A stretch of 64,000 nt of DNA, from contig NZ_CP007440.1 in assembly GCF_001579845.1 (NCBI RefSeq), forward strand, positions 1,054,001 to 1,118,000. The letters run 5' to 3'. The stretch is from Rhodoplanes sp. Z2-YC6860 (GTDB lineage Bacteria > Pseudomonadota > Alphaproteobacteria > Rhizobiales > Xanthobacteraceae). Below the pieces are notes generated by a model. It searched no databases. It saw nothing but the letters and a program-made list of their open reading frames with translations, and had not been told where the DNA came from. Made by a program: the position numbers and the translations under genes. Every line of letters starts with the position of its first letter. Position 1 is the first letter of the stretch. Positions 1-64,000 of this stretch are shown here, piece by piece.

Positions 1-51
1 ACAACGGCCGCGGCCGTTTCAAAGCTTCGAACGGACCTCAGGAGACAGAAC

Positions 52-873
52 ATGACGTCAATCGAAACCAAGGGCATCGCCCTCATCACCGGCGCATCGT
101 CAGGCATCGGCGCGGCCTATGCCGACCGTCTCGCCAAGCGCGGCTACGACCTGATCCTGGTCGCTCGCAACAGGGAACGCCTCGCTTCGCTGGCGCGTCG
201 GCTCAGCAACGACACTGGCCGCAAGGTCGAGACTGTCCAAGCCGATCTGACCGTTCCGGCCGACCTGTATCGTGTCGAGGATATCTTGCGGACCAACGCC
301 GGCATCACCGCGCTGGTCAACAATGCGGGGCTGGGCGCCGTCGCTCCGCTGGTCGACTCCGACGTCGACAAGATGGAAGACATGATCCGCCTCAACGTCA
401 CCGCGCTGACGCGCCTGATCTACGCGGCGGTCCCGGGCTTCGTGGCCCGCCGCAATGGTACGATCATCAACATCTCGTCGGTCGTTGCGATTGAGCCGGA
501 GTTGTTGAACGGCGTGTACGGCGGCTCCAAGGCCTTCGTTCTCGCTTTCAATCAGACGCTCGTCCGAGAACTCGGCGACAAGGGAATCCGCGTGCAGGCG
601 GTGCTACCGGGTGCCACGGCGACTGAATTCTGGGACGCCGCCGGCAAGCCGGTTCACCAGTTGCCGGCGCAGATCGTGATGTCGGTCGACGATCTCGTCG
701 ATGCAGCGCTCGCAGGGCTCGACCTCGGCGAGACCGTGACCATCCCCGCGCTGGAGAATAAGGCGGAATGGGAGCGTTACGAAACAGCGCGCCTCGCCAT
801 GTCCGGCAAGCTTTCGAACGCAATTCCGGCGCCTCGCTACAACATGCCCAAGCACCAGCGGCTCAGCGCCTGA
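52..873 (+). CDS. SDR family NAD(P)-dependent oxidoreductase
   Basis: A 273-residue classical short-chain dehydrogenase/reductase, probably cytosolic. The cofactor loop TGASSGIG lies at residues 13-20, the structural NNAG at about 90-93, and the catalytic Ser-Tyr-Lys set is visible as ISSV (about 141-144) and YGGSK (Y156, K160). The ATG is preceded by AGGAG at good spacing. It is followed 43 bp later by an Ohr-type peroxidase and then an alpha/beta hydrolase on the same strand, so the three may be co-transcribed. Family identity is secure; the substrate cannot be read from the sequence. Confidence 0.93.
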   Translation: MTSIETKGIALITGASSGIGAAYADRLAKRGYDLILVARNRERLASLARRLSNDTGRKVETVQADLTVPADLYRVEDILRTNAGITALVNNAGLGAVAPLVDSDVDKMEDMIRLNVTALTRLIYAAVPGFVARRNGTIINISSVVAIEPELLNGVYGGSKAFVLAFNQTLVRELGDKGIRVQAVLPGATATEFWDAAGKPVHQLPAQIVMSVDDLVDAALAGLDLGETVTIPALENKAEWERYETARLAMSGKLSNAIPAPRYNMPKHQRLSA

Positions 874-916
874 ACTCATCCAACTTGCAACCTGAGTACA
901 TCAAAGGAGAAAGACC

Positions 917-1360
917 ATGACTGCACTTGCACAACGTGTCGCCAGTCCTACGGACAAGGTGATCTACACGGCGCAGACCCATACCACGGGCGGCCGCCAG
1001 GAGGGCGTGGCGCGCAGTTCCGACGGGCAGCTTGACATCAAGATCTCGCCTCCCGGCTCGAAACGGCCCGGCACCAACCCGGAGCAGCTGTTTGCCGCGG
1101 GCTGGTCGGCTTGCTTCGAAGGCGCCCTCGGCCTGGTGGCTCAGCGGAAGAAAGTGACGCTCCCGGCCGACCTGGCGATCGACGCCGAAATCGATCTTCA
1201 TCTCGACAGCGGCGAGTTCTTCCTCGGTGCGCGCCTCAACGTCTCCATCCCAGGCGTCGAGCGGAGCGTCGCACAAGAACTCGTCAACGCGGCCTCGAAG
1301 GTATGCCCGTACTCGAAGGCCGTCAGCGGCAACGTCGAAGTCGAGTACAATGTCGTCTGA
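917..1360 (+). CDS. ohr: Ohr/OsmC family organic hydroperoxide reductase
   Basis: A 147-residue OsmC-superfamily protein that reduces organic hydroperoxides with a pair of reactive cysteines. Both are present: Cys66 in the motif NPEQLFAAGWSACF and Cys130 in VCPYSKAVSGNVEV, the second being typical of the Ohr branch rather than OsmC. The conserved Glu (about residue 56) precedes the first Cys. The start follows AAAGGAGAAAGACC, a good ribosome binding site. No MarR-type OhrR regulator is adjacent. It lies between an SDR and an exported hydrolase on the same strand. Confidence 0.93.
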   Translation: MTALAQRVASPTDKVIYTAQTHTTGGRQEGVARSSDGQLDIKISPPGSKRPGTNPEQLFAAGWSACFEGALGLVAQRKKVTLPADLAIDAEIDLHLDSGEFFLGARLNVSIPGVERSVAQELVNAASKVCPYSKAVSGNVEVEYNVV

Positions 1361-1444
1361 GACTGTCTCCGGCTGGCGTGCTTCCCGCGCCAGCCGGCCA
1401 TCCATATCAACACGCGCGCCGGAAACTGATATTGGAGACACATC

Positions 1445-2497
1445 ATGAGCGCCCCCATCGCCACCGAGAACATCGATCGCGGCCGCCGTTGGTTTTTCGG
1501 CGCTTCCGTAATGGCCGCTGCGGCCGCCCAACTCGGCTTTCTGAAGCCGGCTGCTGGTCAGTCACCGATCAAGAAGCCGGCCATCGTCAAGCCAGGCACG
1601 TACACGTCGCTCGGCCCGCTGAAACAGGTCAACGCCGGTGTTCTCAGCGTCGCCTATGCCGAAGCGGGGCCGGCCGATGGTCCGCCGGTTATCCTGCTGC
1701 ACGGCTGGCCTTACGACATTCACAGCTTTGCCGATGTGACGCCGATGCTGGCGTCGGCCGGCTATCGCGTGCTCGTTCCGTATCTGCGCGGCTATGGCGC
1801 AACACGGTTCCTTTCAAACGACACCTTCCGCAACGGCCAGCCCGCTGCGCTCGCATCCGACGCGATCGCCTTCATGGACGCGCTGAAGATTGATCGGGCG
1901 CTGCTCGCTGGCTTCGACTGGGGCGCGCGCTCCGCCGACATCGTCGCAGCGCTTTGGCCGGAGCGCGTCAAGGGATTGGTCGCCGTCAGCGGCTATCTGA
2001 TCGGCAGCCAGGAGGCCGGCCGGAATCCGCTGCCGCCCAAGGCTGAGTTCGAATGGTGGTACCAGTTCTATTTCGCCACCGAGCGCGGTCGCGCCGGCTA
2101 CGAGAAGAACCGGAATGAGTTCAACCGGCTGATCTGGAAGATTGCCTCGCCCAAGTGGCAATTCGATGATGCCACCTTCGCCCGCAGCGCGGCGTCGTTC
2201 GACAACCCGGATCACGTCGACATCGTCGTCCATAACTATCGCTGGCGGATCGGCGCGGCGCCGGGCGAACCGAGATACGACGACCTCGAAAAACGGCTGG
2301 CCCAGTCTCCGTCGATCACGGTGCCCACCATCACGCTGGAGAGCGACGCCAACGGCGCACCGCATCCGGACCCGGCTTCCTATGCCAAGAAATTCGTTGG
2401 CCGTTACGAGCACCGTCAGGTCGAGGGCGGTATCGGCCACAATTTGCCTCAGGAGGATCCGAAGGCATTCGTCGACGCGATCATCGATGTCGGCTGA
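1445..2497 (+). CDS. exported alpha/beta hydrolase, epoxide-hydrolase-like
   Basis: A 350-residue alpha/beta-hydrolase with a twin-arginine-like signal (GRRWFFGAS at about 13-21, followed by an Ala-rich hydrophobic stretch), so it probably acts in the periplasm. The oxyanion-hole motif HGWP is at about 86-89. The nucleophile elbow is GFDWGARS, which puts Asp158 rather than Ser as nucleophile and points to epoxide hydrolase/haloalkane dehalogenase relatives. The distal His lies in GIGHNLP near the C-terminus. It ends against a strong hairpin and a convergent Bug gene. The substrate is unknown. Confidence 0.88.
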   Translation: MSAPIATENIDRGRRWFFGASVMAAAAAQLGFLKPAAGQSPIKKPAIVKPGTYTSLGPLKQVNAGVLSVAYAEAGPADGPPVILLHGWPYDIHSFADVTPMLASAGYRVLVPYLRGYGATRFLSNDTFRNGQPAALASDAIAFMDALKIDRALLAGFDWGARSADIVAALWPERVKGLVAVSGYLIGSQEAGRNPLPPKAEFEWWYQFYFATERGRAGYEKNRNEFNRLIWKIASPKWQFDDATFARSAASFDNPDHVDIVVHNYRWRIGAAPGEPRYDDLEKRLAQSPSITVPTITLESDANGAPHPDPASYAKKFVGRYEHRQVEGGIGHNLPQEDPKAFVDAIIDVG

Positions 2498-2511
2498 TCA
2501 CATCGTATGCG

Positions 2512-2532
2512 CCCCCGCGTCAAGCGCGGGGG
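2512..2532. repeat. short palindromic repeat (TCAAG-loop hairpin)
   Basis: A perfect 8-bp stem (CCCCCGCG with CGCGGGGG) closes the five-base loop TCAAG, in the short gap between two convergent genes (stops at 2497 and 2581). It could act as a two-way terminator although no T-run follows. A second copy with the same loop and different stem bases lies at 23499-23519, so it is a dispersed repeat. Confidence 0.75.
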
Positions 2533-2580
2533 ACACTGAGCAAGGCAAGACGGTGTGCCTCACACGGTGAATGCCGCCGC

Positions 2581-3573
2581 TCAATCCAGCGAGACGCCTG
2601 TCAGCTTCACCGCGTCGCTCCAGAGCGCTCGCTCGGCCGACAGGAATTGCTCGGAGGATTCGGGCGGCACGCGCATCACCTCCATGAACTGCTTCTCGAG
2701 GGCTTGCGAGTAGCCTTCGCTCTTGATCACCGTGTCGAATTCGGCGCGGAGCCTCGAAACGACAGGCGCTGGCGTGCTGGCCCGCACCACCGCGCCAAAC
2801 CACACCGGCGCGTTGAGCGTGGGAAACCCACTTTCGACCAGGGTCGGGACATTCGGGGCGAAGCGGCTCCGCTGGCCGGTGGTCACCGCCAGCGCGCGCA
2901 ACTGCCCCGACTGCACCAGCGGCAGCGCGGCCGATGTCGCCGTGAACGCCATGCCGATCCGTCCGGCGATCAGGTCGGTCATCAGAGGGGCCGCGCCTTG
3001 ATACGGCACATGAAGAAGCTGCACGCCGGCTTGATGCGCCAGGATCGCCGTCGTCAGATGGGTGAGGGAGCCTGCGCCGTTCGATCCGTAGGAGATCGCA
3101 CCGGGCTTCTGTTTGGCCAGCGCAACCAGCTCGGCCATTGAGTTCACGGGGACTGCGGCCGGATTGACCAGCAGCACATTGGCGATCACGCCCAGCATGC
3201 CGACAAAGGCAAAGTCGGTGGCCGGATCGTAGTTGAGCTTCTTGTAGAGCGCTTTGTTGATGGCGAGGATCGCCTGGCCTGCGACCAGAAGCGTGTGGCC
3301 ATCCGCCTCGCTGCGCGCGACGAACTCGCCGGCGAGATTGCCGCCGGCCCCGGTCCGGCTTTCGACGACGAGCGGCTGGCCGAGGGCCGGGCTCACCCGC
3401 TCGGCCGCGATCCTGGTCAGGACATCCGTTGGGCCGCCGGCCGCGAATGGAACGATCACGCGCAGATTGCGCGAGGGATAAGATTGCGCCCGCGCCGTGC
3501 CGATGAACGGCATCGCAAGCGCTGCGCCGAGCAACGCCCGGCGCGAATGCTGGAATTGTTCTGGCCGTTTCAT
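2581..3573 (-). CDS. Bug/TctC family tripartite tricarboxylate transporter substrate-binding protein
   Basis: A 330-residue periplasmic binding protein of the Bug family. The N-terminus has SRRALLGAALAMPF, a Tat- or Sec-type signal ending near ARAQ, followed by the family opening YPSRNLRVIVPFAAGGPTD and the later GAGGNLAGEF ligand loop. Length is normal for the family (about 320-330). No TctA/TctB membrane subunits are nearby, which is common for Bug proteins. It is the last gene of a minus-strand run that includes amidase and MmgE/PrpD genes, suggesting an organic acid or amide ligand (inference). Confidence 0.94.
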   Translation of the reverse strand: MKRPEQFQHSRRALLGAALAMPFIGTARAQSYPSRNLRVIVPFAAGGPTDVLTRIAAERVSPALGQPLVVESRTGAGGNLAGEFVARSEADGHTLLVAGQAILAINKALYKKLNYDPATDFAFVGMLGVIANVLLVNPAAVPVNSMAELVALAKQKPGAISYGSNGAGSLTHLTTAILAHQAGVQLLHVPYQGAAPLMTDLIAGRIGMAFTATSAALPLVQSGQLRALAVTTGQRSRFAPNVPTLVESGFPTLNAPVWFGAVVRASTPAPVVSRLRAEFDTVIKSEGYSQALEKQFMEVMRVPPESSEQFLSAERALWSDAVKLTGVSLD

Positions 3574-3619
3574 CGTTGGAGTCCGATCACTCGAATTGAA
3601 GGTTCTGACTTCTCGGTTC

Positions 3620-3645
3620 TGGGTCCCCGCGGAAGCGGGGACCCA
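3620..3645. repeat. palindromic hairpin upstream of the Bug gene
   Basis: A perfect 11-bp stem (TGGGTCCCCGC pairing with GCGGGGACCCA) closes the loop GGAA. It sits between the 3' end of the MmgE/PrpD gene (3687) and the start of the Bug gene (3573), so it may attenuate or terminate minus-strand transcription. No T-run is present, which makes it look more like a dispersed palindromic unit than an intrinsic terminator. Confidence 0.65.
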
Positions 3646-3686
3646 GGGCTACACATTCGATTCTAGCTAGTGATGCCAATCATATT

Positions 3687-4997
3687 CTAGCCGTCCAGAA
3701 GGCACCGTCGTGCGGGTTTGGTGCTGTCGCCATGGAGGATGAAGGACATGAGGGCCTTCGCCCGCTGCTGGCCCAACGCCGGTTCAGTATAGCGTCGGAA
3801 CTTCGCGACAACCTGATCCATTCTCGTGGGATTTGACGCATCGCCCGGGATGTCGTCGATGCTTTCCGTGATGATCGTCCCGTCGAGATCGATCGAGAGC
3901 TGGGCGCTGCGCTGAATACGCATCGGGTTGGCTTCGACGGTCACGAGGCTTTCCAACCGCGTGATGGTCGGACTGCCGACGTCTGCGTAGGCTTCAGGGC
4001 CGAGGTCGCCTATCACCAGCGCGGCAGCGATCGCGTAGGACAGACTGAATTGCGCTTGGATTGCGGTGCGCGGCGCGCGGTTGCCGCAATACTGCACAGC
4101 CTCCGGATAGACATCGAGCTTGATCGCGTTGATTTTCCGGACGGAAAAATTGGGGCGTCTGCGAAGCCGCAGGGCCGCTTCGATGCCATAGTGCGTGTGT
4201 CGCACAGCGGCATAGAGCTTGAGATATCCATCGAGGATCGTCCACCGGCCGGCCAGTGTGACAGCCGCCGTGCTGGGCGCCTGCAGCACGCGGCGTCGCG
4301 CTTCCTCCAGCGCGCCGTGCGGCATTGCGAAGTCGGCGTTGGCCGCGGCCGCCGCCATGATGCCGAGCAGCACCGCGTGCGCCGGATAGGTGTTGCGCAG
4401 CACGGATCCGGCGGTGATCGGCAGATAAAGACTCGCCGGAATCTGGCAGGCCGCCGCTTCGATCGCGGGCCCGATACGAGCGGGGCCGCCCGTCATGCGC
4501 GCCACGGCGGCGGCGACGCCCAGCGAATGCCAGCTCCCGTCCACATGCCAGCCGGCCGGAATGCGCCACGCCTCGCCGGCGCGTGCGCCAATCTCGTAGC
4601 CGGTCGCTAACGCCAGCAGCAGATCGCTCAGCGTGATCTCATGGCTCGCGGCGAGCGCCAGCAGCGCAGGCACGACCGGCAGGCCCGGACGGCCGTGCGA
4701 CGGCGCGTGGCCTTCGCAGGCTTCGTCCCAGCATGCAGCGGCAGCGCCGAGCGCCGCCATGCCCGACAGCCCCAGCTTGATGTCGGACCCAGGCCATGTG
4801 GTATCGCCCGGAAAGGCGAAACGCAGAGCCTGGCCGAATCGCCGGACTTCCGGATGACCGAGCCCTGCGACCAGACATCCGAAAGTGTCGAGCAGCAGAA
4901 GCCGCGCCTTGGTTTCGACGTCGTGAGGGAGCGCCTCGCAACGCGACAACCAGGAAACGGCTTCCGCCAGTGTCGGCCTCACATCGGAGCCATCCAT
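3687..4997 (-). CDS. MmgE/PrpD family protein
   Basis: A 436-residue member of the MmgE/PrpD family, which includes 2-methylcitrate dehydratase and related lyases and epimerases acting on small carboxylic acids. The N-terminal helical domain carries the family signature in diverged form (WDEACEGHAPSHGRPGLPVV). Length fits the family (about 440-480). The gene starts 28 bp after the amidase stop and is read in the same direction, so they are probably one transcript. There is no signal peptide, so it should be cytosolic. The substrate cannot be assigned; amidase-released carboxylates are a plausible guess. Confidence 0.9.
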   Translation of the reverse strand: MDGSDVRPTLAEAVSWLSRCEALPHDVETKARLLLLDTFGCLVAGLGHPEVRRFGQALRFAFPGDTTWPGSDIKLGLSGMAALGAAAACWDEACEGHAPSHGRPGLPVVPALLALAASHEITLSDLLLALATGYEIGARAGEAWRIPAGWHVDGSWHSLGVAAAVARMTGGPARIGPAIEAAACQIPASLYLPITAGSVLRNTYPAHAVLLGIMAAAAANADFAMPHGALEEARRRVLQAPSTAAVTLAGRWTILDGYLKLYAAVRHTHYGIEAALRLRRRPNFSVRKINAIKLDVYPEAVQYCGNRAPRTAIQAQFSLSYAIAAALVIGDLGPEAYADVGSPTITRLESLVTVEANPMRIQRSAQLSIDLDGTIITESIDDIPGDASNPTRMDQVVAKFRRYTEPALGQQRAKALMSFILHGDSTKPARRCLLDG

Positions 4998-5025
4998 GGG
5001 AAGTCCCCGATGGTGCTGTCGATGG

Positions 5026-6411
5026 TCAGGCCACCGTGCCGACCAGATCCGGCCGGCTCAACCCTTCGGCCGCGATCCAGCTCGCCACGCCGAACAGCGC
5101 CGCGTCGTCGTTGGCGCGGCCGAGCAGCTGCAAGCCGAGCGGCAGGCCTTCGTCGGCCAGCACCGGGATGGTCAGCGCCGGACAGCCGAGCAGCGACGCC
5201 GACACGTTCATCGCCGTGTTGCCGGTCGTGCCGAGGCCGACCGGAGCCGCACCGCAGGCGCCGAGCGTGATCAGCGCGTCGTATTTCGCTGCGGCCTTGG
5301 CCCAGGTTGCGCGCACCGCTTCGCGCCGCGCCAGCAATTCACCGAACTGCTTCTGCGTCATCTTCTCGGCGGCAAGCAGCCGGTCGCGTGCCGACTGGCT
5401 GAGCTTGGTCGGGTCCATGTCCGAATAGGTGTTGAGCGGCCAGCGGCCCTCCCACGCGTTGATCGACATGGTGAGGTCCATCGCCTCCGACAGCGACTGG
5501 TCGACCGCCTCGATGTCGGGATCGTCGGCGCGGCTGAGCAGTTCGATGCCGACCGTCTGCAGTCGCTGCTTCGCGGCGGCGAACGCCTTGCGTCCGCCTT
5601 CGCTGGTGTGCTTCCAGCCATACGTCTCGACAATGGCGAGCTTGCCGGGCCTGGTGCGCGTCTTGAAATCGACGTCGCCGGTGAGACCGACAAAGCCCGG
5701 ATCGCCGCCGGCGCGGTCGGCGATCGCGCGCAGCACCGCCCAGGTGTCGGCCAGCGTCGCGCCGATGGCGCCCTGGCAGCTCTGGCTGAAGTGATCGTGC
5801 GAGCCGCTCCGGTTGATCGCGCCGACGCTCGGCTTGAAGCCGACCGCGCCGCAGAAGCTCGCGGGCCGCAGGATCGAGCCGACCACCTGCGTGCCGAGCC
5901 CAGCCGGCACCATGCCGGCGCCGACCGCCGCGGCCGAGCCGCTCGACGAGCCGCCCGGCGTGCGCTTCGGATCGTGCGGGTTCTGCGTCTTGTGCCACGG
6001 ATGGCTCGAGGCGAACTCGGTGGTGGTGGTCTTGCCGATGATCACCGCGCCGGCTTCGCGCAGCGCATGCACGCTCGCGGAGTCGCGCTTCCAGTCGGTG
6101 CCCTCCCACATCGGGGAGCCCTGACCGGTCGGCATGTCGGCGGTCTCGATGATATCCTTGATCGCGACCGGCATCCCATCGATAGGCGACAGCGGCTTGC
6201 CGTTGGCCCAGCGCTTGGCCGAATCCTCGGCGGCCTGGCGGGCGCCGTCGCGGTTGACCGTGACGAAAGCGCCAATGCTCTTGTCGAGCTGCGTGATCTT
6301 GCTCAGCGTCTCTTCGAGATAGGTCTTGGGGCTGAGCTTGCCCGAGCGCAGGTCGGCGCCGTGCGAGACATAGCCCCGCAGCTTGTGGGAGCGCATGCTG
6401 AGATCGTTCAT
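5026..6411 (-). CDS. amidase (amidase signature family)
   Basis: A 461-residue amidase-signature hydrolase that cleaves C-N amide bonds. The Ser-cisSer-Lys machinery is visible: Lys85 in PVAIKDI, the Ser-rich loop GGSSSGSAAAVG at about 153-164, and the nucleophile Ser179 in VVGSILRPASFCG. The ATG at 6411 is chosen over a longer open frame because it overlaps the soxA stop as ATGA, indicating translational coupling. Placing an amidase directly behind a sox operon is unusual. The natural amide is unknown. Confidence 0.93.
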   Translation of the reverse strand: MNDLSMRSHKLRGYVSHGADLRSGKLSPKTYLEETLSKITQLDKSIGAFVTVNRDGARQAAEDSAKRWANGKPLSPIDGMPVAIKDIIETADMPTGQGSPMWEGTDWKRDSASVHALREAGAVIIGKTTTTEFASSHPWHKTQNPHDPKRTPGGSSSGSAAAVGAGMVPAGLGTQVVGSILRPASFCGAVGFKPSVGAINRSGSHDHFSQSCQGAIGATLADTWAVLRAIADRAGGDPGFVGLTGDVDFKTRTRPGKLAIVETYGWKHTSEGGRKAFAAAKQRLQTVGIELLSRADDPDIEAVDQSLSEAMDLTMSINAWEGRWPLNTYSDMDPTKLSQSARDRLLAAEKMTQKQFGELLARREAVRATWAKAAAKYDALITLGACGAAPVGLGTTGNTAMNVSASLLGCPALTIPVLADEGLPLGLQLLGRANDDAALFGVASWIAAEGLSRPDLVGTVA

Positions 6412-7196
6412 GGCCGCACCGCCGGGGTTTCGACCTTCATTCCGCGTGCTCGCCACATCAGATACAGCTCCATATTCACGTGTTCCGCCGAGCCGAACGC
6501 ATAGGGTTCGGCGCGCATCCCAATCATGCAGTTCCTGAGCCGCCGCTGCAATGACCCGACACTTTGCCATTCCAGGCGGTAGATCGGATAGCCGGTCGGA
6601 TGTGCCTGCGGCACTTTGTTGCCGGCGAGGCTCTTGCCCCAGTTGTCGTCGTGACACTGGGCGCAGGCGAGGTTGAGTTGCCCCTGGCGCTGGTTGTAGA
6701 TCGCGCGGCCTTGCTCGATGAACGGCGCAAGCCGCGGATCGTTCGGCGGCGCGATCGGCTCGCCGCGCGATTGCAGGCCCAGATAGGTGGTGAGCGCCAG
6801 CATCTCCTTGCTCTCGAACGTGAACGGCGTCGCGTTCTGATGGCGCTCACGGCAGAGGTTGATGCGCTGCTCGAGGTCGACCGGACCGCCGAGCTTGTCG
6901 TCGAAGGCCGGATAGCGCGCCGCGACGCCCTTCATCTTCTCCGCCGCGTCGCCGTGGCAGTCGGCGCAGGATTTTCTGGCGCTGCCGGCTTTCGCCTGCC
7001 ACAGCGCTTCGCCGTCGAGCACCGACAGCATGGCCGGATTGGCGGTGTCGTCGTCCTGCATCGCCTTGTTGTCGGCGCTCATATCCTCATAGCCCGAGCG
7101 TCGCTCGTTCAGCGGGATTTCAGCACGAGCTGTGACGAACGGGGCTGCCAGGATGGCGGCCAGCGCGAGCCGTCGCAGGACAGCGGCAGCGCTCAT
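6408..7196 (-). CDS. soxA: sulfur oxidation c-type cytochrome SoxA (dihaem type)
   Basis: A 262-residue periplasmic cytochrome, the catalytic subunit of SoxXA that attaches thiosulfate to the SoxY cysteine. A Sec signal covers residues 1-25. Two haem motifs are present (C77-ADC-H81 and C178-AQC-H182), so this is the dihaem form. Cys223 in NCMIGMRAEPY is the expected active-site/haem-ligand cysteine. The start overlaps the soxZ stop as ATGA and the stop overlaps the amidase start the same way. SoxX is two genes upstream, an uncommon order because soxX and soxA are often separated only by soxYZ. Confidence 0.95.
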   Translation of the reverse strand: MSAAAVLRRLALAAILAAPFVTARAEIPLNERRSGYEDMSADNKAMQDDDTANPAMLSVLDGEALWQAKAGSARKSCADCHGDAAEKMKGVAARYPAFDDKLGGPVDLEQRINLCRERHQNATPFTFESKEMLALTTYLGLQSRGEPIAPPNDPRLAPFIEQGRAIYNQRQGQLNLACAQCHDDNWGKSLAGNKVPQAHPTGYPIYRLEWQSVGSLQRRLRNCMIGMRAEPYAFGSAEHVNMELYLMWRARGMKVETPAVRP

Positions 7197-7516
7197 TCGA
7201 CTGTGATGTTCGCGGAGGCGTCCGCCACGAAGCCGTTGTCGCCGGTCCACTTGAACGCGATGGTGCCGCTCTCGGTCGCGACCGTATAGAAGGTGATGAA
7301 CGGGTTCGCCGAGATCGCCGGATAGAGCGTGGCGTTGAAAATCTCTTCGCCGTTGTAGGTGCACACCATCGAGGTGATGATGTCGCGCGGGATCGGCTTG
7401 CCGGTGTTGTCGTGGCGGAAGCCGTTTTCCATGATGTGCGAGATCAGCGACTTGATCGCGATCACCTCGCCGCGCTTGGCCTTGGCCGGAACGTTGATGA
7501 GGGTGCGGGCAGCCAT
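7193..7516 (-). CDS. soxZ: thiosulfate oxidation carrier complex protein SoxZ
   Basis: A 107-residue protein matching SoxZ in length and in features such as the early LINVPAKAKRGEVI and the central HIMENGFRHDNTGKPIPRDII. SoxZ is the beta-sandwich partner of SoxY in the periplasmic SoxYZ sulfur carrier. It has no signal peptide of its own, as expected, because it is co-exported with Tat-dependent SoxY. The ATG overlaps the soxY stop by one base (TGATG), and the gene overlaps soxA by four, so the four genes are tightly coupled. Confidence 0.95.
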   Translation of the reverse strand: MAARTLINVPAKAKRGEVIAIKSLISHIMENGFRHDNTGKPIPRDIITSMVCTYNGEEIFNATLYPAISANPFITFYTVATESGTIAFKWTGDNGFVADASANITVE

Positions 7517-8088
7517 CAGACCGGATCCTCCAGACAGGCGCTGATCGTCAGGATCACGTCGACCTTGTCGGACCAGAACGTGCCGTCGGACAGTTCGCAG
7601 ATCGCGATCACCGACTGCGTGTCGGCGAGCCGGATGCGCGTCGAGATCTCGGCCTTGCCGGAGCGCGGCCCGAGCTTGGCGCTGATCACGTTCGACTGCG
7701 GGTTCTTCTCGGTGAGGACGTGGATCGATTTGACGTAATTGGTCGCGGTCATCGGGCTGTCGACCGAGACCGTGATGGCGACCGAGTTTCCGTTCTCGAC
7801 CAGCGGCGGGATGTTGAGCTTGATCTTGCCGGGCTTCGCTTCGGCGTTCCCGGTGATCTCGCGGATCGCCGCGGCCATCGAGGCCGGTGTCGCAATCGCG
7901 GGCCGCACGATCAGCATGGCGCCGGCTCCGGCCAAAAACATGCGACGGCTTGCTCCCGCGGTCATTCCGGGGCGCGCCGAAGGCGCGAACCCGGAATCCA
8001 GACGCGAGTTCGGTGTCTGCGTCTGGATTCCGGGTTCGCTTGCTTCGCAAGCGCCCCGGAATGACTGCGGAGGGAGTTGAGCCATCAT
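7516..8088 (-). CDS. soxY: thiosulfate oxidation carrier protein SoxY, atypical termini
   Basis: A SoxY homologue that carries sulfur intermediates on a C-terminal cysteine in the periplasm. A Tat signal (ASRRMFLAGAGAM) is followed by the SoxY fold. Two oddities are seen directly. The C-terminus ends SACLEDPV instead of the family's GGCGG, so Cys185 is six residues from the end. Also, about 40 residues before the Tat motif are encoded by a palindromic intergenic repeat. The ATG at 8088 is preferred because it lies directly behind the soxX stop with AAGGA upstream; a start at 7965 would remove the repeat-derived leader. Confidence 0.87.
   Translation of the reverse strand: MMAQLPPQSFRGACEASEPGIQTQTPNSRLDSGFAPSARPGMTAGASRRMFLAGAGAMLIVRPAIATPASMAAAIREITGNAEAKPGKIKLNIPPLVENGNSVAITVSVDSPMTATNYVKSIHVLTEKNPQSNVISAKLGPRSGKAEISTRIRLADTQSVIAICELSDGTFWSDKVDVILTISACLEDPV
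7964..8066. repeat. palindromic repeat family B, inside the 5' part of soxY
   Basis: An inverted repeat of about 100 bp whose arms contain ATTCCGGGG and CCCCGGAAT ends plus internal matching blocks (CCGGAATCCAGACGC and GCGTCTGGATTCCGG). The same family recurs at 58230-58364. Here the element lies inside the longest soxY frame, between a coupled start codon and the Tat motif. Elements like this are normally intergenic, so this copy is either a captured coding repeat or marks a wrong start choice. Confidence 0.85.
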
Positions 8089-8089
8089 C

Positions 8090-8548
8090 CTAATCCTTCA
8101 GCGTCATCAGAAAGGCCACCACGTCCTCGATCTGCTCCGCGGTCAGCACCGGCTTGCCGCGGAAGTTCGCCGCCACGCGGGTCAGACCGTCGATCCGGTA
8201 GAACGACGGCATGATGGTCGCGGGGTTGAGCCGGGAGGCGTCGACCATGCGCAGCCGCAATTCGCCCTCCGACCAGCGCGACCCGGTGCCGCCCAAGCTG
8301 GGCGACAGATCGCCCTGGAAGCGTTGGTCTGGAAATGGGCCTGAATGGCACAGCAAACAAGTGTTCTCGCGCTTGACCACGATGGCCCGGCCGTTCGCCG
8401 GATCGCCGGGCTTGCCGGTCAGCGACTTCGGGATGGCGTCGCCCACCACGGCGTAAGGCACCAGCGCCGCAGCCGTGGAGTCCTGCGCGGCGCCGGGCGC
8501 GCAGGCCAGCACAACAAGGGCCATTGCAAGTGCGCCGCGGCCGGTCAT
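8090..8548 (-). CDS. soxX: sulfur oxidation c-type cytochrome SoxX
   Basis: A 152-residue periplasmic monohaem cytochrome, the electron-accepting partner of SoxA. The signal peptide covers about residues 1-21. The haem motif is C64-LLC-H68 and the distal Met ligand is M113 in TIMPSFYR. The C-terminal helix EDVVAFLMTL is typical. The ATG overlaps the stop of the upstream flavoprotein gene as ATGA, and its stop is one base from the soxY start. Operon order is therefore fccB-soxX-soxY-soxZ-soxA. Confidence 0.95.
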   Translation of the reverse strand: MTGRGALAMALVVLACAPGAAQDSTAAALVPYAVVGDAIPKSLTGKPGDPANGRAIVVKRENTCLLCHSGPFPDQRFQGDLSPSLGGTGSRWSEGELRLRMVDASRLNPATIMPSFYRIDGLTRVAANFRGKPVLTAEQIEDVVAFLMTLKD

Positions 8549-9831
8549 CCGAAGGTCTCGCCGGTGATGGTGCGGAACCAGGCGTCGGCCTGATCGGCCT
8601 CGTCCTTGCGCAGCGAGCGCGGAGCATCCTGCGGGCTGATGATCACGCCGGGGCCGGATTCGGCATACAGGTCGTCGGCCGGGCGATAGGTCCCGCGCTG
8701 CGAGATCGCGTAGTCCGGCGCGATCAGGCTGTAGCACGAGCTGGTCAGCGTCGGCGCTTCGGGGCTTTTGCCTCCGAACAGCGCCGCAATCGCCGCGGCG
8801 CAAATCCGGCTCTGTGATTGCGCTGCCGACGCCGAGCGCGGCATCGCGCCCGCGATCGCGGCGTCGCCGATCACGTGGATGTTCTTTTGCAGCTTCGATT
8901 CGAATGTCAGCGGATCGACCGGACACCAGCCGGTGCGGTCGGCGACGTGGGCGAGGTCGGCGGCGCGTCCGGCCGTTTGCGTCGGGATGATGCTCGCGAC
9001 CGCGGCCTGGTATTTGTCGAAGTCGGTCGAGATGGTCTTGCTCGAAGCCTCGATCTGGCTCAGCGCGCCGCCGTTCGACAGCCCGACCCACTCGATTAAG
9101 CCGGGATAGAGCTCCTGCCATGCCGCCTCGAACAGCTTCTGCATGGTGAAGTTTTCTTTCTGGTCGAGCACGATCACCTTGGAGCGCGGCTTCCGCGTCT
9201 TCAAATAGTGGGCAATAAGACTGGCGCGCTCGTAAGGCGCGGGCGGGCAGCGCGCCGGATTGACCGGCGAGGTGACGACGACGGTGCCGCCGTCCGCCAT
9301 GGCTTCGAGCTGGCGGCGCAGCACCATGATCTCGGCGGCGTTGTTGAAGGCGGCCGGCATCGTCTCGGCGGCGGCGCGGTCGTAGCCCTGCACGAAGCCC
9401 GCGCGAAAATCGATGCCGGGCGAGACCACCAGGCGGTCGTAGGCGAGGAGCGTCGCGCCGTTTGCGAGAGTCACCGTCCGTTTTTCGGGGTCGACGGCAG
9501 TCGCCGCGGCATTGATCACGTCGATGCCGGCGGCCTTGACCTTGTCGTAGCCGAACTCCTGATGGCTGAGCTCCATCAGGCCCGCGATCACGGCGTTGCT
9601 CTGCGGCGGCGCCGTGTAGGTCGCATTGGTCTCGATGAGTGTGATGTTGATCTTCGGGTCGGCATTGCGCAGCGCGCGGGCGCATCCCGTCCCGCCAAAG
9701 CCACCGCCGATGATGACCACGCGCGGGCCTGCGCCTTGCGATAGCGCCGGCTTAAAGCACGCCGTCGCCGCACCAATCGCTGCAGCAGACTTCAAGAACT
9801 GTCGCCGAGTTCTCTGCACTCGATCCGTCAT
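8545..9831 (-). CDS. flavocytochrome c sulfide dehydrogenase flavoprotein (FccB/SoxF-like)
   Basis: A 428-residue Tat-exported FAD protein of the sulfide dehydrogenase family. The Tat motif RTRRQFLKS is at about 7-15 and the FAD-binding GGGFGGTGCA at 42-51. The redox-active cysteines are both present, Cys195 in RCPPAPYERA and Cys303 in GWCPVDP. The C-terminal region with CYSLIAPDYAISQRG matches the FCSD flavin-binding C-terminal domain. A longer frame begins upstream, but its extra residues come from the repeat at 9830-9922, so ATG 9831 is used. No FccA cytochrome subunit is next to it; soxX follows directly. Confidence 0.92.
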   Translation of the reverse strand: MTDRVQRTRRQFLKSAAAIGAATACFKPALSQGAGPRVVIIGGGFGGTGCARALRNADPKINITLIETNATYTAPPQSNAVIAGLMELSHQEFGYDKVKAAGIDVINAAATAVDPEKRTVTLANGATLLAYDRLVVSPGIDFRAGFVQGYDRAAAETMPAAFNNAAEIMVLRRQLEAMADGGTVVVTSPVNPARCPPAPYERASLIAHYLKTRKPRSKVIVLDQKENFTMQKLFEAAWQELYPGLIEWVGLSNGGALSQIEASSKTISTDFDKYQAAVASIIPTQTAGRAADLAHVADRTGWCPVDPLTFESKLQKNIHVIGDAAIAGAMPRSASAAQSQSRICAAAIAALFGGKSPEAPTLTSSCYSLIAPDYAISQRGTYRPADDLYAESGPGVIISPQDAPRSLRKDEADQADAWFRTITGETFG

Positions 9832-9922
9832 CCTGAGGTGCGAGTCAAACGAGCCTCGAAGGATGCGGCCCCGGGCCGTCGCCCTTCGAGGCTCGCCTGC
9901 GGCGGGCACCTCAGGGTGACGG
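9830..9922. repeat. palindromic repeat family A
   Basis: An inverted repeat of about 90 bp with outer arms CATCCTGAGGTGC and GCACCTCAGGGTGAC and inner arms GAGCCTCGAAGG and CCTTCGAGGCTCG. It lies directly upstream of the FCSD flavoprotein start. A second, inverted and interrupted copy occurs at 34711-34855. This copy shows the uninterrupted form of the arm loop and so serves as the reference for the insertion seen in the other. Confidence 0.85.
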
Positions 9923-9993
9923 GGATAGGGCCGGGCCCGTTCGCTCCAACCTTATCTTACTCTCTATTATTCGAAACATTACTCGAAACGCGG

Positions 9994-10016
9994 ACGGCGG
10001 CCTTTTGGGCCGCCGC
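9994..10016 (-). terminator. GC-rich hairpin after the first IorB-like gene
   Basis: An inverted repeat (CGGCGGCC with GGCCGCCG, loop TTTTG) sits about 20 bp beyond the stop of the minus-strand molybdenum hydroxylase gene at 10037. It could end that transcript, but the minus-strand tail lacks a real T-run, so the call is weak. A better example follows the paralogous gene at 12878-12907. Confidence 0.45.
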
Positions 10017-10036
10017 CCTGTCTTGTCAGTCAACCG

Positions 10037-12223
10037 TTATGCGAGCTGCAAGTTCTGGTTCTTCAGCGGGAAGGTGCGGAAGCGCGTGCCGGTCGCCGCG
10101 AAGATGGCGTTGAGCACGGCCGGCGCCGCCACGAAGATCGTCGGCTCGCCGACGCCGCCCCAGAAGTCGTTGCTCGGCATGATGACCGTCTCGACCTTCG
10201 GCATCTCCGACATGCGGAGCGAACCGAAGGTGTCGAAGTTGGTCTCGACCACCGCGCCATCCTTGATGGTGATGCCGCCGTGGAACAGCGCCGACAGCCC
10301 GTAGACGAACGAGCCGGCAATCTGCCGCTCGATCTGCGCTGGGTTGACGGCGTGGCCCGGATTGGTCGCCGCAACGATCCGGTGCAGCTTCACCTTGTTC
10401 CCGGTGACCGACACCTCGGCCGCCGCCGCGACATAGCTGCCGTAGCCCATATGCTGGCAGATGCCGCGGTGAATGCCTTGCGGCGCCGGCTTGTCCCAGC
10501 CGACCTTCTCGGCCACGGCGTTCAGCACGCCGAGGTGCTTCGGGAACTTCGCCATCATCTTGCGGCGGAACGCCAGCGGGTCCTGACCCGCGGCATGCGC
10601 CATCTCGTCGATGAAGCATTCCAGATAGATGGCGTTCTGGTTGTTGTTCACACCGCGCCAGAACCACGGCGGAACATGCGGGTTGCGCATGGAGTGGTCG
10701 ATCAGCAGGTTCGGGATCTCGTAGCCGAACGCGCCCTCGGCGCCGCCCGGGTTGAGGCCCTGGAACACCGCCGGATCGGCACCCGCCTGCATCGCCTCCG
10801 GACGCGCATAGGCCAGGATCGACTGGCCGGAGATGCGCATGTGCAGCCCGGTGACGTTGCCGTCCTTGTCGAGCGCGCCGGTGAGCTTGCACTGCGTCAC
10901 CGGATGATAGACGCCCTGCGTCATGTCCTCTTCGCGGGACTTGAGCAGCTTGATCGGCGTGCCGGGCATCTGCTTGGCGATCGACACGGCTTCCGTGACG
11001 TATTCGCTGCGCGTGCGACGGCCGAAGCCGGTGCCGAGCATCAGCCGATGCACATCGACCTTGTCGGCGGGCAGGCCCGATGCGGCGATCGCCGCGGCGT
11101 AGGCTGCTTCGCCATTCTGCGTGCCGGTCCACACCTCGCACTTGTCGGCGGTGACGAGCGCGGTGGCGTTCATCGGCTCCATGCAGGCGTGGCTCTGGTA
11201 CGGATAGGCGTAGACGGCTTCCACCTTCTTCGCCGCACCCGCAATCGCGGCCTGCGCGTCGCCGGCCTTGTTGCCGACGAACTTGGTCTCGGCCGTCAGG
11301 CCTTCCTCGAGCCACTTCGCGATCGACTCGGACGAGACCTTGGCGCCTTCGCCCTTGTCCCATTCGATCGGCAGCGCATCGAGCGCGGTCTTGGCGTGCC
11401 ACCAGGTGTCGGCAACCACGGCGACCGATTTGTCGTCGACCTGGACGACCTTCTTGACGCCCTTCATGCCGCTGACCTTGGCGGCATCAAAGCTCTTCAC
11501 CTTGCCGCCGAACACCGGGCAATCCTTGATCGCGGCGTTCAGCATGCCGGGCAGCGTGAAGTCGACGCCGTACATCATCTTGCCGACGACCTTGTCGGCG
11601 GTGTCGAGCCGCTTCAGCGGCTTGCCGGCGATCTTCCATTCTTCCGGCTTCTTGAGCGCGGGCTTCTCCGGCACCGGCAGCTTCGAGGCGGCTTCCGCCA
11701 CCTTGCCGTAGGTCGTGGTCTTGCCCGAGGCCTTGTGCGTGATCACGCCGGCCGATGCCGAGCACTCCGAGGCCGGCACCTTCCACTCGTTGGCCGCGGC
11801 CGCAATCAGCATCATGCGGGCGGCAGCGCCGCCCTCGCGCACATACTGGTTCGACTCGCGGATGGCGCGGCTGCCGCTGGAGTTGTAGTTGCCCCAGGCG
11901 CGCTTGCGCTTCACGTTGTCGGCCGGCGTCGGATATTCGACCGTGACCTTGGACCAGTCGCAGTCGAGCTCTTCGGCGACCAGCTGAGCGAGGCCGGTCT
12001 GCGAGCCCTGGCCCATCTCGGCGCGGACGATGCGGATGGCGACAGTGTCATCCGGCTTCACCGCAACCCAGATGCCGAGCTCGTTCGGCGTCAGGTTCTC
12101 GAGGAATTGCGCGCGATCGCCGGGGGCGGCGAGCGCAGCCTTGGGGCCGAACGCGAGCGCGAGACCGCCGGCGGCCGAGCCGATGACGAAAGCGCGACGA
12201 TTCATTTTTGGAACGAAATTCAT
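10037..12223 (-). CDS. xanthine dehydrogenase family molybdopterin-binding subunit (IorB-like), copy 1
   Basis: A 728-residue large subunit of an isoquinoline 1-oxidoreductase/periplasmic aldehyde oxidoreductase type enzyme that hydroxylates N-heterocycles or oxidises aldehydes with a molybdenum cofactor. It has a Tat motif (MNRRAFVIGSAAGG), an early AEMGQGSQTGLAQL loop, and a C-terminal WGGVGEPTIFVAAPAVLNA segment with the conserved Glu of Mo hydroxylases. GGAGGG precedes the ATG at 12223. The [2Fe-2S] subunit lies just upstream and no FAD subunit is present, as in IorAB. It is paralogous to the 12934-15123 gene. Confidence 0.92.
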   Translation of the reverse strand: MNFVPKMNRRAFVIGSAAGGLALAFGPKAALAAPGDRAQFLENLTPNELGIWVAVKPDDTVAIRIVRAEMGQGSQTGLAQLVAEELDCDWSKVTVEYPTPADNVKRKRAWGNYNSSGSRAIRESNQYVREGGAAARMMLIAAAANEWKVPASECSASAGVITHKASGKTTTYGKVAEAASKLPVPEKPALKKPEEWKIAGKPLKRLDTADKVVGKMMYGVDFTLPGMLNAAIKDCPVFGGKVKSFDAAKVSGMKGVKKVVQVDDKSVAVVADTWWHAKTALDALPIEWDKGEGAKVSSESIAKWLEEGLTAETKFVGNKAGDAQAAIAGAAKKVEAVYAYPYQSHACMEPMNATALVTADKCEVWTGTQNGEAAYAAAIAASGLPADKVDVHRLMLGTGFGRRTRSEYVTEAVSIAKQMPGTPIKLLKSREEDMTQGVYHPVTQCKLTGALDKDGNVTGLHMRISGQSILAYARPEAMQAGADPAVFQGLNPGGAEGAFGYEIPNLLIDHSMRNPHVPPWFWRGVNNNQNAIYLECFIDEMAHAAGQDPLAFRRKMMAKFPKHLGVLNAVAEKVGWDKPAPQGIHRGICQHMGYGSYVAAAAEVSVTGNKVKLHRIVAATNPGHAVNPAQIERQIAGSFVYGLSALFHGGITIKDGAVVETNFDTFGSLRMSEMPKVETVIMPSNDFWGGVGEPTIFVAAPAVLNAIFAATGTRFRTFPLKNQNLQLA

Positions 12224-12234
12224 TGTCGCCCTCC

Positions 12235-12684
12235 TTACGCGTTCGCCGCGGCGTGGATCGCCGCGCGGATCTGCTGGAAGGTGCCGCACCGGCAGATGTT
12301 GGTCATCTCGCGGTCGATGTCGGCGTCGGTCGGCTTCGGCTTGTTCTTGAGGAGCTCCACCGCGGCCATGATCTGGCCGGACTGGCAGTAGCCGCACTGC
12401 GGCACGTCGTGCTCGATCCAGGCCTTCTGCACCTTGTGCAGGATGCCGTTCTGCGCGAGGCCTTCGATGGTGGTGATCTTGGTGTTGACCGCGCCGCTCA
12501 CCGGGAACGAGCAGGAGCGGGTCGCGACGCCGTCGACGTGGACGGTGCAGGCGCCGCACTGCGCGATGCCGCAGCCGTATTTGGTGCCGGTGAGACCGAC
12601 GTTCTCGCGGATCGCCCACAGCAGTGGCGTCTCCGGTTCGACGTCGATGTCGTAGTCTTTGCCGTTGATATTCAGGCGGACCAT
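12235..12684 (-). CDS. (2Fe-2S)-binding small subunit (IorA-like), copy 1
   Basis: A 149-residue iron-sulfur subunit. The N-terminal plant-type ferredoxin domain has [15 protein letters not shown] plus a further Cys in RSCSFPVSG. The C-terminal helical domain has CGYCQSGQ and ICRCGT, so both [2Fe-2S] clusters are complete. The ATG at 12684 follows GGGAGGTTTCGAGA. It has no signal and is probably exported with its Tat-bearing partner. It differs from the other copy (15136-15585) by only one residue, Val2 versus Leu2. Confidence 0.95.
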
Positions 12685-12877
12685 TCTCGAAACCTCCCAG
12701 GTGAGAACACCGGTCAGCACATCTGAAGACCGGCGGGTGAATCGTGGGCCAGACTGTAATTAGATTACTTCCAGGCAACAACCTCGCCGGGACGCGCAGC
12801 TGATCAAGCCAAATTGATTTGCGGCTATTTGGCTCATTCTCGGCGCGATCTTTGGCGCCTGTTGGATGGGCAGCTCA

Positions 12878-12907
12878 CAAAAAGAGACGGCGGCCGTGCG
12901 GCCGCCG
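12878..12907 (-). terminator. Rho-independent terminator after the second IorB-like gene
   Basis: On the minus strand an 8-bp GC stem (CGGCGGCC with GGCCGCCG, loop GCAC) is followed by TCTCTTTTTG. It begins about 25 bp beyond the stop of the 12934-15123 gene. Stem, position and T-run fit an intrinsic terminator. Its presence implies that the two IorAB units are separate transcripts, since copy 1 lies downstream of it. Confidence 0.75.
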
Positions 12908-12933
12908 CCCCCTGTCCCTTGCGGTGCGACCCG

Positions 12934-15123
12934 TCAGGCGATCTGCACGTTGTGGTTCTTGAGCGGGAAGGTGCGCATGCGCTTACCGGTGGCCTTGAAG
13001 TAGGCGTTGAGCACCGCCGGCGCCGCCACGCAGATGGTCGGTTCGCCGACGCCGCCCCAGGCCCCCGTGCCGCCGCTCGGCATGATGATCGACTCGACCT
13101 TCGGCATCTCGGCAATTCGCATCGAATTGAAGGTGTCGAAGTTGGTCTCCTGGATCGCGCCGTCCTTGACGGTGTTTTCCTGGTAGAACAGCGCCGAGAG
13201 CCCGTAGACGAACGAGCCCGCGACCTGCTTGTCGATCTCGAGCGGGTTGACGGCGTAGGTTGGATCGGTGGCCGCGACGATGCGGTGGATCCTGATCTTG
13301 TTGCCGCCGCCTTCGACCGAGATCTCCGCGGCGCCCGCCACGTAGGCGTTGAACGCGTTCATGTGTGCGAGGCCGCGGAACACACCCGGCGCTGCAGGCT
13401 TGCCCCAGCCGATCTTCTCGGCCACCGCATTGAGCACCGCGAGATTGCGCGGATGCTTGGTCATCAGCTTCCTGCGGAACTCCAACTCATCCTGGCCGGC
13501 GGCCTGGGCGAGCTCGTCCATGAAGCACTCGAGGAAGATGCAGTTCTGGTTGATGTTCACGCCACGCCAGAAGCCCGGCAGGATGTGCGGGTTGCGCATG
13601 GAGTGGTCGATCATCAGGTTCGGGACCGAGTAGCCGAAGGCGTGCTCGGTGCCTTGCGGCATCAGACCCTGGAACGTCAGCGCGTCCTTGCCTTTGTCGA
13701 GCATGGTCGGGAAGACGGAGGCGACGATCGACTGGCCCGACAGCCGCAGATGCAGGCCGGTCAGGTTGTTGTCCTTGTCGAACGCGCCGACCATCTTGGC
13801 TTGCATCACCGGATGGTAGCGGCCGTGGGTCATGTCTTCTTCGCGGGACCACAGGAGCTTGACCGGCGTGCCGGGCATCTCCTTGGCGATCAGCACCGCC
13901 TGCGTGACGTAGTCGTGGAACGCGCCACGCCGGCCGAAGCCGCCGCCGACCTGCTGCTTGTAGACCTCGCACTTGTCGGCCGGCAGGCCCGACGCCGCGA
14001 CCGCGGCGGCGAACGCCGCCTCGCCATTCTGCGACGACACCCACACCTCGCACTTGTCGGCGGTGACGAGCGCGGTTGCGTTCATCGGCTCCATCGGTGC
14101 GTGGTTTAGGTACGGATAGGCGTAGACCGCCTCGACCTTCTTCGCAGCGCCCGCGATCGCAGCCTTGACGTCGCCGTTGGCGTTGCCGACGAAGGCTTCC
14201 GGCGCGTCGAGGCCTTCCTTGAGCCACTGCGCGATGCTGGCGCTCGACACCTTGCCGCCTTCACCCGGATCCCACTCGATGTTGACGGCCTTCACGGCGG
14301 CGTTGGCGTGCCACCAGGTGTCGGCGACCACGGCGACGCCGGAATCACCGACCTGCAGCACCTTCTTGACGCCCGGCATCTTGGAAGCCTGGGCGGCGTC
14401 GAAGCTCTTCACCTTGCCGCCCTGCACCGGGCAGTCGCGGATCGAGGCGTTGAGCATTCCGGGCAGCTTGATGTCGACGCCGTAGATCTGCTTGCCGGTG
14501 ACGCGATCCGGCGTGTCGAGACGCCGCAGCGGCTTGCCCGCGATCTTCCAGTCCTTCGGATCCTTCAGCGCCGGCTTCTCCGGCACCGGCAGCTTGGCTG
14601 CGGCTTCGGCGAGCTTGCCGTAGCTGAGCTTCTTTCCGGAGGGATTGTGCGTGACGACGCTCGACGCCGCGCTGCATTCGGCAACCGGCACCTTCCATTC
14701 GTTCGCCGCCGCCTGCACGAGCATCAGGCGCGCGGCTGCGCCGCCCTGCCGCACATATTCGTGCGACATGCGGATGCCGCGGCTGCCGCCGGTGGAGAAA
14801 TCGCCCCACGCGCGTTTACGTGCGACGTTCTGGCCGGGCGTTGGGAATTCCCATGTCACCTTCGACCAGTCGCATTCCAGCTCCTCGGCGACGAGCTGGC
14901 ACAGACCGGTGAGCGTGCCTTGCCCCATCTCGGAGCGCGCCACGCGGATGACGACCGTGTCGTCGGGCTTGATCACGACCCAGACGCCGATTTCCGGCGA
15001 GCCGTCAGCGGCGCGAGCCACCCGTGCGCCGCCCGGCAATTCGAGGCCGATCGAGAGGCCGCCGCCAACCGCGGCAGCACCGATGACGAAAGCGCGGCGA
15101 TTCATTTTCGGAACGAAATTCAT
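12934..15123 (-). CDS. xanthine dehydrogenase family molybdopterin-binding subunit (IorB-like), copy 2
   Basis: A 729-residue paralogue of the 10037-12223 product with the same layout: Tat motif MNRRAFVIGAAA, SEMGQGTLTGLCQL, GGGFGRRGAFHDYVTQ near the middle, and WGGVGEPTICVAAPAVLNA near the end. Side-by-side reading shows many substitutions and small indels, in clear contrast with the nearly identical small subunits. It probably acts in the periplasm with the 15136-15585 protein. Different substrate ranges for the two copies are an inference. Confidence 0.92.
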   Translation of the reverse strand: MNFVPKMNRRAFVIGAAAVGGGLSIGLELPGGARVARAADGSPEIGVWVVIKPDDTVVIRVARSEMGQGTLTGLCQLVAEELECDWSKVTWEFPTPGQNVARKRAWGDFSTGGSRGIRMSHEYVRQGGAAARLMLVQAAANEWKVPVAECSAASSVVTHNPSGKKLSYGKLAEAAAKLPVPEKPALKDPKDWKIAGKPLRRLDTPDRVTGKQIYGVDIKLPGMLNASIRDCPVQGGKVKSFDAAQASKMPGVKKVLQVGDSGVAVVADTWWHANAAVKAVNIEWDPGEGGKVSSASIAQWLKEGLDAPEAFVGNANGDVKAAIAGAAKKVEAVYAYPYLNHAPMEPMNATALVTADKCEVWVSSQNGEAAFAAAVAASGLPADKCEVYKQQVGGGFGRRGAFHDYVTQAVLIAKEMPGTPVKLLWSREEDMTHGRYHPVMQAKMVGAFDKDNNLTGLHLRLSGQSIVASVFPTMLDKGKDALTFQGLMPQGTEHAFGYSVPNLMIDHSMRNPHILPGFWRGVNINQNCIFLECFMDELAQAAGQDELEFRRKLMTKHPRNLAVLNAVAEKIGWGKPAAPGVFRGLAHMNAFNAYVAGAAEISVEGGGNKIRIHRIVAATDPTYAVNPLEIDKQVAGSFVYGLSALFYQENTVKDGAIQETNFDTFNSMRIAEMPKVESIIMPSGGTGAWGGVGEPTICVAAPAVLNAYFKATGKRMRTFPLKNHNVQIA

Positions 15124-15135
15124 GCGCGCCTCCCT

Positions 15136-15585
15136 TTAAGCGTTGGCCGCGGCATGGATCGCCGCGCGGATCTGCTGGAAGGTGCCGCACCGGCAGATGT
15201 TGGTCATCTCGCGGTCGATGTCGGCGTCGGTCGGCTTCGGCTTGTTCTTGAGGAGCTCCACCGCGGCCATGATCTGGCCGGACTGGCAGTAGCCGCACTG
15301 CGGCACGTCGTGCTCGATCCAGGCCTTCTGCACCTTGTGCAGGATGCCGTTCTGCGCGAGGCCTTCGATGGTGGTGATCTTGGTGTTGACCGCGCCGCTC
15401 ACCGGGAACGAGCAGGAGCGGGTCGCGACGCCGTCGACGTGGACGGTGCAGGCGCCGCACTGCGCGATGCCGCAGCCGTATTTGGTGCCGGTCAGGCCGA
15501 CGTTCTCGCGGATCGCCCAGAGCAGTGGCGTCTCCGGTTCGACGTCGATGTCGTAGTCCTTGCCGTTGATGTTGAGACGAAGCAT
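15136..15585 (-). CDS. (2Fe-2S)-binding small subunit (IorA-like), copy 2
   Basis: A 149-residue subunit with all eight cluster cysteines in the same motifs as copy 1. The ATG at 15585 follows GGGGAGGTTCGGGA; a longer frame to 15639 lacks a ribosome site. DNA identity with copy 1 is complete over about 338 bp (12254-12591 against the matching part here) and drops only near the two ends. This points to recent gene conversion or recombination limited to the small-subunit gene. Confidence 0.95.
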
Positions 15586-15804
15586 TCCCGAACCTCCCCA
15601 GGTTTGAGATTGCCGGCCGACACACCTGAAGGCCGGCAATATTTTCTTTGGAAGGCAAAAGTCTAATTGGACCAGTTCAAATCAACAATCGCGGGCGTTC
15701 ACGATTCCGCGCGGAAACCAGCGGTATTGGCGATGTCGTGGGCCGGCACGCTTCGTAGTCTGGAATTCGAATTATAAAAACTCGTAACTATATGATATTG
15801 CTAA

Positions 15805-15819
15805 AGAATTTCTGATTCT
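15805..15819. promoter_or_regulatory. possible operator: inverted repeat upstream of the siderophore receptor
   Basis: An AT-rich patch about 40-80 bp before the TonB-receptor ATG contains AGAAT, a 5-base spacer and ATTCT, a small inverted repeat. Iron-responsive repressors of alphaproteobacteria (Irr, RirA, Fur) bind AT-rich palindromes in such places, so an iron-controlled promoter is plausible. The match to any published consensus is not convincing by eye. Confidence 0.3.
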
Positions 15820-15855
15820 CTAGGGTCGCCCCGGCATTATGGGATGGGGTGAGAA

Positions 15856-18216
15856 ATGAGTGGGCAGAGGACCCGGGTATGGAATGCCCGGCAGGTAATT
15901 TGCGCAGCGGTGTCGATGATTTCCTACGCCGCGCTGACGACAAGCCTGGCGGCACAACAGCAAGCGAAAGTGAGTCCAGCGGCGCGCGATGCACGCGCGC
16001 AAGCGCAGTCGGATCAATCGGTGTCGCTGCCGCGCATCAATGTTCATCGCGCCAAACCGCAGCCGCGTCGTCGCGTTGCTGTTCGGCCTGCGCCGGCTCC
16101 GCCACCGGCTGCGCCGCGACCCGTGGTTCAAGGCGAGCGAGGCACTGGTCCCGTCAGCGGCTACACGGCAAGCCAGAGTGTCACGGCGACCAAGACCGAC
16201 ACGCCGGTTCTTGAAACACCGCAGTCGATCTCTGTCGTCACGAAAGATCAGGCCACCGCGCAGGGCGCGCAGACACTCACGCAGGCGCTGCACTACGTGC
16301 CGGGCGTGACGTTCGACACCTACAGTTCGAACACCTTCTTCGACGCCATCAAGGTGCGCGGCTTCGACGCTCCGCAATATCTCGATGGCCTGCGGCTGCC
16401 GAAAGATCCCGGCACGCAGTTCGCCATCCCGCGCATCGAGCCTTACGGGCTCGAGCGCTTCGAAGTGTTGAAGGGACCATCGTCCGGGCTCTACGGCCAG
16501 ACCGAACCTGGCGGTCTGGTCAACATGGTGAGCAAGCGGCCGGTCTTCACGCCGTTCGTCGAAATGATCGGACAGACCGGTTCGTTCGATCGCCTGCAAG
16601 GCTCGTTCGATGCCGGCGGGCCGTTGGGCGGCAAGGATTCCAAGTTCGCTTATCGGATCACCGGTCTCGCGCGCGATTCCGGCACGCAATACGACTACCA
16701 GCAGGACAACAAGCTCTTCATCGCGCCGAGCCTGACGTATCAGCCGACGCCGGACACGTCATTCACGTTCCTCAGCCACTATCAGAAGATCGACAACAAG
16801 GGATTCCAACAGTACGTCCCCGGCGTGGGCTCGCTGTACGGCAATCCGAACGGCCGGATTCCTTCGAGCCGTTATATCGGCGAACCGAATGTCGACGGTT
16901 ACCGGCTGGAGCAATACGGCATCGGCTACGCGTTCGAGCATCGCATCAACGAGATCTTCCAGTTCCGGCAGAATCTCCGTTTCCTTTCGAACGGGATGGA
17001 CCTCGCCGCGACGCGGCCCGAGGGTCTCGCCGGCGATCTGCGGACCGTCAGCCGCTCGATGAACTACGTACAGGCCGACACGCGGGATTTCGCCATCGAC
17101 AACCAGCTGCAGGCCGATTTCTTCACCGGGCCTTTCAAGCACAAGGTTCTGGCCGGCATCGATTACATCGACATCAAAAGCCAGTCGGACTATCGCTCAA
17201 CGTTCATCTCGCCGATCAACATGTTCGCTCCGAACTACGGCGCCTTTGTGCCGTCGGCATCGTCACTGGCGCCGATCATCCTGCGCGATGACACGCAGAA
17301 GCAGACCGGCATCTATCTTCAGGACCAGATCAAGTTCGACCGCTTTACGCTGACGCTGACCGGCCGCCACGACGAAGCGAGCCAGGAGAGTGTGAGCAAG
17401 GGCAGCTTCCCGCCGCCCGGAGTGACCAGATCCGATGATCGGGCCGATACGGGGCGTGTGGGTCTCAATTACCTGTTCGACTTCGGCCTTGCGCCTTACG
17501 TCAGCTATTCGACGTCGTTCAATCCCGCGCTCGGCACCACGCTCTCCGGCAGTCCCTTCAAGCCGACCACGGGCACGGGCCAGGAGATCGGCGTGAAGTA
17601 CAAGCCGCCGGGCTCGAACCTGCTGTTCACCGCTGCGGCATTCGACATCACGCAGCAGAACGTCCTCACGGCCGATCCAAGCAACGTCTTCTTCAGCGTG
17701 CAGACCGGCGAGGTCGAGGTGAAGGGCTTCGAGTTCGAAGTGCGCGGCAACGTCACGCGGAACCTGGAGATCGTCGGCGGCTACAGCCACCTCGATCCGA
17801 GGGTCACGCGCAGCAACGACGGCAACGTCGGCAACTTCATGGTCAATGTCCCGCGCGAGCAGGCGTCGCTGTGGGGCGTCTACACCTGGTACAACGGGCC
17901 GCTGGCAGGTTTCGGCATCGGCGCTGGCGTCCGCTATGTCGGCGAGGCTTATGCCGACAACGCCAACCAGGTTCGCATCCCGTCCTACACGCTGTACGAC
18001 GCCGCGCTCTATTACGACTTCGCCTATTTGCGTCCGGACCTGAAGGGCTGGAAGGCGCAGCTCAACGCGCTGAACCTGTTCGATCACTATTACGTCGCAT
18101 CCTGCGTGATCAACGTGAACTACTGCGGCATGGGCCAGGCGCGCACCGTTCTGCTCGCGTTGAAGTACAACTGGCAGCAGGAGGATAGCCCGCAGAGAGG
18201 CCTGATCACGAAATGA
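15856..18216 (+). CDS. TonB-dependent siderophore receptor
   Basis: A 786-residue outer-membrane receptor for ferric siderophores. A long signal (about residues 1-33) is followed by a Pro/Ala/Arg-rich linker, then the plug with TPQSISVVTKDQ and LEVLKGPSSGLYGQTEPGG-like motifs, then the beta-barrel. The last barrel strand (TVLLALKYNW) is followed by about 13 further residues running into the next gene, so the usual terminal aromatic residue is not terminal here. The stop overlaps the PepSY gene start as ATGA. Iron regulation is likely from family and context. Confidence 0.95.
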   Translation: MSGQRTRVWNARQVICAAVSMISYAALTTSLAAQQQAKVSPAARDARAQAQSDQSVSLPRINVHRAKPQPRRRVAVRPAPAPPPAAPRPVVQGERGTGPVSGYTASQSVTATKTDTPVLETPQSISVVTKDQATAQGAQTLTQALHYVPGVTFDTYSSNTFFDAIKVRGFDAPQYLDGLRLPKDPGTQFAIPRIEPYGLERFEVLKGPSSGLYGQTEPGGLVNMVSKRPVFTPFVEMIGQTGSFDRLQGSFDAGGPLGGKDSKFAYRITGLARDSGTQYDYQQDNKLFIAPSLTYQPTPDTSFTFLSHYQKIDNKGFQQYVPGVGSLYGNPNGRIPSSRYIGEPNVDGYRLEQYGIGYAFEHRINEIFQFRQNLRFLSNGMDLAATRPEGLAGDLRTVSRSMNYVQADTRDFAIDNQLQADFFTGPFKHKVLAGIDYIDIKSQSDYRSTFISPINMFAPNYGAFVPSASSLAPIILRDDTQKQTGIYLQDQIKFDRFTLTLTGRHDEASQESVSKGSFPPPGVTRSDDRADTGRVGLNYLFDFGLAPYVSYSTSFNPALGTTLSGSPFKPTTGTGQEIGVKYKPPGSNLLFTAAAFDITQQNVLTADPSNVFFSVQTGEVEVKGFEFEVRGNVTRNLEIVGGYSHLDPRVTRSNDGNVGNFMVNVPREQASLWGVYTWYNGPLAGFGIGAGVRYVGEAYADNANQVRIPSYTLYDAALYYDFAYLRPDLKGWKAQLNALNLFDHYYVASCVINVNYCGMGQARTVLLALKYNWQQEDSPQRGLITK

Positions 18217-19361
18217 ACACGCGGACGATCCGCCGATGGTCCTGGGTCCACAAATGGACCAGCTTGGTCTGCACGGCATTTCTCTTGATGCTGTGCATCA
18301 CCGGGCTGCCGCTGATCTTCAAGGACGAGATCGACGAGCTGCTGCACGAGGAGGTCGCGGCGGCCGAGGTCCCGGCGGGCACGCCGAAGGCCGATCTCGA
18401 CCGCGTGGTCGCGGCGGGCCTGGCGCAGCATCCGGGTCAGGTGGTGCAGTTCCTGATCTGGGACCGCGATGAGCCGGACAAGGTGACGTTGTCGGTCGGG
18501 AAATCCTACGATTCCGATCCGACCAAGAACGTCTTCGTTCATGTCGATGCGCACACCGGGACATACCTGGACTCGCCCGATGTCACACACCGTCTGACCT
18601 ACATTCTGCTCAAGCTGCACACCGACATGTTTGCCGATCTGCCGGGCAAGCTGTTCCTCGGATTGATGGGGCTGCTGTTCGTCGTCGCCATTGTTTCGGG
18701 CGTGGTGGTCTATGCGCCGTCGATGCGGAAGCTCGAGTTCGGCACCGTGCGTCGTCACCGGCCGCGGCGGGTGCGCTGGCTCGATCTGCATAATCTTCTG
18801 GGCGTGGTCACGGTCGGCTGGGCGCTGGCGGTGGGCTTCACCGGCGTGGTCAACACCTGGGCCGACGTCATCCTGAAGATCTGGCAATTCGGCCAGCTCG
18901 CCGAGATGACCGGGCCGTTCAAGGGCATGCCGGTGCCGCAGAATCTGCACTCGATCGAGGCTGTGGTGCAGACCGCCAAGCGCGAGGTGCCGGGCATGAT
19001 CCCGTTCTTCGTCGCCTATCCGGGCACGCCCTTCACCAGCACCGCGCATTTCGCGGTGTTCATGCGCGGCGACACGCCGTTGACCTCGCGGCTGCTCAAG
19101 CCGGCGCTCATCAATGCGGCGACCGGCGAGTTCACCGATTCGCGCGATCTGCCTTGGTACGTGACGGCGCTGCTGGTGTCGCAGCCGCTGCATTTCGGCG
19201 ACTATGGCGGCATGCCGCTCAAGATCATCTGGGCGGTGCTCGACATCATCACGATCATGGTGCTCGGAAGCGGGCTTTATCTCTGGCTGTGGCGCGCGCC
19301 GCGCGTGCGTCGCGAGCCGGCCGCCGAGATCGCTGCGCCATCTTACGGACCATCGGCATGA
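18213..19361 (+). CDS. PepSY-associated TM helix domain protein (PiuB-like)
   Basis: A 382-residue inner-membrane protein with an N-terminal helix (WTSLVCTAFLLMLCITGLPL), a central periplasmic PepSY-like region, further helices near 150 and 195-215 (WLDLHNLLGVVTVGWALAVGF region), and one near the C-terminus. Proteins of this type accompany siderophore receptors and are thought to act as membrane reductases or helpers in iron release. The gene overlaps both the receptor and the next small gene by 4 bp, so the three are translated as a unit. Confidence 0.92.
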   Translation: MNTRTIRRWSWVHKWTSLVCTAFLLMLCITGLPLIFKDEIDELLHEEVAAAEVPAGTPKADLDRVVAAGLAQHPGQVVQFLIWDRDEPDKVTLSVGKSYDSDPTKNVFVHVDAHTGTYLDSPDVTHRLTYILLKLHTDMFADLPGKLFLGLMGLLFVVAIVSGVVVYAPSMRKLEFGTVRRHRPRRVRWLDLHNLLGVVTVGWALAVGFTGVVNTWADVILKIWQFGQLAEMTGPFKGMPVPQNLHSIEAVVQTAKREVPGMIPFFVAYPGTPFTSTAHFAVFMRGDTPLTSRLLKPALINAATGEFTDSRDLPWYVTALLVSQPLHFGDYGGMPLKIIWAVLDIITIMVLGSGLYLWLWRAPRVRREPAAEIAAPSYGPSA

Positions 19362-19576
19362 CATTCGAAGCGAAGACGCGGCGGCGCCGACAGAGTCTCG
19401 GCGCGATTTTCGTCGTGCCGGCCATTCTCGCCATGCTCAGTGGTATCGGACTGATCTCGGCGCTGCTCGGCGACGGCATGTGGGACGGTCTGTCGTGGCT
19501 GGCGCTGTCGGTGCCGATCGTCGTGGTGATCTGGTTCGCGCTCTTGCGGCGGCGACGCGGCTCGAGAAATGATTGA
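19358..19576 (+). CDS. small two-helix membrane protein of the siderophore operon
   Basis: A 72-residue protein with two predicted membrane helices (about residues 16-37 and 44-63) between a basic N-terminus (KTRRRRQ) and a basic C-terminus (RRRRGSR). The ATG overlaps the PepSY gene stop as ATGA, which strongly supports a real coding unit. I recognise no named family with certainty; small hypothetical membrane proteins often end PepSY/TonB-receptor operons. Function unknown. Confidence 0.75.
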   Translation: MTFEAKTRRRRQSLGAIFVVPAILAMLSGIGLISALLGDGMWDGLSWLALSVPIVVVIWFALLRRRRGSRND

Positions 19577-19762
19577 TCATTGCATTGCATGAACGCGCTG
19601 CATAACGGATGATTGTTGCGGTCCGCCTCAGCAATCCTCGACCGACCCGTCGCGGTAGCAGGCGAGATCAGAATTGCAATTGATGCACTTGACGCGTTCG
19701 CGCGAACGACACCATCCTGACGCCTTACATGCTCTCATTATCGTTGACCCCGGTTCGGGGGG

Positions 19763-20131
19763 ATGAAGACGCGCGATCCAAGCAATCCCTCAAGCGAGAT
19801 GAAGCCAACCGGCATGATCAGGAAGCTCGTAACGAAATTCGTTTCTTCGGTGGGCAAGAGTCGGAGTCGGATCAAACGGGCGACTTTGTTGGCAGAGCAG
19901 AACGCCAAACAGATGGGTGCATTGATCCTGGAAGTCCAAGGCATTTCCACTCGCCTGGACGATATCCAGAAAACGTTGTCGCAGCTATCCGCCGAAACGC
20001 GCGCGCAATTTCAGGCGACACACAAAAGCATCGAAGAGCGGTTCGATGCCTTCGAAAGGCAAATAGCCGGAGACCGGACTACGTTCAGGATGTCGTCAAG
20101 TGCTGCCCAGGAGGACTCATCTGGTCAATAG
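19763..20131 (+). CDS. hypothetical coiled-coil protein
   Basis: A 122-residue open frame with a basic N-terminal part and a heptad-like helical region (about residues 40-95: repeated Leu/Ile/Phe spacing among Gln, Glu, Arg) that looks like a coiled coil. There are no cysteines or membrane segments. It is followed by the two-domain transferase gene. The start is uncertain (ATG at 19763, 19799 or 19814). Composition is less GC-rich than the rest of the window. No family is recognised and it might not be expressed. Confidence 0.45.
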   Translation: MKTRDPSNPSSEMKPTGMIRKLVTKFVSSVGKSRSRIKRATLLAEQNAKQMGALILEVQGISTRLDDIQKTLSQLSAETRAQFQATHKSIEERFDAFERQIAGDRTTFRMSSSAAQEDSSGQ

Positions 20132-20205
20132 CGATTGGACATCAATGGCTGTGCCATTCATCGACGGACGTTGACGCGAGCGGAAGGTTTATAGGGAGGC
20201 TCGTT

Positions 20206-21678
20206 GTGAATTTCCGCCGTATCGACGTTCAAGACCGAGCACGTACCGCCATTATCTGGCTGACGCATTTTCATGAAGATAAATCATTCGCCGCGTTTCA
20301 GCGTCTCTCCTCAGAAGTAGGGCAGCAATTCGATACTTACGCGGTGCTGAATGGAGGAGAAAATAGTGAACCGCATCCTTTGTATATAAACCTGACGCAG
20401 GACGACCTTAGAAAGGCATTGCCAACTCGGGCGTCAGGCGTTCTGGAATCGGGCGATCTGCTTGCAGGATATGGTGATTGCCTTCGGCTCGCTGCTATCG
20501 CCGCGATTCACCCTTATCGTTTCTATTGGTTTATCGAGTACGACGTCGATTTCTCGGGAGCGTGGCTCGATTTTTTTCAAGCATTCGAAGGCAATACGGC
20601 TGACTTGTTGGGAACCACTCTACATTCGCGTTCGGACGATCCCGATTGGTATCATTGGCGCACTTTTGGCGCGCCGCAGGACGTTTCAACCAATACCTAT
20701 CACAAGGGGTTTTTTCCGATCTCTCGCATATCCGGCCGCTTAGCAAGGCAGTATCGGCTTGAAATTATCGGCGACTGGCAGGGCCATTTCGAGGCTTTGC
20801 TGCCAACCATCGCGATTTACCGCGGTTTAAGGGTAGAGGACATCGGCGGCAATGGACCATTTGCGCCCGCAGAGCGCGCTGGCCGGTTTTATTCCGACAC
20901 TGGCTTACTCTATCCTGGCACCTTCCGTTATCGCCCCCCGGTGTCCAACTCCTATTTTTCAGAGAGCAATCCCGATTTTTCCGAACCTGGAAAATTATGG
21001 CACCCGATCAAGACCGACGATTTCCAAGCGCAGCATCGGTCGATTCGTTACCCCGCAGCACAGCCCAAGGAAATTGGTCCTCCGCACCTTTTCGATGGCG
21101 AGCACGGTTTTTTCGAATCCGTGCTGAGACGCGGTGTCGACAGATATCAGGAGTTCGGTGTCGGAGGATCGACCGTCGCCGTCATTCAAGCCGGCGCGAC
21201 CGAAGTGGTGGTCGTGGACAGCGACCTGGCATGGGTTGAGGCCGCGAGGCACAATCACGCGATTCAACGGCATATCGAGGCCGGCTTGGCCACGATCTTA
21301 CACGCGGACATCGGCCCCACTGGCGAGTGGGGATATCCCCTTAATATGAATATGAAGGCCTGGGCGGCTTACGTTTCCAAGCCCTGGGTCGAATGGGCAC
21401 GGCGAGGCACTTTTCCGGACCTCGTATACGTCGATGGCCGCTTTCGTGTTGCTGCCGCTCTATCGGCTGTCATTGCCAGCCAGGACAGGACGGCGGGTGC
21501 GCTACGGGTTCTTGTCCACGATTTTGTCCCTGAGGAGAGGCCCACATACTCCAAGATGCTTGTTGCATTCGACACGATCGAGCAGGTCGGCACATTGCGA
21601 TTGATGGTGCCAAAGCCCGAGCCTGATTGGTCCGCCGTCGTGTGCGCATTTCTGGAAGCGCTATCCACTCCGGAATGA
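20206..21678 (+). CDS. two-domain protein: glycosyltransferase-like N-terminus, SAM-methyltransferase-like C-terminus
   Basis: About 490 residues starting at a GTG with GGGAGG six bases upstream; a longer open frame reaches back to 19729, but its extra part does not look like protein. The N-terminal part has a hydrophobic strand (TAIIWLTHFHE) and a DxD-like site (FIEYDVDFSG), suggesting a GT-A fold. The C-terminal part reads as a Rossmann methyltransferase-like domain: EFGVGGSTVAVIQAG, acidic strand end VVVVDSD, and PDLVYVDGRFR. It lies in a lower-GC island beside another glycosyltransferase. A surface-glycan role is an inference. Confidence 0.7.
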   Translation: MNFRRIDVQDRARTAIIWLTHFHEDKSFAAFQRLSSEVGQQFDTYAVLNGGENSEPHPLYINLTQDDLRKALPTRASGVLESGDLLAGYGDCLRLAAIAAIHPYRFYWFIEYDVDFSGAWLDFFQAFEGNTADLLGTTLHSRSDDPDWYHWRTFGAPQDVSTNTYHKGFFPISRISGRLARQYRLEIIGDWQGHFEALLPTIAIYRGLRVEDIGGNGPFAPAERAGRFYSDTGLLYPGTFRYRPPVSNSYFSESNPDFSEPGKLWHPIKTDDFQAQHRSIRYPAAQPKEIGPPHLFDGEHGFFESVLRRGVDRYQEFGVGGSTVAVIQAGATEVVVVDSDLAWVEAARHNHAIQRHIEAGLATILHADIGPTGEWGYPLNMNMKAWAAYVSKPWVEWARRGTFPDLVYVDGRFRVAAALSAVIASQDRTAGALRVLVHDFVPEERPTYSKMLVAFDTIEQVGTLRLMVPKPEPDWSAVVCAFLEALSTPE

Positions 21679-21697
21679 AATTTCGAAGCGGCGGGCC

Positions 21698-21725
21698 AGG
21701 AGTTCGAATCTCTTCGAGCGCGCCA
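21698..21725 (+). other. tRNA 3'-end remnant (T-arm and acceptor strand), possible att site
   Basis: The sequence reads as a tRNA 3' end: T-stem AGGAG/CTCTT around the loop TTCGAAT (21698-21714), acceptor strand CGAGCGC (21715-21721), discriminator G and CCA. The acceptor strand would pair with GCGCTCG, as in several tRNA-Arg genes. No matching 5' half, D-arm or anticodon arm lies upstream, because the region is the coding end and stop of the preceding gene. Such 3' fragments are left where tRNA-targeting integrases insert DNA. The CCA end also forms an 8-bp hairpin with TGGCGCGC just after it. Confidence 0.55.
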
Positions 21726-21765
21726 CGTTGGCGCGCCCATTCAAAGTCTAGGCCGGATAGCTGCA

Positions 21766-22683
21766 TCAATGTTGCACTTGCTTCAGAAGCACTTTGTCGA
21801 GTTCATCAAGCACCCCGGAATCGATGGTCATGTCGAATTTTCGAGCGAAGTGAGCTCGTGTCAAAGCCATCTTTGGCAAATCGCTCGTTGTAAGTGTGAC
21901 CGGGTGAGCGGAATGAGCCGGCCATTCGACATAGCGCCAATTATCGTTTGAGCATTTTAAATTTGGGGCATTGCACAAAACGCTTTGGAAGTACGATTCG
22001 TCCGGGATCACGACGCCGAACCTTTCGAGATCCTTGAAATGAGCCAACAAGGCCGGCTTGGTTTGATAATAGTGAATGAGGTAGTCGACGGCCTTTTGAT
22101 TGACGCAGAACCACTGCGCTCCTGCGAAACAATGAAAGTCTTTGCGAAACGGAATAAACGGATAGGTCAATACGGGGGAGGTCAATTTCAAGACCGGCAA
22201 TGAAATGCCTATTCGTGCTTCGAGTTTTGGAAATCCGAACTTCTTGATGCAGTAGCGGCTTTCGTAGCAGAGTGCGTGCCACTCATTGTCATAGGGTTTG
22301 TAGGAAATTTTCTGGTGCGTGATGTGAGCATCGTATTCACTTGCACCAAAATCCCGCTGAATTGCCTCAGCAGGCTTCAGTGGGTAATCCGAACCGCTCA
22401 ATACGATGAACCAATCCGGGCTCTCTTTTGCTCGACGCAACGTCGCCAACGCGCGTATTGTCGCTTCAACGAGCGAACACGTCCCCCATTTGGTTTTGAC
22501 ATGCGGGCTGACGAGTGAAATATTTTCCGTTAGGACAAAATCGGACGGTAGATCGCTCTGATAAAAATCGTGATGCCATCCAATCGGAGGGTGGTCAAAC
22601 ATACGATTAAGCGTGTTGACGAGCCGCACTGCCTGCGCAGTTTGATCATGAGTCAACAAGGCAAATCCGATCCTCTTTGGCAT
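21766..22683 (-). CDS. Core-2/I-branching family beta-1,6-N-acetylglucosaminyltransferase-like protein
   Basis: A 305-residue protein of the Core-2/I-branching enzyme family (glycosyltransferase family 14 type). Hallmarks seen are the N-terminal GFALLTHDQ, the WFIVLSGSDYPLKP motif at about 91-104, and the later GAQWFCVNQKAVDYL and PDESYFQSVL segments. No signal or membrane helix is obvious. It lies convergent to the two-domain transferase gene, in the same lower-GC segment. A role in decorating a surface polysaccharide or glycoconjugate is likely; donor and acceptor are unknown. Confidence 0.88.
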   Translation of the reverse strand: MPKRIGFALLTHDQTAQAVRLVNTLNRMFDHPPIGWHHDFYQSDLPSDFVLTENISLVSPHVKTKWGTCSLVEATIRALATLRRAKESPDWFIVLSGSDYPLKPAEAIQRDFGASEYDAHITHQKISYKPYDNEWHALCYESRYCIKKFGFPKLEARIGISLPVLKLTSPVLTYPFIPFRKDFHCFAGAQWFCVNQKAVDYLIHYYQTKPALLAHFKDLERFGVVIPDESYFQSVLCNAPNLKCSNDNWRYVEWPAHSAHPVTLTTSDLPKMALTRAHFARKFDMTIDSGVLDELDKVLLKQVQH

Positions 22684-22944
22684 CGGTTTACAAGCTTGTT
22701 GGACCGGGCATGCGCATCGTCGTTGTTGATCCTATGGTGCGAGCCTGCGGTTGTCACGGTTGCCAGCGTTTGATCTCGCATAGCGCGGGTCAGTGAGCAA
22801 AACGTCCTGCGGCTCAGCCGGTTGAGATGGCGTGCCACGCCGCATTTTTCGGTTTGCATTCCCGCAAATCACGTATAGACGCGAATTTGCCTCGTTCACT
22901 GAGGGCGTCATCTAGAGACGTCTATTTGGCGGAGCGGGGTGTGG

Positions 22945-23341
22945 CGCCTGCAGGCGTGGTTCGTAGCCGCGTCCCAGGGTGCGATGCCATCGTCCGTCCC
23001 CGATGAGGGGGCCGCCTTCAGTGGCAGGGCGCGATCGGGTGAAAGCGGGCGCAAATGCCCCCTGGAGCATGGTGGGTGAAAACCCAGCCGGTCCGATCGA
23101 ATCTCGAACGGTGGCCTCGCAATAAATCGCCACAAGTGGAGCGCCGGGAGGCGAGCGGGCCTGATCGCAAAGGCCCGCGGCACCTCTCGCAAAGGTGCCC
23201 CCAAGGTGCGCCGTCTCGGCGCTCCGCGCCCTCACTCATGTGAGGGGAAGGGAAAAGAGAGAGGCGCTGGCCCCGCGCCTGCTTTGAAGGGGCCGATGAA
23301 TCACGCCTGTATGGATGTTGATGGGATGCGCTTAGGAGCGC
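22945..23341. ncRNA. candidate structured RNA: run of tight hairpins, gene-free region
   Basis: The gap 22684-23563 holds no convincing gene. Within it I read successive hairpins: 22945-22956 palindrome; 23047-23060; 23073-23086 (TGGGT stem with GAAA tetraloop); 23111-23133; 23154-23179 (8 bp); 23179-23199 (7 bp); 23208-23222 (6 bp, 3-base loop); 23229-23246 (7 bp); 23262-23280 (6 bp); 23328-23341. Three consecutive loops (23116-23128, 23163-23170, 23186-23192) contain TCGCAA. This regularity suggests a folded RNA or a repeat-derived element. Strand is not decidable by eye, no promoter is clear, and short frames of about 100 residues across it look spurious. Confidence 0.4.
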
Positions 23342-23415
23342 GGGCTGTTTGACAATTGAATCGGAAAACTGGAGCCAAGCAATTTGGGTACGCGTCAACC
23401 CAAACAACCGGTGTC

Positions 23416-23438
23416 ATTGCCGGGCTCGACCCGGCAAT
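23416..23438. repeat. short palindromic repeat (CTCGA loop)
   Basis: ATTGCCGGG pairs with CCCGGCAAT around the loop CTCGA, a 9-bp perfect stem. Units of this form are a common type of dispersed intergenic palindrome in Bradyrhizobium-like genomes (from general knowledge). It lies between the hairpin-rich region and the small gene at 23564. Confidence 0.6.
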
Positions 23439-23498
23439 CCATGAGCGCGTTCAGCAAAGGCCGTCGTAAGAGCGTGCGTCGTTGCGTCACCGTATGGG

Positions 23499-23519
23499 CC
23501 CCCGGGTCAAGCCCGGGGG
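23499..23519. repeat. short palindromic repeat (TCAAG-loop hairpin), second copy
   Basis: An 8-bp stem (CCCCCGGG with CCCGGGGG) closes the loop TCAAG. Flanks and loop match the copy at 2512-2532, but the stem differs at position 7 with a compensating change on the other arm. It lies just past the stop of the small minus-strand gene at 23564 and could help end that transcript. Confidence 0.7.
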
Positions 23520-23563
23520 TGACGACCGCCTTGTTGACGAAGGTGGAAATCTTCGGTCGCGCG

Positions 23564-23770
23564 TCAGCGCTTTTCGTGATGGACCGGCCGCTTGCCGTCT
23601 TTCTCGCTCGGTGCTTCCGGCTTTGTCGCGGCCGGCTCCGCTCCGCCGCCAACGAAGAAGGGCGGATCGCTGGCCGGGAAGGTGTCCTCAAGAGCTTCGT
23701 CGACAAGACGGTCGGTGACCGGCTTTTCAGGACTGCCCTTCGGCTCGCTGGTCGCTCGTTTGGCTGTCAT
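23564..23770 (-). CDS. small conserved hypothetical protein
   Basis: A 68-residue, hydrophilic, Lys/Glu/Pro-rich protein with the segment VDEALEDTFPASDPP, a motif shared by many short uncharacterised alphaproteobacterial proteins. The ATG at 23770 has GGAG upstream; a GTG one codon earlier is possible. There is no signal or membrane segment. It lies 93 bp downstream of the UbiD stop on the same strand. Function is unknown; the conserved motif is the reason to accept it as a gene. Confidence 0.7.
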   Translation of the reverse strand: MTAKRATSEPKGSPEKPVTDRLVDEALEDTFPASDPPFFVGGGAEPAATKPEAPSEKDGKRPVHHEKR

Positions 23771-23863
23771 CACGCTGCTCCGCGCCCGAGTTCGACGTCA
23801 CCTTCATCTAGGTGGTGTCGCCCGCCGGACAAGGACGACGGGGCGTCCTATTGCGCGGCCCGT

Positions 23864-25540
23864 CTAGTGTCCGCCTTTGCCGGGCTTGTCGGCGTCGCGC
23901 ACCGGGGTTTCCGGCGTGAGCCCGCCGCGCTTCTGCGCGAACGTCTCCTTGCCGCTTTCCTCCCAGCCGCCGGAGACGGCGCGCTTGGCGTAGGTTTCCC
24001 AGGTGTCGCTCCAGTCGCCGAGCGTGTAGCCGTGCCACGGCGGCTGCGGCGACAGCGCCGGCAGGCCGAGTTCGTCCCAGATCTTCTTGGCGCGATCCAT
24101 GTATTCGCGGGTCGGCAGCGCGAGCGGTGGGAACGGCGCCTTGAGCGTGGCGTCGATCAGCAGCGAGGAGTCGTTCGGCACCCGGCCGGACTTCGGGCCA
24201 TGGCCGCTGGAGCGATGCGGCACCACATGCACGTCCTCGACCGGATTGGCGCGATAGGCCATCGACCAGAACACCGCGTTGGTGTTGGTCGGATCGATGT
24301 CGTCGCTGACCGCGACGACAATCTTGCCGCAGTCGGCACGCAGGCCCGATGCGCCCTGCAAGCCGCGCCACACCTCGGTGCGCGGCGCGCCCTGCGCGAA
24401 CTTCAGGAAGATCACCGGCCGCACGTTGGACAGCGGCTCGTGCAGCGACACCCCGCGGATGCCCTTGATGCCGAGATGATCGCGCAGATGCGACAGGAAC
24501 ATCGGCTCATAGGCGACGCGCTTGATGACGCTCGATTCGGAGGGCGTCACCTGGCTGATCAGCGAGACGAACACCGGCTTCTTCTTGTGGGTGATCGCCG
24601 TCACCTGCATCGACATGTTGAAGTCTTCGAGCGCGATGTAGCCGTGGCTTTCGCCGAACGGGCCTTCCGGCTCGAGCAGCTCCGGATCAATCAGTCCCTC
24701 GATGACGAGCTCCGCGTCGGCCGGCACTTCGAGATCGACGGTGAGACATTTCACCGTGCGGATCGGCTCGCCGGCGAGCGCGCCGGCCACGCCCATCTCG
24801 TCCATGTCGATGGCGAGCTTCTGCGGTCCGGTGAAGGCGATGACGGGCGCGCAGCCGTTGACGATGGCGATCGGCAGCGGCGTCTTGAGCTTGCGGTGTT
24901 TCAGCCAGTGCTGATAGCCGCCGGCGCCGCCGATGCGCGAGGCCATGCGCACGCCGAGCCGGTCGGTGGCCTTGAGGCCGGCGCGATAGGTGCCCATGTT
25001 CTCGACGCCGGTCTCGGGATCCTTGGTGACGCAGAGCGTGGCGGTGAAGTAGGGCGCCGCGTCAAAGCCGGGCGTCGAGATCGGCACCGGCAGGAGCTTC
25101 AGGCCGCCGTCGGGCTTCCTCAGATCGTCGCCCTTGATGACGACCTCCTGGCACGGTGCCGGCGTGTTGATGCGCACCGGCTTGATCGGATGGCTTACGG
25201 CATCGATCCAGGCTTGGCCGATTTGATCGACCGGCCGGCCCATGCCGACGGCGTAGATGTCCGGGTTGGCGGACAGCGCGCCGACCACCACCGGCATGTC
25301 GTACTTCTTGCCGCTGGCGTCGACGACGTTGGTGAAGAGAAACGCGCGGCGTTTCTCTTCAGGCAGACCGCCGACGAACTGCCAGCGCATCAGCGTGTGC
25401 AGTTCCGAGTCCTTGTCGATCGGGCGGTCGATGCGCGTCACCAGCCCGGCCTTTTCCAGCGTCGCGAGATGCTGCTGGAAATCGAGCGCAGGCGCGTTCT
25501 TTTTGGCGGAACCGCTGCGCTGGTCGGGCTGGTCGAGCAT
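23864..25540 (-). CDS. UbiD family decarboxylase, copy 1
   Basis: A 558-residue UbiD-type (de)carboxylase, which uses prenylated FMN made by a UbiX partner to remove or add carboxylate on aromatic or unsaturated acids. Family features include an early LATLEKAGLVTRIDRP segment, central ETGVENMGTYRAGLK, IVNGCAPVIAFTGPQ, and the acidic stretch PEGPFGESHGYIALEDFN near the active-site region. It begins 6 bp after the carboxymuconolactone decarboxylase-like gene, with a UbiX gene further upstream, so maturation enzyme and apoenzyme are encoded together. The substrate is unknown. Confidence 0.93.
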   Translation of the reverse strand: MLDQPDQRSGSAKKNAPALDFQQHLATLEKAGLVTRIDRPIDKDSELHTLMRWQFVGGLPEEKRRAFLFTNVVDASGKKYDMPVVVGALSANPDIYAVGMGRPVDQIGQAWIDAVSHPIKPVRINTPAPCQEVVIKGDDLRKPDGGLKLLPVPISTPGFDAAPYFTATLCVTKDPETGVENMGTYRAGLKATDRLGVRMASRIGGAGGYQHWLKHRKLKTPLPIAIVNGCAPVIAFTGPQKLAIDMDEMGVAGALAGEPIRTVKCLTVDLEVPADAELVIEGLIDPELLEPEGPFGESHGYIALEDFNMSMQVTAITHKKKPVFVSLISQVTPSESSVIKRVAYEPMFLSHLRDHLGIKGIRGVSLHEPLSNVRPVIFLKFAQGAPRTEVWRGLQGASGLRADCGKIVVAVSDDIDPTNTNAVFWSMAYRANPVEDVHVVPHRSSGHGPKSGRVPNDSSLLIDATLKAPFPPLALPTREYMDRAKKIWDELGLPALSPQPPWHGYTLGDWSDTWETYAKRAVSGGWEESGKETFAQKRGGLTPETPVRDADKPGKGGH

Positions 25541-25546
25541 GGGACG

Positions 25547-25933
25547 CTACTTTTTCGATTTCTGATACGCCTCAATAACCGGCTTGGCGTGGCGGAAGCA
25601 ATCGACACCCGCCGGGATGCCGCAATAGACCGCGATCTGGATCAGCACGGCGCGGATTTCGTTCGGTGTCATGCCGTTGTTGAGCGCGCCGCGGACATGG
25701 GTCTGGAATTCCTCCATGCGGCCCAGGCAGGCGATCATGCCGAGGTTCAGGATCGAACGCTCGCGCGGCGGCAGCGTGTCGTCGCCCCAGGCCTCGCCCC
25801 AGCAGTATTGCGTGACGATGCGCTGGAAGTCGCGGTTGAAGTCGTCGAGGTTGGCCATCGCCTTGTCGACGTATTCGTCGCCCGCCACCTTGCGGCGCAT
25901 CTTCATGCCGATGTCGTAGGTCTTCTGGTCCAT
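25547..25933 (-). CDS. carboxymuconolactone decarboxylase (CMD) family protein
   Basis: A 128-residue CMD/AhpD-like helical protein. It resembles gamma-carboxymuconolactone decarboxylase in length and layout (DDFNRDFQRIVTQYCWGEAWGDDTLPPRERS, then LGRMEEFQTHVRGALNNGMTPNEIRAVLIQIAVYCGIPA). It lacks the CxxC of AhpD peroxidases, which favours a lyase or decarboxylase role. The start has CAGGAGGAACAACC upstream. It lies between the UbiX and UbiD genes, suggesting a shared aromatic-acid pathway. Confidence 0.92.
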   Translation of the reverse strand: MDQKTYDIGMKMRRKVAGDEYVDKAMANLDDFNRDFQRIVTQYCWGEAWGDDTLPPRERSILNLGMIACLGRMEEFQTHVRGALNNGMTPNEIRAVLIQIAVYCGIPAGVDCFRHAKPVIEAYQKSKK

Positions 25934-25978
25934 GGTTGTTCCTCCTGTTTGAACTGCAAGCGCGAGCCACGCACTCCC

Positions 25979-26113
25979 TCACCCTCCCCTGGAGGGGGAG
26001 GGTCGACCGCCGGAGCGAAGCGCAGGCGGTCGGGGTGGGGTGAACTTTTTTGCGAAGAAGGTCACCCCACCCCGCTCGCTTCGCTCGCGACCCTCCCCCT
26101 CCAGGGGAGGGTG
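25979..26113. repeat. palindromic repeat family C
   Basis: A long imperfect palindrome of about 135 bp with outer arms TCACCCTCCCCTGGAGGGGG and CCCCCTCCAGGGGAGGGTGA, inner arms around GGTGGGGTGA and TCACCCCACC, and a short central spacer. It fills the gap between the CMD and UbiX genes. A second copy is at 48895-49030. RNA from either strand would form a large hairpin that may stabilise or end transcripts. Confidence 0.88.
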
Positions 26114-26155
26114 AATCGAGTTTGTTGTACTAGTCGAGCGTTGCGAAGACGCTCG

Positions 26156-26743
26156 CTATTCTTCCGCCGGGCCGCCTTCCCAGCGTTTGACGAGCTTGGT
26201 CTCGATGCCGAACAGATCGAGCAGGCGGCCGACCGTGTGGTTGATGATGTCGTCGACGGTTTTCGGCTTGTTGTAGAACGCCGGCATGATCGGCGCGATC
26301 ACCGCCCCCATGTCCGACAAGGTCACGAGCGTACGCAGATGCCCGCCATGCAGCGGCGTCTCGCGCACGCCAAGCACCAGGCGGCGCTTCTCCTTCAGCA
26401 CCACGTCGGCGGCGCGCGACACGAGCGAGCTCGTTACGCCGGTTGCGATCTCGCTCATGGTGCGGATCGAGCACGGCAGAATCACCATGCCCATGGTCGA
26501 AAACGAGCCGGACGAGATCGATGCGCCGATATCGGCCGCCGGATGCACCACCGAGGCCAGCGCCTTGATGTCCTTCGGCTTGTAGTCCGTCTCGTAGACC
26601 GCAGTCATCTCGGCCGACTTGCTCATCACGACATGCGTCTCGATGTCGGTCTTCTTCAGCATCTCCAGCATGCGAATGCCGTAGATGGCGCCGGACGCGC
26701 CGGACATGCCGATCACGAGCCGGCGCGGGGTCTTGGTGTTCAT
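26156..26743 (-). CDS. UbiX family flavin prenyltransferase
   Basis: A 195-residue flavoprotein that prenylates FMN to make the UbiD cofactor. The N-terminal RLVIGMSGASGAIYGIRML is the typical flavin/phosphate-binding start. GSFSTMGMVILPCSIRTMSEIATG and the ERRRLVLGVRETPLHGGHLRTL-like segment (here KEKRRLVLGVRETPL) are family marks. The C-terminus is normal. It lies upstream of CMD and UbiD genes on the same strand, separated from them by a palindromic repeat. Confidence 0.94.
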   Translation of the reverse strand: MNTKTPRRLVIGMSGASGAIYGIRMLEMLKKTDIETHVVMSKSAEMTAVYETDYKPKDIKALASVVHPAADIGASISSGSFSTMGMVILPCSIRTMSEIATGVTSSLVSRAADVVLKEKRRLVLGVRETPLHGGHLRTLVTLSDMGAVIAPIMPAFYNKPKTVDDIINHTVGRLLDLFGIETKLVKRWEGGPAEE

Positions 26744-26797
26744 TCGTCGTTCTCTAAGGTGTTACAGGCAAAGGCCGCTATCCCTAGCGCATGCGGC

Positions 26798-27322
26798 CTA
26801 GGCTTTGAAGCTCGCAAAGGCGGACAGGATGGTCTGAAGCGGACCAGGCGGGAACGGGCCGATGACGCCTTGATACGAGTTGAAGCTGTCCTGCGCGGCC
26901 TGGTCCGGCGACGGCGACGGATGGCCCAGCGTGCCGGATGTTGCGACGCCGTAAAGCGCTTCCTGCTGCAGCCGCTCGGCCTCCAGCTCGGCCGATTTGA
27001 TGCGGGTGCGGAAGCCTTCGGCGGCTTCGGGCGTCATGACGGACGGCGGCGACTTCAGGGCGCGGCGCATACTGCGGAGCGGAACAACGGTCATCTCGCG
27101 CCAGGGCCGGATTGCGTTCTCGACCTTGGTCACGTCATCGGCATTCAGCGCGCGGCGTTCCGTCGCGTTCCAGAGGAGAAAGAACAGCACGTTCACGTCG
27201 ACGCCGGCCTGGTCCTGCAGCTCGATGCAGGCTGGCGCGACGCCTGCCACGCCGTAGAACTTGATCGAGAACCGCCAGAATGGCGATTTGCTGACCGGCT
27301 CGGGCTTGTCGTTGTCGTTCAT
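26798..27322 (-). CDS. TIGR02444 family protein (uncharacterised)
   Basis: A 174-residue protein resembling the TIGR02444/DUF2390 family: SPFWRFSIKFYGVAGVAPACIELQD at about 12-36, DVNVLFFLLWNATERRAL, and PWREMTVVPLRSMRRAL. It is longer than typical at its Gly/Ser/Pro-rich C-terminus. The ATG overlaps the stop of the CoxL-like gene (ATGA), so they are co-translated. There is no signal. The family has no established function; linkage to a molybdenum enzyme here is an observation, not an assignment. Confidence 0.85.
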   Translation of the reverse strand: MNDNDKPEPVSKSPFWRFSIKFYGVAGVAPACIELQDQAGVDVNVLFFLLWNATERRALNADDVTKVENAIRPWREMTVVPLRSMRRALKSPPSVMTPEAAEGFRTRIKSAELEAERLQQEALYGVATSGTLGHPSPSPDQAAQDSFNSYQGVIGPFPPGPLQTILSAFASFKA

Positions 27323-29667
27323 GCCGACAGCTTTTCGTATGCGCCGGCGGCGCGCAGCGCTGTGACGATGCGCTCCGGCGTCAGAGGCATGTCGAGAAAG
27401 CGCACGCCGAACGGCGACAGCGCATCTTCGATTGCGGCAATGATGGCGGCCGGCGCCGGAATGGTGCCGCCTTCGCCTGCGCCCTTCACGCCGAGCGGGT
27501 TGAGCGGATTCGGTGTCTCGACATGCTCGACGCGCGCGCCGGGCACGTCGCACGACGCGGGGAGGAGATAATCCTGGAACGTCGTAGTCAGCGGATTGGC
27601 GTCGTCGTCGTACTTCATCCACTCGAACATCGCGTTGCCGATGCCGTGCGCGACGCCGCCTTGCACCTGGCCGTCGACGATCATCGGATTGATCACGTTG
27701 CCGCTGTCGTGCGCGATCGTGTAGTTGATCATCGCGACGCCGCCCGTCATCGGATCGACCTCGAGCTCGACCACATGCGTGCCGTTGCAATAGGACGCCT
27801 GTGGCGGTGTGAAGTAGGCGGTGTGTTCGAGACCTGGCGATTGCCCCGGCGCGAACGAGAAGCCCGGCATGCCTTGCGCCATGCGGGCGAGCTCACCGAA
27901 CGTCAGACTTGGCTTGTTGCCCGAGCGTGCCGTGGCCTTGCCGTCCTCGACGTCGATCTCGCTTTCCGGCACGCCGAGCGCGCGCGACGCCGCGGCCAGC
28001 ACCTGCTTCTTCACGGCCTCGCCCGCGATCATCGCCGACGAGCCCGCGTTGATCGCCTGACGGCTGGCGAATGCGCCGACGCCTTGCGCGATCGCGCCGG
28101 TGTCGCCCGCGCTCATCACGATGTCTTCCAACCGGCAGCCGAGATGATCGGCGACGATCTGCGACAGGGTGGTGCGCGTGCCCTGGCCCTGCGTGGTCGC
28201 GCCGGTCGCGACCGCGACCTTGCCGTTCGGCATGACGCGGATGGAAACACCTTCGAACGGGCCGAGGCCGGTGCCTTCGACGTAGTTGCCGATGCCGATG
28301 CCGAGATAGCGGCCGTTGGCGCGGGCTTTCGCCTGCCGGGCGCGGAAGTCCTGGTATTGCGAGATTTCTACGGCCTTTCGCTGGCTCAGCGGAAAATCGC
28401 CGCTGACATAGACCAGCGGCTTGCCGTCGCGGAACGTCAAACCCGGCTCATAGGGCATCTGCTCCGGCTTGATCATATTGCGCGCGCGAACTTCGAAGCG
28501 GTCGAGCTTCAGCTCGGACGCGACGCGGTCCATCAGCCGTTCCATCGCGAACACCGCCTGCGGGCGTCCGGCGCCGCGCACGACGGTGGTCGGCACCCGG
28601 TTGGTCAGCGACACGGTGGTTTCGATCTTGTAGGCCGGGATCACATAAGGCCCCGGAAACGTGGTCGAGGCGATGAACGGCACGATGATGCCCCACGGCA
28701 GATACGCGCCGGTGTCGTGCAGCATCGTCGCGCGCACGCCGAGGATCTTGCCGTTGCCGTCGACCGCGATGGCGGCCTTCCAGTATTGATCGCGCTCCTG
28801 CGTCGACGACAGAAAGTGCTCGCGGCGGTCCTCCTGCCATTTCACCGGCCGGCCGAGCTTCATCGCGGCGGCCGGGATCACGGCCTCCTCCGGATAGAAC
28901 GGCGCCTTGGTGCCGAAGCCGCCGCCGACCAGCGGCGCAATGACGCGGACCGATTCCAGATTGCGCTCGAACAGATCGGCGAGCGTGCCGCGGCACAGGT
29001 GCGGCGTTTGCGTCGCCGACCAGACATTGAGCATGTCGGAGGCGGCGTCGTAGTTCGCGAGCACCGCGCGGCCTTCGAGCGTCATCGCGGCGCCGCGATG
29101 CATGTCGAGCTCGATCTCGAACACATGCGGCGCGGTCTTGAACGCACCGTCGACGTCGCCGTAGCTCATCGGCACGTAGGCCGCGACGTTGGACTTGAGG
29201 TCGGCGTGCACGCCCGGTGCGCCGGGCTTCACGGCGTCGCGTGCATCGCTCACCGCCGGCAGCGTCTCGTAGTCGACCTCGACGGCGTTGGCGGCATCTT
29301 CGGCGAGATAGCGGCTGTCGGCGACCACGACCGCGATGGTCTGGCCGACGTAGCAGACCTCGTCGCGGGCGAGCGGAATCTGCGTGCGCGGCGTCTTGAT
29401 CGCGGGGTTTGGCACCAGCATCGGAATCATGCCGGTGGCGATCCGGCCCGGCATGTCGTTTGCGGTCAGCACTGCGTGGACGCCGGCCATTGTCTTGGCG
29501 ACCTTCGTCTCGATGCCCCTGATACGCGCATGAGCATGGGGGCTCCGCACGAAGGCTGCATGCAGCACGCCCGGCAAGGCGATGTCGTCAACGAAACGGC
29601 CCTGGCCGGTCAGCAGAGCCGGGTCCTCGAGGCGTGCGATTCGCGCGCCAAAATGCTTTGCGCCCAT
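27319..29667 (-). CDS. xanthine dehydrogenase/CO dehydrogenase large-subunit-like molybdopterin protein (CoxL-like)
   Basis: A 782-residue molybdenum hydroxylase large subunit. It starts MGAKHFGARIARLEDPALLTG like CoxL-type subunits, has GGGFGTKAPFYPEEA in the middle, and an active-site loop reading VVRGAGRPQ. That resembles form II (AYxGAGR) rather than true CO dehydrogenase (AYxCSFR). The C-terminal GVKGAGEGGTIPAPAAI holds the conserved catalytic Glu. No CoxM (FAD) or CoxS (2Fe-2S) gene lies beside it. There is no Tat signal, so it is cytosolic. The UbiX/UbiD/CMD neighbours suggest aromatic hydroxylation. Confidence 0.9.
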   Translation of the reverse strand: MGAKHFGARIARLEDPALLTGQGRFVDDIALPGVLHAAFVRSPHAHARIRGIETKVAKTMAGVHAVLTANDMPGRIATGMIPMLVPNPAIKTPRTQIPLARDEVCYVGQTIAVVVADSRYLAEDAANAVEVDYETLPAVSDARDAVKPGAPGVHADLKSNVAAYVPMSYGDVDGAFKTAPHVFEIELDMHRGAAMTLEGRAVLANYDAASDMLNVWSATQTPHLCRGTLADLFERNLESVRVIAPLVGGGFGTKAPFYPEEAVIPAAAMKLGRPVKWQEDRREHFLSSTQERDQYWKAAIAVDGNGKILGVRATMLHDTGAYLPWGIIVPFIASTTFPGPYVIPAYKIETTVSLTNRVPTTVVRGAGRPQAVFAMERLMDRVASELKLDRFEVRARNMIKPEQMPYEPGLTFRDGKPLVYVSGDFPLSQRKAVEISQYQDFRARQAKARANGRYLGIGIGNYVEGTGLGPFEGVSIRVMPNGKVAVATGATTQGQGTRTTLSQIVADHLGCRLEDIVMSAGDTGAIAQGVGAFASRQAINAGSSAMIAGEAVKKQVLAAASRALGVPESEIDVEDGKATARSGNKPSLTFGELARMAQGMPGFSFAPGQSPGLEHTAYFTPPQASYCNGTHVVELEVDPMTGGVAMINYTIAHDSGNVINPMIVDGQVQGGVAHGIGNAMFEWMKYDDDANPLTTTFQDYLLPASCDVPGARVEHVETPNPLNPLGVKGAGEGGTIPAPAAIIAAIEDALSPFGVRFLDMPLTPERIVTALRAAGAYEKLSA

Positions 29668-29938
29668 GCGTTTTAACGATCCGGCTTGAATTCATCCGCC
29701 CGCGGCACGGGCTGGGGTAGTATCGGTCGGCGGAAGCGGCGCGTGAAGAGCGGCTGCCGCAATGCCGCCCTGATAAGAATCTGAAATTGCGTGGGAAATG
29801 GCTCAGCGTGGTGAAAGTGCCACTGCCCCTTGCAAATCCGCCGGGCGCGGCCATTTGGAGCCGCTAACGGCATGTGAATTAACCAATTTTTCCTCTAGAC
29901 ACGGCCCAATAACGCCTGTGCCGATTCGGGACAGACGA

Positions 29939-30730
29939 ATGAAAATGAAGGTGCGGACGACAGGAAGACGGGGCCTTGGCCGGACAGCCTTGCTGTCGGC
30001 GGCGCTGTTGTCTGCGGCCTTTTCCGCGCGCGCCATGGACGTGAAACCCGAAGCGCAGTCGGGTTCCCAATCCGCCTCCCAAGCTCCATCACATGCCCCG
30101 TCACAAGAACGCTCCCAGGACCGCTGGCATCTCAGCGTCCAAACGCCCTACGGATTTACCTCTGGCGGATCTCAGGGTTCCTACTATTTCCAAACCACGC
30201 CGGGGACGGCGTTCAGCGCCTACAACGGCACGCGCGGTTTTACCGATCTTTCGATCGCTCAGCCGCTCGGTTTCGTGCGCGAACTCGGCATCGGCAAGGT
30301 CGAGGCGACGTTCGGCGCGCGCGTCGCCGAGCCGCTGATCACGAACGGCTTCACGCCTTCGATCGATGCGCGCCGTTATTCCGGCATCGGGCCCCGCCTC
30401 GGCCTGCAAGGCAATGCGCCGGTCAACCCGGCCTGGACGGTGGAATGGCAGGTTGGCGCGTCCATGCTGTACGGCAGCAGCGCGAGCAACGTCAGTAACG
30501 CTAGCAATCCGCTTGCGCCTTATGCGTCGCAGAGTGGCTCGGTCGCCAACGTCGACGGTTTTCTGGGCCTTTCGCACTGGTTCGACGCGGCGTCGAAGCT
30601 GACGGTCGGCTACCGTGCCGACGCCCTTTTCAATGACACGACCAGCCTGGGGCTCGGCGGCACGCCGGCGCCACAGAATCCGGACCGTGTCGATCACGGC
30701 CCGGTCGTCCGCTTCACGATTCAGAAGTGA
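29939..30730 (+). CDS. exported hypothetical protein, probable outer-membrane barrel
   Basis: A 263-residue protein with a basic n-region (MKMKVRTTGRRGLGR) and a hydrophobic signal ending at FSARA, followed by a Gln/Ser-rich linker with repeated SQ/PSQ pieces. The rest alternates polar and aromatic residues (YFQTTPGTAFSAYNG, KLTVGYRADALF) and ends in FTIQK, consistent with a beta-barrel. The start is ATG 29939 rather than an upstream ATG at 29798, which gives a poor N-terminus. It converges on, and overlaps by 10 bp, an FAD oxidoreductase gene. Function unknown. Confidence 0.7.
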   Translation: MKMKVRTTGRRGLGRTALLSAALLSAAFSARAMDVKPEAQSGSQSASQAPSHAPSQERSQDRWHLSVQTPYGFTSGGSQGSYYFQTTPGTAFSAYNGTRGFTDLSIAQPLGFVRELGIGKVEATFGARVAEPLITNGFTPSIDARRYSGIGPRLGLQGNAPVNPAWTVEWQVGASMLYGSSASNVSNASNPLAPYASQSGSVANVDGFLGLSHWFDAASKLTVGYRADALFNDTTSLGLGGTPAPQNPDRVDHGPVVRFTIQK

Positions 30731-31935
30731 CGATCGCCGCGCGCCAGCTGCGGCGCGTTTCCTTCGTCGTCATGCACAACGGTTGAAGGCGCCGGCGTCA
30801 TGAGACTTCGCATCGTGCCCTTGCCCCAATGCAGGCCGAACTTGATCCAACGCCGCGCGATTCCGGCCGCGGAGGTGTCGAGCGTGAACGCGCGCAGGCC
30901 GAAAGCCTTCTCGGACGAGTAGTCGTCGCAGGCGCGCTTGACCGGATCGTCGTAGAACGCCGCGATCTTGCCCTCGCCCATGCCCGGCGTCTTGAGCCAC
31001 TGCGGAATGTGCACGTTGCACAGACGCTCGACGTCGACCAGCGCCTTTCGCGCGCCGGTGCCGGCGGCGGGGCACGAGGTGGCAAACGCGTCACCGACCA
31101 GCACCACGCCTTGCTGCCGATAGCCGCCGGTGACGTAGAGATCGACCGGGCGAATCTTGACGAAGCCATCGACAGTGAAGTCGCCCATCAGCGCGCGCAG
31201 CCCGGGCCAGATGCCATAGAGCGTCTCACGCGGCGCCTCGCGCAATTTTTTCAGCCAGGGATCGTGCAGATGCCGATAGCCGAACAGGTTGGCGCGCATC
31301 ATGCTCCCGACCGGGAACAATGTGATGTAGGCCATCTTGTCCGTGGGGCTTTCCGAGAAATAGGTCAGAGCCGGAAACGGAAAGCCGCGCGGATCGGCAG
31401 GCTTGGCGTTGAAGCCGATCGAAATCGAATGGCCGGCGCTGATGATGTCGCGCGTGATGTCGAGCTTCTCGCGGATGTTGGGATTGAGTCCGGTGGCGAC
31501 GACGACGAGCCGCGCCGAGATCTCGTCGCCGTTCGACAGCTTGACGGTCTGACGCTCCGGTCCGGTCGCGATATCCATCACTTTGGCATGGATGAACGGC
31601 ACGCTCGCCGGGATTTCCGCCCGTGCGGTGTTGACCAGCGTGTCATACATGATGCCCTGCTGGTCGCCGGGCCGCTTTTCCAAGACGTGGCCAAAGCGCG
31701 CCACCCAGCACTCGCGGTCCGCGGTTGACGCGCGCAGCACGGCGTCGGTGAGGCCGGTCAGGCCGATGGTGTGCATCTGCACGCCATCGAGCTTCTCGCA
31801 GCGAAAGTCTTCAGGATAGACCGTATGCGGGTCGACGATGGCAGCGCCGATGCCGGCGCGTCCGAGCATGGCGGCGGCAAACGATCCGGCAAGACCGCCG
31901 CCGGCTATGACAACGTCTGCTTCACGCAATGCCAT
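30721..31935 (-). CDS. FAD-dependent oxidoreductase
   Basis: A 404-residue flavoprotein of the geranylgeranyl-reductase/PHBH-like class. The N-terminal dinucleotide motif VVIAGGGLAGSFAAAMLGRAG (residues 8-28) binds the ADP part of FAD. A second FAD motif is VVLVGDAFATSCPAAGTG, the GD motif, near residue 285. There is no signal. The stop is 6 bp from the stop-side neighbour on the other strand and the start is 6 bp from the acetyltransferase gene behind it, so these two minus-strand genes are likely one unit. The substrate is unknown. Confidence 0.88.
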   Translation of the reverse strand: MALREADVVIAGGGLAGSFAAAMLGRAGIGAAIVDPHTVYPEDFRCEKLDGVQMHTIGLTGLTDAVLRASTADRECWVARFGHVLEKRPGDQQGIMYDTLVNTARAEIPASVPFIHAKVMDIATGPERQTVKLSNGDEISARLVVVATGLNPNIREKLDITRDIISAGHSISIGFNAKPADPRGFPFPALTYFSESPTDKMAYITLFPVGSMMRANLFGYRHLHDPWLKKLREAPRETLYGIWPGLRALMGDFTVDGFVKIRPVDLYVTGGYRQQGVVLVGDAFATSCPAAGTGARKALVDVERLCNVHIPQWLKTPGMGEGKIAAFYDDPVKRACDDYSSEKAFGLRAFTLDTSAAGIARRWIKFGLHWGKGTMRSLMTPAPSTVVHDDEGNAPQLARGDRHF

Positions 31936-31941
31936 GCTCCG

Positions 31942-33159
31942 CTATTTGCTTTTGCGCGATTTTTGCCACTGCAGATAAACGGCTTTCGCGGTCGCCCGTG
32001 CATCACGGTAGGTCTTCTGCAATCCGCTCAGCGCGCGGAATTCGAGCGAACCGCCGCGGCGCGCATCGATCCAGAGATCGGCGACCTCGCGCCGCTCCTG
32101 CCAGGCCGACATGTAACCGGTGTCGTCATAGGAGCACGAGTCGACGAGACCAATGCTCTTGTTGGCGAGAAACGCTGCCGTGTAGTCCTCGAGCAGCAGC
32201 ATGCCCGGCGAGAAATCCTGGAACGCCTCGTCGTAAGCGGTCTTCCAGGTGAAGGCGGCGCCGCCGGCGCGTGCGACGAGCTGCATGCTCACCGGCTTGC
32301 CGTCGAGATGGATCGAATGAACGGCCGCGTTGTCCTGCTCGGCGAGCTTGGCCATCGCGCCACGCATAAAAGCCGCTTCGCCTTCGTTGCAGGCGAGTGC
32401 CGTGCCGTTGCTGCCTTTCCAGCCCGACATTTCCATCGCCAGAAACTCCTCGACGGCCCGCCGAACCGCTTCAGGTTCGGTCACCACCGTGGATACGAGC
32501 GTGCCCTTTTCGGAAAGCTTGCGGCGATGCTGGCGGAGCTTCTTGCGCGTCGAACTCGACAGCGCTTTTTCCAGATAGGCCTTGCCATCGAGCTCGGAGG
32601 CAAGCTTCGGCCGGCGCGTCTGATCGAACAGGCAAGGCGCGCTGCCACGGGACGTGAGCACCCGGAGCAATGCCTGATAGGTCGTATCGCCGGTATCCAT
32701 CATGTCCAGCGTGATGATCTTCGGCAGTCCGCGCTCGAACGCGATGCTGTCCAGCATGGCGTCGAGCGTGTCGTCGAGACAATCGCGATCGATCACCGGC
32801 GTCGAGAGATAGCCATGCACATAGGCCGGAACGATAATCATCTGCGCCAGCAGCATCGACCGGCGCGGGCGGCCGACCGTAAAGCTCCAGACGCCGACCA
32901 GCATCTCGCGGCCATTGACGGTTTTCCAGGCGAGCAGGGCACGGTGCCTGGCGTCCGGCTCGATGCCGGCCGCGACACCGACCAGTGCCGGATCCATGAA
33001 CACATTGGGGGTCGCGGCGCGGCCAAGCAGATCGGTCCACTGGGCGCGTAGAATGGCAAGCCGTGCCGCGTCGGCGATCTCCACCGACACACGACGCGGT
33101 TCGCCTGCCGCGGCAGTTGCCGCAACCTCCGATGATCGGTGTATCGCCAGGCTGCTCAT
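31942..33159 (-). CDS. GNAT family acetyltransferase, CelD/BcsL-like, copy 1
   Basis: About 405 residues with the CelD/BcsL-type layout: an N-terminal region with WTDLLGRAATPNVFMDPAL, the central STRKKLRQHRRKLSEKG, and a C-terminal GNAT-like domain with FTWKTAYDEAFQDFSPGMLLLEDY. Proteins of this family acylate exopolysaccharides such as cellulose. ATG 33159 is chosen; a GTG at 33189 is an alternative. It ends 6 bp before the FAD oxidoreductase gene and is divergent from a second gene of the same family. Confidence 0.88.
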   Translation of the reverse strand: MSSLAIHRSSEVAATAAAGEPRRVSVEIADAARLAILRAQWTDLLGRAATPNVFMDPALVGVAAGIEPDARHRALLAWKTVNGREMLVGVWSFTVGRPRRSMLLAQMIIVPAYVHGYLSTPVIDRDCLDDTLDAMLDSIAFERGLPKIITLDMMDTGDTTYQALLRVLTSRGSAPCLFDQTRRPKLASELDGKAYLEKALSSSTRKKLRQHRRKLSEKGTLVSTVVTEPEAVRRAVEEFLAMEMSGWKGSNGTALACNEGEAAFMRGAMAKLAEQDNAAVHSIHLDGKPVSMQLVARAGGAAFTWKTAYDEAFQDFSPGMLLLEDYTAAFLANKSIGLVDSCSYDDTGYMSAWQERREVADLWIDARRGGSLEFRALSGLQKTYRDARATAKAVYLQWQKSRKSK

Positions 33160-33434
33160 GGCCGCGCGTCTTAGCGGAGTTCCATTCACAAGCCGTTACA
33201 TGATCGGACGAAATGCCTCAGGCGGCGGGCATTCCAAAGTTAACGGCCGGGCGTGCTGTCAGTTTTCTGGGCGATTTCCCTGTAATTTCTGGGATAATTC
33301 AGCGCGCGTTTTTGCGTTAACGCTTCGTCCATCCAGAATCGCAAGTTTTCCATGATCCGGCGCGCCGCTTCACGGTTCCGACGCCATCATCCCGATATCG
33401 TCCGCACGTTTCTGAAACGGACGATTGGGAAGTC

Positions 33435-34667
33435 ATGCCTCAGGCCACGCAAGCAGCATTTGACGCGCGGGTGGATGTCGACGACGAGTCGCTGGCTGGC
33501 GCGAAGCCTGCGCCGGCTGTGGTGTTGGACGATGTCCGCATCGCGACGCACGGCGATCTCGCATCGGTGGAGCGCGAATGGCGCGCCTTCGAGCAGGTTG
33601 CCGACTGCACGGTATTCCAGAGTTTCGACTGGGTTTCGATTTGGCAGCGCCACATCGGTGAGCGGAATGGCGTCGTGCCTGCGATCGTAACGGTCCGCGA
33701 CACCCAAGGCCAATTGATGTGTCTGCTGCCGCTCGGCATCGAACCGGGCGTGGGGCGCCGGCTGACTTGGCTCGGCACCGTGCTGTGCGACTACAACGCT
33801 CCGCTGCTCGCGCCGAACTTCGGCCAGCGGATCGACGAGGCGCGCTTCAAGGATCTGTGGGCGAAGGTGTGCCGCACGCTGCAAGCCGATCCGAGATTCC
33901 GCTTCGATGTCGTCTATTTCGACAAGATGCAGAAGGTGGTCGGCAGTCAGGCCAACCCGTTCATGGTGCTCGGCGTCATGCCGCACGCCAACGGCGCCTA
34001 TCTCACGGCGCTCGGCGCCGATTGGGAAAGCTTCTACGCCGGGAAGCGCTCCTCGGATACGCGCCGCCGCGACCGCACCAAGCGAAAGAAACTCAGCCAG
34101 TTCGGCGAACTCAGGTTCGTCACAGCGACCGGTACGGATATCGCCACGTCGCTCGCCACGCTGATGGAGCAGAAGTCGAAGGCGTTCGCCGCGATGGGCG
34201 TGACCAATATCTTCGCCCTGCCTGGCTATCGGGACTTCTACAACGCGCTGGCGCAGCGCTTCGCTCACGCCAGCCGGCTCGATGTCGGCGTTAAGCCCGC
34301 GGCGGTCAACCTCGGGCTGATCTTCCGCGGCTCCTACTATCATCTGCTCGCGAGCTACGACGGTGGCGAGCTGTCCAAATACGGCCCCGGCGCCGCGCAT
34401 ATGCACCACTTGCTGCAATACGCCATCGAGCAGCGCTGTCATACCTTCGATTTCACCATCGGTGACGAGCGCTACAAGCAGGAATGGAGCGACAGCCATA
34501 TCGTGCTGTACGACCACATCGCGCCGGCCACGCTGCGCGGTGCGATCCTGGCCGCGCGGCTTTATGCCGTCGGCCGCGTCAAACATTTCATCAAGCAGAA
34601 TCCGGCGCTGTGGGACAAGGCCTACAAGCTCCGAGCCGCACTCGGCGCGTTGAAGCGCCGCGGCTAG
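33435..34667 (+). CDS. GNAT family acetyltransferase, CelD/BcsL-like, copy 2
   Basis: A 410-residue relative of the divergent 31942-33159 product. Matching landmarks are EWRAFEQVADCTVFQSFDWV near the start, SSDTRRRDRTKRKKLSQFGEL in the middle, and a C-terminal GNAT-like block (YYHLLASYDGGELSKYGPG, then FDFTIGDERYKQEW). The divergent gap 33190-33434 is AT-richer than the genes and presumably holds both promoters, but no clear boxes are seen. The polysaccharide flippase beyond the repeat supports a role in exopolysaccharide acylation. Confidence 0.88.
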   Translation: MPQATQAAFDARVDVDDESLAGAKPAPAVVLDDVRIATHGDLASVEREWRAFEQVADCTVFQSFDWVSIWQRHIGERNGVVPAIVTVRDTQGQLMCLLPLGIEPGVGRRLTWLGTVLCDYNAPLLAPNFGQRIDEARFKDLWAKVCRTLQADPRFRFDVVYFDKMQKVVGSQANPFMVLGVMPHANGAYLTALGADWESFYAGKRSSDTRRRDRTKRKKLSQFGELRFVTATGTDIATSLATLMEQKSKAFAAMGVTNIFALPGYRDFYNALAQRFAHASRLDVGVKPAAVNLGLIFRGSYYHLLASYDGGELSKYGPGAAHMHHLLQYAIEQRCHTFDFTIGDERYKQEWSDSHIVLYDHIAPATLRGAILAARLYAVGRVKHFIKQNPALWDKAYKLRAALGALKRRG

Positions 34668-34710
34668 GGTAAGATCGTTTTATGTGAAGCGGACCGGCTC
34701 TCGATCCGTC

Positions 34711-34855
34711 ACCCTGAGGTGCGAGCCCTAAGCGCGTCTACGCGCGTCTTCAACGCGCTATGGCGAGCCTCGAAGGGCGACGGCCCGGCTGATGCAGTGG
34801 GGCCGCATCCTTCGAGGCTCGTTCGCTGCGCTCACTCGCACCTCAGGATGACGGA
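34711..34855. repeat. palindromic repeat family A carrying a nested 33-bp module
   Basis: The element has the same outer arms as 9830-9922 (CACCCTGAGGTGCGAG and CTCGCACCTCAGGATGAC) in opposite orientation. In one arm loop a 33-bp module (34731-34763, beginning AGCGCGTCTACGCGCG and ending ACGCGCTATGG) interrupts the sequence that is continuous in the other copy. It lies between the convergent acetyltransferase and flippase genes and may serve as a transcript end. Confidence 0.85.
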
Positions 34856-34895
34856 GAGGGTCTGTTGAGTCGCTTCAATAATAAACTACAACGCC

Positions 34896-36290
34896 CTAAG
34901 CCGTCCCGCCCCAGAAGAACGAGTGCAGGCCCAGTCGCCGCTTGGCGACAACGAACAGCAGTGCTGACTCGATGACGATCGCGACCGACGTCGCGAAGGC
35001 CGCGCCGGTGCCGCCCGCAGACGGCGCCAGTGCCACGCAAAGGCTGGCGTTGACCGCGAACGCGGTCGCATAGATCGCGGCGCAGATGCGCTGCTGGTTG
35101 AGCATGTTGAGGAGACGCTCGGCGGGCCCGACAGCCGCGCGTGCGAGCAGGCCGACCGAAAGAATGAGCATGAAGTTATAGCCCGCGACGAAGTCCGGTC
35201 CGAACAGCCAGAGGATCGGCTTGCCGAGCGCGAGCATCATCAGGGTTGCGGCCAGCGATGGCCAGAAGGTCCAGCGCGCCGACTTCGCAACAAAGGCTTT
35301 GAGTTCGGCTTGCTCGCCCGCGACATGCAGCGCGGTGAAACGATGCGCCACCGCGGCCGACATCGAGAAGTGGATGAAGCCCACCAGCATCAGCGTCTTG
35401 ACCGCCGCATAGTAGTGACCGACCTCCTGCGGCGGCCGGAACTGCTGCAGCACCAGCACGTCGGCATAACAAAGCATGGTGTAAAGCGACCAAACCAGGA
35501 TGATCGGCAACGATGTGCCGAACCAACGCTTCACCTCGTAGACTCGCGGGCCGAGCGCCACCACGCTCTTGAGCCGGCGGTCCACCAGCCAGAGCTGCAA
35601 CAGCGACGTGCTCCAGATCGCGAGCGTCAGCGCGATCATGGTGGTGGTGGCGTCGATCGGGAATCCCAACCCATAGGCCAGCGCCATCAGTGCGAACAGC
35701 ACAACGGGGCGAAGCAGTGTGTGCGGCCCGAGCGCCAGTACGATCCAGTTATAGGAGCGCGCGAGGCCGTCGCACATCAGCGAGACGGTGAAAAACGGCA
35801 GCGACACGCAGGCGAGATAGAACGGCAGCACGGTGTGCGGATCGAGCCAGGGCGTCAGCGCGAAGATCGCGCCCGCGCCGATGAGCGCGAAGGCGGTCGC
35901 GAGGCCGAAGGTGATCCAGCGGCTGCCGATCAGGAAGCCGCGGAGCGCGTCGAGCTGATTGTGATGTGTGTATTGCGGAATGTAGCGCTGCGCGATCAGC
36001 GGGATCCCGAGATGCACGGTGTCGCCGGCCAGCAGCATCCAGGTCCAGACCGAGACATAGATGCCGAAGTCGTAGCCGCCCATCCAGCGGGCGAGTGCGA
36101 TCTGCGACAGGAAGGTGACGCCGGCGCTGGCGACGCGGATCAGGAAGGCCATTGCGGCCATGCGCTGCGCTGCGCCTTGCTCGCTGCGGAGCCAGGCCTG
36201 CGCCTTGGCGCGCAGACGCGCGACGGCGCTACCCTGGACGCTGCCTTGAGCGCCCGGCGCAGCGATGGTCTCGGCGTCGGTCATGGCCAT
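34896..36290 (-). CDS. polysaccharide flippase/oligosaccharide transporter (Wzx-like)
   Basis: A 464-residue polytopic membrane protein of the MOP/polysaccharide-biosynthesis transporter type. About 12 hydrophobic helices can be followed, beginning with MAFLIRVASAGVTFLSQIALARW and ending near ATSVAIVIESALLFVVAKRRL. Such proteins flip lipid-linked glycan units across the inner membrane. Two start codons are possible (36290 and 36284). It converges on the second CelD-like acetyltransferase, forming a small surface-glycan group with no local glycosyltransferase or polymerase. Confidence 0.9.
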   Translation of the reverse strand: MAMTDAETIAAPGAQGSVQGSAVARLRAKAQAWLRSEQGAAQRMAAMAFLIRVASAGVTFLSQIALARWMGGYDFGIYVSVWTWMLLAGDTVHLGIPLIAQRYIPQYTHHNQLDALRGFLIGSRWITFGLATAFALIGAGAIFALTPWLDPHTVLPFYLACVSLPFFTVSLMCDGLARSYNWIVLALGPHTLLRPVVLFALMALAYGLGFPIDATTTMIALTLAIWSTSLLQLWLVDRRLKSVVALGPRVYEVKRWFGTSLPIILVWSLYTMLCYADVLVLQQFRPPQEVGHYYAAVKTLMLVGFIHFSMSAAVAHRFTALHVAGEQAELKAFVAKSARWTFWPSLAATLMMLALGKPILWLFGPDFVAGYNFMLILSVGLLARAAVGPAERLLNMLNQQRICAAIYATAFAVNASLCVALAPSAGGTGAAFATSVAIVIESALLFVVAKRRLGLHSFFWGGTA

Positions 36291-36365
36291 GACCGCGCCA
36301 GAAAGACGCCTAAAGCTTTAAGGCGCCGTTAAATTCGTGTTTTCCGTGTTGATCCGGCCCGCAGC

Positions 36366-37670
36366 TCAGCCTGCCACGGCGATCTGGAGCGGGAACCTGT
36401 CGACCACCTCGTGGCCGATGTCGGTGATGATGAAGGTGTGGCCGAGGAAGATGCCGAACATGCCGTCGGCGGTGATCGGGTTCGGCTCCGCCATGATGAT
36501 CATGCCGGGCTTGAGGATCATGTCGGCTTCGGTGCCGCCGATATGGTCCGAGGTGATGTGCGGATTGTCGGTGACGATGTCGATGCCGTGACACTGTGTC
36601 GGCCGCGACTGCACGCCCTTGTCGCGGAAGAAGCGGCTCGCCTCCTGCATCGCCTTGGCGTTTTTTCCGGGCTTCATCTCGTCGACGATCTTGTTGTAGC
36701 CCGGCAGCGTGATCTCGTCCCAGAACTTCCGCACCATGTCGGTCGGGGGCCCAAGCGTGATGGGCGAGCCGATCTGGGCCGTGTAGCCGCGATAGCCTGC
36801 GGCGATCTCCATGTTGATCATGTCGCCCTTCTTCAGCACGCGGCCGGACGGCCGCGGGTTGCCGAAGATCAGCGCCGGATTGTCCATCGGCGTCGAGCCG
36901 ATGATCAGGAAATCGATGTCGCCGCCGCCGTCCATGATGGCCGACGCTGCTGCGGCCTTGATCTCGTATTCCTTCACGCCGGGTTTGGCGCGCGCCACCA
37001 TCGCCTCCATGGCGCGCTCGCAAAGTACGCCCGCCTTGCGCACGCAGTCGAGCTCCTCCTTGGAATGGATCACCACGAGTTCGTGCAGGAAGTTCTTGGT
37101 GAAGACGAGCTCCGCGTCCGGCAGCTCCTTGCGCAGCGTGTTGTACTGATTGACCGGCATGTAGTCGCCGTGGCGCGGGTCGATCTCCATCAGGCCGATG
37201 CGGCCTTTTTCGAGCCGCAGCTCGCGCAGGCGTTCCACCATCACCATGGCGTACTGGCCGTTGCGGCTGTGGCGCACATCCTTCACCGCGACTTCGACAT
37301 GACGGCGCACCGCCTCGGCATGCGTGCCGCCCATCGAGTAGATCATGGTCGGCTCGCCATCGAGCGGCACCAGCACGTAGCAGCACAGCGCGTGCCACTC
37401 CCAATGGCCGGTCAGCCAGGTCATGCCGGCGCCGAAGCTCCAGTGGCTTGGCCCGCCCGGCACCACCACGGCGTCGAGCTTGTGCTCGCGCATCTTGGCG
37501 CGCAGCGAGTCGTAGCGGCGCTTGTATTCACCAGCCGAGAACTGCTCCCAGATGCAGTCGCGGTAATACGGCGTGTCGCGCATGTTGGCGAACGGCAGCG
37601 ACTGGTCGAGCTTGTCGCGGACGACAGGCCAGGGCTGCGGCCCGAGCGGGCGACGCGGTTGTTCGTTCAT
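36366..37670 (-). CDS. M24 family (aminopeptidase P/creatinase-like) hydrolase
   Basis: A 434-residue pita-bread-fold protein: creatinase N-like domain with LDAVVVPGGPSHWSFGAG, then the M24 catalytic domain. The usual metal ligands are altered. The D-x(n)-D motif reads NMEIAAGYRGYTAQIG, with Glu and Gln in place of the two Asp. CHGID and MAEPNPI keep His and Glu. This fits a metal-independent creatinase-like C-N hydrolase better than a peptidase. ATG 37670 has GAGAGGA upstream; a TTG at 37688 is an alternative. It follows an ABC-transporter binding-protein gene. Confidence 0.88.
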   Translation of the reverse strand: MNEQPRRPLGPQPWPVVRDKLDQSLPFANMRDTPYYRDCIWEQFSAGEYKRRYDSLRAKMREHKLDAVVVPGGPSHWSFGAGMTWLTGHWEWHALCCYVLVPLDGEPTMIYSMGGTHAEAVRRHVEVAVKDVRHSRNGQYAMVMVERLRELRLEKGRIGLMEIDPRHGDYMPVNQYNTLRKELPDAELVFTKNFLHELVVIHSKEELDCVRKAGVLCERAMEAMVARAKPGVKEYEIKAAAASAIMDGGGDIDFLIIGSTPMDNPALIFGNPRPSGRVLKKGDMINMEIAAGYRGYTAQIGSPITLGPPTDMVRKFWDEITLPGYNKIVDEMKPGKNAKAMQEASRFFRDKGVQSRPTQCHGIDIVTDNPHITSDHIGGTEADMILKPGMIIMAEPNPITADGMFGIFLGHTFIITDIGHEVVDRFPLQIAVAG

Positions 37671-37708
37671 GTGAGCATTTCCTCTCAATTGATTCTGTTT
37701 CTTGTGTC

Positions 37709-37742
37709 GGTGGGCACGACGCCGCAGGCGGCTTTGCCCACC
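37709..37742. repeat. inverted repeat upstream of the M24 gene
   Basis: GGTGGGCA (37709-37716) pairs with TGCCCACC (37735-37742) around a spacer that itself contains GCCG/CGGC. It lies between the binding-protein stop (37752) and the M24 start (37670). It could reduce read-through between the two genes or be another dispersed palindrome. No T-run is present. Confidence 0.55.
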
Positions 37743-37751
37743 TACGAGTCG

Positions 37752-38792
37752 TCATTCCGTGCAATTTCCGATCGTCACGCGTCCGCCGGCGAGCTCGACC
37801 GCTTCCTCGGCGAGCTTCATGTTCGCCACTTGCTCGACGGTTGGCTTCTTGCCGGCTTCGAGGTCGCCGTTCTCGACGCTGTTGTCGATCGACCATTGGG
37901 TGCGCTTTTCGGTGAAACCGGTGTTGACCGACCAGATGCAGTTCTTGGTCTCGACATCGACGGCGTATTCGACCGCCTCCTTGGGCTTCTTGGTCGCTTC
38001 GACCATGATCGGCACCACCTTCTCCTTGTCGCGATAGATGGTGCGGTTGGCTTCGATCATCGCTGCGACGGTGTCACGAAGCAGCGCGCGGTCTTTCGCG
38101 ATCCAGTCGAGGGAGGCGCCGTAGGCGTTGAACATGTAGAGCGGCATCAGGTCGACGAGATTGACCAGCGGATGCAGGCTGTCCTTCTGCTTCCTGGCGA
38201 GGAAAACGTCCTCGGGGTGCAGCGCGACGCCGTCGATCTGGCCGGCGATCAGGCCGGGCAGACGGCCCGCGGTGGGCGAGGGGATGAACTGGGCGTCACC
38301 GACGTCGAGACCCGCCGACTTCAGCACCGCGCGGCCCATGCGCCAGTTGAAGCTGCCGACGCCGCCGCCGGTCGCCGACAGGCGTTTGCCCTTCAGGTCC
38401 GATGCGGCTTTGACCTCGCCCGGCACCATGTAGGCCTGCGGCATACGCGGCGCGAGGCCCCAGATCTGCTGCACCTTGAGGCCGCGGCCGATCGATACGT
38501 CGCTGACGGAGACGATCGCGCTGCCCTGCGCCGCTGCGACCGCCGAGGTCTGCGACTGGCCGCCCTCGAACTGCACGATGTTGGCGTCAATGCAGCGCTT
38601 CTCGAAGAAGCCGAGCGCCTTCGCGATGTAAGGCGAGGTGTGCACCACGTTCGGCGGCGCGACCGAGACGCCGATGTTGATCTTGCGCATCGTGGCGCAG
38701 GGTTGAGCCGTGGCCTCGCTGGTGCAGACAGCCGCGAGCACGGCGCCGCCAAGCACGATCGCCGACGCATTGATGAAGAGTGTTCTTGGCAT
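37752..38792 (-). CDS. ABC transporter substrate-binding protein (NMT1/SsuA-like)
   Basis: A 346-residue periplasmic binding protein with signal MPRTLFINASAIVLGGAVLAAVCTSEATA, followed by the NMT1-like pattern KINIGVSVAPPNVVHTSPYIAKALGFFEKR and a central DLKGKRLSATGGG. The start has GGGAGGAATGGGACC upstream, favouring ATG 38792 over a longer frame. The matching permease and ATPase genes lie 1-3 kb upstream on the same strand, separated by one gene. The ligand is unknown; linkage to gamma-glutamyltransferase and a creatinase-like hydrolase suggests a small nitrogen compound. Confidence 0.92.
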   Translation of the reverse strand: MPRTLFINASAIVLGGAVLAAVCTSEATAQPCATMRKINIGVSVAPPNVVHTSPYIAKALGFFEKRCIDANIVQFEGGQSQTSAVAAAQGSAIVSVSDVSIGRGLKVQQIWGLAPRMPQAYMVPGEVKAASDLKGKRLSATGGGVGSFNWRMGRAVLKSAGLDVGDAQFIPSPTAGRLPGLIAGQIDGVALHPEDVFLARKQKDSLHPLVNLVDLMPLYMFNAYGASLDWIAKDRALLRDTVAAMIEANRTIYRDKEKVVPIMVEATKKPKEAVEYAVDVETKNCIWSVNTGFTEKRTQWSIDNSVENGDLEAGKKPTVEQVANMKLAEEAVELAGGRVTIGNCTE

Positions 38793-38954
38793 GGTCCCAT
38801 TCCTCCCGACGACGCGATGACCGGCCGTCCGGTCGTTGCAGTGTTTTGCGCAGCATAGGAAACCGCCGGTGCCCGGCACAAGGCTCACAGCAAGCACCCG
38901 GCGTCTGGTGCGACGCCGGGTCCGTTTGCAGAAAGCAGCGGAATTCGGGATGGA

Positions 38955-39695
38955 TCAGAAGCGGTAACGGTTCTCGTCGAAGTCGCCGCCCCAAGGCCGC
39001 TGCCATTCGGAGCGTTGCCTGCGGCGGGCCACGCCATAGGCGTAGCCGTTTTCGAACGCCGGCGCGTCGTCTTGGGAAAAGTCGTTGTCGCGATTGGTGT
39101 AACGGCCGGCCCGTTCGTTCTTGCGTGCAAGCGATTTGTGGGTCTTACGCTTCGCGGTCCGGAGCGTTTGCCGTTGTACTGCCTTCGGCGCAACGGTGAC
39201 GGCTTCGCGTCCGACGGTTTCGCTTTTGGCGGGTTCGGTCGCGGCGGTTTCGAGCGCGGCGGTCTCGATCTTTGCGGGTTCGGTTTTGGCAGGTTCGGTA
39301 TTGGACGGTTCAGTTCTGGACGGTTCGGTTTTCGCCGATTCTGTAACGGGAACGTCGGGCTTGGCCGCTACAGTTTCGGCAGCTTCAGGTTTGGCAACTT
39401 CGATGGCGGCCGACGTCGCGAGCGGGGGCGCTTCAACGGCTTCGGCGATCTCCGCGATATGCGGAGCGGCCGGCTTGGCCGGTTCCCGCGATGCGGTTTG
39501 CACCGGAGCCGGAGCACGCGGCCGTGGCGCCTCGGGCGCGCGTTGAGCCTGCTGAGTCCGAGCGGGCTCGGAGCGCGGCAACCCTTCGGAATTGTTGGTG
39601 AATAGCGGCCCGCGCGGCTTCAGCGTCGCGTTGGCCACGAACAGCAGCGCCAACAGAATCGCGCCGGCCGCTGCGGCAAAGCGGATAATCGTCAT
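38955..39695 (-). CDS. membrane-anchored, Ala/Pro/Glu-rich repeat protein
   Basis: A 246-residue protein with one N-terminal membrane helix (IIRFAAAAGAILLALLFVANA), a long low-complexity middle built from short TEPAK/TEPSN-like repeats at about residues 122-155, and a basic then acidic C-terminal tail ending ENRYRF. It is probably anchored in the inner membrane with a periplasmic extended stalk. It lies between ABC transporter genes on the same strand. No family is recognised; it may be expressed independently of the transporter. Confidence 0.7.
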   Translation of the reverse strand: MTIIRFAAAAGAILLALLFVANATLKPRGPLFTNNSEGLPRSEPARTQQAQRAPEAPRPRAPAPVQTASREPAKPAAPHIAEIAEAVEAPPLATSAAIEVAKPEAAETVAAKPDVPVTESAKTEPSRTEPSNTEPAKTEPAKIETAALETAATEPAKSETVGREAVTVAPKAVQRQTLRTAKRKTHKSLARKNERAGRYTNRDNDFSQDDAPAFENGYAYGVARRRQRSEWQRPWGGDFDENRYRF

Positions 39696-39835
39696 GGCGT
39701 TATCCCACTTTCACAGGCATCCCCTGCCTGATGCGATAATAGCGCTTCCTTGTGAATATGTAGCGAAATGCCTGCCGCCGGCGTGTGTGCCAGGTCACAG
39801 CGCAGACGCGAGTTCCAGCCGGTGCGACCGTACCG

Positions 39836-40693
39836 TCAGTCTTCTTGTCCCACTCTGGTCCAAGGCGCGACCCATTGCTCCGCGAGCCGCAACAGTGCGG
39901 TCAACGTGACGCCCAGGAGACCCAGCGTCACGATCGGCACGAACATGCGGTCGACCTGAAACGTCGATGCGGTGCGGACGATCAGATAGCCGATGCCGGA
40001 GATTGCGGTGTAGAGATCGGCCAGCACCATGCCGATCATGCCACGGCCCACGGCGAGCCGGATGCCGGTGACGATGAAGGGCAGGGCGCCGGGCAGCACG
40101 ATATTGGACCAGAGTTGCCTTTCAGAGCAGCGGAACGCGCGGCCGACTTCAAGGAGTTTGGGATCGACCGCCTTCACGCCCTGATAGGTGTTGATCACCA
40201 TCGGGAAGAAGCCGAACAGGAACAGGATGATCACCTTGGCGGTGGTCTCGTAGCCGGCCCACAGCACGATCAGGGGCACCAGAGCCACCGAGGGGATCGA
40301 GTAGAGGAACGTGATGTAGACCGTGAGGCCGACGTCGAGCACGCGAAAGCGCGCGAGCGCGAGGCCCAATAGCGTGCCGAATGCAATCGCGAGCGACAGT
40401 CCCATCAGCAGCACGAGAAGGCTCGGCCACAACGACGCCCAAAGCTCGCCGGTGACGATCATGTCGACGGCCGCGACCGCGACCTTCCACGGCGTGGTGA
40501 ACAGCACCGGATCGACGTTCATCGCCGCGACCTGCCAAAGCGAAAGAAAGATCGCGAGCGACACCATGCGGATGACGAAGTTCTGCAGCGCCGCGCGGCG
40601 CCGGCGCTCGGCTGCGGCGCGCTCCGCACGCTTCTGATCGCCGAGGATGTCGGCCTGCAGGTCGGTTGCGGCGCTGTGCTCGACGGTGGTCAT
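39836..40693 (-). CDS. ABC transporter permease (SsuC/TauC-like)
   Basis: A 285-residue inner-membrane subunit of a nitrate/sulfonate/taurine-type importer. About six hydrophobic helices are seen, and the EAA-type loop reads EVGRAFRCSERQLWSNIVLPGALPFIVTG. The start overlaps the stop of the ATPase gene (ATGA), so both are coupled. The binding protein expected to feed it is encoded about 1 kb downstream at 37752-38792. Confidence 0.94.
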   Translation of the reverse strand: MTTVEHSAATDLQADILGDQKRAERAAAERRRRAALQNFVIRMVSLAIFLSLWQVAAMNVDPVLFTTPWKVAVAAVDMIVTGELWASLWPSLLVLLMGLSLAIAFGTLLGLALARFRVLDVGLTVYITFLYSIPSVALVPLIVLWAGYETTAKVIILFLFGFFPMVINTYQGVKAVDPKLLEVGRAFRCSERQLWSNIVLPGALPFIVTGIRLAVGRGMIGMVLADLYTAISGIGYLIVRTASTFQVDRMFVPIVTLGLLGVTLTALLRLAEQWVAPWTRVGQED

Positions 40694-41493
40694 GCGACCT
40701 CCCGCGGGGTGCGGGTCTGCTGCGGCCGCGTGTTGTGAAGCTGCGCCCAGATGTGGGCGCGCATCTCGCCGAAGCGGGGATCGCCGCGCAGCGCGTTGGC
40801 GTCGCGCGGATGCCCGAACGGCACGTCGAGCATTTCCTTGATGCGGCCGGGGCGGGCGCTCATCACGGCGATGCGATCGCCGAGCAAGAGCGCCTCATCG
40901 ATCGAATGAGTGATGAACACCATGGTCTTGCGCTCTTCCGGGCGCTCCATGAGCTGCAGCAATTCCTCCTGCAGGATCTCGCGGGTCTGCGCGTCGAGCG
41001 CCGCGAAAGGCTCGTCCATCAACAGCACCGACGGGTTCATCGCCAGCGCGCGGACGAGGCCGACGCGCTGCTGCATGCCGCCGGACAGCTGATAGGGATA
41101 GTGCTTCTCGAAGCCGGCCAGCCCGACCAGGTCCAGATAGTGCGTCACGCGCTCCTTGATGGTCGTGGCCGATGCGCCGGCCATCGCCAAACCGAACGCG
41201 GCGTTGTCATAGACGGTCTTCCAGGGCAGCAGGCCGAAGTGCTGGAACACCATGGCGACGCCGTCGGGCGGGCCTTTGACTTCCTTGCCGTCGACCGTGA
41301 GCGTGCCGGTGCTGAGCTCGGTCAGGCCCGCGATGCAGCGCAGGAAGGTGGTCTTGCCGCAGCCGCTCGGGCCCACGATGCAGAGAATCTCGTCGCGCTT
41401 GATGTCGAGCGACAATTGACGGAACGCCACCACCGTCCCGTCGAGGAACAGCTTGCTGACGTTGTCAGCGACGATGACCGAACCCACTCCCAC
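40690..41493 (-). CDS. ABC transporter ATP-binding protein (SsuB/TauB-like)
   Basis: A 267-residue ATPase. Walker A is GPSGCGKTT, the signature is LSGGMQQRVGLVRA, and Walker B is VLLMDEPFAALDAQT followed by the switch His in FITHSIDEAL. GTG 41493 is chosen because GGGAG lies seven bases upstream and the resulting length is normal. The frame stays open to an ATG at 41589, only 9 bp after the gamma-glutamyltransferase stop, so a longer form is possible. It overlaps the permease gene by 4 bp. Confidence 0.93.
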   Translation of the reverse strand: MGVGSVIVADNVSKLFLDGTVVAFRQLSLDIKRDEILCIVGPSGCGKTTFLRCIAGLTELSTGTLTVDGKEVKGPPDGVAMVFQHFGLLPWKTVYDNAAFGLAMAGASATTIKERVTHYLDLVGLAGFEKHYPYQLSGGMQQRVGLVRALAMNPSVLLMDEPFAALDAQTREILQEELLQLMERPEERKTMVFITHSIDEALLLGDRIAVMSARPGRIKEMLDVPFGHPRDANALRGDPRFGEMRAHIWAQLHNTRPQQTRTPREVA

Positions 41494-41598
41494 CGTTCCA
41501 CTCCCGTTTGGTGCCGCCCTTGAAGCGGGCAGTTGTTGTTGTGACCCGCACGGTGTCGCGCGGGCCCGGCCCGAATGCAAGTCCAGCATTTGGGCGAA

Positions 41599-43392
41599 CT
41601 AGCGCCCTGCGGCGTAACCTTGCATGCCGCGAGGATTGGCGGCGGCCTTCCGGCGCGGGCCGTCTTTCGAGGCAGCAGTGAGGCGGCCTTCCGACCATTC
41701 CGGCTCGACCTCGATGATGTGGCCGCGCCGGGACAGTTCGTCGCGGGTCTCCTTCGGCACGCGCTTCTCGACCTGCAGCACGCCGGGGCGCGCGGTGCGC
41801 GGCCAGAACGAGATCGGGAAGTGCTCGGAGTGCCAGGCCGGCGCGTCGATTGCCTCCTGGAGATTCATCTTGGCGTGGACGTGGCGCAGGAAAAACTGTG
41901 TGATCCACTGGTCCTGCTGGTCGCCGCCGGGCGAGCCCCAGGCGAGATACGCTTCGCCGTCGCGCAGCGCCATGGTCGGCGACAGCGTGGTGCGCGGCCG
42001 CTTGCCGGGCGCGAGCGAGGCCGGGTGGCCTTCCTCCAGCCAGAACATCTGGCCACGGGTGCCGAGGCAGAAGCCGAGCTCGGGAATCACCGGCGAGGAT
42101 TGCAGCCATCCGCCCGACGGCGTTGCCGTCACCATGTTGCCGGCCTTGTCGACGATGTCGAAATGCACGGTGTCGCCGATCACCTCGCCCATGCGGCCCA
42201 CGGTCGGTTCGCCCGCGCCCATGCCGGCGACGAGCTTGGCGCCGGTCTTGAGCTTGACCAGCGCGCCGAAGCCTTCGACCGAGCCCGGCCGCAATTCGAG
42301 CGAGGCCTTGTCGGTGACGAGCTTGCGCCGCTCGGCGTTGTAGGCGTCCGACAGCAGCGTCTCGAACGGCACCTCGACGAAGTTCGGATCGCCGTAGAAC
42401 TTTTCGCGGTCGGCATAAGCGAGCTTCGAGCATTCCACGACCAGATGGATGAAGTCGGGTCCGACCACGTCCATGCCGTCGAGGTTGAAGCCCTTGAGCA
42501 GAGCGAGCTGCTGCAGCGTCACCGGCCCCTGGCTCCACGACGCCTTGCACACCGTGTAGCGGCCGTAATCGTAGGTCAGCGGCGTGTCGAGCGTCGCCTG
42601 CCATTTTGCCATGTCGTCGCCGGTCAGCACGCCCTTGTGCGCGCGGCCGCTGGTGTCCATCACATCCTGGGTGCGGCAGAACCTATCGATCGCTTCGGCG
42701 ACGAAGCCTTGCGACCAGACTTTGCGGGCCTTCTCGATCTGCGCGACGCGGTCGCCGCCTGCGCTCTCGGCTTCCTTGAGAACGCGCGTGTAGGTCGCGG
42801 CCAGCGTCTTGTTGGTGAACAGCGTGCCGGCCTCCGGCACCTTGCCGTTCGGCAAATAGACCGTGGCCGATGTCGTCCAATGCTCGCGGAACAGCTTCTC
42901 GACCGTCTTGATGGTGGCCTCGGCGCGCTCGACCAGTGGGTGGCCGTTTTGCGCATAGGAAATGGCCGGCGTCAGCACTTCGGCAAGCTTCATGGTGCCG
43001 TAGTCGCGGAGCAGCATCATCCAGGAGTCGAACATGCCGGGGATGCAGGCCGCGAGCAGGCCGGTGCCCGGCACCATGTCGAGGCCTTCGCTCTTGTAAT
43101 GCGCAATCGTCGCGCCGGCCGGCGCCGGGCCCTGGCCGCAAATGATCTCGGGCTTCGCCTTCTTCACGTCACAGAGGATGATCGGCACGTCGCCGCCCGG
43201 GCCGTTCAGATGCGGCTCGACGATCTGCAGCGTAAAGGCGGTCGCGACCGCGGCATCGAAGGCGTTGCCGCCTCGCTCGAGGATGCCCATGCCCACGGCG
43301 GTGGCGATCCAGTGCGTCGAGGTCACGACGCCGAAGGTGCCATCGATCTCGGGCCGGGTGGTGAAGGGGTTGGGATTGACGTTGGCTGCCAT
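41599..43392 (-). CDS. gamma-glutamyltransferase family protein
   Basis: A 597-residue N-terminal-nucleophile hydrolase of the gamma-glutamyltranspeptidase family. Thr408 in GDTVHFDIVD is at the autocleavage site (the family usually has TTHxSVVD). The N-terminal GILERGGNAFDAAVATAFTLQIVEPHLNGPGGD and C-terminal substrate-loop region fit the family. No signal peptide is visible, unlike periplasmic GGT, so this may be a cytosolic acylase-like member. It is the first gene of the run leading into the ABC importer. The substrate is unknown. Confidence 0.9.
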   Translation of the reverse strand: MAANVNPNPFTTRPEIDGTFGVVTSTHWIATAVGMGILERGGNAFDAAVATAFTLQIVEPHLNGPGGDVPIILCDVKKAKPEIICGQGPAPAGATIAHYKSEGLDMVPGTGLLAACIPGMFDSWMMLLRDYGTMKLAEVLTPAISYAQNGHPLVERAEATIKTVEKLFREHWTTSATVYLPNGKVPEAGTLFTNKTLAATYTRVLKEAESAGGDRVAQIEKARKVWSQGFVAEAIDRFCRTQDVMDTSGRAHKGVLTGDDMAKWQATLDTPLTYDYGRYTVCKASWSQGPVTLQQLALLKGFNLDGMDVVGPDFIHLVVECSKLAYADREKFYGDPNFVEVPFETLLSDAYNAERRKLVTDKASLELRPGSVEGFGALVKLKTGAKLVAGMGAGEPTVGRMGEVIGDTVHFDIVDKAGNMVTATPSGGWLQSSPVIPELGFCLGTRGQMFWLEEGHPASLAPGKRPRTTLSPTMALRDGEAYLAWGSPGGDQQDQWITQFFLRHVHAKMNLQEAIDAPAWHSEHFPISFWPRTARPGVLQVEKRVPKETRDELSRRGHIIEVEPEWSEGRLTAASKDGPRRKAAANPRGMQGYAAGR

Positions 43393-43570
43393 GATCCGCC
43401 TGGAGTGGGTTCCGATGTGTTGCCGCACCATAGCACGGGGCGTTGCCCGTGTAGTCCCGACCGCCGCGCAGGCGGGTCATAGCCGGGGAGCATTGTTTCA
43501 GGTCTGCCGGCCGCCCTATGCTCTCGCCAACACCGATGTAAGCGGCGACGGCCGCGCCTGGGAGGTCACA

Positions 43571-44215
43571 ATGGACATCGTGCTCTATTACGGTCCGGTC
43601 ACGTGCGCGCTAGCGCCCTACATCACGCTGACCGAGGCGGGTGCCAAATTCGAAGTGCGGCCGCTGAACTTCCGCAAGGATCAGCACCGCTCGCCCGACT
43701 TCATGAAGATCAATCCCAAGCACAAGGTTCCGGTTCTGTTGATCGACGGTCAGGTGTTGACCGAGAGCGTCGCGATCCAGATGTGGATCGCACGGAACTT
43801 TCCGCAGGCGAAGCTTCTGCCTGCCGATTCCTGGCAGGAGTTGAAGGCGATTTCGATCCTGTCGTGGTGCTCGTCAGGCATCCATCCGTTCCTGGCGCGC
43901 ATCAATGCGCCGCCACGGGTCTGCGACCTGCCGGATGCCGGCCCGAGCGTGCGCAGGCTTGCGTCGGAGGTGCTGTTCGAGAATTTCCAGATCGCCGACG
44001 AACTGCTCGCCGGCCGTGAATTCTTCTTCGATCATTTCACGGCGGCCGATGCGCATTTCTTCTGGTGCTTCCGCCGCGCCACGCAGTTCGAGCTTGATCT
44101 CGGCAAATTCAAAAATTGCCTGGCGCACTTCGAGCGTATCGGCAGCCGGCCGAGCGCGCAGAAGGTTCTGGCCTACGAAAAATCGATTCAGGCCGAGTTC
44201 GCCAAGGCGGCCTAG
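43571..44215 (+). CDS. glutathione S-transferase family protein
   Basis: A 214-residue GST. The thioredoxin-fold N-terminal half reads LYYGPVTCALAPYITLTEAGAKFE and NPKHKVPVLLIDGQVLTESVAI, with the cis-Pro VPVL and the ES pair for glutathione binding. The helical C-terminal half follows. GGAGGTCACA precedes the ATG at 43571, and a longer frame from 43142 is rejected on that basis. It is divergent from the gamma-glutamyltransferase gene, a pairing that hints at glutathione-conjugate metabolism, though this is only suggestive. Confidence 0.92.
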   Translation: MDIVLYYGPVTCALAPYITLTEAGAKFEVRPLNFRKDQHRSPDFMKINPKHKVPVLLIDGQVLTESVAIQMWIARNFPQAKLLPADSWQELKAISILSWCSSGIHPFLARINAPPRVCDLPDAGPSVRRLASEVLFENFQIADELLAGREFFFDHFTAADAHFFWCFRRATQFELDLGKFKNCLAHFERIGSRPSAQKVLAYEKSIQAEFAKAA

Positions 44216-44369
44216 AGCATTTTCCGGCAAAGTGTGAAGCGGTTCGCCGCAGAAAATGCGACCAAACCAAAGAAGCTAGAGCGTGTCCGTTTCCGAAGGA
44301 ACGGAAACGGCTCTAGCCCCGGCGACGGTATGGTTAGTCGTTCGCGTCAGACGCGCGCTGCTTTCGCCT

Positions 44370-45947
44370 TTACCGCCCCGTCCTGGCCAGCGAATTCACC
44401 CAGCCGACCATGCGCGACTTGGCGTTGTCGATGTCCTTCTTGGAGAAGAAGTCCTCGGGCTTCACCTTCTCGATCGGATAGACCGGCCGCAGGAAGTCCT
44501 CCTCGTAGCCGAACGGCACCGTGGCATCGATGCCAAGCCCGCCCTCGAAGCGGGTGTTCGACGCGGTCCACTGCTGGCCGGCCGCAGTCATGCGCTCGGC
44601 CGGCATGAAGGTCTGGCCGCGGCCGCCCGGGATCGGGTTGAGCAGGTCGGTCTGCGGATTGACGCGCGTGGTCAGGCACCACATCACGTCGTCCATCGAA
44701 TACGGATCGACGTCCTCCGACACCGCGATCGCGAGCCGCAGGCCTTGCGAGCACGACAGCACCGCGCCGAGGAAGTTGCGCTGCCAGCCCTCGTCGATCT
44801 GGTTGCGCTTCTTGACCTGCAGGATGCAGCCGCCCCAGTCGGTCATCGAATAGGGGATCACCACGTCCTGGATGATGCCGGGCTGCAGCCGGTTGCAAAG
44901 CTCGAAGATCGTGGCTTCGCGAATGGTGGTGTCGATGTTGTGCTCGTCGAGCATGTGAACGCCGAGCGCGAACACGATCGGCTTGCTCGCGGGCTTGCGC
45001 ATCGTCACCGCGGTGACGTGGAAGGTCGGCGCCTTGTAGGCCTTGCCCATGTAGCCGGCCCATTCCGGATGGAAGTGGTGGCGGCCCTGGATGCCGGAGT
45101 CTTCCGACTCCTTGGTCTCGAAGCGGCGGTCGCGCGGATTGACATAACCCTCCAGCACGATCTCGGCATCGGCCAGCGCGTAGGCATCCACCGTGCGCGC
45201 TTTCACAATGCGGACCGGCGAGCCTTGCACCGCTCCGGCGATGCCGACCTCGTCGCAGCCCTGCGGCATGATGGCGTAGCCGAAGGCCGCGCCGGCGAGC
45301 AGGGTGCAGGCCGGCGGCACACCGAAGCACATGGTGATCGGCACCGGCTGGTCGTCCTTGTAGTGCTTGTTGACCACCTGCCACATGTGCGAGCCGGGCG
45401 AGATCTGGAACGTTCCGACATTGCCCCAGCGGAAGTTCATGCGGTTGTAGCCGAGGTCCGAGCCGCCCTCGAAATAGTCGCCGGTGACGCAGCGGATGCC
45501 GGAGCCGACGGTCGCTTCGGGCTCGTAGGTCGTGTGCCGGATCGGCACCATGAATTCGTTGACGTCCTTGGGGTCCTTGATCACGACCTCCTGGCAGGGC
45601 GCCACGCTCTGCAGGATCTCCTGCGGCTTGATCGGATGCGTGATCGCGTGCGCGAGCTTGCGGGTGCGGTCGGCGTCGTCCTTCCAGCCGAACATCTTGT
45701 TGATGACGTTCATGTCGCCGAACAGGTTGGTGACCAGCCGATGGTTCGGCTTGCCCTTCACCTTGTTGAACAGCATCGGGCAGGCGCCATCGAGATGCTT
45801 CTGCAGGCCGGTGACCTCGAGATGCGGGTTGACCGGCTTATCGGTCTCGATCAGGTCGCCTTCGGCCTTGAGCCATTCCAGCGTGTCGCGGAGCGTGGTG
45901 GGCCGCGTCACGACCTTCAACTCCTTCTTGCGGACGGCTTTTTGCAT
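44370..45947 (-). CDS. UbiD family decarboxylase, copy 2
   Basis: A 525-residue UbiD-type (de)carboxylase. The start MQKAVRKKELKVV at 45947 follows GAGGAGCGC upstream. Family features include LRDTLEWLKAEGDL, MLFNKVKGKPNHRLVTNLFGD, a central RMNFRWGNVGTFQ block and RIVKARTVDAYALADAEIVLEG near the active site. It differs from copy 1 in length and sequence. No second UbiX is nearby, so it would rely on the UbiX at 26156 or one elsewhere. An amidohydrolase gene of the type found with hydroxybenzoate decarboxylation follows the opposite edge. Confidence 0.93.
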   Translation of the reverse strand: MQKAVRKKELKVVTRPTTLRDTLEWLKAEGDLIETDKPVNPHLEVTGLQKHLDGACPMLFNKVKGKPNHRLVTNLFGDMNVINKMFGWKDDADRTRKLAHAITHPIKPQEILQSVAPCQEVVIKDPKDVNEFMVPIRHTTYEPEATVGSGIRCVTGDYFEGGSDLGYNRMNFRWGNVGTFQISPGSHMWQVVNKHYKDDQPVPITMCFGVPPACTLLAGAAFGYAIMPQGCDEVGIAGAVQGSPVRIVKARTVDAYALADAEIVLEGYVNPRDRRFETKESEDSGIQGRHHFHPEWAGYMGKAYKAPTFHVTAVTMRKPASKPIVFALGVHMLDEHNIDTTIREATIFELCNRLQPGIIQDVVIPYSMTDWGGCILQVKKRNQIDEGWQRNFLGAVLSCSQGLRLAIAVSEDVDPYSMDDVMWCLTTRVNPQTDLLNPIPGGRGQTFMPAERMTAAGQQWTASNTRFEGGLGIDATVPFGYEEDFLRPVYPIEKVKPEDFFSKKDIDNAKSRMVGWVNSLARTGR

Positions 45948-46101
45948 GGTCGTAGCGCTCCTCGAAGCCCGGTTCCGCAGGGCCAAAACCGGTGTCATTG
46001 GCTGAATTTGGCGCACTATTGGTAACGCGCCTGCGCCTGTCAACGCAGCCGGAACGCGCAGCCCCCGCTGCGGTATGCATGGCGCGAAGCGCGGTTGCCG
46101 G

Positions 46102-47025
46102 CTAGCGAATACGCTCGTCAGGAGCGAAGCCATACAGCTCCGCCGGATTATCGACCAGCACGCGGGAGCGCGTCCGCGCATCTGGAATCCAGCGTTCGAC
46201 CAGATCGGCCAGCTCGCCGTCGTTGGCCATGCGCTTCTTCTTCATCACGTGAGGCCAGTCGGTGCCCCAGATCAGACGCTCAGGTGCGGCCTTCACCAAC
46301 GCATGGGCCGCGGCATCGACATCCTCGTAGGGAACATCGGCGCTATCGGAAATCCGGTATGGCCCGGTGAGCTTGATCCAGCAGCGGCCCTTCGCGATCA
46401 GGCGCAGCATCTCGGCGAAGGCTGCGTGCTGGGTCCAATGCTGCGCGCCGGATTTCGGATAGCCGAGATGGCCGAGCACGATGGGCACCGGGATGTCCGC
46501 GACGGCATTCGCGATGTCCTTCGCTTCGTCGACGTTGACGAGCAACTCGATATGCCAGCCGAACGGCGCGATGCGCCTGGCGATGTCGCGCAACATCGCG
46601 GCCGGCACGACGTTCTTGTCCTCGCGGCGGTCGACGACGTTGAAACGCAGCCCACGCACGCCGGCGGCATGCAGCGCTTCGATTTCGTTCTCGGACAGGG
46701 ACGGCTCGGCAACCGCAACGGCGCGGACACCCGGGCCGAAGCGCCGCATCGCGTCCAGCATCGCCGTGTTGTCGGCGCCATAGACGCTCGGCTGCACCAG
46801 CACGGCGCGCCCGACACCCAGCGCACTCAGCAGCCGGCGATAGTCGTCGTAAGTCGAGTCCGGCGGCGTGTAGATGCGCTCCTTCACATAAGGAAAGCGT
46901 GTCGCTGGGCCGACGATGTGGGCATGCGTGTCGCAGGAGAGGACGGGGAACGCCGTACGTGGCCCGCGCGGATTGCGGTCCGGTGCCGCGCACAGCGGCG
47001 CAAAATCGGGAGCGGCCTCCGCCAT
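46102..47025 (-). CDS. amidohydrolase family protein (2-pyrone-4,6-dicarboxylate lactonase-like)
   Basis: A 307-residue TIM-barrel amidohydrolase. The metal-site opening is CDTHAHIVGP at about residues 29-38, with LRFNVVDRRED and HIELLVNVDEAKD in the middle and RLIWGTDWPHV carrying the late Asp. This pattern resembles PDC-hydrolase/ligI-type enzymes of aromatic ring-cleavage pathways. The ATG at 47025 overlaps the stop of the upstream Bug gene by one base (TGATG). It fits an aromatic-acid role with the neighbouring UbiD. Confidence 0.9.
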   Translation of the reverse strand: MAEAAPDFAPLCAAPDRNPRGPRTAFPVLSCDTHAHIVGPATRFPYVKERIYTPPDSTYDDYRRLLSALGVGRAVLVQPSVYGADNTAMLDAMRRFGPGVRAVAVAEPSLSENEIEALHAAGVRGLRFNVVDRREDKNVVPAAMLRDIARRIAPFGWHIELLVNVDEAKDIANAVADIPVPIVLGHLGYPKSGAQHWTQHAAFAEMLRLIAKGRCWIKLTGPYRISDSADVPYEDVDAAAHALVKAAPERLIWGTDWPHVMKKKRMANDGELADLVERWIPDARTRSRVLVDNPAELYGFAPDERIR

Positions 47026-48014
47026 CAATCGATCTGCGCGCCCGAGGCCTTCACCACCGCGGTCCACTTCGGGATCTCGGATGTGATGTAGTCCTCGAAT
47101 TCCTTGGGCGAACTGCCGACCACGTCGACGCCGAGATCGAGCAGCGCCTTCTGAGTCGCCGGGTCCTTCAGCGCTTCGGTGGTGGCGATGTTCAACGTCT
47201 CGATGATCTCTTTTGGAGTGCCGGCCGGAGCCACAAGTCCGTGCCAGGTGGTGGCATCGAAGCCCTTGAGTCCAAGCTCGTCGACGGTCGGCAGATCGGG
47301 CAACAACGCGGTGCGTTTCAGCGTGGTGACGGCGAGCGCGCGCACCTTCTCGTTCTTGATCAGGCCGATCACCGAAGCGGAGGTTGCAAACATCATCTGC
47401 ACATGACCGGCAATGACGTCCTGCAGAGCCGGCGCCGCGCCTTTGTAGGCGACGTGCACGATGTTGATCTTGGCTTCGGTCTTGAACAGCTCGCCGGCGA
47501 GGTGCGCGGCGGCGCCATGGCCCGACGAGGCAAAGTTCAGCGAGCCTGGGCTCGCCTTGGCGAGCGCGATCAGCTCGGCCATGGAGTTGGCCGGCACGCC
47601 CGGATTGACCACCAGGATGTTCGGCTGCGTGCCCACGAGGCTGATCGGCGCGAAATCCTTCTGGGCGTCGTAGCTGAGCTTTTTGTAGAGCGCCGCGTTG
47701 GTGGCAAGAATGCTGTTGTTGCCCATCAGCAATGTGTAGCCGTCGGGATCGGCATTCTTGACCTGCTCGGCTGCGATGTTGCCGCCGGCGCCGGGGCGGT
47801 TTTCGACGATGAAGGGCTGATGCAGGATTTCCTGAAGCCGCTTGGCGATGAGGCGCGACAGAACGTCACTCGGACCGCCGGGCGTAAACGCGACCACGAT
47901 GGTGACAGGGCGGCTCGGGTAATCGGCCGCAGGCGCAGCACTCGACAGGACAATGGCGGACGCAACAACGGCGACAACCGCCGTCAGGTTCTTGAGTACA
48001 AATCTTCGCAGCAC
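47025..48014 (-). CDS. Bug/TctC family tripartite tricarboxylate transporter substrate-binding protein
   Basis: A 329-residue periplasmic binding protein. GTG 48014 is used because GGAGGA precedes it by five bases. A Sec signal runs to about residue 30 (VASAIVLSSAAPAA), then YPSRPVTIVVAFTPGGPSDVL and RPGAGGNIAAEQV as in Bug proteins. No membrane subunits are adjacent. It is translated just ahead of the amidohydrolase, so uptake of that enzyme's substrate or precursor is plausible. Confidence 0.94.
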   Translation of the reverse strand: MLRRFVLKNLTAVVAVVASAIVLSSAAPAADYPSRPVTIVVAFTPGGPSDVLSRLIAKRLQEILHQPFIVENRPGAGGNIAAEQVKNADPDGYTLLMGNNSILATNAALYKKLSYDAQKDFAPISLVGTQPNILVVNPGVPANSMAELIALAKASPGSLNFASSGHGAAAHLAGELFKTEAKINIVHVAYKGAAPALQDVIAGHVQMMFATSASVIGLIKNEKVRALAVTTLKRTALLPDLPTVDELGLKGFDATTWHGLVAPAGTPKEIIETLNIATTEALKDPATQKALLDLGVDVVGSSPKEFEDYITSEIPKWTAVVKASGAQID

Positions 48015-48074
48015 CGGTTCCTCCAGTACGCGCCCCAAGCGACGCGGCCCCTTTTTGGACTGTCTTACACGAAA

Positions 48075-48863
48075 CTACAGCCGCGCCGAAACGCCACCAT
48101 CAACCGCCCAGGCGCTGCCGTTCACGAAGCTTGCCCGTTCCGAAGACAGAAACGCGACCACCGCGGCGATTTCCTCTGCAGTGCCCATCCGGCCCAGCGG
48201 GATCTTGGCGACACGGGGTTTCAGCACCTCGGCTTCGGACTGGCCGGTCTTGGCCATGGCGTCGCGGATGTTCTGGTCGTGGCGTTCGGTCCGCACCGCG
48301 GTGGGCACCACGGCATTGACCAGGATGCCGTCCTTGCCGAGTTCGTTGGCGAGCGCGACGGTCAAATTCTGCACGGCCGCATTGTTGATTCCGGTCGTGA
48401 TGGCACCGAGCTGCGGCGTCCAGGCCGCGCCGCCGGAGATGTTGACGATACGGCCCCATCGGCGCTCGCGCATGGCGGGCACCGCGAGCCGGATGCAGCG
48501 CACCGTGCCGCGCAGCTTGTTGTCGAAGGCGCGGTCCCAGTGCTCCTCGGTCATGGCGAAAAAGCTGCCCTGGGAGATGTTGGTGGCGTTGTTGATCAGG
48601 ATGTCGAGGCGGCCGAACTCCGCGAGCGTTTTTTTGAAAAGATTCTCAACTGCGTTCACGTCGTTGAGATCGGTGGGGACGCCAGTGACGCGGCCGTTCG
48701 ATTGGCTCTTGAGTTTCGCGATGGCGTCTGCATTGCGCGTGGGGTCGAGGCTCGCCACGACGACATGCGCGCCTTCTTTCAACAGTTCGGAGGAGATCGC
48801 GTAGCCGATACCGCGATTGCCGCCGGTGACGATCGCGACGCGGTCTTTCAGGCCGAGGTCCAT
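48075..48863 (-). CDS. SDR family protein with degenerate catalytic site
   Basis: A 262-residue short-chain dehydrogenase fold with cofactor loop TGGNRGIG (13-20), NNAT at 91-94 and the NISGG serine near 143. The expected YxxxK motif is replaced: the aligned segment reads TTGINNAAV, giving Thr157 for Tyr and Asn161 for Lys. The rest, including the C-terminal FVNGSAWAVDGGV, is intact. A longer frame upstream encodes residues from repeat family C and is rejected. It may bind NAD(P) without classical reductase activity. Confidence 0.88.
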   Translation of the reverse strand: MDLGLKDRVAIVTGGNRGIGYAISSELLKEGAHVVVASLDPTRNADAIAKLKSQSNGRVTGVPTDLNDVNAVENLFKKTLAEFGRLDILINNATNISQGSFFAMTEEHWDRAFDNKLRGTVRCIRLAVPAMRERRWGRIVNISGGAAWTPQLGAITTGINNAAVQNLTVALANELGKDGILVNAVVPTAVRTERHDQNIRDAMAKTGQSEAEVLKPRVAKIPLGRMGTAEEIAAVVAFLSSERASFVNGSAWAVDGGVSARL

Positions 48864-48894
48864 TTGTGTTTCCGTTATTTGGCCGCTTGCTCGA

Positions 48895-49030
48895 TCACCC
48901 TCCCCTGGAGGGGGAGGGTCGGCGAGCGAAGCTCGCCGGGGTGGGGTGAGTTTTGTTGCGCGAAGGTTCACCCCACCCCGCTCGCCTTCGCTTCGCTACG
49001 GCAAGCGACCCTCCCCCTCCAGGGGAGGGT
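48895..49030. repeat. palindromic repeat family C, second copy
   Basis: About 135 bp, the same type as 25979-26113, with outer arms built on CACCCTCCCCTGGAGGGGGA and its complement and inner arms on GGTGGGGTGA and TCACCCCACC. It lies between the SDR start (48863) and the stop of the LVIVD-repeat gene (49062), so it would be in the leader of one and trailer of the other. Confidence 0.88.
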
Positions 49031-49061
49031 TCGCAAGCTGTAAACGGCCGAGTGAAAAGTA

Positions 49062-50246
49062 TCAGCCGGTGTACTCGAGAATATGCATTCCGGCGCCGGC
49101 ACGGTCGATCAGATACAACCGCCCGTGCTCGTCCGTGCCGATGTCGTTCGACTGCACCGCGGGCCGGTCGCCTTCCAGCGCCGGCACGAAACAACCGACC
49201 TCTTTCGGGTGGAACGGATCGCTGACATTCACCGCGCGAAGGCCCGCGTTGAAGTAGGTCAGGAACACGATGTCCTTCCACGGCCCGTCCGCCGGCATGT
49301 GCTCCAGCACGTTGTGCGCACCATAGCGGCCCGGCCGGTCGTAATACTTCTCGCGCTCCGGCATGAAGGTCGCGATCGGCACGAGCTTGTCTTCCTTGCG
49401 TGCGTCGATCACCCACATGAATTGCGCGTCCCAGTATTTCTGCTTCGCGCGCGCCTCGTCGGTGCAGATGAGATACGGCCGGTCGCCGAGCGGCCAGCAG
49501 GTGTGGTTCGAGCCGGGGAAGGGCGGCGCCCACGACAGATGTCCGACGAGCTTCATGTTGGCGAGGTCGGAGCAATCGATCACCGAGATGCCGCCGCCCC
49601 ACCACGCGCAATACATGCGGTTGCCGCGGATGGTCGGCGGGCCGTGCAAGGTGACGGCCTCCTCATGCGGCGCCGCTGCACCGAAGTCGCCTTCGCCGTC
49701 GACAGCCTTCATCCACGGCAGGCCCCACTGGCTGACCACCTCGGGCTTCAGCGGATCGGAGATGTCGAGCGTCCAGATCACGCGGCCGTTCCAGCCCGGA
49801 GCGTTGTTCGGCAGCATCGCGAGCTTGCGCTTGTTGTCGACGCCGAAGCGGTGCGGGCCGGTGCCCGGCAGATCGTAGAAGCCGACCTGCTTCGGCTCGC
49901 CGCCTTTGCTGATGTCGAAGATGAACAGACCGGTGCGGGCGTTGCGTCCCGCTTCGCCGCCTAGCCGCTCGGAGTTCACATAAAGGAAATCGCCGTCGAC
50001 CACGCGGAGCTTGTGAGAATGCACGCCGGGCGGCGATTTCACCTCGGCGACCTTGCGCGGCTTGCGCGGATCGCGCACGTCGTGGACCGTGAAGCCCTCG
50101 GGACCGTTGTAGCTCGCGCTGCCCACCGCGCCCACATAGGCGAAGCCCTTGTGGATCTCGACGATCGAGCCGCCGCCCCAGGCGGCCGACGCATCATGCC
50201 CGAGCAGCTTAAAATTCTTGGATTCTTCTGGAATCTTCACTGACAT
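49062..50246 (-). CDS. LVIVD-repeat (beta-propeller-like) protein
   Basis: A 394-residue protein of repeated beta-strands with LVIVD-type units such as GFTVHDVRDPRKPRKVAEV, GLFIFDISKGGEPKQVGFY, WTLDISDPLKPEVVS and GLRAVNVSDPFHPKEVGCF, about 50-60 residues apart. It is probably a seven-blade propeller. No signal peptide is seen, although many relatives are exported. ATG 50246 with GGGAG upstream is preferred to GTG 50255. It lies between a ThDP enzyme and an SDR. The role is unknown; binding or scaffolding is possible. Confidence 0.85.
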   Translation of the reverse strand: MSVKIPEESKNFKLLGHDASAAWGGGSIVEIHKGFAYVGAVGSASYNGPEGFTVHDVRDPRKPRKVAEVKSPPGVHSHKLRVVDGDFLYVNSERLGGEAGRNARTGLFIFDISKGGEPKQVGFYDLPGTGPHRFGVDNKRKLAMLPNNAPGWNGRVIWTLDISDPLKPEVVSQWGLPWMKAVDGEGDFGAAAPHEEAVTLHGPPTIRGNRMYCAWWGGGISVIDCSDLANMKLVGHLSWAPPFPGSNHTCWPLGDRPYLICTDEARAKQKYWDAQFMWVIDARKEDKLVPIATFMPEREKYYDRPGRYGAHNVLEHMPADGPWKDIVFLTYFNAGLRAVNVSDPFHPKEVGCFVPALEGDRPAVQSNDIGTDEHGRLYLIDRAGAGMHILEYTG

Positions 50247-50320
50247 CCCTATCACTCCCTAGACCCATTCTTCGCCGTGCACTTTATGCCGAACGAGCGG
50301 CGTAAACACCGGCAAAGTTG

Positions 50321-52129
50321 TTATGGCTGATACCGCCCGCCGATCGCGACCTTGCTGACACCGAGGCCGGGCAGCTCCCAGACGCCGGCGCCGCCCGGGT
50401 TCTGGTCGGCGTTGATGTTGACGTCGATCAGGTACGGCTTGTTCGCCGCAATGCCCTTGCGGATCGCCTCGCCGATGTCGGCGGCGCGGTCGACGCGAAC
50501 GCCCTCGACGCCGGCCGAACGCGCCATCGCGGCGAAGTCCGGATTGTATGGCTTGCCGGTGTGTGGGTCCTTGAAGTCGGTCGCCAATTCGCGCCCATCC
50601 AAGTACCCGCGTTGCAACCCGCGGATCGACGCGTAGGCGTAGTTATTCCACACCACCCAGACCACAGGCAGATTGTATTCGACCGCGGTGCCGAGCACGT
50701 TGGCGTGCATGAAGAACGCGCCGTCGCCACACACCGAGACGCAAGGCCGGTCGGGCGCCGCGAGTTTCGCGCCGAGCACGCCCGCGACGCCGAAGCCCAT
50801 CGCGCCGAAGCCCATGGTGCCGACAAAGGAGTCCGGCCGCCTTGGCTTGCAGAATTGCAAGAGCCAGTTGTGATGCACGCCGATGTCGCTGACCATAATG
50901 GCGTCGGCGGGCAACGCCTTGTCGATCTCGGCTGCGGCGCGCTGCGGATGGATCGGCGTCGAGTCGTCGACGAAGCCCGGCGCGATGAACCTGTTCCACT
51001 CCTGGCGCATGCCGTCGATGGTGGCGAGCCACTTCTTGCGAGAGGCCGCGACGTCGGCGACGCCTTTGCGCGTTTCGAGCTCAGCCAGCACCTGCCGGAG
51101 GAACGTGCGCAGGTCGGCCATCAGGCCGAGCGCGACCGGATAATTGCGGCCGATCTCGTCGGGATCGATATCGACGTGAATGAGCTTGGTCGGCGGGATG
51201 GTGAACGAGTAGCCGGGAATCCACGAGCTCGAAGTGCGGTCGTCGAAGCGCGCGCCCAGCGACAGCAGAACATCCGCCTGCCGGGTCGCGCCGTTCGCCT
51301 GCAGTGCGCCGCCGCGCGACACCAGGCCGAGCGAGAGCGGATGATGCGTGTCGATCGCGCCGATGCCGTTCATCGAATGCCCGACCGGGATTTGCAGCTT
51401 CTCGGCGAGCGCCAGCAGTTCAGGTGCCGCGCCGCTCAGCTTCAAGGCCTGGCCGGCCAAGATCACCGGCCGCTCCGCCTTGAGCAGCATGTCGACGGCC
51501 TGCTTCACGCCGTCGGGATCGGCGCCGCAACGCGACGAGATGTTGGCGCTCCATTCCTCCGGCTTCGGCGTCTCTTCGGCCGCGGACTCGAGGAACACGT
51601 CGAAGGGAACGTCCAACACCACCGGCCCGGGCCGGCCGGTCACCATGGTCTTCCAGGCTTGCCGCACCGCCTGCGGCACCTGCTCGCCGCGCGTCGGCTG
51701 GAACACGCGCTTGCAGATGCTGCGCACCGTGGACGGGAAGTCTGCTGCGCCCTGGCGGTACATCTCCTGGAACGCGCCGCGGTTGAACTGCGAGGTCGGC
51801 ACGTTGCCGGTGACGGCGAGGAAGGGAATGGAATCGAGATACGCTCCTGCGAGCGCGATCGGCAGGTTGGCCGAGCCCGGGCCGCACGATGTAAACGTCG
51901 CGACCGGCTGGCCCTTCACCCGGTAATAGGCGTCGGCCATGAAACCGCAGACGCTCTCGTGATGCACCGAGATGGTCTTGATGTCGCTCTGCCGCTCGTG
52001 CAGCGCATCGATAAACTGAATGTTGCCGTGGCCGCAGAGGCCGAAGGCGTAGGGCACCTTCTCTCGGATCAGATAGTCGACGATGACCTGCGCGCCATTG
52101 AGGCGGTTGTCGGACGAGCGTTTCAACAT
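50321..52129 (-). CDS. thiamine-diphosphate-dependent enzyme (acetolactate synthase-like)
   Basis: A 602-residue ThDP enzyme with the three usual domains. Catalytic Glu58 is in SVHHESVCGFMADAYYR, the central domain has PVILAGQALKL, and the ThDP/Mg motif is GDGAFFMHANVL followed by NN about 28 residues later. It resembles acetolactate synthase large subunits, but no small regulatory subunit is adjacent. Sulfoacetaldehyde acetyltransferase, benzoylformate decarboxylase or oxalyl-CoA decarboxylase relatives are alternatives. It precedes the NMT1-like binding-protein gene in the same run. Confidence 0.9.
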   Translation of the reverse strand: MLKRSSDNRLNGAQVIVDYLIREKVPYAFGLCGHGNIQFIDALHERQSDIKTISVHHESVCGFMADAYYRVKGQPVATFTSCGPGSANLPIALAGAYLDSIPFLAVTGNVPTSQFNRGAFQEMYRQGAADFPSTVRSICKRVFQPTRGEQVPQAVRQAWKTMVTGRPGPVVLDVPFDVFLESAAEETPKPEEWSANISSRCGADPDGVKQAVDMLLKAERPVILAGQALKLSGAAPELLALAEKLQIPVGHSMNGIGAIDTHHPLSLGLVSRGGALQANGATRQADVLLSLGARFDDRTSSSWIPGYSFTIPPTKLIHVDIDPDEIGRNYPVALGLMADLRTFLRQVLAELETRKGVADVAASRKKWLATIDGMRQEWNRFIAPGFVDDSTPIHPQRAAAEIDKALPADAIMVSDIGVHHNWLLQFCKPRRPDSFVGTMGFGAMGFGVAGVLGAKLAAPDRPCVSVCGDGAFFMHANVLGTAVEYNLPVVWVVWNNYAYASIRGLQRGYLDGRELATDFKDPHTGKPYNPDFAAMARSAGVEGVRVDRAADIGEAIRKGIAANKPYLIDVNINADQNPGGAGVWELPGLGVSKVAIGGRYQP

Positions 52130-52149
52130 TGGACCGTTTCCAGAGTTTG

Positions 52150-53121
52150 TTATTGTGCGAGCCGCTTCAGGGCGCGGTCGTAATACGACAGATCGAGATA
52201 TTTTGCAGGGTCCGGCGTGGGCCCGCCCTCGACCTCTTGCCTGAGCTTCAGCACGTTGTCGAAGCCCTCGGTGCTGAGCTTGGCATCTGGATTGAAGCCG
52301 AAGCCCGGCTCGATCATCAGGTCGTAGCTGCGCTCGGCGAGCGAGCGCGACAGATTGCGCTTGCTCATCAAAAGGGCAATCGCCTCCTCGCGGTGCGACT
52401 TGTCGAGCACCCAGCGCAGCGACGCGACGAAGCCCGCAAGATAGCGCTCCAGCACGTCCGGGTGCGCCTTGGCCCAGGAGCGCAGCACGAACGCGCCGCC
52501 GGCTTGGTAGGGGCCGAGCAGATCAACGGTGCGGCCGAGGCTCGTCATGCCGGCTTCGATGGCCTGCGCCGAGAACGGCAGGTTCATGATCGCCGCGGCG
52601 TTGTCGCCGCCCTCCAGCATGGCCTTCAGGCGGAAGGGCCCGGCGCCGACGGCGTTGAGGCGGTAGTCGACGCCATCTTTCAAACCATGCTTGAGGAGAA
52701 TTTTCTTCGCCTGCAGCGCGTAGGCGGTGTTCGGCGCGTCGGTGACCAGAGCCTTGCCGCGGATATCGGCGTAGGACTTGAGCCCCTTGCCGACGATGAA
52801 CTCGTTGGTGCCGCCGTCGCCGCCCGACACGATCACCACATCGACCTTGGCGACCTCGATCATCGCGAGCGCGTTGTCGACCGCGGAATGCACCACCTCG
52901 AACTTGCCGTTCGCGAGCCCCTCGCGTTGCGCCTTGGAACTCTCGGTGAACTCGAATTCCAGCTTGATGCCCTGCTTGGCGAAGAAGCCCTTCTCGACAC
53001 CCACAAAAAATGGCAGCGAGCGGGCGGTCGGAAACGTGTTCAGCCGGATCAGGTCTTCGGCTTTGGCGGAGCCCGCCAACAAAGTCAGCGCGGCAGCGGT
53101 CGCAACGCGGGTCAATGACAC
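52150..53121 (-). CDS. ABC transporter substrate-binding protein (NMT1/THI5-like), orphan
   Basis: A 323-residue binding protein. GTG 53121 gives a clean Sec signal (SLTRVATAAALTLLAGSAKAE); the frame also stays open to a GTG at 53169. The NMT1-like fold is indicated by SLPFFVGVEKGFFAKQGIKLEFEFTES and the glycine-rich VIVSGGDGGTNEFIVGKGL. No permease or ATPase gene is adjacent, so it must use components encoded elsewhere. It is 20 bp upstream of the ThDP enzyme gene, with which it is probably co-expressed. Confidence 0.88.
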   Translation of the reverse strand: MSLTRVATAAALTLLAGSAKAEDLIRLNTFPTARSLPFFVGVEKGFFAKQGIKLEFEFTESSKAQREGLANGKFEVVHSAVDNALAMIEVAKVDVVIVSGGDGGTNEFIVGKGLKSYADIRGKALVTDAPNTAYALQAKKILLKHGLKDGVDYRLNAVGAGPFRLKAMLEGGDNAAAIMNLPFSAQAIEAGMTSLGRTVDLLGPYQAGGAFVLRSWAKAHPDVLERYLAGFVASLRWVLDKSHREEAIALLMSKRNLSRSLAERSYDLMIEPGFGFNPDAKLSTEGFDNVLKLRQEVEGGPTPDPAKYLDLSYYDRALKRLAQ

Positions 53122-53245
53122 GGGAATGGGCCCCTGGATGGCGGTGGGAATGGTTTCAGGATAAGACACCCAACGGAGAATTTGCCGGGGCCAACGCCCA
53201 CCCTAGCGGACCCGGTTTGGAATATCGAGGGAGCGGAGATCGAGA

Positions 53246-54355
53246 ATGAGACTGGGTTACTTCACGATGCCGGTGCACCCGATCAACCGCTCCTGGTCGG
53301 AGACCCTTCAGGAGGACCGCGAGGCGATCATCCTCGCCGACAAGCTCGGTTTCTACGACGCTTTCATGGGTGAGCATCTCACCGACAAGGCCGAGAACAT
53401 CACCAACAGCATGATCTTCAATGCGTCGCTGATCTCGGACACCAAGCAGATCAAGCTCGCGACCGGCACCAGCAATCTCTCGCACATGCATCCGGTGCTG
53501 GTCGCCCAGCACGCCGCGATGTTCGACCATCTCTCCAAGGGTCGCTTCATCTTCGGCGTCAGCCCCGGCGCGCTGACCTCCGACGCCGAAGCGCTCGGCA
53601 TCCTGGACCACGACCGCAACAAGATGTTCGCGGAAGCAATCGACGTGATCCTGGCGATCTGGGAGCGCGATCCGCCCTATGACATCGATTTCCCGGACAA
53701 CCGCTTCAAGGTCTCGACCTCACGCACCCAGGCGCTGGAGATCGGCGTGGGTTTCCTCGGCAAGCCGTACCAGCAGCCGCGGCCGGAGATTGTCGGCACC
53801 GTGGTGGCGCCGTTCTCGCCGGGTGTGGTGCTGATGGGCAAGCGCGACTTCCATCCACTGTCGGCGAACTTCCTGCTCTCGAAGCACCTGAAGTCGCACT
53901 GGGAAAACTACACCAAGGGCAAGGCCGAGGTCGGCGCGAAGTCCGACGTCAAGGACTGGCGCGTGGCGCGCACCATCTTTGTCGCCGATGACGACAAGAC
54001 CGCGGAGCGCTATGGCCGCAGCGGCGCCGGAAACCCTTATGAGTTCTACTGGTCGCAGATGCTGTACAAGATGAAGCGCGGCAAGCGCACCTATGTGTTC
54101 AAGAGCCACAAGGAGCAGCCCGACGACGAGATCACGCTCGACTACGTGCTCGACAACTGCGTGATCCACGGCAGCGTCAACAAGGTGGTCGATCAGCTTC
54201 TGGCGCTGCGGGAGGAGATCGGCGACTTCGGCGAGATCGTCTATGCCGGCATGGACTGGGCCGATCCCGCGTTGGCCAAGCGTTCGATGCAGCTGATGGC
54301 CGAGCAGGTGCTGCCGCGCGTCAACGCGGCGATCGGCAAATCGGCGGCAGCTTAA
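53246..54355 (+). CDS. LLM class flavin-dependent oxidoreductase
   Basis: A 369-residue luciferase-like monooxygenase/reductase. It starts MRLGYFTMPVHPINRSWSE, followed by FYDAFMGEHLTDKAENITN and the TGTSNLSHMHPVLVAQHAAMFDHLSKGR segment of the TIM-barrel that binds FMN or F420. GGGAGCGGAGATCGAGA precedes the ATG. It is divergent from the NMT1-like binding-protein gene. An intrinsic terminator follows 40 bp after the stop. Relatives oxidise small organics such as alkanesulfonates or limonene-type compounds; the substrate is not known. Confidence 0.92.
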   Translation: MRLGYFTMPVHPINRSWSETLQEDREAIILADKLGFYDAFMGEHLTDKAENITNSMIFNASLISDTKQIKLATGTSNLSHMHPVLVAQHAAMFDHLSKGRFIFGVSPGALTSDAEALGILDHDRNKMFAEAIDVILAIWERDPPYDIDFPDNRFKVSTSRTQALEIGVGFLGKPYQQPRPEIVGTVVAPFSPGVVLMGKRDFHPLSANFLLSKHLKSHWENYTKGKAEVGAKSDVKDWRVARTIFVADDDKTAERYGRSGAGNPYEFYWSQMLYKMKRGKRTYVFKSHKEQPDDEITLDYVLDNCVIHGSVNKVVDQLLALREEIGDFGEIVYAGMDWADPALAKRSMQLMAEQVLPRVNAAIGKSAAA

Positions 54356-54398
54356 GGTGGCCCAGACTTAAGTCTAAGAAATCCGTACGTACACGTAC

Positions 54399-54430
54399 AA
54401 ACGCGGCCTAAATGGCCGCGTTTTCGTTTT
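54399..54430 (+). terminator. Rho-independent terminator after the LLM oxidoreductase gene
   Basis: A perfect 10-bp stem (AAACGCGGCC with GGCCGCGTTT) around the loop TAAAT is followed by TCGTTTT. Position, GC core and T-run make this the clearest intrinsic terminator in the window. It isolates the LLM gene from the DUF3311/symporter genes downstream. Confidence 0.88.
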
Positions 54431-54585
54431 GCATGCCATGAGCGATCGCGCTTGTTCGCGTCGCGGGCCTTGCAATGGAACTTGCCACGATTATGTCGCA
54501 GTTTGTGGGAAGGGCGACCCCACGCGAGAAAGCCCGCGTTCAGCGGGCCTACCGGCAACATGTGTGCCGGCTAAAGGCGACGCCA

Positions 54586-54771
54586 ATGTTCAAACATCAT
54601 CTCTGGCTGCTGCTGATTCCGTTCATCGGGCTCCTCTGGGTCCCGTTCTACAATTTCCACGATCCGGTCCTGTTCGGCTTTCCGTTCTTTTACTGGTACC
54701 AGCTCGCCTGGGTGCCGGTGACGGCGCTCCTCACTTTCATCGCGTATCGGAGCTTCCCCGATGAAGAGTGA
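54586..54771 (+). CDS. DUF3311 domain protein, partner of the MctP-like symporter
   Basis: A 61-residue membrane protein with two helices (LWLLLIPFIGLLWVPFY and FYWYQLAWVPVTALLTFIAY). DUF3311 proteins of this size sit in front of sodium:solute symporters of the MctP type, and here the gene overlaps the symporter gene by 11 bp. ATG 54586 is chosen because it begins at the conserved part; upstream ATG codons give a non-conserved extension. It is probably an accessory subunit of the permease. Confidence 0.85.
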   Translation: MFKHHLWLLLIPFIGLLWVPFYNFHDPVLFGFPFFYWYQLAWVPVTALLTFIAYRSFPDEE

Positions 54772-56248
54772 GATCAACGTCACCGCATTGTCGGTGTTTG
54801 TGTTCTTCTTCGCCCTCGTCACCGTGATGGGCTTCGTCGCCGCCCGCTGGCGCAGGCCCAAGACGCTCGCGCATCTTGACGAGTGGGGGCTGGGCGGCCG
54901 CCAGTTCGGCACCTGGATCACGTGGTTTCTGGTCGGCGGTGATTTCTACACCGCCTACACGGTGATCGCCGTGCCGGCGCTCGTCTATTCGGTCGGCGCC
55001 TACGGCTTCTTCGCGCTGCCTTACACCATCATCGTCTATCCGTTCGTGTTCTGGGTGATGCCGAAGCTCTGGCGCGTCGCCAAGGACACCGGCGCCGTCA
55101 CCGCGGCCGATGTGGTGCGCGGCCGCTACGGATCGCGCACGCTCGAGTCTGCCATCGCCGTCACCGGCGTGGTCGCGACCATGCCCTACATCGCGCTGCA
55201 ACTGATCGGCATGGCGGCTGCCATCAAGGCGCTCGGCCTCACCGGCGAATTCCCGCTGATCGCGGCGTTCGTCGTGCTTGCGCTGTACACCTATTCGTCG
55301 GGCTTGCGCGCACCCGCGCTGATCGCTTTCGTCAAGGACATCATGATCTACATCGCGGTGATCGCCGCAGTCGGGCTCATCCCGAGCCAGCTCGGCGGAT
55401 ATGGCGCTGTGTTCGATGCGGCCGACGCGGCGTTCAAGGCCAAGGGCTCCGGCTCGATCCTGCTCGCGCCGAACCAGTACGTGGCTTACGCCTCGCTCGC
55501 GTTCGGCTCCGCACTCGCGGCCTTCATGTATCCCCACACGCTGACCGGCATCTTCGCGAGCCGCAGCGGTCGCACCATCCGCAAGAACGCCGTGCTGCTG
55601 CCGGCCTACACGCTGATGCTTGGGCTCCTCGCGCTGCTCGGCTACATGGGCCACGCCGCGCATCTGAAGCTTGGCAGCAACAACGACGTCGTGCCGGCGC
55701 TGTTTCAGACGCTGTTCCCGAGCTGGTTCGCAGGCTTTGCTTTCGCCGCGATCGCGATCGGCGCGCTGGTGCCGGCCGCGGTGATGAGCATTGGCGCTGC
55801 CAATCTGTTCACGCGCAATTTCTGGAAGGCCTATGTCAATCCGCAGGCCACCCATGAGGGAGAGGCGCAGGTCGCCAAGATTGCTTCGCTGGTGGTGAAG
55901 GTCGGCGCGTTGCTCGTCATCCTTTATCTGCCGACGCAGTTCGCGCTCGATCTGCAGCTCCTCGGCGGCTTGTGGATTCTGCAAACCCTGCCGGCGCTGG
56001 TCTTCGGCCTGTTCACCGGCTGGTTCACGGCGCCGGCGCTGCTGACGGGCTGGGCCGTGGGCCTGCTGGGCGGCACCTGGCTCGCCTGGTCCGACGGGTT
56101 GAAACCGCTCCACGCCCTTGCGCTCGGCGATCTGCATTTTACCGCCTATACCGGGCTGATCGCGCTCATTGCCAATATCGTGGTGGCGGTCGTGGTCAAT
56201 GCCGCGGCGCGGCCCGCCATGCAGGTGAAATCCCCGGTGAATCCCTGA
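54761..56248 (+). CDS. mctP: sodium:solute symporter, monocarboxylate permease MctP-like
   Basis: A 495-residue SSS-family transporter with about 13 hydrophobic segments. Features include WGLGGRQFGTWITWFLVGGDFYTAYT near the start and the SSS core around GSALAAFMYPHTLTGIFASRSGRTIRKN. Together with the overlapping DUF3311 protein it matches the MctP type, which imports lactate, pyruvate, propionate and similar monocarboxylates. No two-component regulator is adjacent. The gene symbol is assigned by resemblance. Confidence 0.88.
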   Translation: MKSEINVTALSVFVFFFALVTVMGFVAARWRRPKTLAHLDEWGLGGRQFGTWITWFLVGGDFYTAYTVIAVPALVYSVGAYGFFALPYTIIVYPFVFWVMPKLWRVAKDTGAVTAADVVRGRYGSRTLESAIAVTGVVATMPYIALQLIGMAAAIKALGLTGEFPLIAAFVVLALYTYSSGLRAPALIAFVKDIMIYIAVIAAVGLIPSQLGGYGAVFDAADAAFKAKGSGSILLAPNQYVAYASLAFGSALAAFMYPHTLTGIFASRSGRTIRKNAVLLPAYTLMLGLLALLGYMGHAAHLKLGSNNDVVPALFQTLFPSWFAGFAFAAIAIGALVPAAVMSIGAANLFTRNFWKAYVNPQATHEGEAQVAKIASLVVKVGALLVILYLPTQFALDLQLLGGLWILQTLPALVFGLFTGWFTAPALLTGWAVGLLGGTWLAWSDGLKPLHALALGDLHFTAYTGLIALIANIVVAVVVNAAARPAMQVKSPVNP

Positions 56249-56310
56249 CTATTCGTTCATGAAACCGATCCGTCCGGCTGCGAATTAATCCTCCATTGTG
56301 GGAGGTGCGT

Positions 56311-56502
56311 ATGACCGACCCGGACCGAATCCCCGGCGACCACCGCCCCAGCAAAGCCTTGTGGGTCGCGCTGGGCCTGATGGCACTGATCGTGGTGGGC
56401 GGACTGGCCTATGGTCTGTCCTATCCGACGATTTACGCGTCGAATCCGCCACAAACCACGGGGACCGGGGGCGAGCATGCCCGCCCCAACCACCCGCTGT
56501 AA
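56311..56502 (+). CDS. small single-helix membrane protein
   Basis: A 63-residue protein with a polar N-terminus, one helix (ALWVALGLMALIVVGGLAYGLSY) and a short Gly/Pro/His-rich tail. GGAGG lies five bases before the ATG at 56311, good support for translation. It lies between the MctP-like and FMN glutamate-synthase-like genes. No family is recognised. Confidence 0.65.
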   Translation: MTDPDRIPGDHRPSKALWVALGLMALIVVGGLAYGLSYPTIYASNPPQTTGTGGEHARPNHPL

Positions 56503-56587
56503 CCCGATGGTGACGATACCGTGACATTGATTGGTCACGGGACTGCCCTACGATTGCCGTCCCAAGCGATGCAACGGGAGGGATGGC

Positions 56588-58213
56588 ATGCGGTATGTCG
56601 CGATCGTGGCGAGTCTCATCGGCACGGTGCTGTTCGGCCTCCTGGTCCTCGCCAGCAAACTCTTCGTCATACCGTTCGCGGTTTGCGCCGTGCTCGTCAT
56701 CATCGGCGTGATCGACATGATGCAGACCAAGCACAGCCTGCGCCGCAACTATCCGATCCTGGCCAATATTCGCTTCATTCTGGAGAAGGTCCGGCCGGAA
56801 ATTCGCCAGTACTTTCTCGAAAGCGACACCGACGGCACGCCGTTCAACCGCAACAAGCGCGCCATCGTCTATCAGCGTGCGAAGGGCCAGCTCGACAAGC
56901 GGCCGTTCGGCACCCAGCAGGACGTCTACGGCGACCAGTTCGAGTGGATCAATCATTCGCTGGTGCCGATCCCGCCGACGCAGCACGACTTCCGCGTCAC
57001 CGTCGGTGGCCCGGATTGCAAGCAGCCTTACTCGCTGTCGATGTTCAACGTCTCGGCGATGAGCTTCGGTGCGCTGAGCGCCAATGCCATTCGCGCGCTG
57101 AACAAGGGCGCCAGGCTCGGCAACTTCGCTCATGACACCGGCGAGGGCGGTTACAGCCGCTATCACCGCGAGTTTGGCGGCGACATCATCTGGGAGCTCG
57201 GCTCCGGCTATTTCGGCTGCCGCAACGCCGACGGCACGTTCTGCGCCGAGGACTTCGCCAAGCAGGCCGCCGATCCGCAAGTGAAGATGATCGAGATCAA
57301 GCTGTCGCAGGGCGCTAAGCCCGGCCATGGCGGCGTGCTGCCGGGTCCGAAGGTGACGCCGGAAATCTCCGACGCCCGCGGCGTGCCCGTTGGCGTGGAC
57401 TGCGTCTCGCCGGCGCGGCATTCGGCGTTCTCGACGCCGCTCGAGATGGTGCACTTCATCGCGAAGCTGCGTGAGCTGTCGAACGGCAAGCCGGTCGGCT
57501 TCAAGCTCTGCATCGGCCATCCGTGGGAATTCATGGGCATCTGCAAGGCGATGCTGCAGACCGGCATCAAGCCGGACTTCATCGTCATCGACGGCAAGGA
57601 GGGCGGCACCGGCGCGGCGCCCTTGGAGTTCGTCGATCACATCGGCACGCCGATGCGCGACGGTCTGATGTTCGCGCACAATTGCCTGGTCGGAGCTGGC
57701 CTGCGCGACACCATCAAGCTTGGCGTTGCCGGCCGCATCGTCACCGGCTTCGACATGGCGCGCGTGCTGGCGCTTGGGGCCGACTGGTGCAACGCCGCGC
57801 GCGGCTTCATGTTCGCGCTGGGCTGCGTGCAGGCGCAGTCCTGCCACACCGACCACTGCCCGTCAGGCGTCGCAACGCAGAATCCGCTGCGTCAGAAGGC
57901 GCTGGTGGTTGAGGACAAGGCTGGGCGGGTGCGGCGCTTTCACGACAACACGCTGGAGGCGTTGTCGGAGCTCGTCGGCGCGGCGGGCCTCGCGCATCCC
58001 AAGGACCTCACGCCGATGCATCTTCTCAAGCGCGTATCGGCGCACGAGGTGAAGAGCTTCGCGGAGATCTACACGTTCTTGGCCGACCGCGAGCTCTTGG
58101 CCGGCAGCGCGCGCACGTTCTACGCCCACGCCTGGAACCTCGCGCATGTGAACAGCTTCACCCGGCTGCCGGAGGTGAAGGCCGCGGCCGAGGCGCAAGG
58201 GCAGGCGGCTTAA
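56588..58213 (+). CDS. FMN-binding glutamate synthase family protein
   Basis: A 541-residue protein with one or two N-terminal membrane helices (about residues 5-45), then a glutamate-synthase central/FMN barrel domain: SAMSFGALSANAIRALNKGA, GHGGVLPGPKV, KPVGFKLCIGHPWEFM, and the iron-sulfur motif CVQAQSCHTDHCPSG with three cysteines. It has no glutaminase domain, so it is not a complete glutamate synthase; related proteins are of unknown role or act in GlxD/MgsC-like systems. The start is ATG 56588 with GGGAGGG upstream. Confidence 0.9.
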   Translation: MRYVAIVASLIGTVLFGLLVLASKLFVIPFAVCAVLVIIGVIDMMQTKHSLRRNYPILANIRFILEKVRPEIRQYFLESDTDGTPFNRNKRAIVYQRAKGQLDKRPFGTQQDVYGDQFEWINHSLVPIPPTQHDFRVTVGGPDCKQPYSLSMFNVSAMSFGALSANAIRALNKGARLGNFAHDTGEGGYSRYHREFGGDIIWELGSGYFGCRNADGTFCAEDFAKQAADPQVKMIEIKLSQGAKPGHGGVLPGPKVTPEISDARGVPVGVDCVSPARHSAFSTPLEMVHFIAKLRELSNGKPVGFKLCIGHPWEFMGICKAMLQTGIKPDFIVIDGKEGGTGAAPLEFVDHIGTPMRDGLMFAHNCLVGAGLRDTIKLGVAGRIVTGFDMARVLALGADWCNAARGFMFALGCVQAQSCHTDHCPSGVATQNPLRQKALVVEDKAGRVRRFHDNTLEALSELVGAAGLAHPKDLTPMHLLKRVSAHEVKSFAEIYTFLADRELLAGSARTFYAHAWNLAHVNSFTRLPEVKAAAEAQGQAA

Positions 58214-58229
58214 CCGGTTTCTCCGTCTT

Positions 58230-58364
58230 TCCGGGGCGTGCCCGCCAGCGCGTCTACGCGCGTTTTCGACGCGCTATGGGCGCGAACCTGGAATCCAGTT
58301 CAGAAAAGAATCTTTATGCGTCTGGATTCCGGGTTCGCTCGCTTCGCGAGCGCCCCGGAATGAC
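58230..58364. repeat. palindromic repeat family B carrying the nested 33-bp module
   Basis: A family B element like that at 7964-8066, with TTCCGGGGCG and CGCCCCGGAA arms and inner GGAATCCAG/CTGGATTCC blocks. In the loop of its first arm the module 58247-58279 replaces the three or four bases found in the other copy. It is the same 33-bp module as 34731-34763, differing at two bases. It lies between the convergent FMN glutamate-synthase-like and SDR genes. Confidence 0.85.
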
Positions 58365-58371
58365 GGCGGAG

Positions 58372-59121
58372 TTAAATCGCCGTCAGGCCACCGTCGACCG
58401 GCAGGGTGTGCCCCGTCACCGATGCTGCGCCGGGGCTCGCGAGATACACCACCGCGGCCGCGATCTCCTCGGGCGTGGCGAAGCGTCCCGACGGGATTCG
58501 CGACAGCGCCGCGGCGCGCTTTGCCGGATCGGCCAGGAGCTGCTGCCGCGACTCGGTCATCACCGTGGTCGGCGCGATCGCGTTGACGCGGATGTTCTTG
58601 TCGGCCCATTCGATCGCCAGCATCCGCGTCATCTGAATCAGGCCCGCTTTCGAGATGCCGTAAACCGAACGGCCGGCGATACCGGTCAGGCCGTGGGTCG
58701 AGGCCATGCTGACGATCACGCCCGGTCGCTTTTTTGAGATGCAGGCGCGGCCGAACAGTTGAGACAGAAAGAACGCACCCTTGAGGTTGGTGTCGATGAC
58801 GTCGTCCCATTCGGCTTCGGTGACGTCGACGGCCGGCTTGAGCAGCGCGCGCCCGGCGTTGTTGACCAGCAGATCGATATCGCCGAGCTGTTTCGTCGCC
58901 TGCTCGAACGCCGCCTTGATGCCGCCCTGCGAGCGCAGATCGAGCGCGATCGCGACAGTCTTTCGATTGGCGAGCGCCGAATCGGCCAGCGTGTCCTTCA
59001 GCGCGTCGGTGCTCAATTCGGTGAGCGCCAGGTCGTAGCCCTCACGCGCCAGCGCCACCGCGATGGCGCGGCCCAATCCCGCGGAAGTGCCTGTTACGAG
59101 AGCGCGGCGAGTCCCACCCAT
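58372..59121 (-). CDS. SDR family NAD(P)-dependent oxidoreductase (FabG-like)
   Basis: A 249-residue classical SDR: TGTSAGLG cofactor loop at about 10-17, NNAG near 85, catalytic Ser in VSMAST and YGISK (Tyr-x3-Lys). It ends VTGHTLPVDGGL as in FabG-type reductases. The start at 59121 lies inside the 3' end of the upstream Gfo/Idh/MocA gene (28-bp overlap), so both are co-translated. They may act on the same polyol, sugar or lactone substrate. Confidence 0.92.
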   Translation of the reverse strand: MGGTRRALVTGTSAGLGRAIAVALAREGYDLALTELSTDALKDTLADSALANRKTVAIALDLRSQGGIKAAFEQATKQLGDIDLLVNNAGRALLKPAVDVTEAEWDDVIDTNLKGAFFLSQLFGRACISKKRPGVIVSMASTHGLTGIAGRSVYGISKAGLIQMTRMLAIEWADKNIRVNAIAPTTVMTESRQQLLADPAKRAAALSRIPSGRFATPEEIAAAVVYLASPGAASVTGHTLPVDGGLTAI

Positions 59122-60251
59122 GTTCCATCCTTGACGCTGCGATAACAGGCTTCGGCGAACTGCACGTCGCGGATGCCCGCGGCAAAATCCGCCTGCATCG
59201 GCGCGCCGGTGACGAGATGGCGCAGGAAGTTTTCCCAGCCGATGCGATAGGGATTCTTGAATGGCCCAGGCTCGTCGACCTCCTGCCAGTTGGCGCGGTA
59301 ATCGATGTTGAGGTCGGTGGCGATGGAGAAATGCGCGGTGCGCGGCGTCTGCGCATTGGTGACGGTCCAGCAGCGGTGCAGGCCCGCGACCGCCGATGCT
59401 TTCGTGCCGTCGATCTGGAAAGTCAGAAGATCGTCGCGCCGCACCCGCGTCGCCCAGGACGCGAGGATCGTGCCGGTTGCGCCGTTTTCCAGCTCGATGA
59501 GCGTCGCAGCCTGGTCCTCGACGTCGACGTCGTAACGCCTGCCCTGTTCGTCGATGCGCGCGGGAGTCGCCGTCGACAGCGAGGTGATGACACGGCGCAT
59601 CGGGCCGAGCGTATTCTCGATCACGTAACGCCAGTGCGGATACATGTCGAGGATGAGCCCGCCGCCGCCGTTCTTTTTGTAATTCCAGCTCGGGCGCTGG
59701 CACGGCACTTCGGTGCCGTCGAACACCCACCAGCCGAAATCGATCTTGAATCCGGTCACGCGGCCGAAGAAATTGTTCGCAGCAAGCCGTGACAGCTTCT
59801 GCAGGCCTGGCAGGCCAAGCTTATCCTCGACCGCGCCATGCTTCACTCCGTGAGCCTTGATGGCACGCAGAAGCTCAAGCCCCTTGTCGACGGTGAGCGC
59901 CACGGGCTTTTCCGAATAGATGTTTTTGCCGGCCGCGATCGCCTTCTCCAGCACGCCCTGGCGCTGCGAGGTCGCTGCAGCATCGAAGAACACCGTGAAG
60001 GCCGGATCGGCCAGCGCCATGTCGAGATCGGTGGTCCATTCGGCGCCGTAGCGCTTGGCCACTTCGGCGAGCTTGTCGGCATTGCGGCCGGCGAGCATCA
60101 GCCGCGGCACGATGCGATCTTGGCTCTTGTCTTGGCCCACAGCCAAACCACCCTCGTCGCGGATCGGCGCCAGCGCATTGGCAACATGCTGGGTGGAGCA
60201 GATGCGCCCGGTCGCGCCGTTGAGGATGATGCCGATCGCATGTGTCGTCAT
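59094..60251 (-). CDS. Gfo/Idh/MocA family oxidoreductase
   Basis: About 385 residues with an N-terminal Rossmann domain (AIGIILNGATGRICSTQHV), a central EKPVALTV motif holding the conserved Lys-Pro pair, and a C-terminal alpha/beta domain (YPHWRYVIENTLGPM). ATG 60251 is preferred; the frame is open to 60290 without a clear ribosome site. Such enzymes oxidise or reduce sugars and inositols with NAD(P). It is divergent from a polysaccharide deacetylase gene with only about 55 bp between starts. Confidence 0.9.
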   Translation of the reverse strand: MTTHAIGIILNGATGRICSTQHVANALAPIRDEGGLAVGQDKSQDRIVPRLMLAGRNADKLAEVAKRYGAEWTTDLDMALADPAFTVFFDAAATSQRQGVLEKAIAAGKNIYSEKPVALTVDKGLELLRAIKAHGVKHGAVEDKLGLPGLQKLSRLAANNFFGRVTGFKIDFGWWVFDGTEVPCQRPSWNYKKNGGGGLILDMYPHWRYVIENTLGPMRRVITSLSTATPARIDEQGRRYDVDVEDQAATLIELENGATGTILASWATRVRRDDLLTFQIDGTKASAVAGLHRCWTVTNAQTPRTAHFSIATDLNIDYRANWQEVDEPGPFKNPYRIGWENFLRHLVTGAPMQADFAAGIRDVQFAEACYRSVKDGTWVGLAALS

Positions 60252-60307
60252 GGTCGGTGTTATACTCGGTTCCCTTGTGCTCATGTCCAAGAGAAAATTC
60301 AGCAGTC

Positions 60308-61141
60308 ATGCCCCGCCATATCGTCTGCCTCACCTTCGACTTCGACACCCAGTCCGGCTTCATCGCCCGCGGCATGACGACGCCGACGCCGCTGTCCCGC
60401 GGCGAGTTCGGCGCCATGGCGTCCGGCCGCATCCTGAAATTCCTGAAGGATCGCGACATCAAGGCGACCTGGTTCACGCCGGGCTTCACCATCGAGAGCT
60501 GGCCGAAGGAAAGCGCCGCGGTGGTGGAAGCCGGCCACGAGATCGGCCATCATTCATGGGCGCATATCCCGCCAGCCAATCAGACCCGCGAAGAGGAAGA
60601 AGCCGACCTCGTCCGGGCGAATGAGAACATCCGTGCGCTGACCGGTCGCACCGCACGCGGCTACCGCTCGCCGTCCTGGGATCTGAGCGAGCACACCATC
60701 GACCTGCTGATCAAGCACGGCTTTCTCTACGACACGAGCCTGATGGGGGCCGATTACGTTCCCTATCGCGCGCGGCGCGGCGACGAAGCCTTGCTCGGCA
60801 AGCCGTTCAAATTCGGTGAGTCCACGAACCTCATCGAGATGCCCATCTCGTGGTCGCTTGACGACTATCCGCATTTCGAGTTCGTGCGCACGCCGCAGAC
60901 CGTGCTTGCGAGCATGCAGCCGCCGCGCGCGGTGATGCAGAGCTGGTACGACGAATTCCTCTACATGCGCCGCGTGGTCGACTGGGGCGTGCTGACCTTG
61001 ACCATGCACCCGTTCGTCATCGGGCGCGGCCAGCGCATGGCTGCGCTGGAATGGCTCGTCGACAAGATGGCCGCGGACGGCGCGGTGTTCATGACCATGG
61101 AGCAGGCGGCCGAAGAGGCCAAGGCGAGGCTGTTTACCTAA
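60308..61141 (+). CDS. polysaccharide deacetylase family protein (complete metal site)
   Basis: A 277-residue carbohydrate esterase family 4-like protein. The metal/catalytic motifs are visible: LTFDFDTQSG with Asp11 and Asp13, GHHSWAH at about 80-86 giving the His pair, and RGYRSPSWDLSEHT at about 118-131. No signal peptide is present, so it is probably cytosolic and may act on a small amide (allantoinase/PuuE-like) rather than on polysaccharide. It converges on a broken Bug gene. Confidence 0.9.
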   Translation: MPRHIVCLTFDFDTQSGFIARGMTTPTPLSRGEFGAMASGRILKFLKDRDIKATWFTPGFTIESWPKESAAVVEAGHEIGHHSWAHIPPANQTREEEEADLVRANENIRALTGRTARGYRSPSWDLSEHTIDLLIKHGFLYDTSLMGADYVPYRARRGDEALLGKPFKFGESTNLIEMPISWSLDDYPHFEFVRTPQTVLASMQPPRAVMQSWYDEFLYMRRVVDWGVLTLTMHPFVIGRGQRMAALEWLVDKMAADGAVFMTMEQAAEEAKARLFT

Positions 61142-61153
61142 CTCACTGTCGCG

Positions 61154-62137
61154 CTATTTGGGTGTGTCGCGCGCCACCTGCTCCAGGATCGGCCGCCAGG
61201 TCTTCTGCTGATCTTGCACGAACTCGGTGACCTGCTCCGGCGTCATGTAGCGCAGGAACGCGCCATTGCCCTGATACTTGGCCTTCACTTCGGGATCGTT
61301 GAGCGCGGTCCAGAAATCCTTGTTCACCTTGCGGATGATCGGATCGGGCGTGCCTGTCGGCGCCACCAGCACGGCCCAGGCGCCGACGAAGAAGCCCGGG
61401 ATGGTCTCCGCGATGGTCGGCAGGTTCTCGAAGCCGGGCAGCCTTTCGAGCGCGGTGTCGGCGAGACCTTTGATGAGATTGCCTCTGAGCGCTGGCGCAA
61501 GCCCGGCATACGCGTCGAGGATGAGGTGCACGCGTCCGCTGAGCAGGTCGCCCATCGCCTGCGCGGTGCCGCCGGTATAGGGGACCAACTGCAGCTTGAC
61601 GCCGGTGCGCGCCTGGAACAACTCCATCGTCAGGTGCGTGAGCCGGCCGCGTCCGGTCGAGGCGTAGGTGATCTCGCCGGGCTTTTCTTTCGCCATGCGA
61701 ATCACGTCGGCGATGCTGTTGATGCCGGACTGATGCGAGGCGCCGACGAATAGCGGCTGCTGCAGCATGAAACCGATCGGCGTGAAGTCCCGCGGCAGTT
61801 CGAGCGGCAAGTTCGGCGCGACGCCGGACGCGCCCGGAAGGGTGAGGAACGGCGAGGTGGCCGGGAGGTAAAGCGTGTAGCCGTCGTTTGGCGATTACGA
61901 CGCGGCCTTGGCGGAAATGCCGCCGCCTGCGCCGGGCTGATTCACAGTGATGACCTGTTGGCCCCAGATCTGCGAGAGCTTGTCGGCGAGGATGCGTGCA
62001 CTGGCATCGTTGGCGCTGCCCGCGGCCGAGTCGTTGATGATCCGCACCGGCTTGTTCGGATAGTCCGATTGCGCGTGCGCGCTTCCCGGTGCCGATATCG
62101 CGACGAACAACGCAGCGGCGAGCCAACGTGCTTTCAA
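61154..62137 (-). pseudogene. Bug/TctC substrate-binding protein, interrupted by an in-frame TAA
   Basis: The full protein reads in one frame from TTG 62137 (GGGAGGAC upstream, then a signal ending SAHA) to the stop at 61154, except for a TAA at 61895-61897. It interrupts the family segment GAGGGISAKAAS-stop-SPNDGYTLYLPATSP. Both halves have all expected Bug features (YPNKPVRIINDSAAG, and GINSIADVIRMAKEKPGEITYAS). A single base change, such as TCA to TAA, accounts for it. It is probably a recent pseudogene or a sequencing error; no frameshift is needed. Confidence 0.85.
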
Positions 62138-62169
62138 GGCCGATGTCCTCCCTCGATCGTATGCAGTGC

Positions 62170-63060
62170 TCAGTTCGGCTTCGGTACCTGCTTCACATAC
62201 CAATCGTAGATCTGCTGGCCGGTCCAGTGCACCACGCCTGGGTGCTTGTTGATGTAGGCGTAGAGCTGCTCGAAATACTTGATGCGGTGCGCCTGTCCGG
62301 TGACATAGGGGTGCACGCCGATTGCCAGAATCCGCGTTGATTCCTTGCTTTCCAGATACAGCCGGTCGAACGCGTCTTTGGTGCGGCCGAGCAGCACGTC
62401 GGACTCGTGATGGTGCGACACCATCATGGTGATGTCGTTGATCTCGGCGCTGTAGGGGATCGACAGCACCGGGCCGTGTGCGGTTTTCACCCAGATCGGC
62501 TGGTCGTCAAGCACCCAGTCGCCGAACCAGGTGAAGCCTGCTTTTGCCACGTGATCGAGCGTGTCGAACATCTGGCCGCGCCCGGGTCCGAGCCAGCCGC
62601 TCGGAAACTTGCCGGTGAACTTCTGCAGGATGTCGATCGACTGCTGCATGATCTCGGGCTGGCGGTCTGCAATCTGCTGGATCGGCATCTGCACATAGGA
62701 ATGCGCCATGAATTCCCAGCCGGCGTCGCGCGCCGCCGCCGTCGCCTCCGGATAGGTCTCGCAGACCCTGGCGTTGAGCGACATGGTCGGCGTGACCTTG
62801 GCCTTCTTCAGTGCACGCATCAGCCGCCAGAAGCCGACCCGCATGCCGTACTCGTACCAGGTCCAGTTCGGCATATCGGGGATCGCGCTCTGGCCCTGCG
62901 GCGCGATTGAAAGCTGCCGCGCCATCGGCCGGGTGATCTCCCACTCCTCGATGTTGACCACCGACCACACGATCATGCGGCCCTTGCCGGGAAGCTTCAG
63001 CGGCGGGCGCGTGAACGGCGATGAATAGGAAAAGCGGTCGCGCGGATAAGTGGTCAACAT
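62170..63060 (-). CDS. polysaccharide deacetylase-like protein with altered metal site
   Basis: A 296-residue NodB-homology protein: VWSVVNIEEWEITRPMARQ at the first motif, WEFMAHSYVQMP at the second, and WLGPGRGQM at the third. Compared with the active family member at 60308, the first motif lacks the TFDD pair and the second has Gln where the second His is expected. It resembles allantoinase/PuuE-like relatives. GGGAGGAC lies just before ATG 63060. It is between the cyclase-family and Bug genes on the same strand. Activity is uncertain. Confidence 0.82.
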   Translation of the reverse strand: MLTTYPRDRFSYSSPFTRPPLKLPGKGRMIVWSVVNIEEWEITRPMARQLSIAPQGQSAIPDMPNWTWYEYGMRVGFWRLMRALKKAKVTPTMSLNARVCETYPEATAAARDAGWEFMAHSYVQMPIQQIADRQPEIMQQSIDILQKFTGKFPSGWLGPGRGQMFDTLDHVAKAGFTWFGDWVLDDQPIWVKTAHGPVLSIPYSAEINDITMMVSHHHESDVLLGRTKDAFDRLYLESKESTRILAIGVHPYVTGQAHRIKYFEQLYAYINKHPGVVHWTGQQIYDWYVKQVPKPN

Positions 63061-63080
63061 GTCCTCCCGAATGATTTCGT

Positions 63081-63869
63081 TCAATTGTCCAGGATGGCCA
63101 CGGCCCGTGTCCAGCCGGCCGATCCGCCTTTCACCTTCACCGGAAAGCACGCAATCGTGAATCCCGACGCCGGCAGTGCTTCGAGGTTGTGCAGCTTTTC
63201 CAGATGGCAGTAGCCGATGTCGCGGCCGGCCTTGTGGCCTTCCCAGATGATCTTCGGATCGTGGTCCTTCGCGTAGCGCTTCGCCGTGAAGCTGAACGGC
63301 GCGTCCCAGCTCCAGCCGTCGATCCCGGTGACGCGGACGCCGCGTTCGGTGAGATAGAGCGTCGCCTCGCGCCCCATGCCGCAGCCGGAATCGACATAGT
63401 CCGGCTGTCCGTATTTTGCGCCGGCGCTGGTGTTGACCAGCACGATCTCGAGCGGCTTGAGCGTGTGACCGATGCGTTTGAGCTCGGTCTCGACGTCGTT
63501 CGCGGTCGCGACGTAGCCATCGGGAAAACGCCGGAAGTCGAGCTTCACGCCGGGCTGGAAGCACCATTCCAGCGGGATCTGATCGATGGTCGCAGCAGGC
63601 TTCGGCGCGCCCAGCGCGTGGTCCATGGTCGGATGGAAGTGATACGGCGCGTCGAGATGCGTGCCGTTGTGCGTGGTGATGTCGACCTTCTCCAGCGCCC
63701 AGCCCGCGCCGTCGGGCAGATCGCTCTTCTGCAGGCCTGGGAAGAACGATGCGATACGCTCGAAAGTCTGGTCGTGGCGCAAGTACTGGATTTTCGGCAG
63801 CGCCAGCGGCGGATCGCTGGCAACGTCGCTCTCCAGTGGAATTGAGATGTCGACGAAGCGGCGCGGCAT
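63081..63869 (-). CDS. cyclase family protein (kynurenine formamidase-like)
   Basis: A 262-residue metal-dependent hydrolase. The family motif HxGTHxDxPxHF is intact as HNGTHLDAPYHFHP at about 67-80, with later GCGMGREATLYL and GIDGWSWDAPF. Relatives hydrolyse formylkynurenine, isatin or similar cyclic amides. ATG 63869 starts MPRRFVDISIPL, the normal family N-terminus; a longer frame runs to 63971. It begins a minus-strand run with the deacetylase-like and Bug genes, suggesting uptake and hydrolysis of a cyclic or acylated amide. Confidence 0.9.
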   Translation of the reverse strand: MPRRFVDISIPLESDVASDPPLALPKIQYLRHDQTFERIASFFPGLQKSDLPDGAGWALEKVDITTHNGTHLDAPYHFHPTMDHALGAPKPAATIDQIPLEWCFQPGVKLDFRRFPDGYVATANDVETELKRIGHTLKPLEIVLVNTSAGAKYGQPDYVDSGCGMGREATLYLTERGVRVTGIDGWSWDAPFSFTAKRYAKDHDPKIIWEGHKAGRDIGYCHLEKLHNLEALPASGFTIACFPVKVKGGSAGWTRAVAILDN

Positions 63870-64000
63870 GGCGAGATCCCGGCGTTGAGACAGGCGGCAT
63901 TGACGAGGATAGACCGCGCGCCTAGCGTTTTGAAACGCGTCAAAAGAATGCGGCTCAGGAGGTATGCGCATGGTTGCAAGGATCGGGGTGGGGTTGGCGC

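Follow-up and report, generated by a model that had tools for sequence, protein, structure and literature searches.

The large ornate bacterial RNAs OLE, GOLLD and ROOL form homo-oligomers according to PMC12286853, in which palindrome switching in OLE and GOLLD is taken as evidence for symmetric intermolecular kissing loops, the rationale being that the neighbouring bases are unable to pair within one chain. The RNA described here lies in a stretch of 64,000 nucleotides from Rhodoplanes sp. Z2-YC6860 (the window, i.e. the whole stretch of DNA that was analysed) and resembles these RNAs (PMC12286853) in being large and structured and in possessing a symmetric loop that switches between palindrome types. 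It differs from them in having no match to Rfam models, in occurring as tens of dispersed chromosomal copies and in giving no phage or viral match in the searches described below; furthermore, OLE, GOLLD and ROOL are known to form oligomers, which for the RNA of the window are a prediction from its loop, whose sequence bears the hallmark of symmetric kissing. Retroviral dimer initiation hairpins are short, carry a palindrome in their loop and kiss before an extended duplex is formed: hairpin P2 of the present RNA is likewise short with a loop palindrome, but belongs to a bacterial chromosomal RNA of approximately 420 nt and occurs with several palindromes within one genome. The HEARO/omega RNAs of IscB- and IsrB-type systems are large, structured and present in dispersed copies, as is the RNA of the window; in contrast to them, the latter has no Rfam match. 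A linked gene for an RNA-guided nuclease would be expected of such RNAs; in a general survey of 172 loci of the window family, no neighbour protein recurred.

Among dispersed repeats, Br-REP1 and Br-REP2 of Bradyrhizobium are, according to PMC5082802, REP/BIME elements, i.e. single short palindromes of 20-40 nt. The window family shares with REP/BIME the dispersed intergenic occurrence of palindromic repeats in related bacteria, and a REP-like palindrome adjoins the window copy; its unit, in contrast, comprises approximately 420 nt with long-range helices and a promoter-like sequence of its own and is not a short single palindrome. The Rhizobiales-1 motif, a candidate structured RNA of Rhizobiales tabulated without Rfam number in PMC2864571, may be identical to or different from the RNA of the window.

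The earlier note had proposed a comparison with Rfam for the presumed structured RNA. At gathering scores, Rfam 15 gave no match in the whole window; the RNA was likewise without match in 20 and 4 relative loci. With relaxed thresholds (E up to 10), two weak matches were obtained in the window, both to the neighbouring REP palindrome; a relaxed search of the four relatives yielded one tRNA elsewhere and one chance-level match. 6S RNA (RF00013) did not match the element; the one separate 6S match was in locus L106, where it is located at 1002-1156 on the - strand, downstream on the same strand of an RNA copy starting at 1590. In the literature search, no title or abstract start described the RNA. 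It is a large folded RNA without match in Rfam 15.

Extent and distribution of the RNA family

The window copy is part of a larger unit on the + strand, in which a promoter-like sequence is followed by a folded RNA of approximately 420 nt:

22853-22881, + strand: TTTGCA-N17-TAGACG, a promoter-like sequence superimposed on an inverted repeat (TTTGC..GCAAA), from aligned copies and enrichment in 127 loci
22889 to about 23310 (22889-23310), + strand: structured RNA body, from the conservation profile, covariation and better folding of the + than of the - strand; 5' end placed at the putative transcription start, 3' end uncertain

The interval 22945-23341 marked in the earlier note has other limits than this unit: its left edge omits the best conserved domain and the promoter, and the RNA core ends at about 23310. 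In an alignment of 40 copies from the own genome, conservation starts at about 22850, climbs at 22890 and drops past about 23310-23365; the left flanks of these copies are unrelated, and REP-like palindromes recur on the right.

Compared with its own contig of 8,193,889 bases, the region 22900-23400 has at least 40 matches of 78-100% identity, itself included (best 40 of 90 candidates scored). R1, a covariance model built for the 5' domain (24 sequences, 91 positions, 25 pairs), gave at least 51 matches in the own genome with 150 of 8,410 candidates scored. A search of related genomes had been proposed in the earlier note, and homologues are present in many of them: in the family sample, R1 matched at least 139 of 248 genomes from 33 of 47 genera, figures that count the own genome and are based on no more than 17 scored candidates for each genome, and the copy number within this taxonomic family ranges from none to many. 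In the order sample, matches were rare (6 of 150 genomes including the own, the other five from three further families), and in the class sample the own genome was the only one with a match (1 of 289). A one-pattern scan of named genomes found at least 119 stretches; 73 of the 80 stretches listed match R1, and among those listed the matches derive from Pseudolabrys, Rhodoplanes, Pseudorhodoplanes, Afipia, Tardiphaga and several Rhizobiales/Hyphomicrobiales bins, as well as from a few bins labelled otherwise, one of them as Bdellovibrio. The RNA was not found in plasmid and phage records (the phage search and the second plasmid search were queried with the copy of one relative, L058), and a scan of viral contigs with one exact 24-base pattern gave no match. 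The element is a dispersed chromosomal family rather than a peculiarity of the window site. Two loci of the own genome, L074 and L076, contain short, strongly diverged family members whose central domain is unlike that of the main type.

The scattered occurrence raises the question of a non-autonomous mobile DNA element (MITE- or SINE-like) that would spread as a promoter-plus-RNA unit and whose transcript would serve its own copying or nothing. The 51 matches in one genome, the variation from no copy to many within the family and the position of copies at the ends of contigs, where recent repeats are expected to lie, are consistent with such an element, as are copies at unrelated sites that share the unit from the promoter to behind the 3' pseudoknot with unrelated flanks. 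This common unit was apparent in the genomes G004 (6 copies) and G156 (8 copies), some copies of which add the boxA-like site described below. Against it stand the long-term covariation, an orthologous site kept across three genomes, the aligned edges of filled sites, at which neither terminal repeats nor target duplications were seen by eye, and the negative searches of plasmids and phages. A purely mobile element is thus regarded as unlikely, and a mobile origin would be compatible with a cellular function. The window interval very probably belongs to a copy of a structured RNA gene family.

The orthologous site is an adenosine-kinase-like locus: three genomes (L055, L146, L183) carry RNAs there that are 77-87% identical and have the same loop, and a fourth genome (L254) has an RNA with another loop at this place. 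The names of the neighbouring proteins (adenosine kinase, solute-binding protein) are those that we presume from their sequences.

Overall fold and covariation

Folded as + strand RNA, 22889-23300 reaches -222.6 kcal/mol, which is 4.9 sd better than dinucleotide shuffles (0 of 100 shuffles as good), compared with 2.5 sd for the - strand; the hairpin richness described in the earlier note is thus real. RNAalifold calculations agreed in strand preference, with -324.7 on the + strand versus -277.8 on the - strand for 39 own copies, and -201 versus -175 for 36 diverse full-length copies (column-shuffled: -62.6, sd 6.1, 10 trials). In the latter set, 88.4% of the cells are paired in the predicted structure, and helices of at least 3 pairs show double-sided changes with pairing kept at 54 of their 98 pairs; in the 5' domain, double-sided changes occur at 11 of 25 pairs. 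The covariation spans genera. These homologues and compensatory changes, the latter having been suggested beforehand as a check, support the assignment to a structured non-coding RNA or an element making one.

The interval 22945-23341 had been regarded as gene-free. Mechanical open reading frames of 62-129 aa overlap it, and minus-strand calls of 86-161 aa recur within the own copies, while they are absent from the 20 relatives compared. Since the sequence changes follow the stems, the open reading frames overlapping the hairpin interval were judged to be probably spurious.

The individual helices were evaluated as the percentage of alignment cells paired relative to slid controls in 38 own and 36 diverse copies. 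The values listed are those of the diverse set unless stated otherwise; the slid controls of P1, P3, P4, P5 and the 3' closing helix amounted to 25-56%, those of the two TCGCAA-loop hairpins to 35-38%.

22889-22897/22932-22940, + strand: P1, enclosing P2; 98% paired, 6 double-change pairs
22941-22946/23128-23133, + strand: long-range helix P3, closing the variable central domain; 96% paired, slid controls 25%
22953-22959/22967-22973, + strand: hairpin P4; 85% paired, 6 double changes
22995-23001/23008-23014, + strand: hairpin P5; 89% paired, 6 double changes
23138-23146/23217-23225, + strand: closing helix GGAGCGCCG/CGGCGCTCC of the 3' domain (23138-23225); 98% paired, slid controls 31-39%
23155-23162/23171-23178, + strand: TCGCAA-loop hairpin 1; 100% paired in own and 74% in diverse copies, 7 double changes
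23179-23185/23193-23199, + strand: TCGCAA-loop hairpin 2; 69% paired in own and 59% in diverse copies, 5 double changes

Three hairpins with TCGCAA loops had been reported for the window. Two of them are real and conserved (74% and 59% paired in the diverse copies), but the third (23111-23115/23129-23133) was rejected: it is paired in 93% of the own and 55% of the diverse cells, the latter close to its slid controls (50% and 41%), and its 3' arm overlaps P3. We dropped the notion that the three loops represent a single repeated motif, because the loops are variable and the third hairpin is unconserved. In the own copies, 95% of 152 cells retain the GAAA-loop hairpin (23074-23077/23082-23085), which had also been pointed out before. 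The hairpin CCCTCAC/GTGAGGG (23229-23246) did not exceed its slid controls in the diverse copies (63% versus 72% and 52%). Among the eight copies of G156 (L240-L247), almost every one has a different version of a short hairpin of the central domain, and the preceding approximately 120 bases are near-identical in all eight.

The 3' end: pseudoknot, boxA-like site and REP palindrome

Behind the 3' domain, two further features were located:

23262-23294, + strand: 3' H-type pseudoknot with S1 (23262-23267/23275-23280) and S2 (23269-23274/23289-23294), from a motif search and pairing in own copies
23345-23362, + strand: boxA-like site CTGTTTGACAATTGAATC, present in part of the copies and two mismatches from the site in the own 16S leader

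The pseudoknot search, whose anchor motif was present in 96 of 160 matches, gave a score of at least 28 for 39 of 83 distinct copies versus 5 of 166 shuffles. Pairing in the own copies amounts to 94% for S1 and 91% for S2; in the MAFFT alignment of diverse copies, which appeared shifted in this region by eye, the values (S1 48%, S2 51%) were not above slid controls. S2 varies as a unit, the two strands being GGCCCC/GGGGCC, CCCG/CGGG, CCGGG/CCCGG, CCGCGC/GCGCGG or GCGCGG/CCGCGC. Loop 3 is often A-rich, a property that was a required criterion in one later search.

The site at 23345-23362, which we take to be boxA-like, follows the RNA in 53 of 139 loci (27 of 42 own, 26 of 97 others) versus 0 of 228 control windows. 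Its counterpart in the 16S leader of the own genome is situated some 237 nt upstream of the 16S gene, and this small distance of two mismatches is the likeness between the window unit and an rRNA operon leader; the 16S leader locus (L073), however, gave chance-level matches only with the RNA model, and no rRNA followed the copies in the Rfam scans made.

The boxA-like site would be the working end of a 5' leader, riboswitch-like or acting by antitermination, if the RNA controlled downstream genes. Its enrichment over the control windows and the start of an open reading frame shortly after the RNA in some relatives agree with such a role. On the other hand, the site is absent from 86 of 139 loci, and for 27 of 40 own copies the following gene call is on the other strand, as in the window, where it is on the - strand. 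A survey of 172 loci, which used heuristic gene calls, revealed no recurrent neighbour family beyond seemingly abundant ones (the largest cluster had 13 of 443 proteins), and this applies to downstream families as well. Leader function was dropped after this survey, which found no conserved same-strand downstream gene type, and is considered very improbable. Relatives of the neighbouring minus-strand protein were sought in viral contigs, and none was confirmed.

The REP-like palindrome at 23413-23443 has 35 genome matches with at most 2 mismatches, 12 of which lie near a boxA-like site that belongs to an RNA copy. Together with its position behind the RNA, this could suggest that the interval is a mere cluster of REP/BIME-type palindromes devoid of RNA function; however, 23 of the 35 sites have no listed boxA-like site next to them, and the long-range helices and the covariation across genera contradict such a cluster, which is hardly credible as an explanation. 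The gene for a structured RNA remains the preferred reading.

Promoter-like sequence and putative transcription start

The enrichment of promoters at a nearly fixed place in front of the RNA emerged from a comparison of 127 distinct stretches: 67 of them (53%) have a sigma-70-type score of at least 20 within 62 nt upstream, versus 1% of 508 control windows, and 39 of the 67 well-scoring loci have the end of the -10 box 6 nt ahead of the P1 start. About half of the 127 loci are without a good promoter score. In the own genome, two promoter subtypes precede the same RNA, and the window copy carries the poorer one; a simple promoter scan detected no + strand promoter at this copy. In alignment A1, P1 starts with G or A in 24 of 24 sequences, yet this does not hold for every later match (L096, L097). 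Based on the promoters and the covariation, we infer a transcript that starts with the first base of P1 or close to it.

Two loci deviate from this arrangement. L247 (G156:C2:44500-46700, RNA at about 1068) is without the promoter of its sister copies, and its likeness to them, judged by eye for this one copy, starts approximately at the expected transcript start, as that of an RNA-mediated copy would. L072 (G000:C1:568700-570900) has a promoter-like sequence of subtype 1 with a boxA-like site almost directly after it, and the RNA body is missing.

The palindromic loop of P2

Within P1, the P2 region (22904-22931) can adopt two predicted folds:

22904-22909/22917-22922, + strand: P2 fold 1 with palindromic loop; -9.1 kcal/mol, stem 99% paired
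22906-22909/22928-22931 plus 22913-22916/22921-22924, + strand: P2 fold 2; -8.5 kcal/mol
22911-22916, + strand: loop TCTAGA, a palindrome with the core CTAG (22912-22915) and the putative site of loop kissing; 125 of 126 contexts have a palindromic core here

The 192 5' domains collected yielded 126 distinct contexts in which a 7-nt loop was recognised, and these were counted with statistics that ignore relatedness: 125 of them have a self-complementary 4-nt core and 112 a 6-nt palindrome. The cores belong to five types (CTAG 48, CATG 34, CCGG 31, CGCG 7, TCGA 5), the sole exception being CCTG in L101. When the loop columns were shuffled among the sequences, 35.7 palindromic cores were obtained on average (sd 5.0; highest of 2,000 trials, 54). 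Outside the 126 contexts, loops of other length with a palindrome occur in L097, L099, L114 and L134, and failures in L098, L130, L143, L150 and L175. The palindrome types are spread over several genera, and several coexist within one genome (own genome, G001).

For the P2 region of the window, the predicted homodimer (-30.0 kcal/mol) is considerably more stable than the monomer (-9.1 kcal/mol). In isolation, the region is predicted to be bistable, with -9.1 and -8.5 kcal/mol for the two folds: the second one is supported in 50 of 95 contexts (53%) versus 22% in shuffled sequences, and its tip is paired in 98% of the own and 82% of the diverse cells. A pseudoknot between the P2 loop and the bases directly behind its stem was dropped on steric grounds, by reasoning only.

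Palindromes are also common protein and enzyme sites. Accordingly, the RNA gene might be real and the palindrome, instead of self-pairing, might pair with a different RNA or be a dyad site for a protein at the DNA level, and the alternative P2 fold indeed uses half of the palindrome. This fold, however, needs no palindrome, one DNA-binding protein would hardly read five different cores, and the loop sits on a conserved stem that is 99% paired; a role other than self-pairing therefore appears rather unlikely. That the P2 loop serves self-association is, judging from the sequence comparisons, likely.

Proposed function of the RNA

In the proposed mechanism, a sigma-70-type promoter would start transcription where P1 begins or close by, and the folded RNA would consist of the 5', the long-range central and the 3' domain together with the 3' pseudoknot. 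Through the palindrome in the loop of its first hairpin, two RNAs with the same loop would be able to kiss, possibly followed by an extended duplex, and because of this the working form would be a homodimer or a larger assembly. The alternative P2 fold would hide part of the palindrome, and dimerisation may therefore be switched. Dimerisation itself is suggested by the palindromes and the predicted energies. In combination, a multi-copy structured RNA gene whose loop serves self-association is probable. As to its activity, our guess is that the RNA is most likely trans-acting and serves a protein or an RNA as scaffold or decoy.

More tentatively, and with less than even confidence, the data may be read as a new class of large-RNA genes in a lineage of the Hyphomicrobiales, with about fifty copies on one chromosome, in which the palindromic loops would be address tags, paralogues with different palindromes would assemble into separate homodimers and a hairpin switch between monomer and dimer would be built in. 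Natural RNA homo-oligomers with evolutionary support are few, according to PMC12286853. If the proposed reading is true, the family would offer many natural variants of a pairing loop, several of them per cell, making RNA self-association testable by genetics, and it would add a large RNA class, unannotated by present libraries, in common soil and water bacteria.
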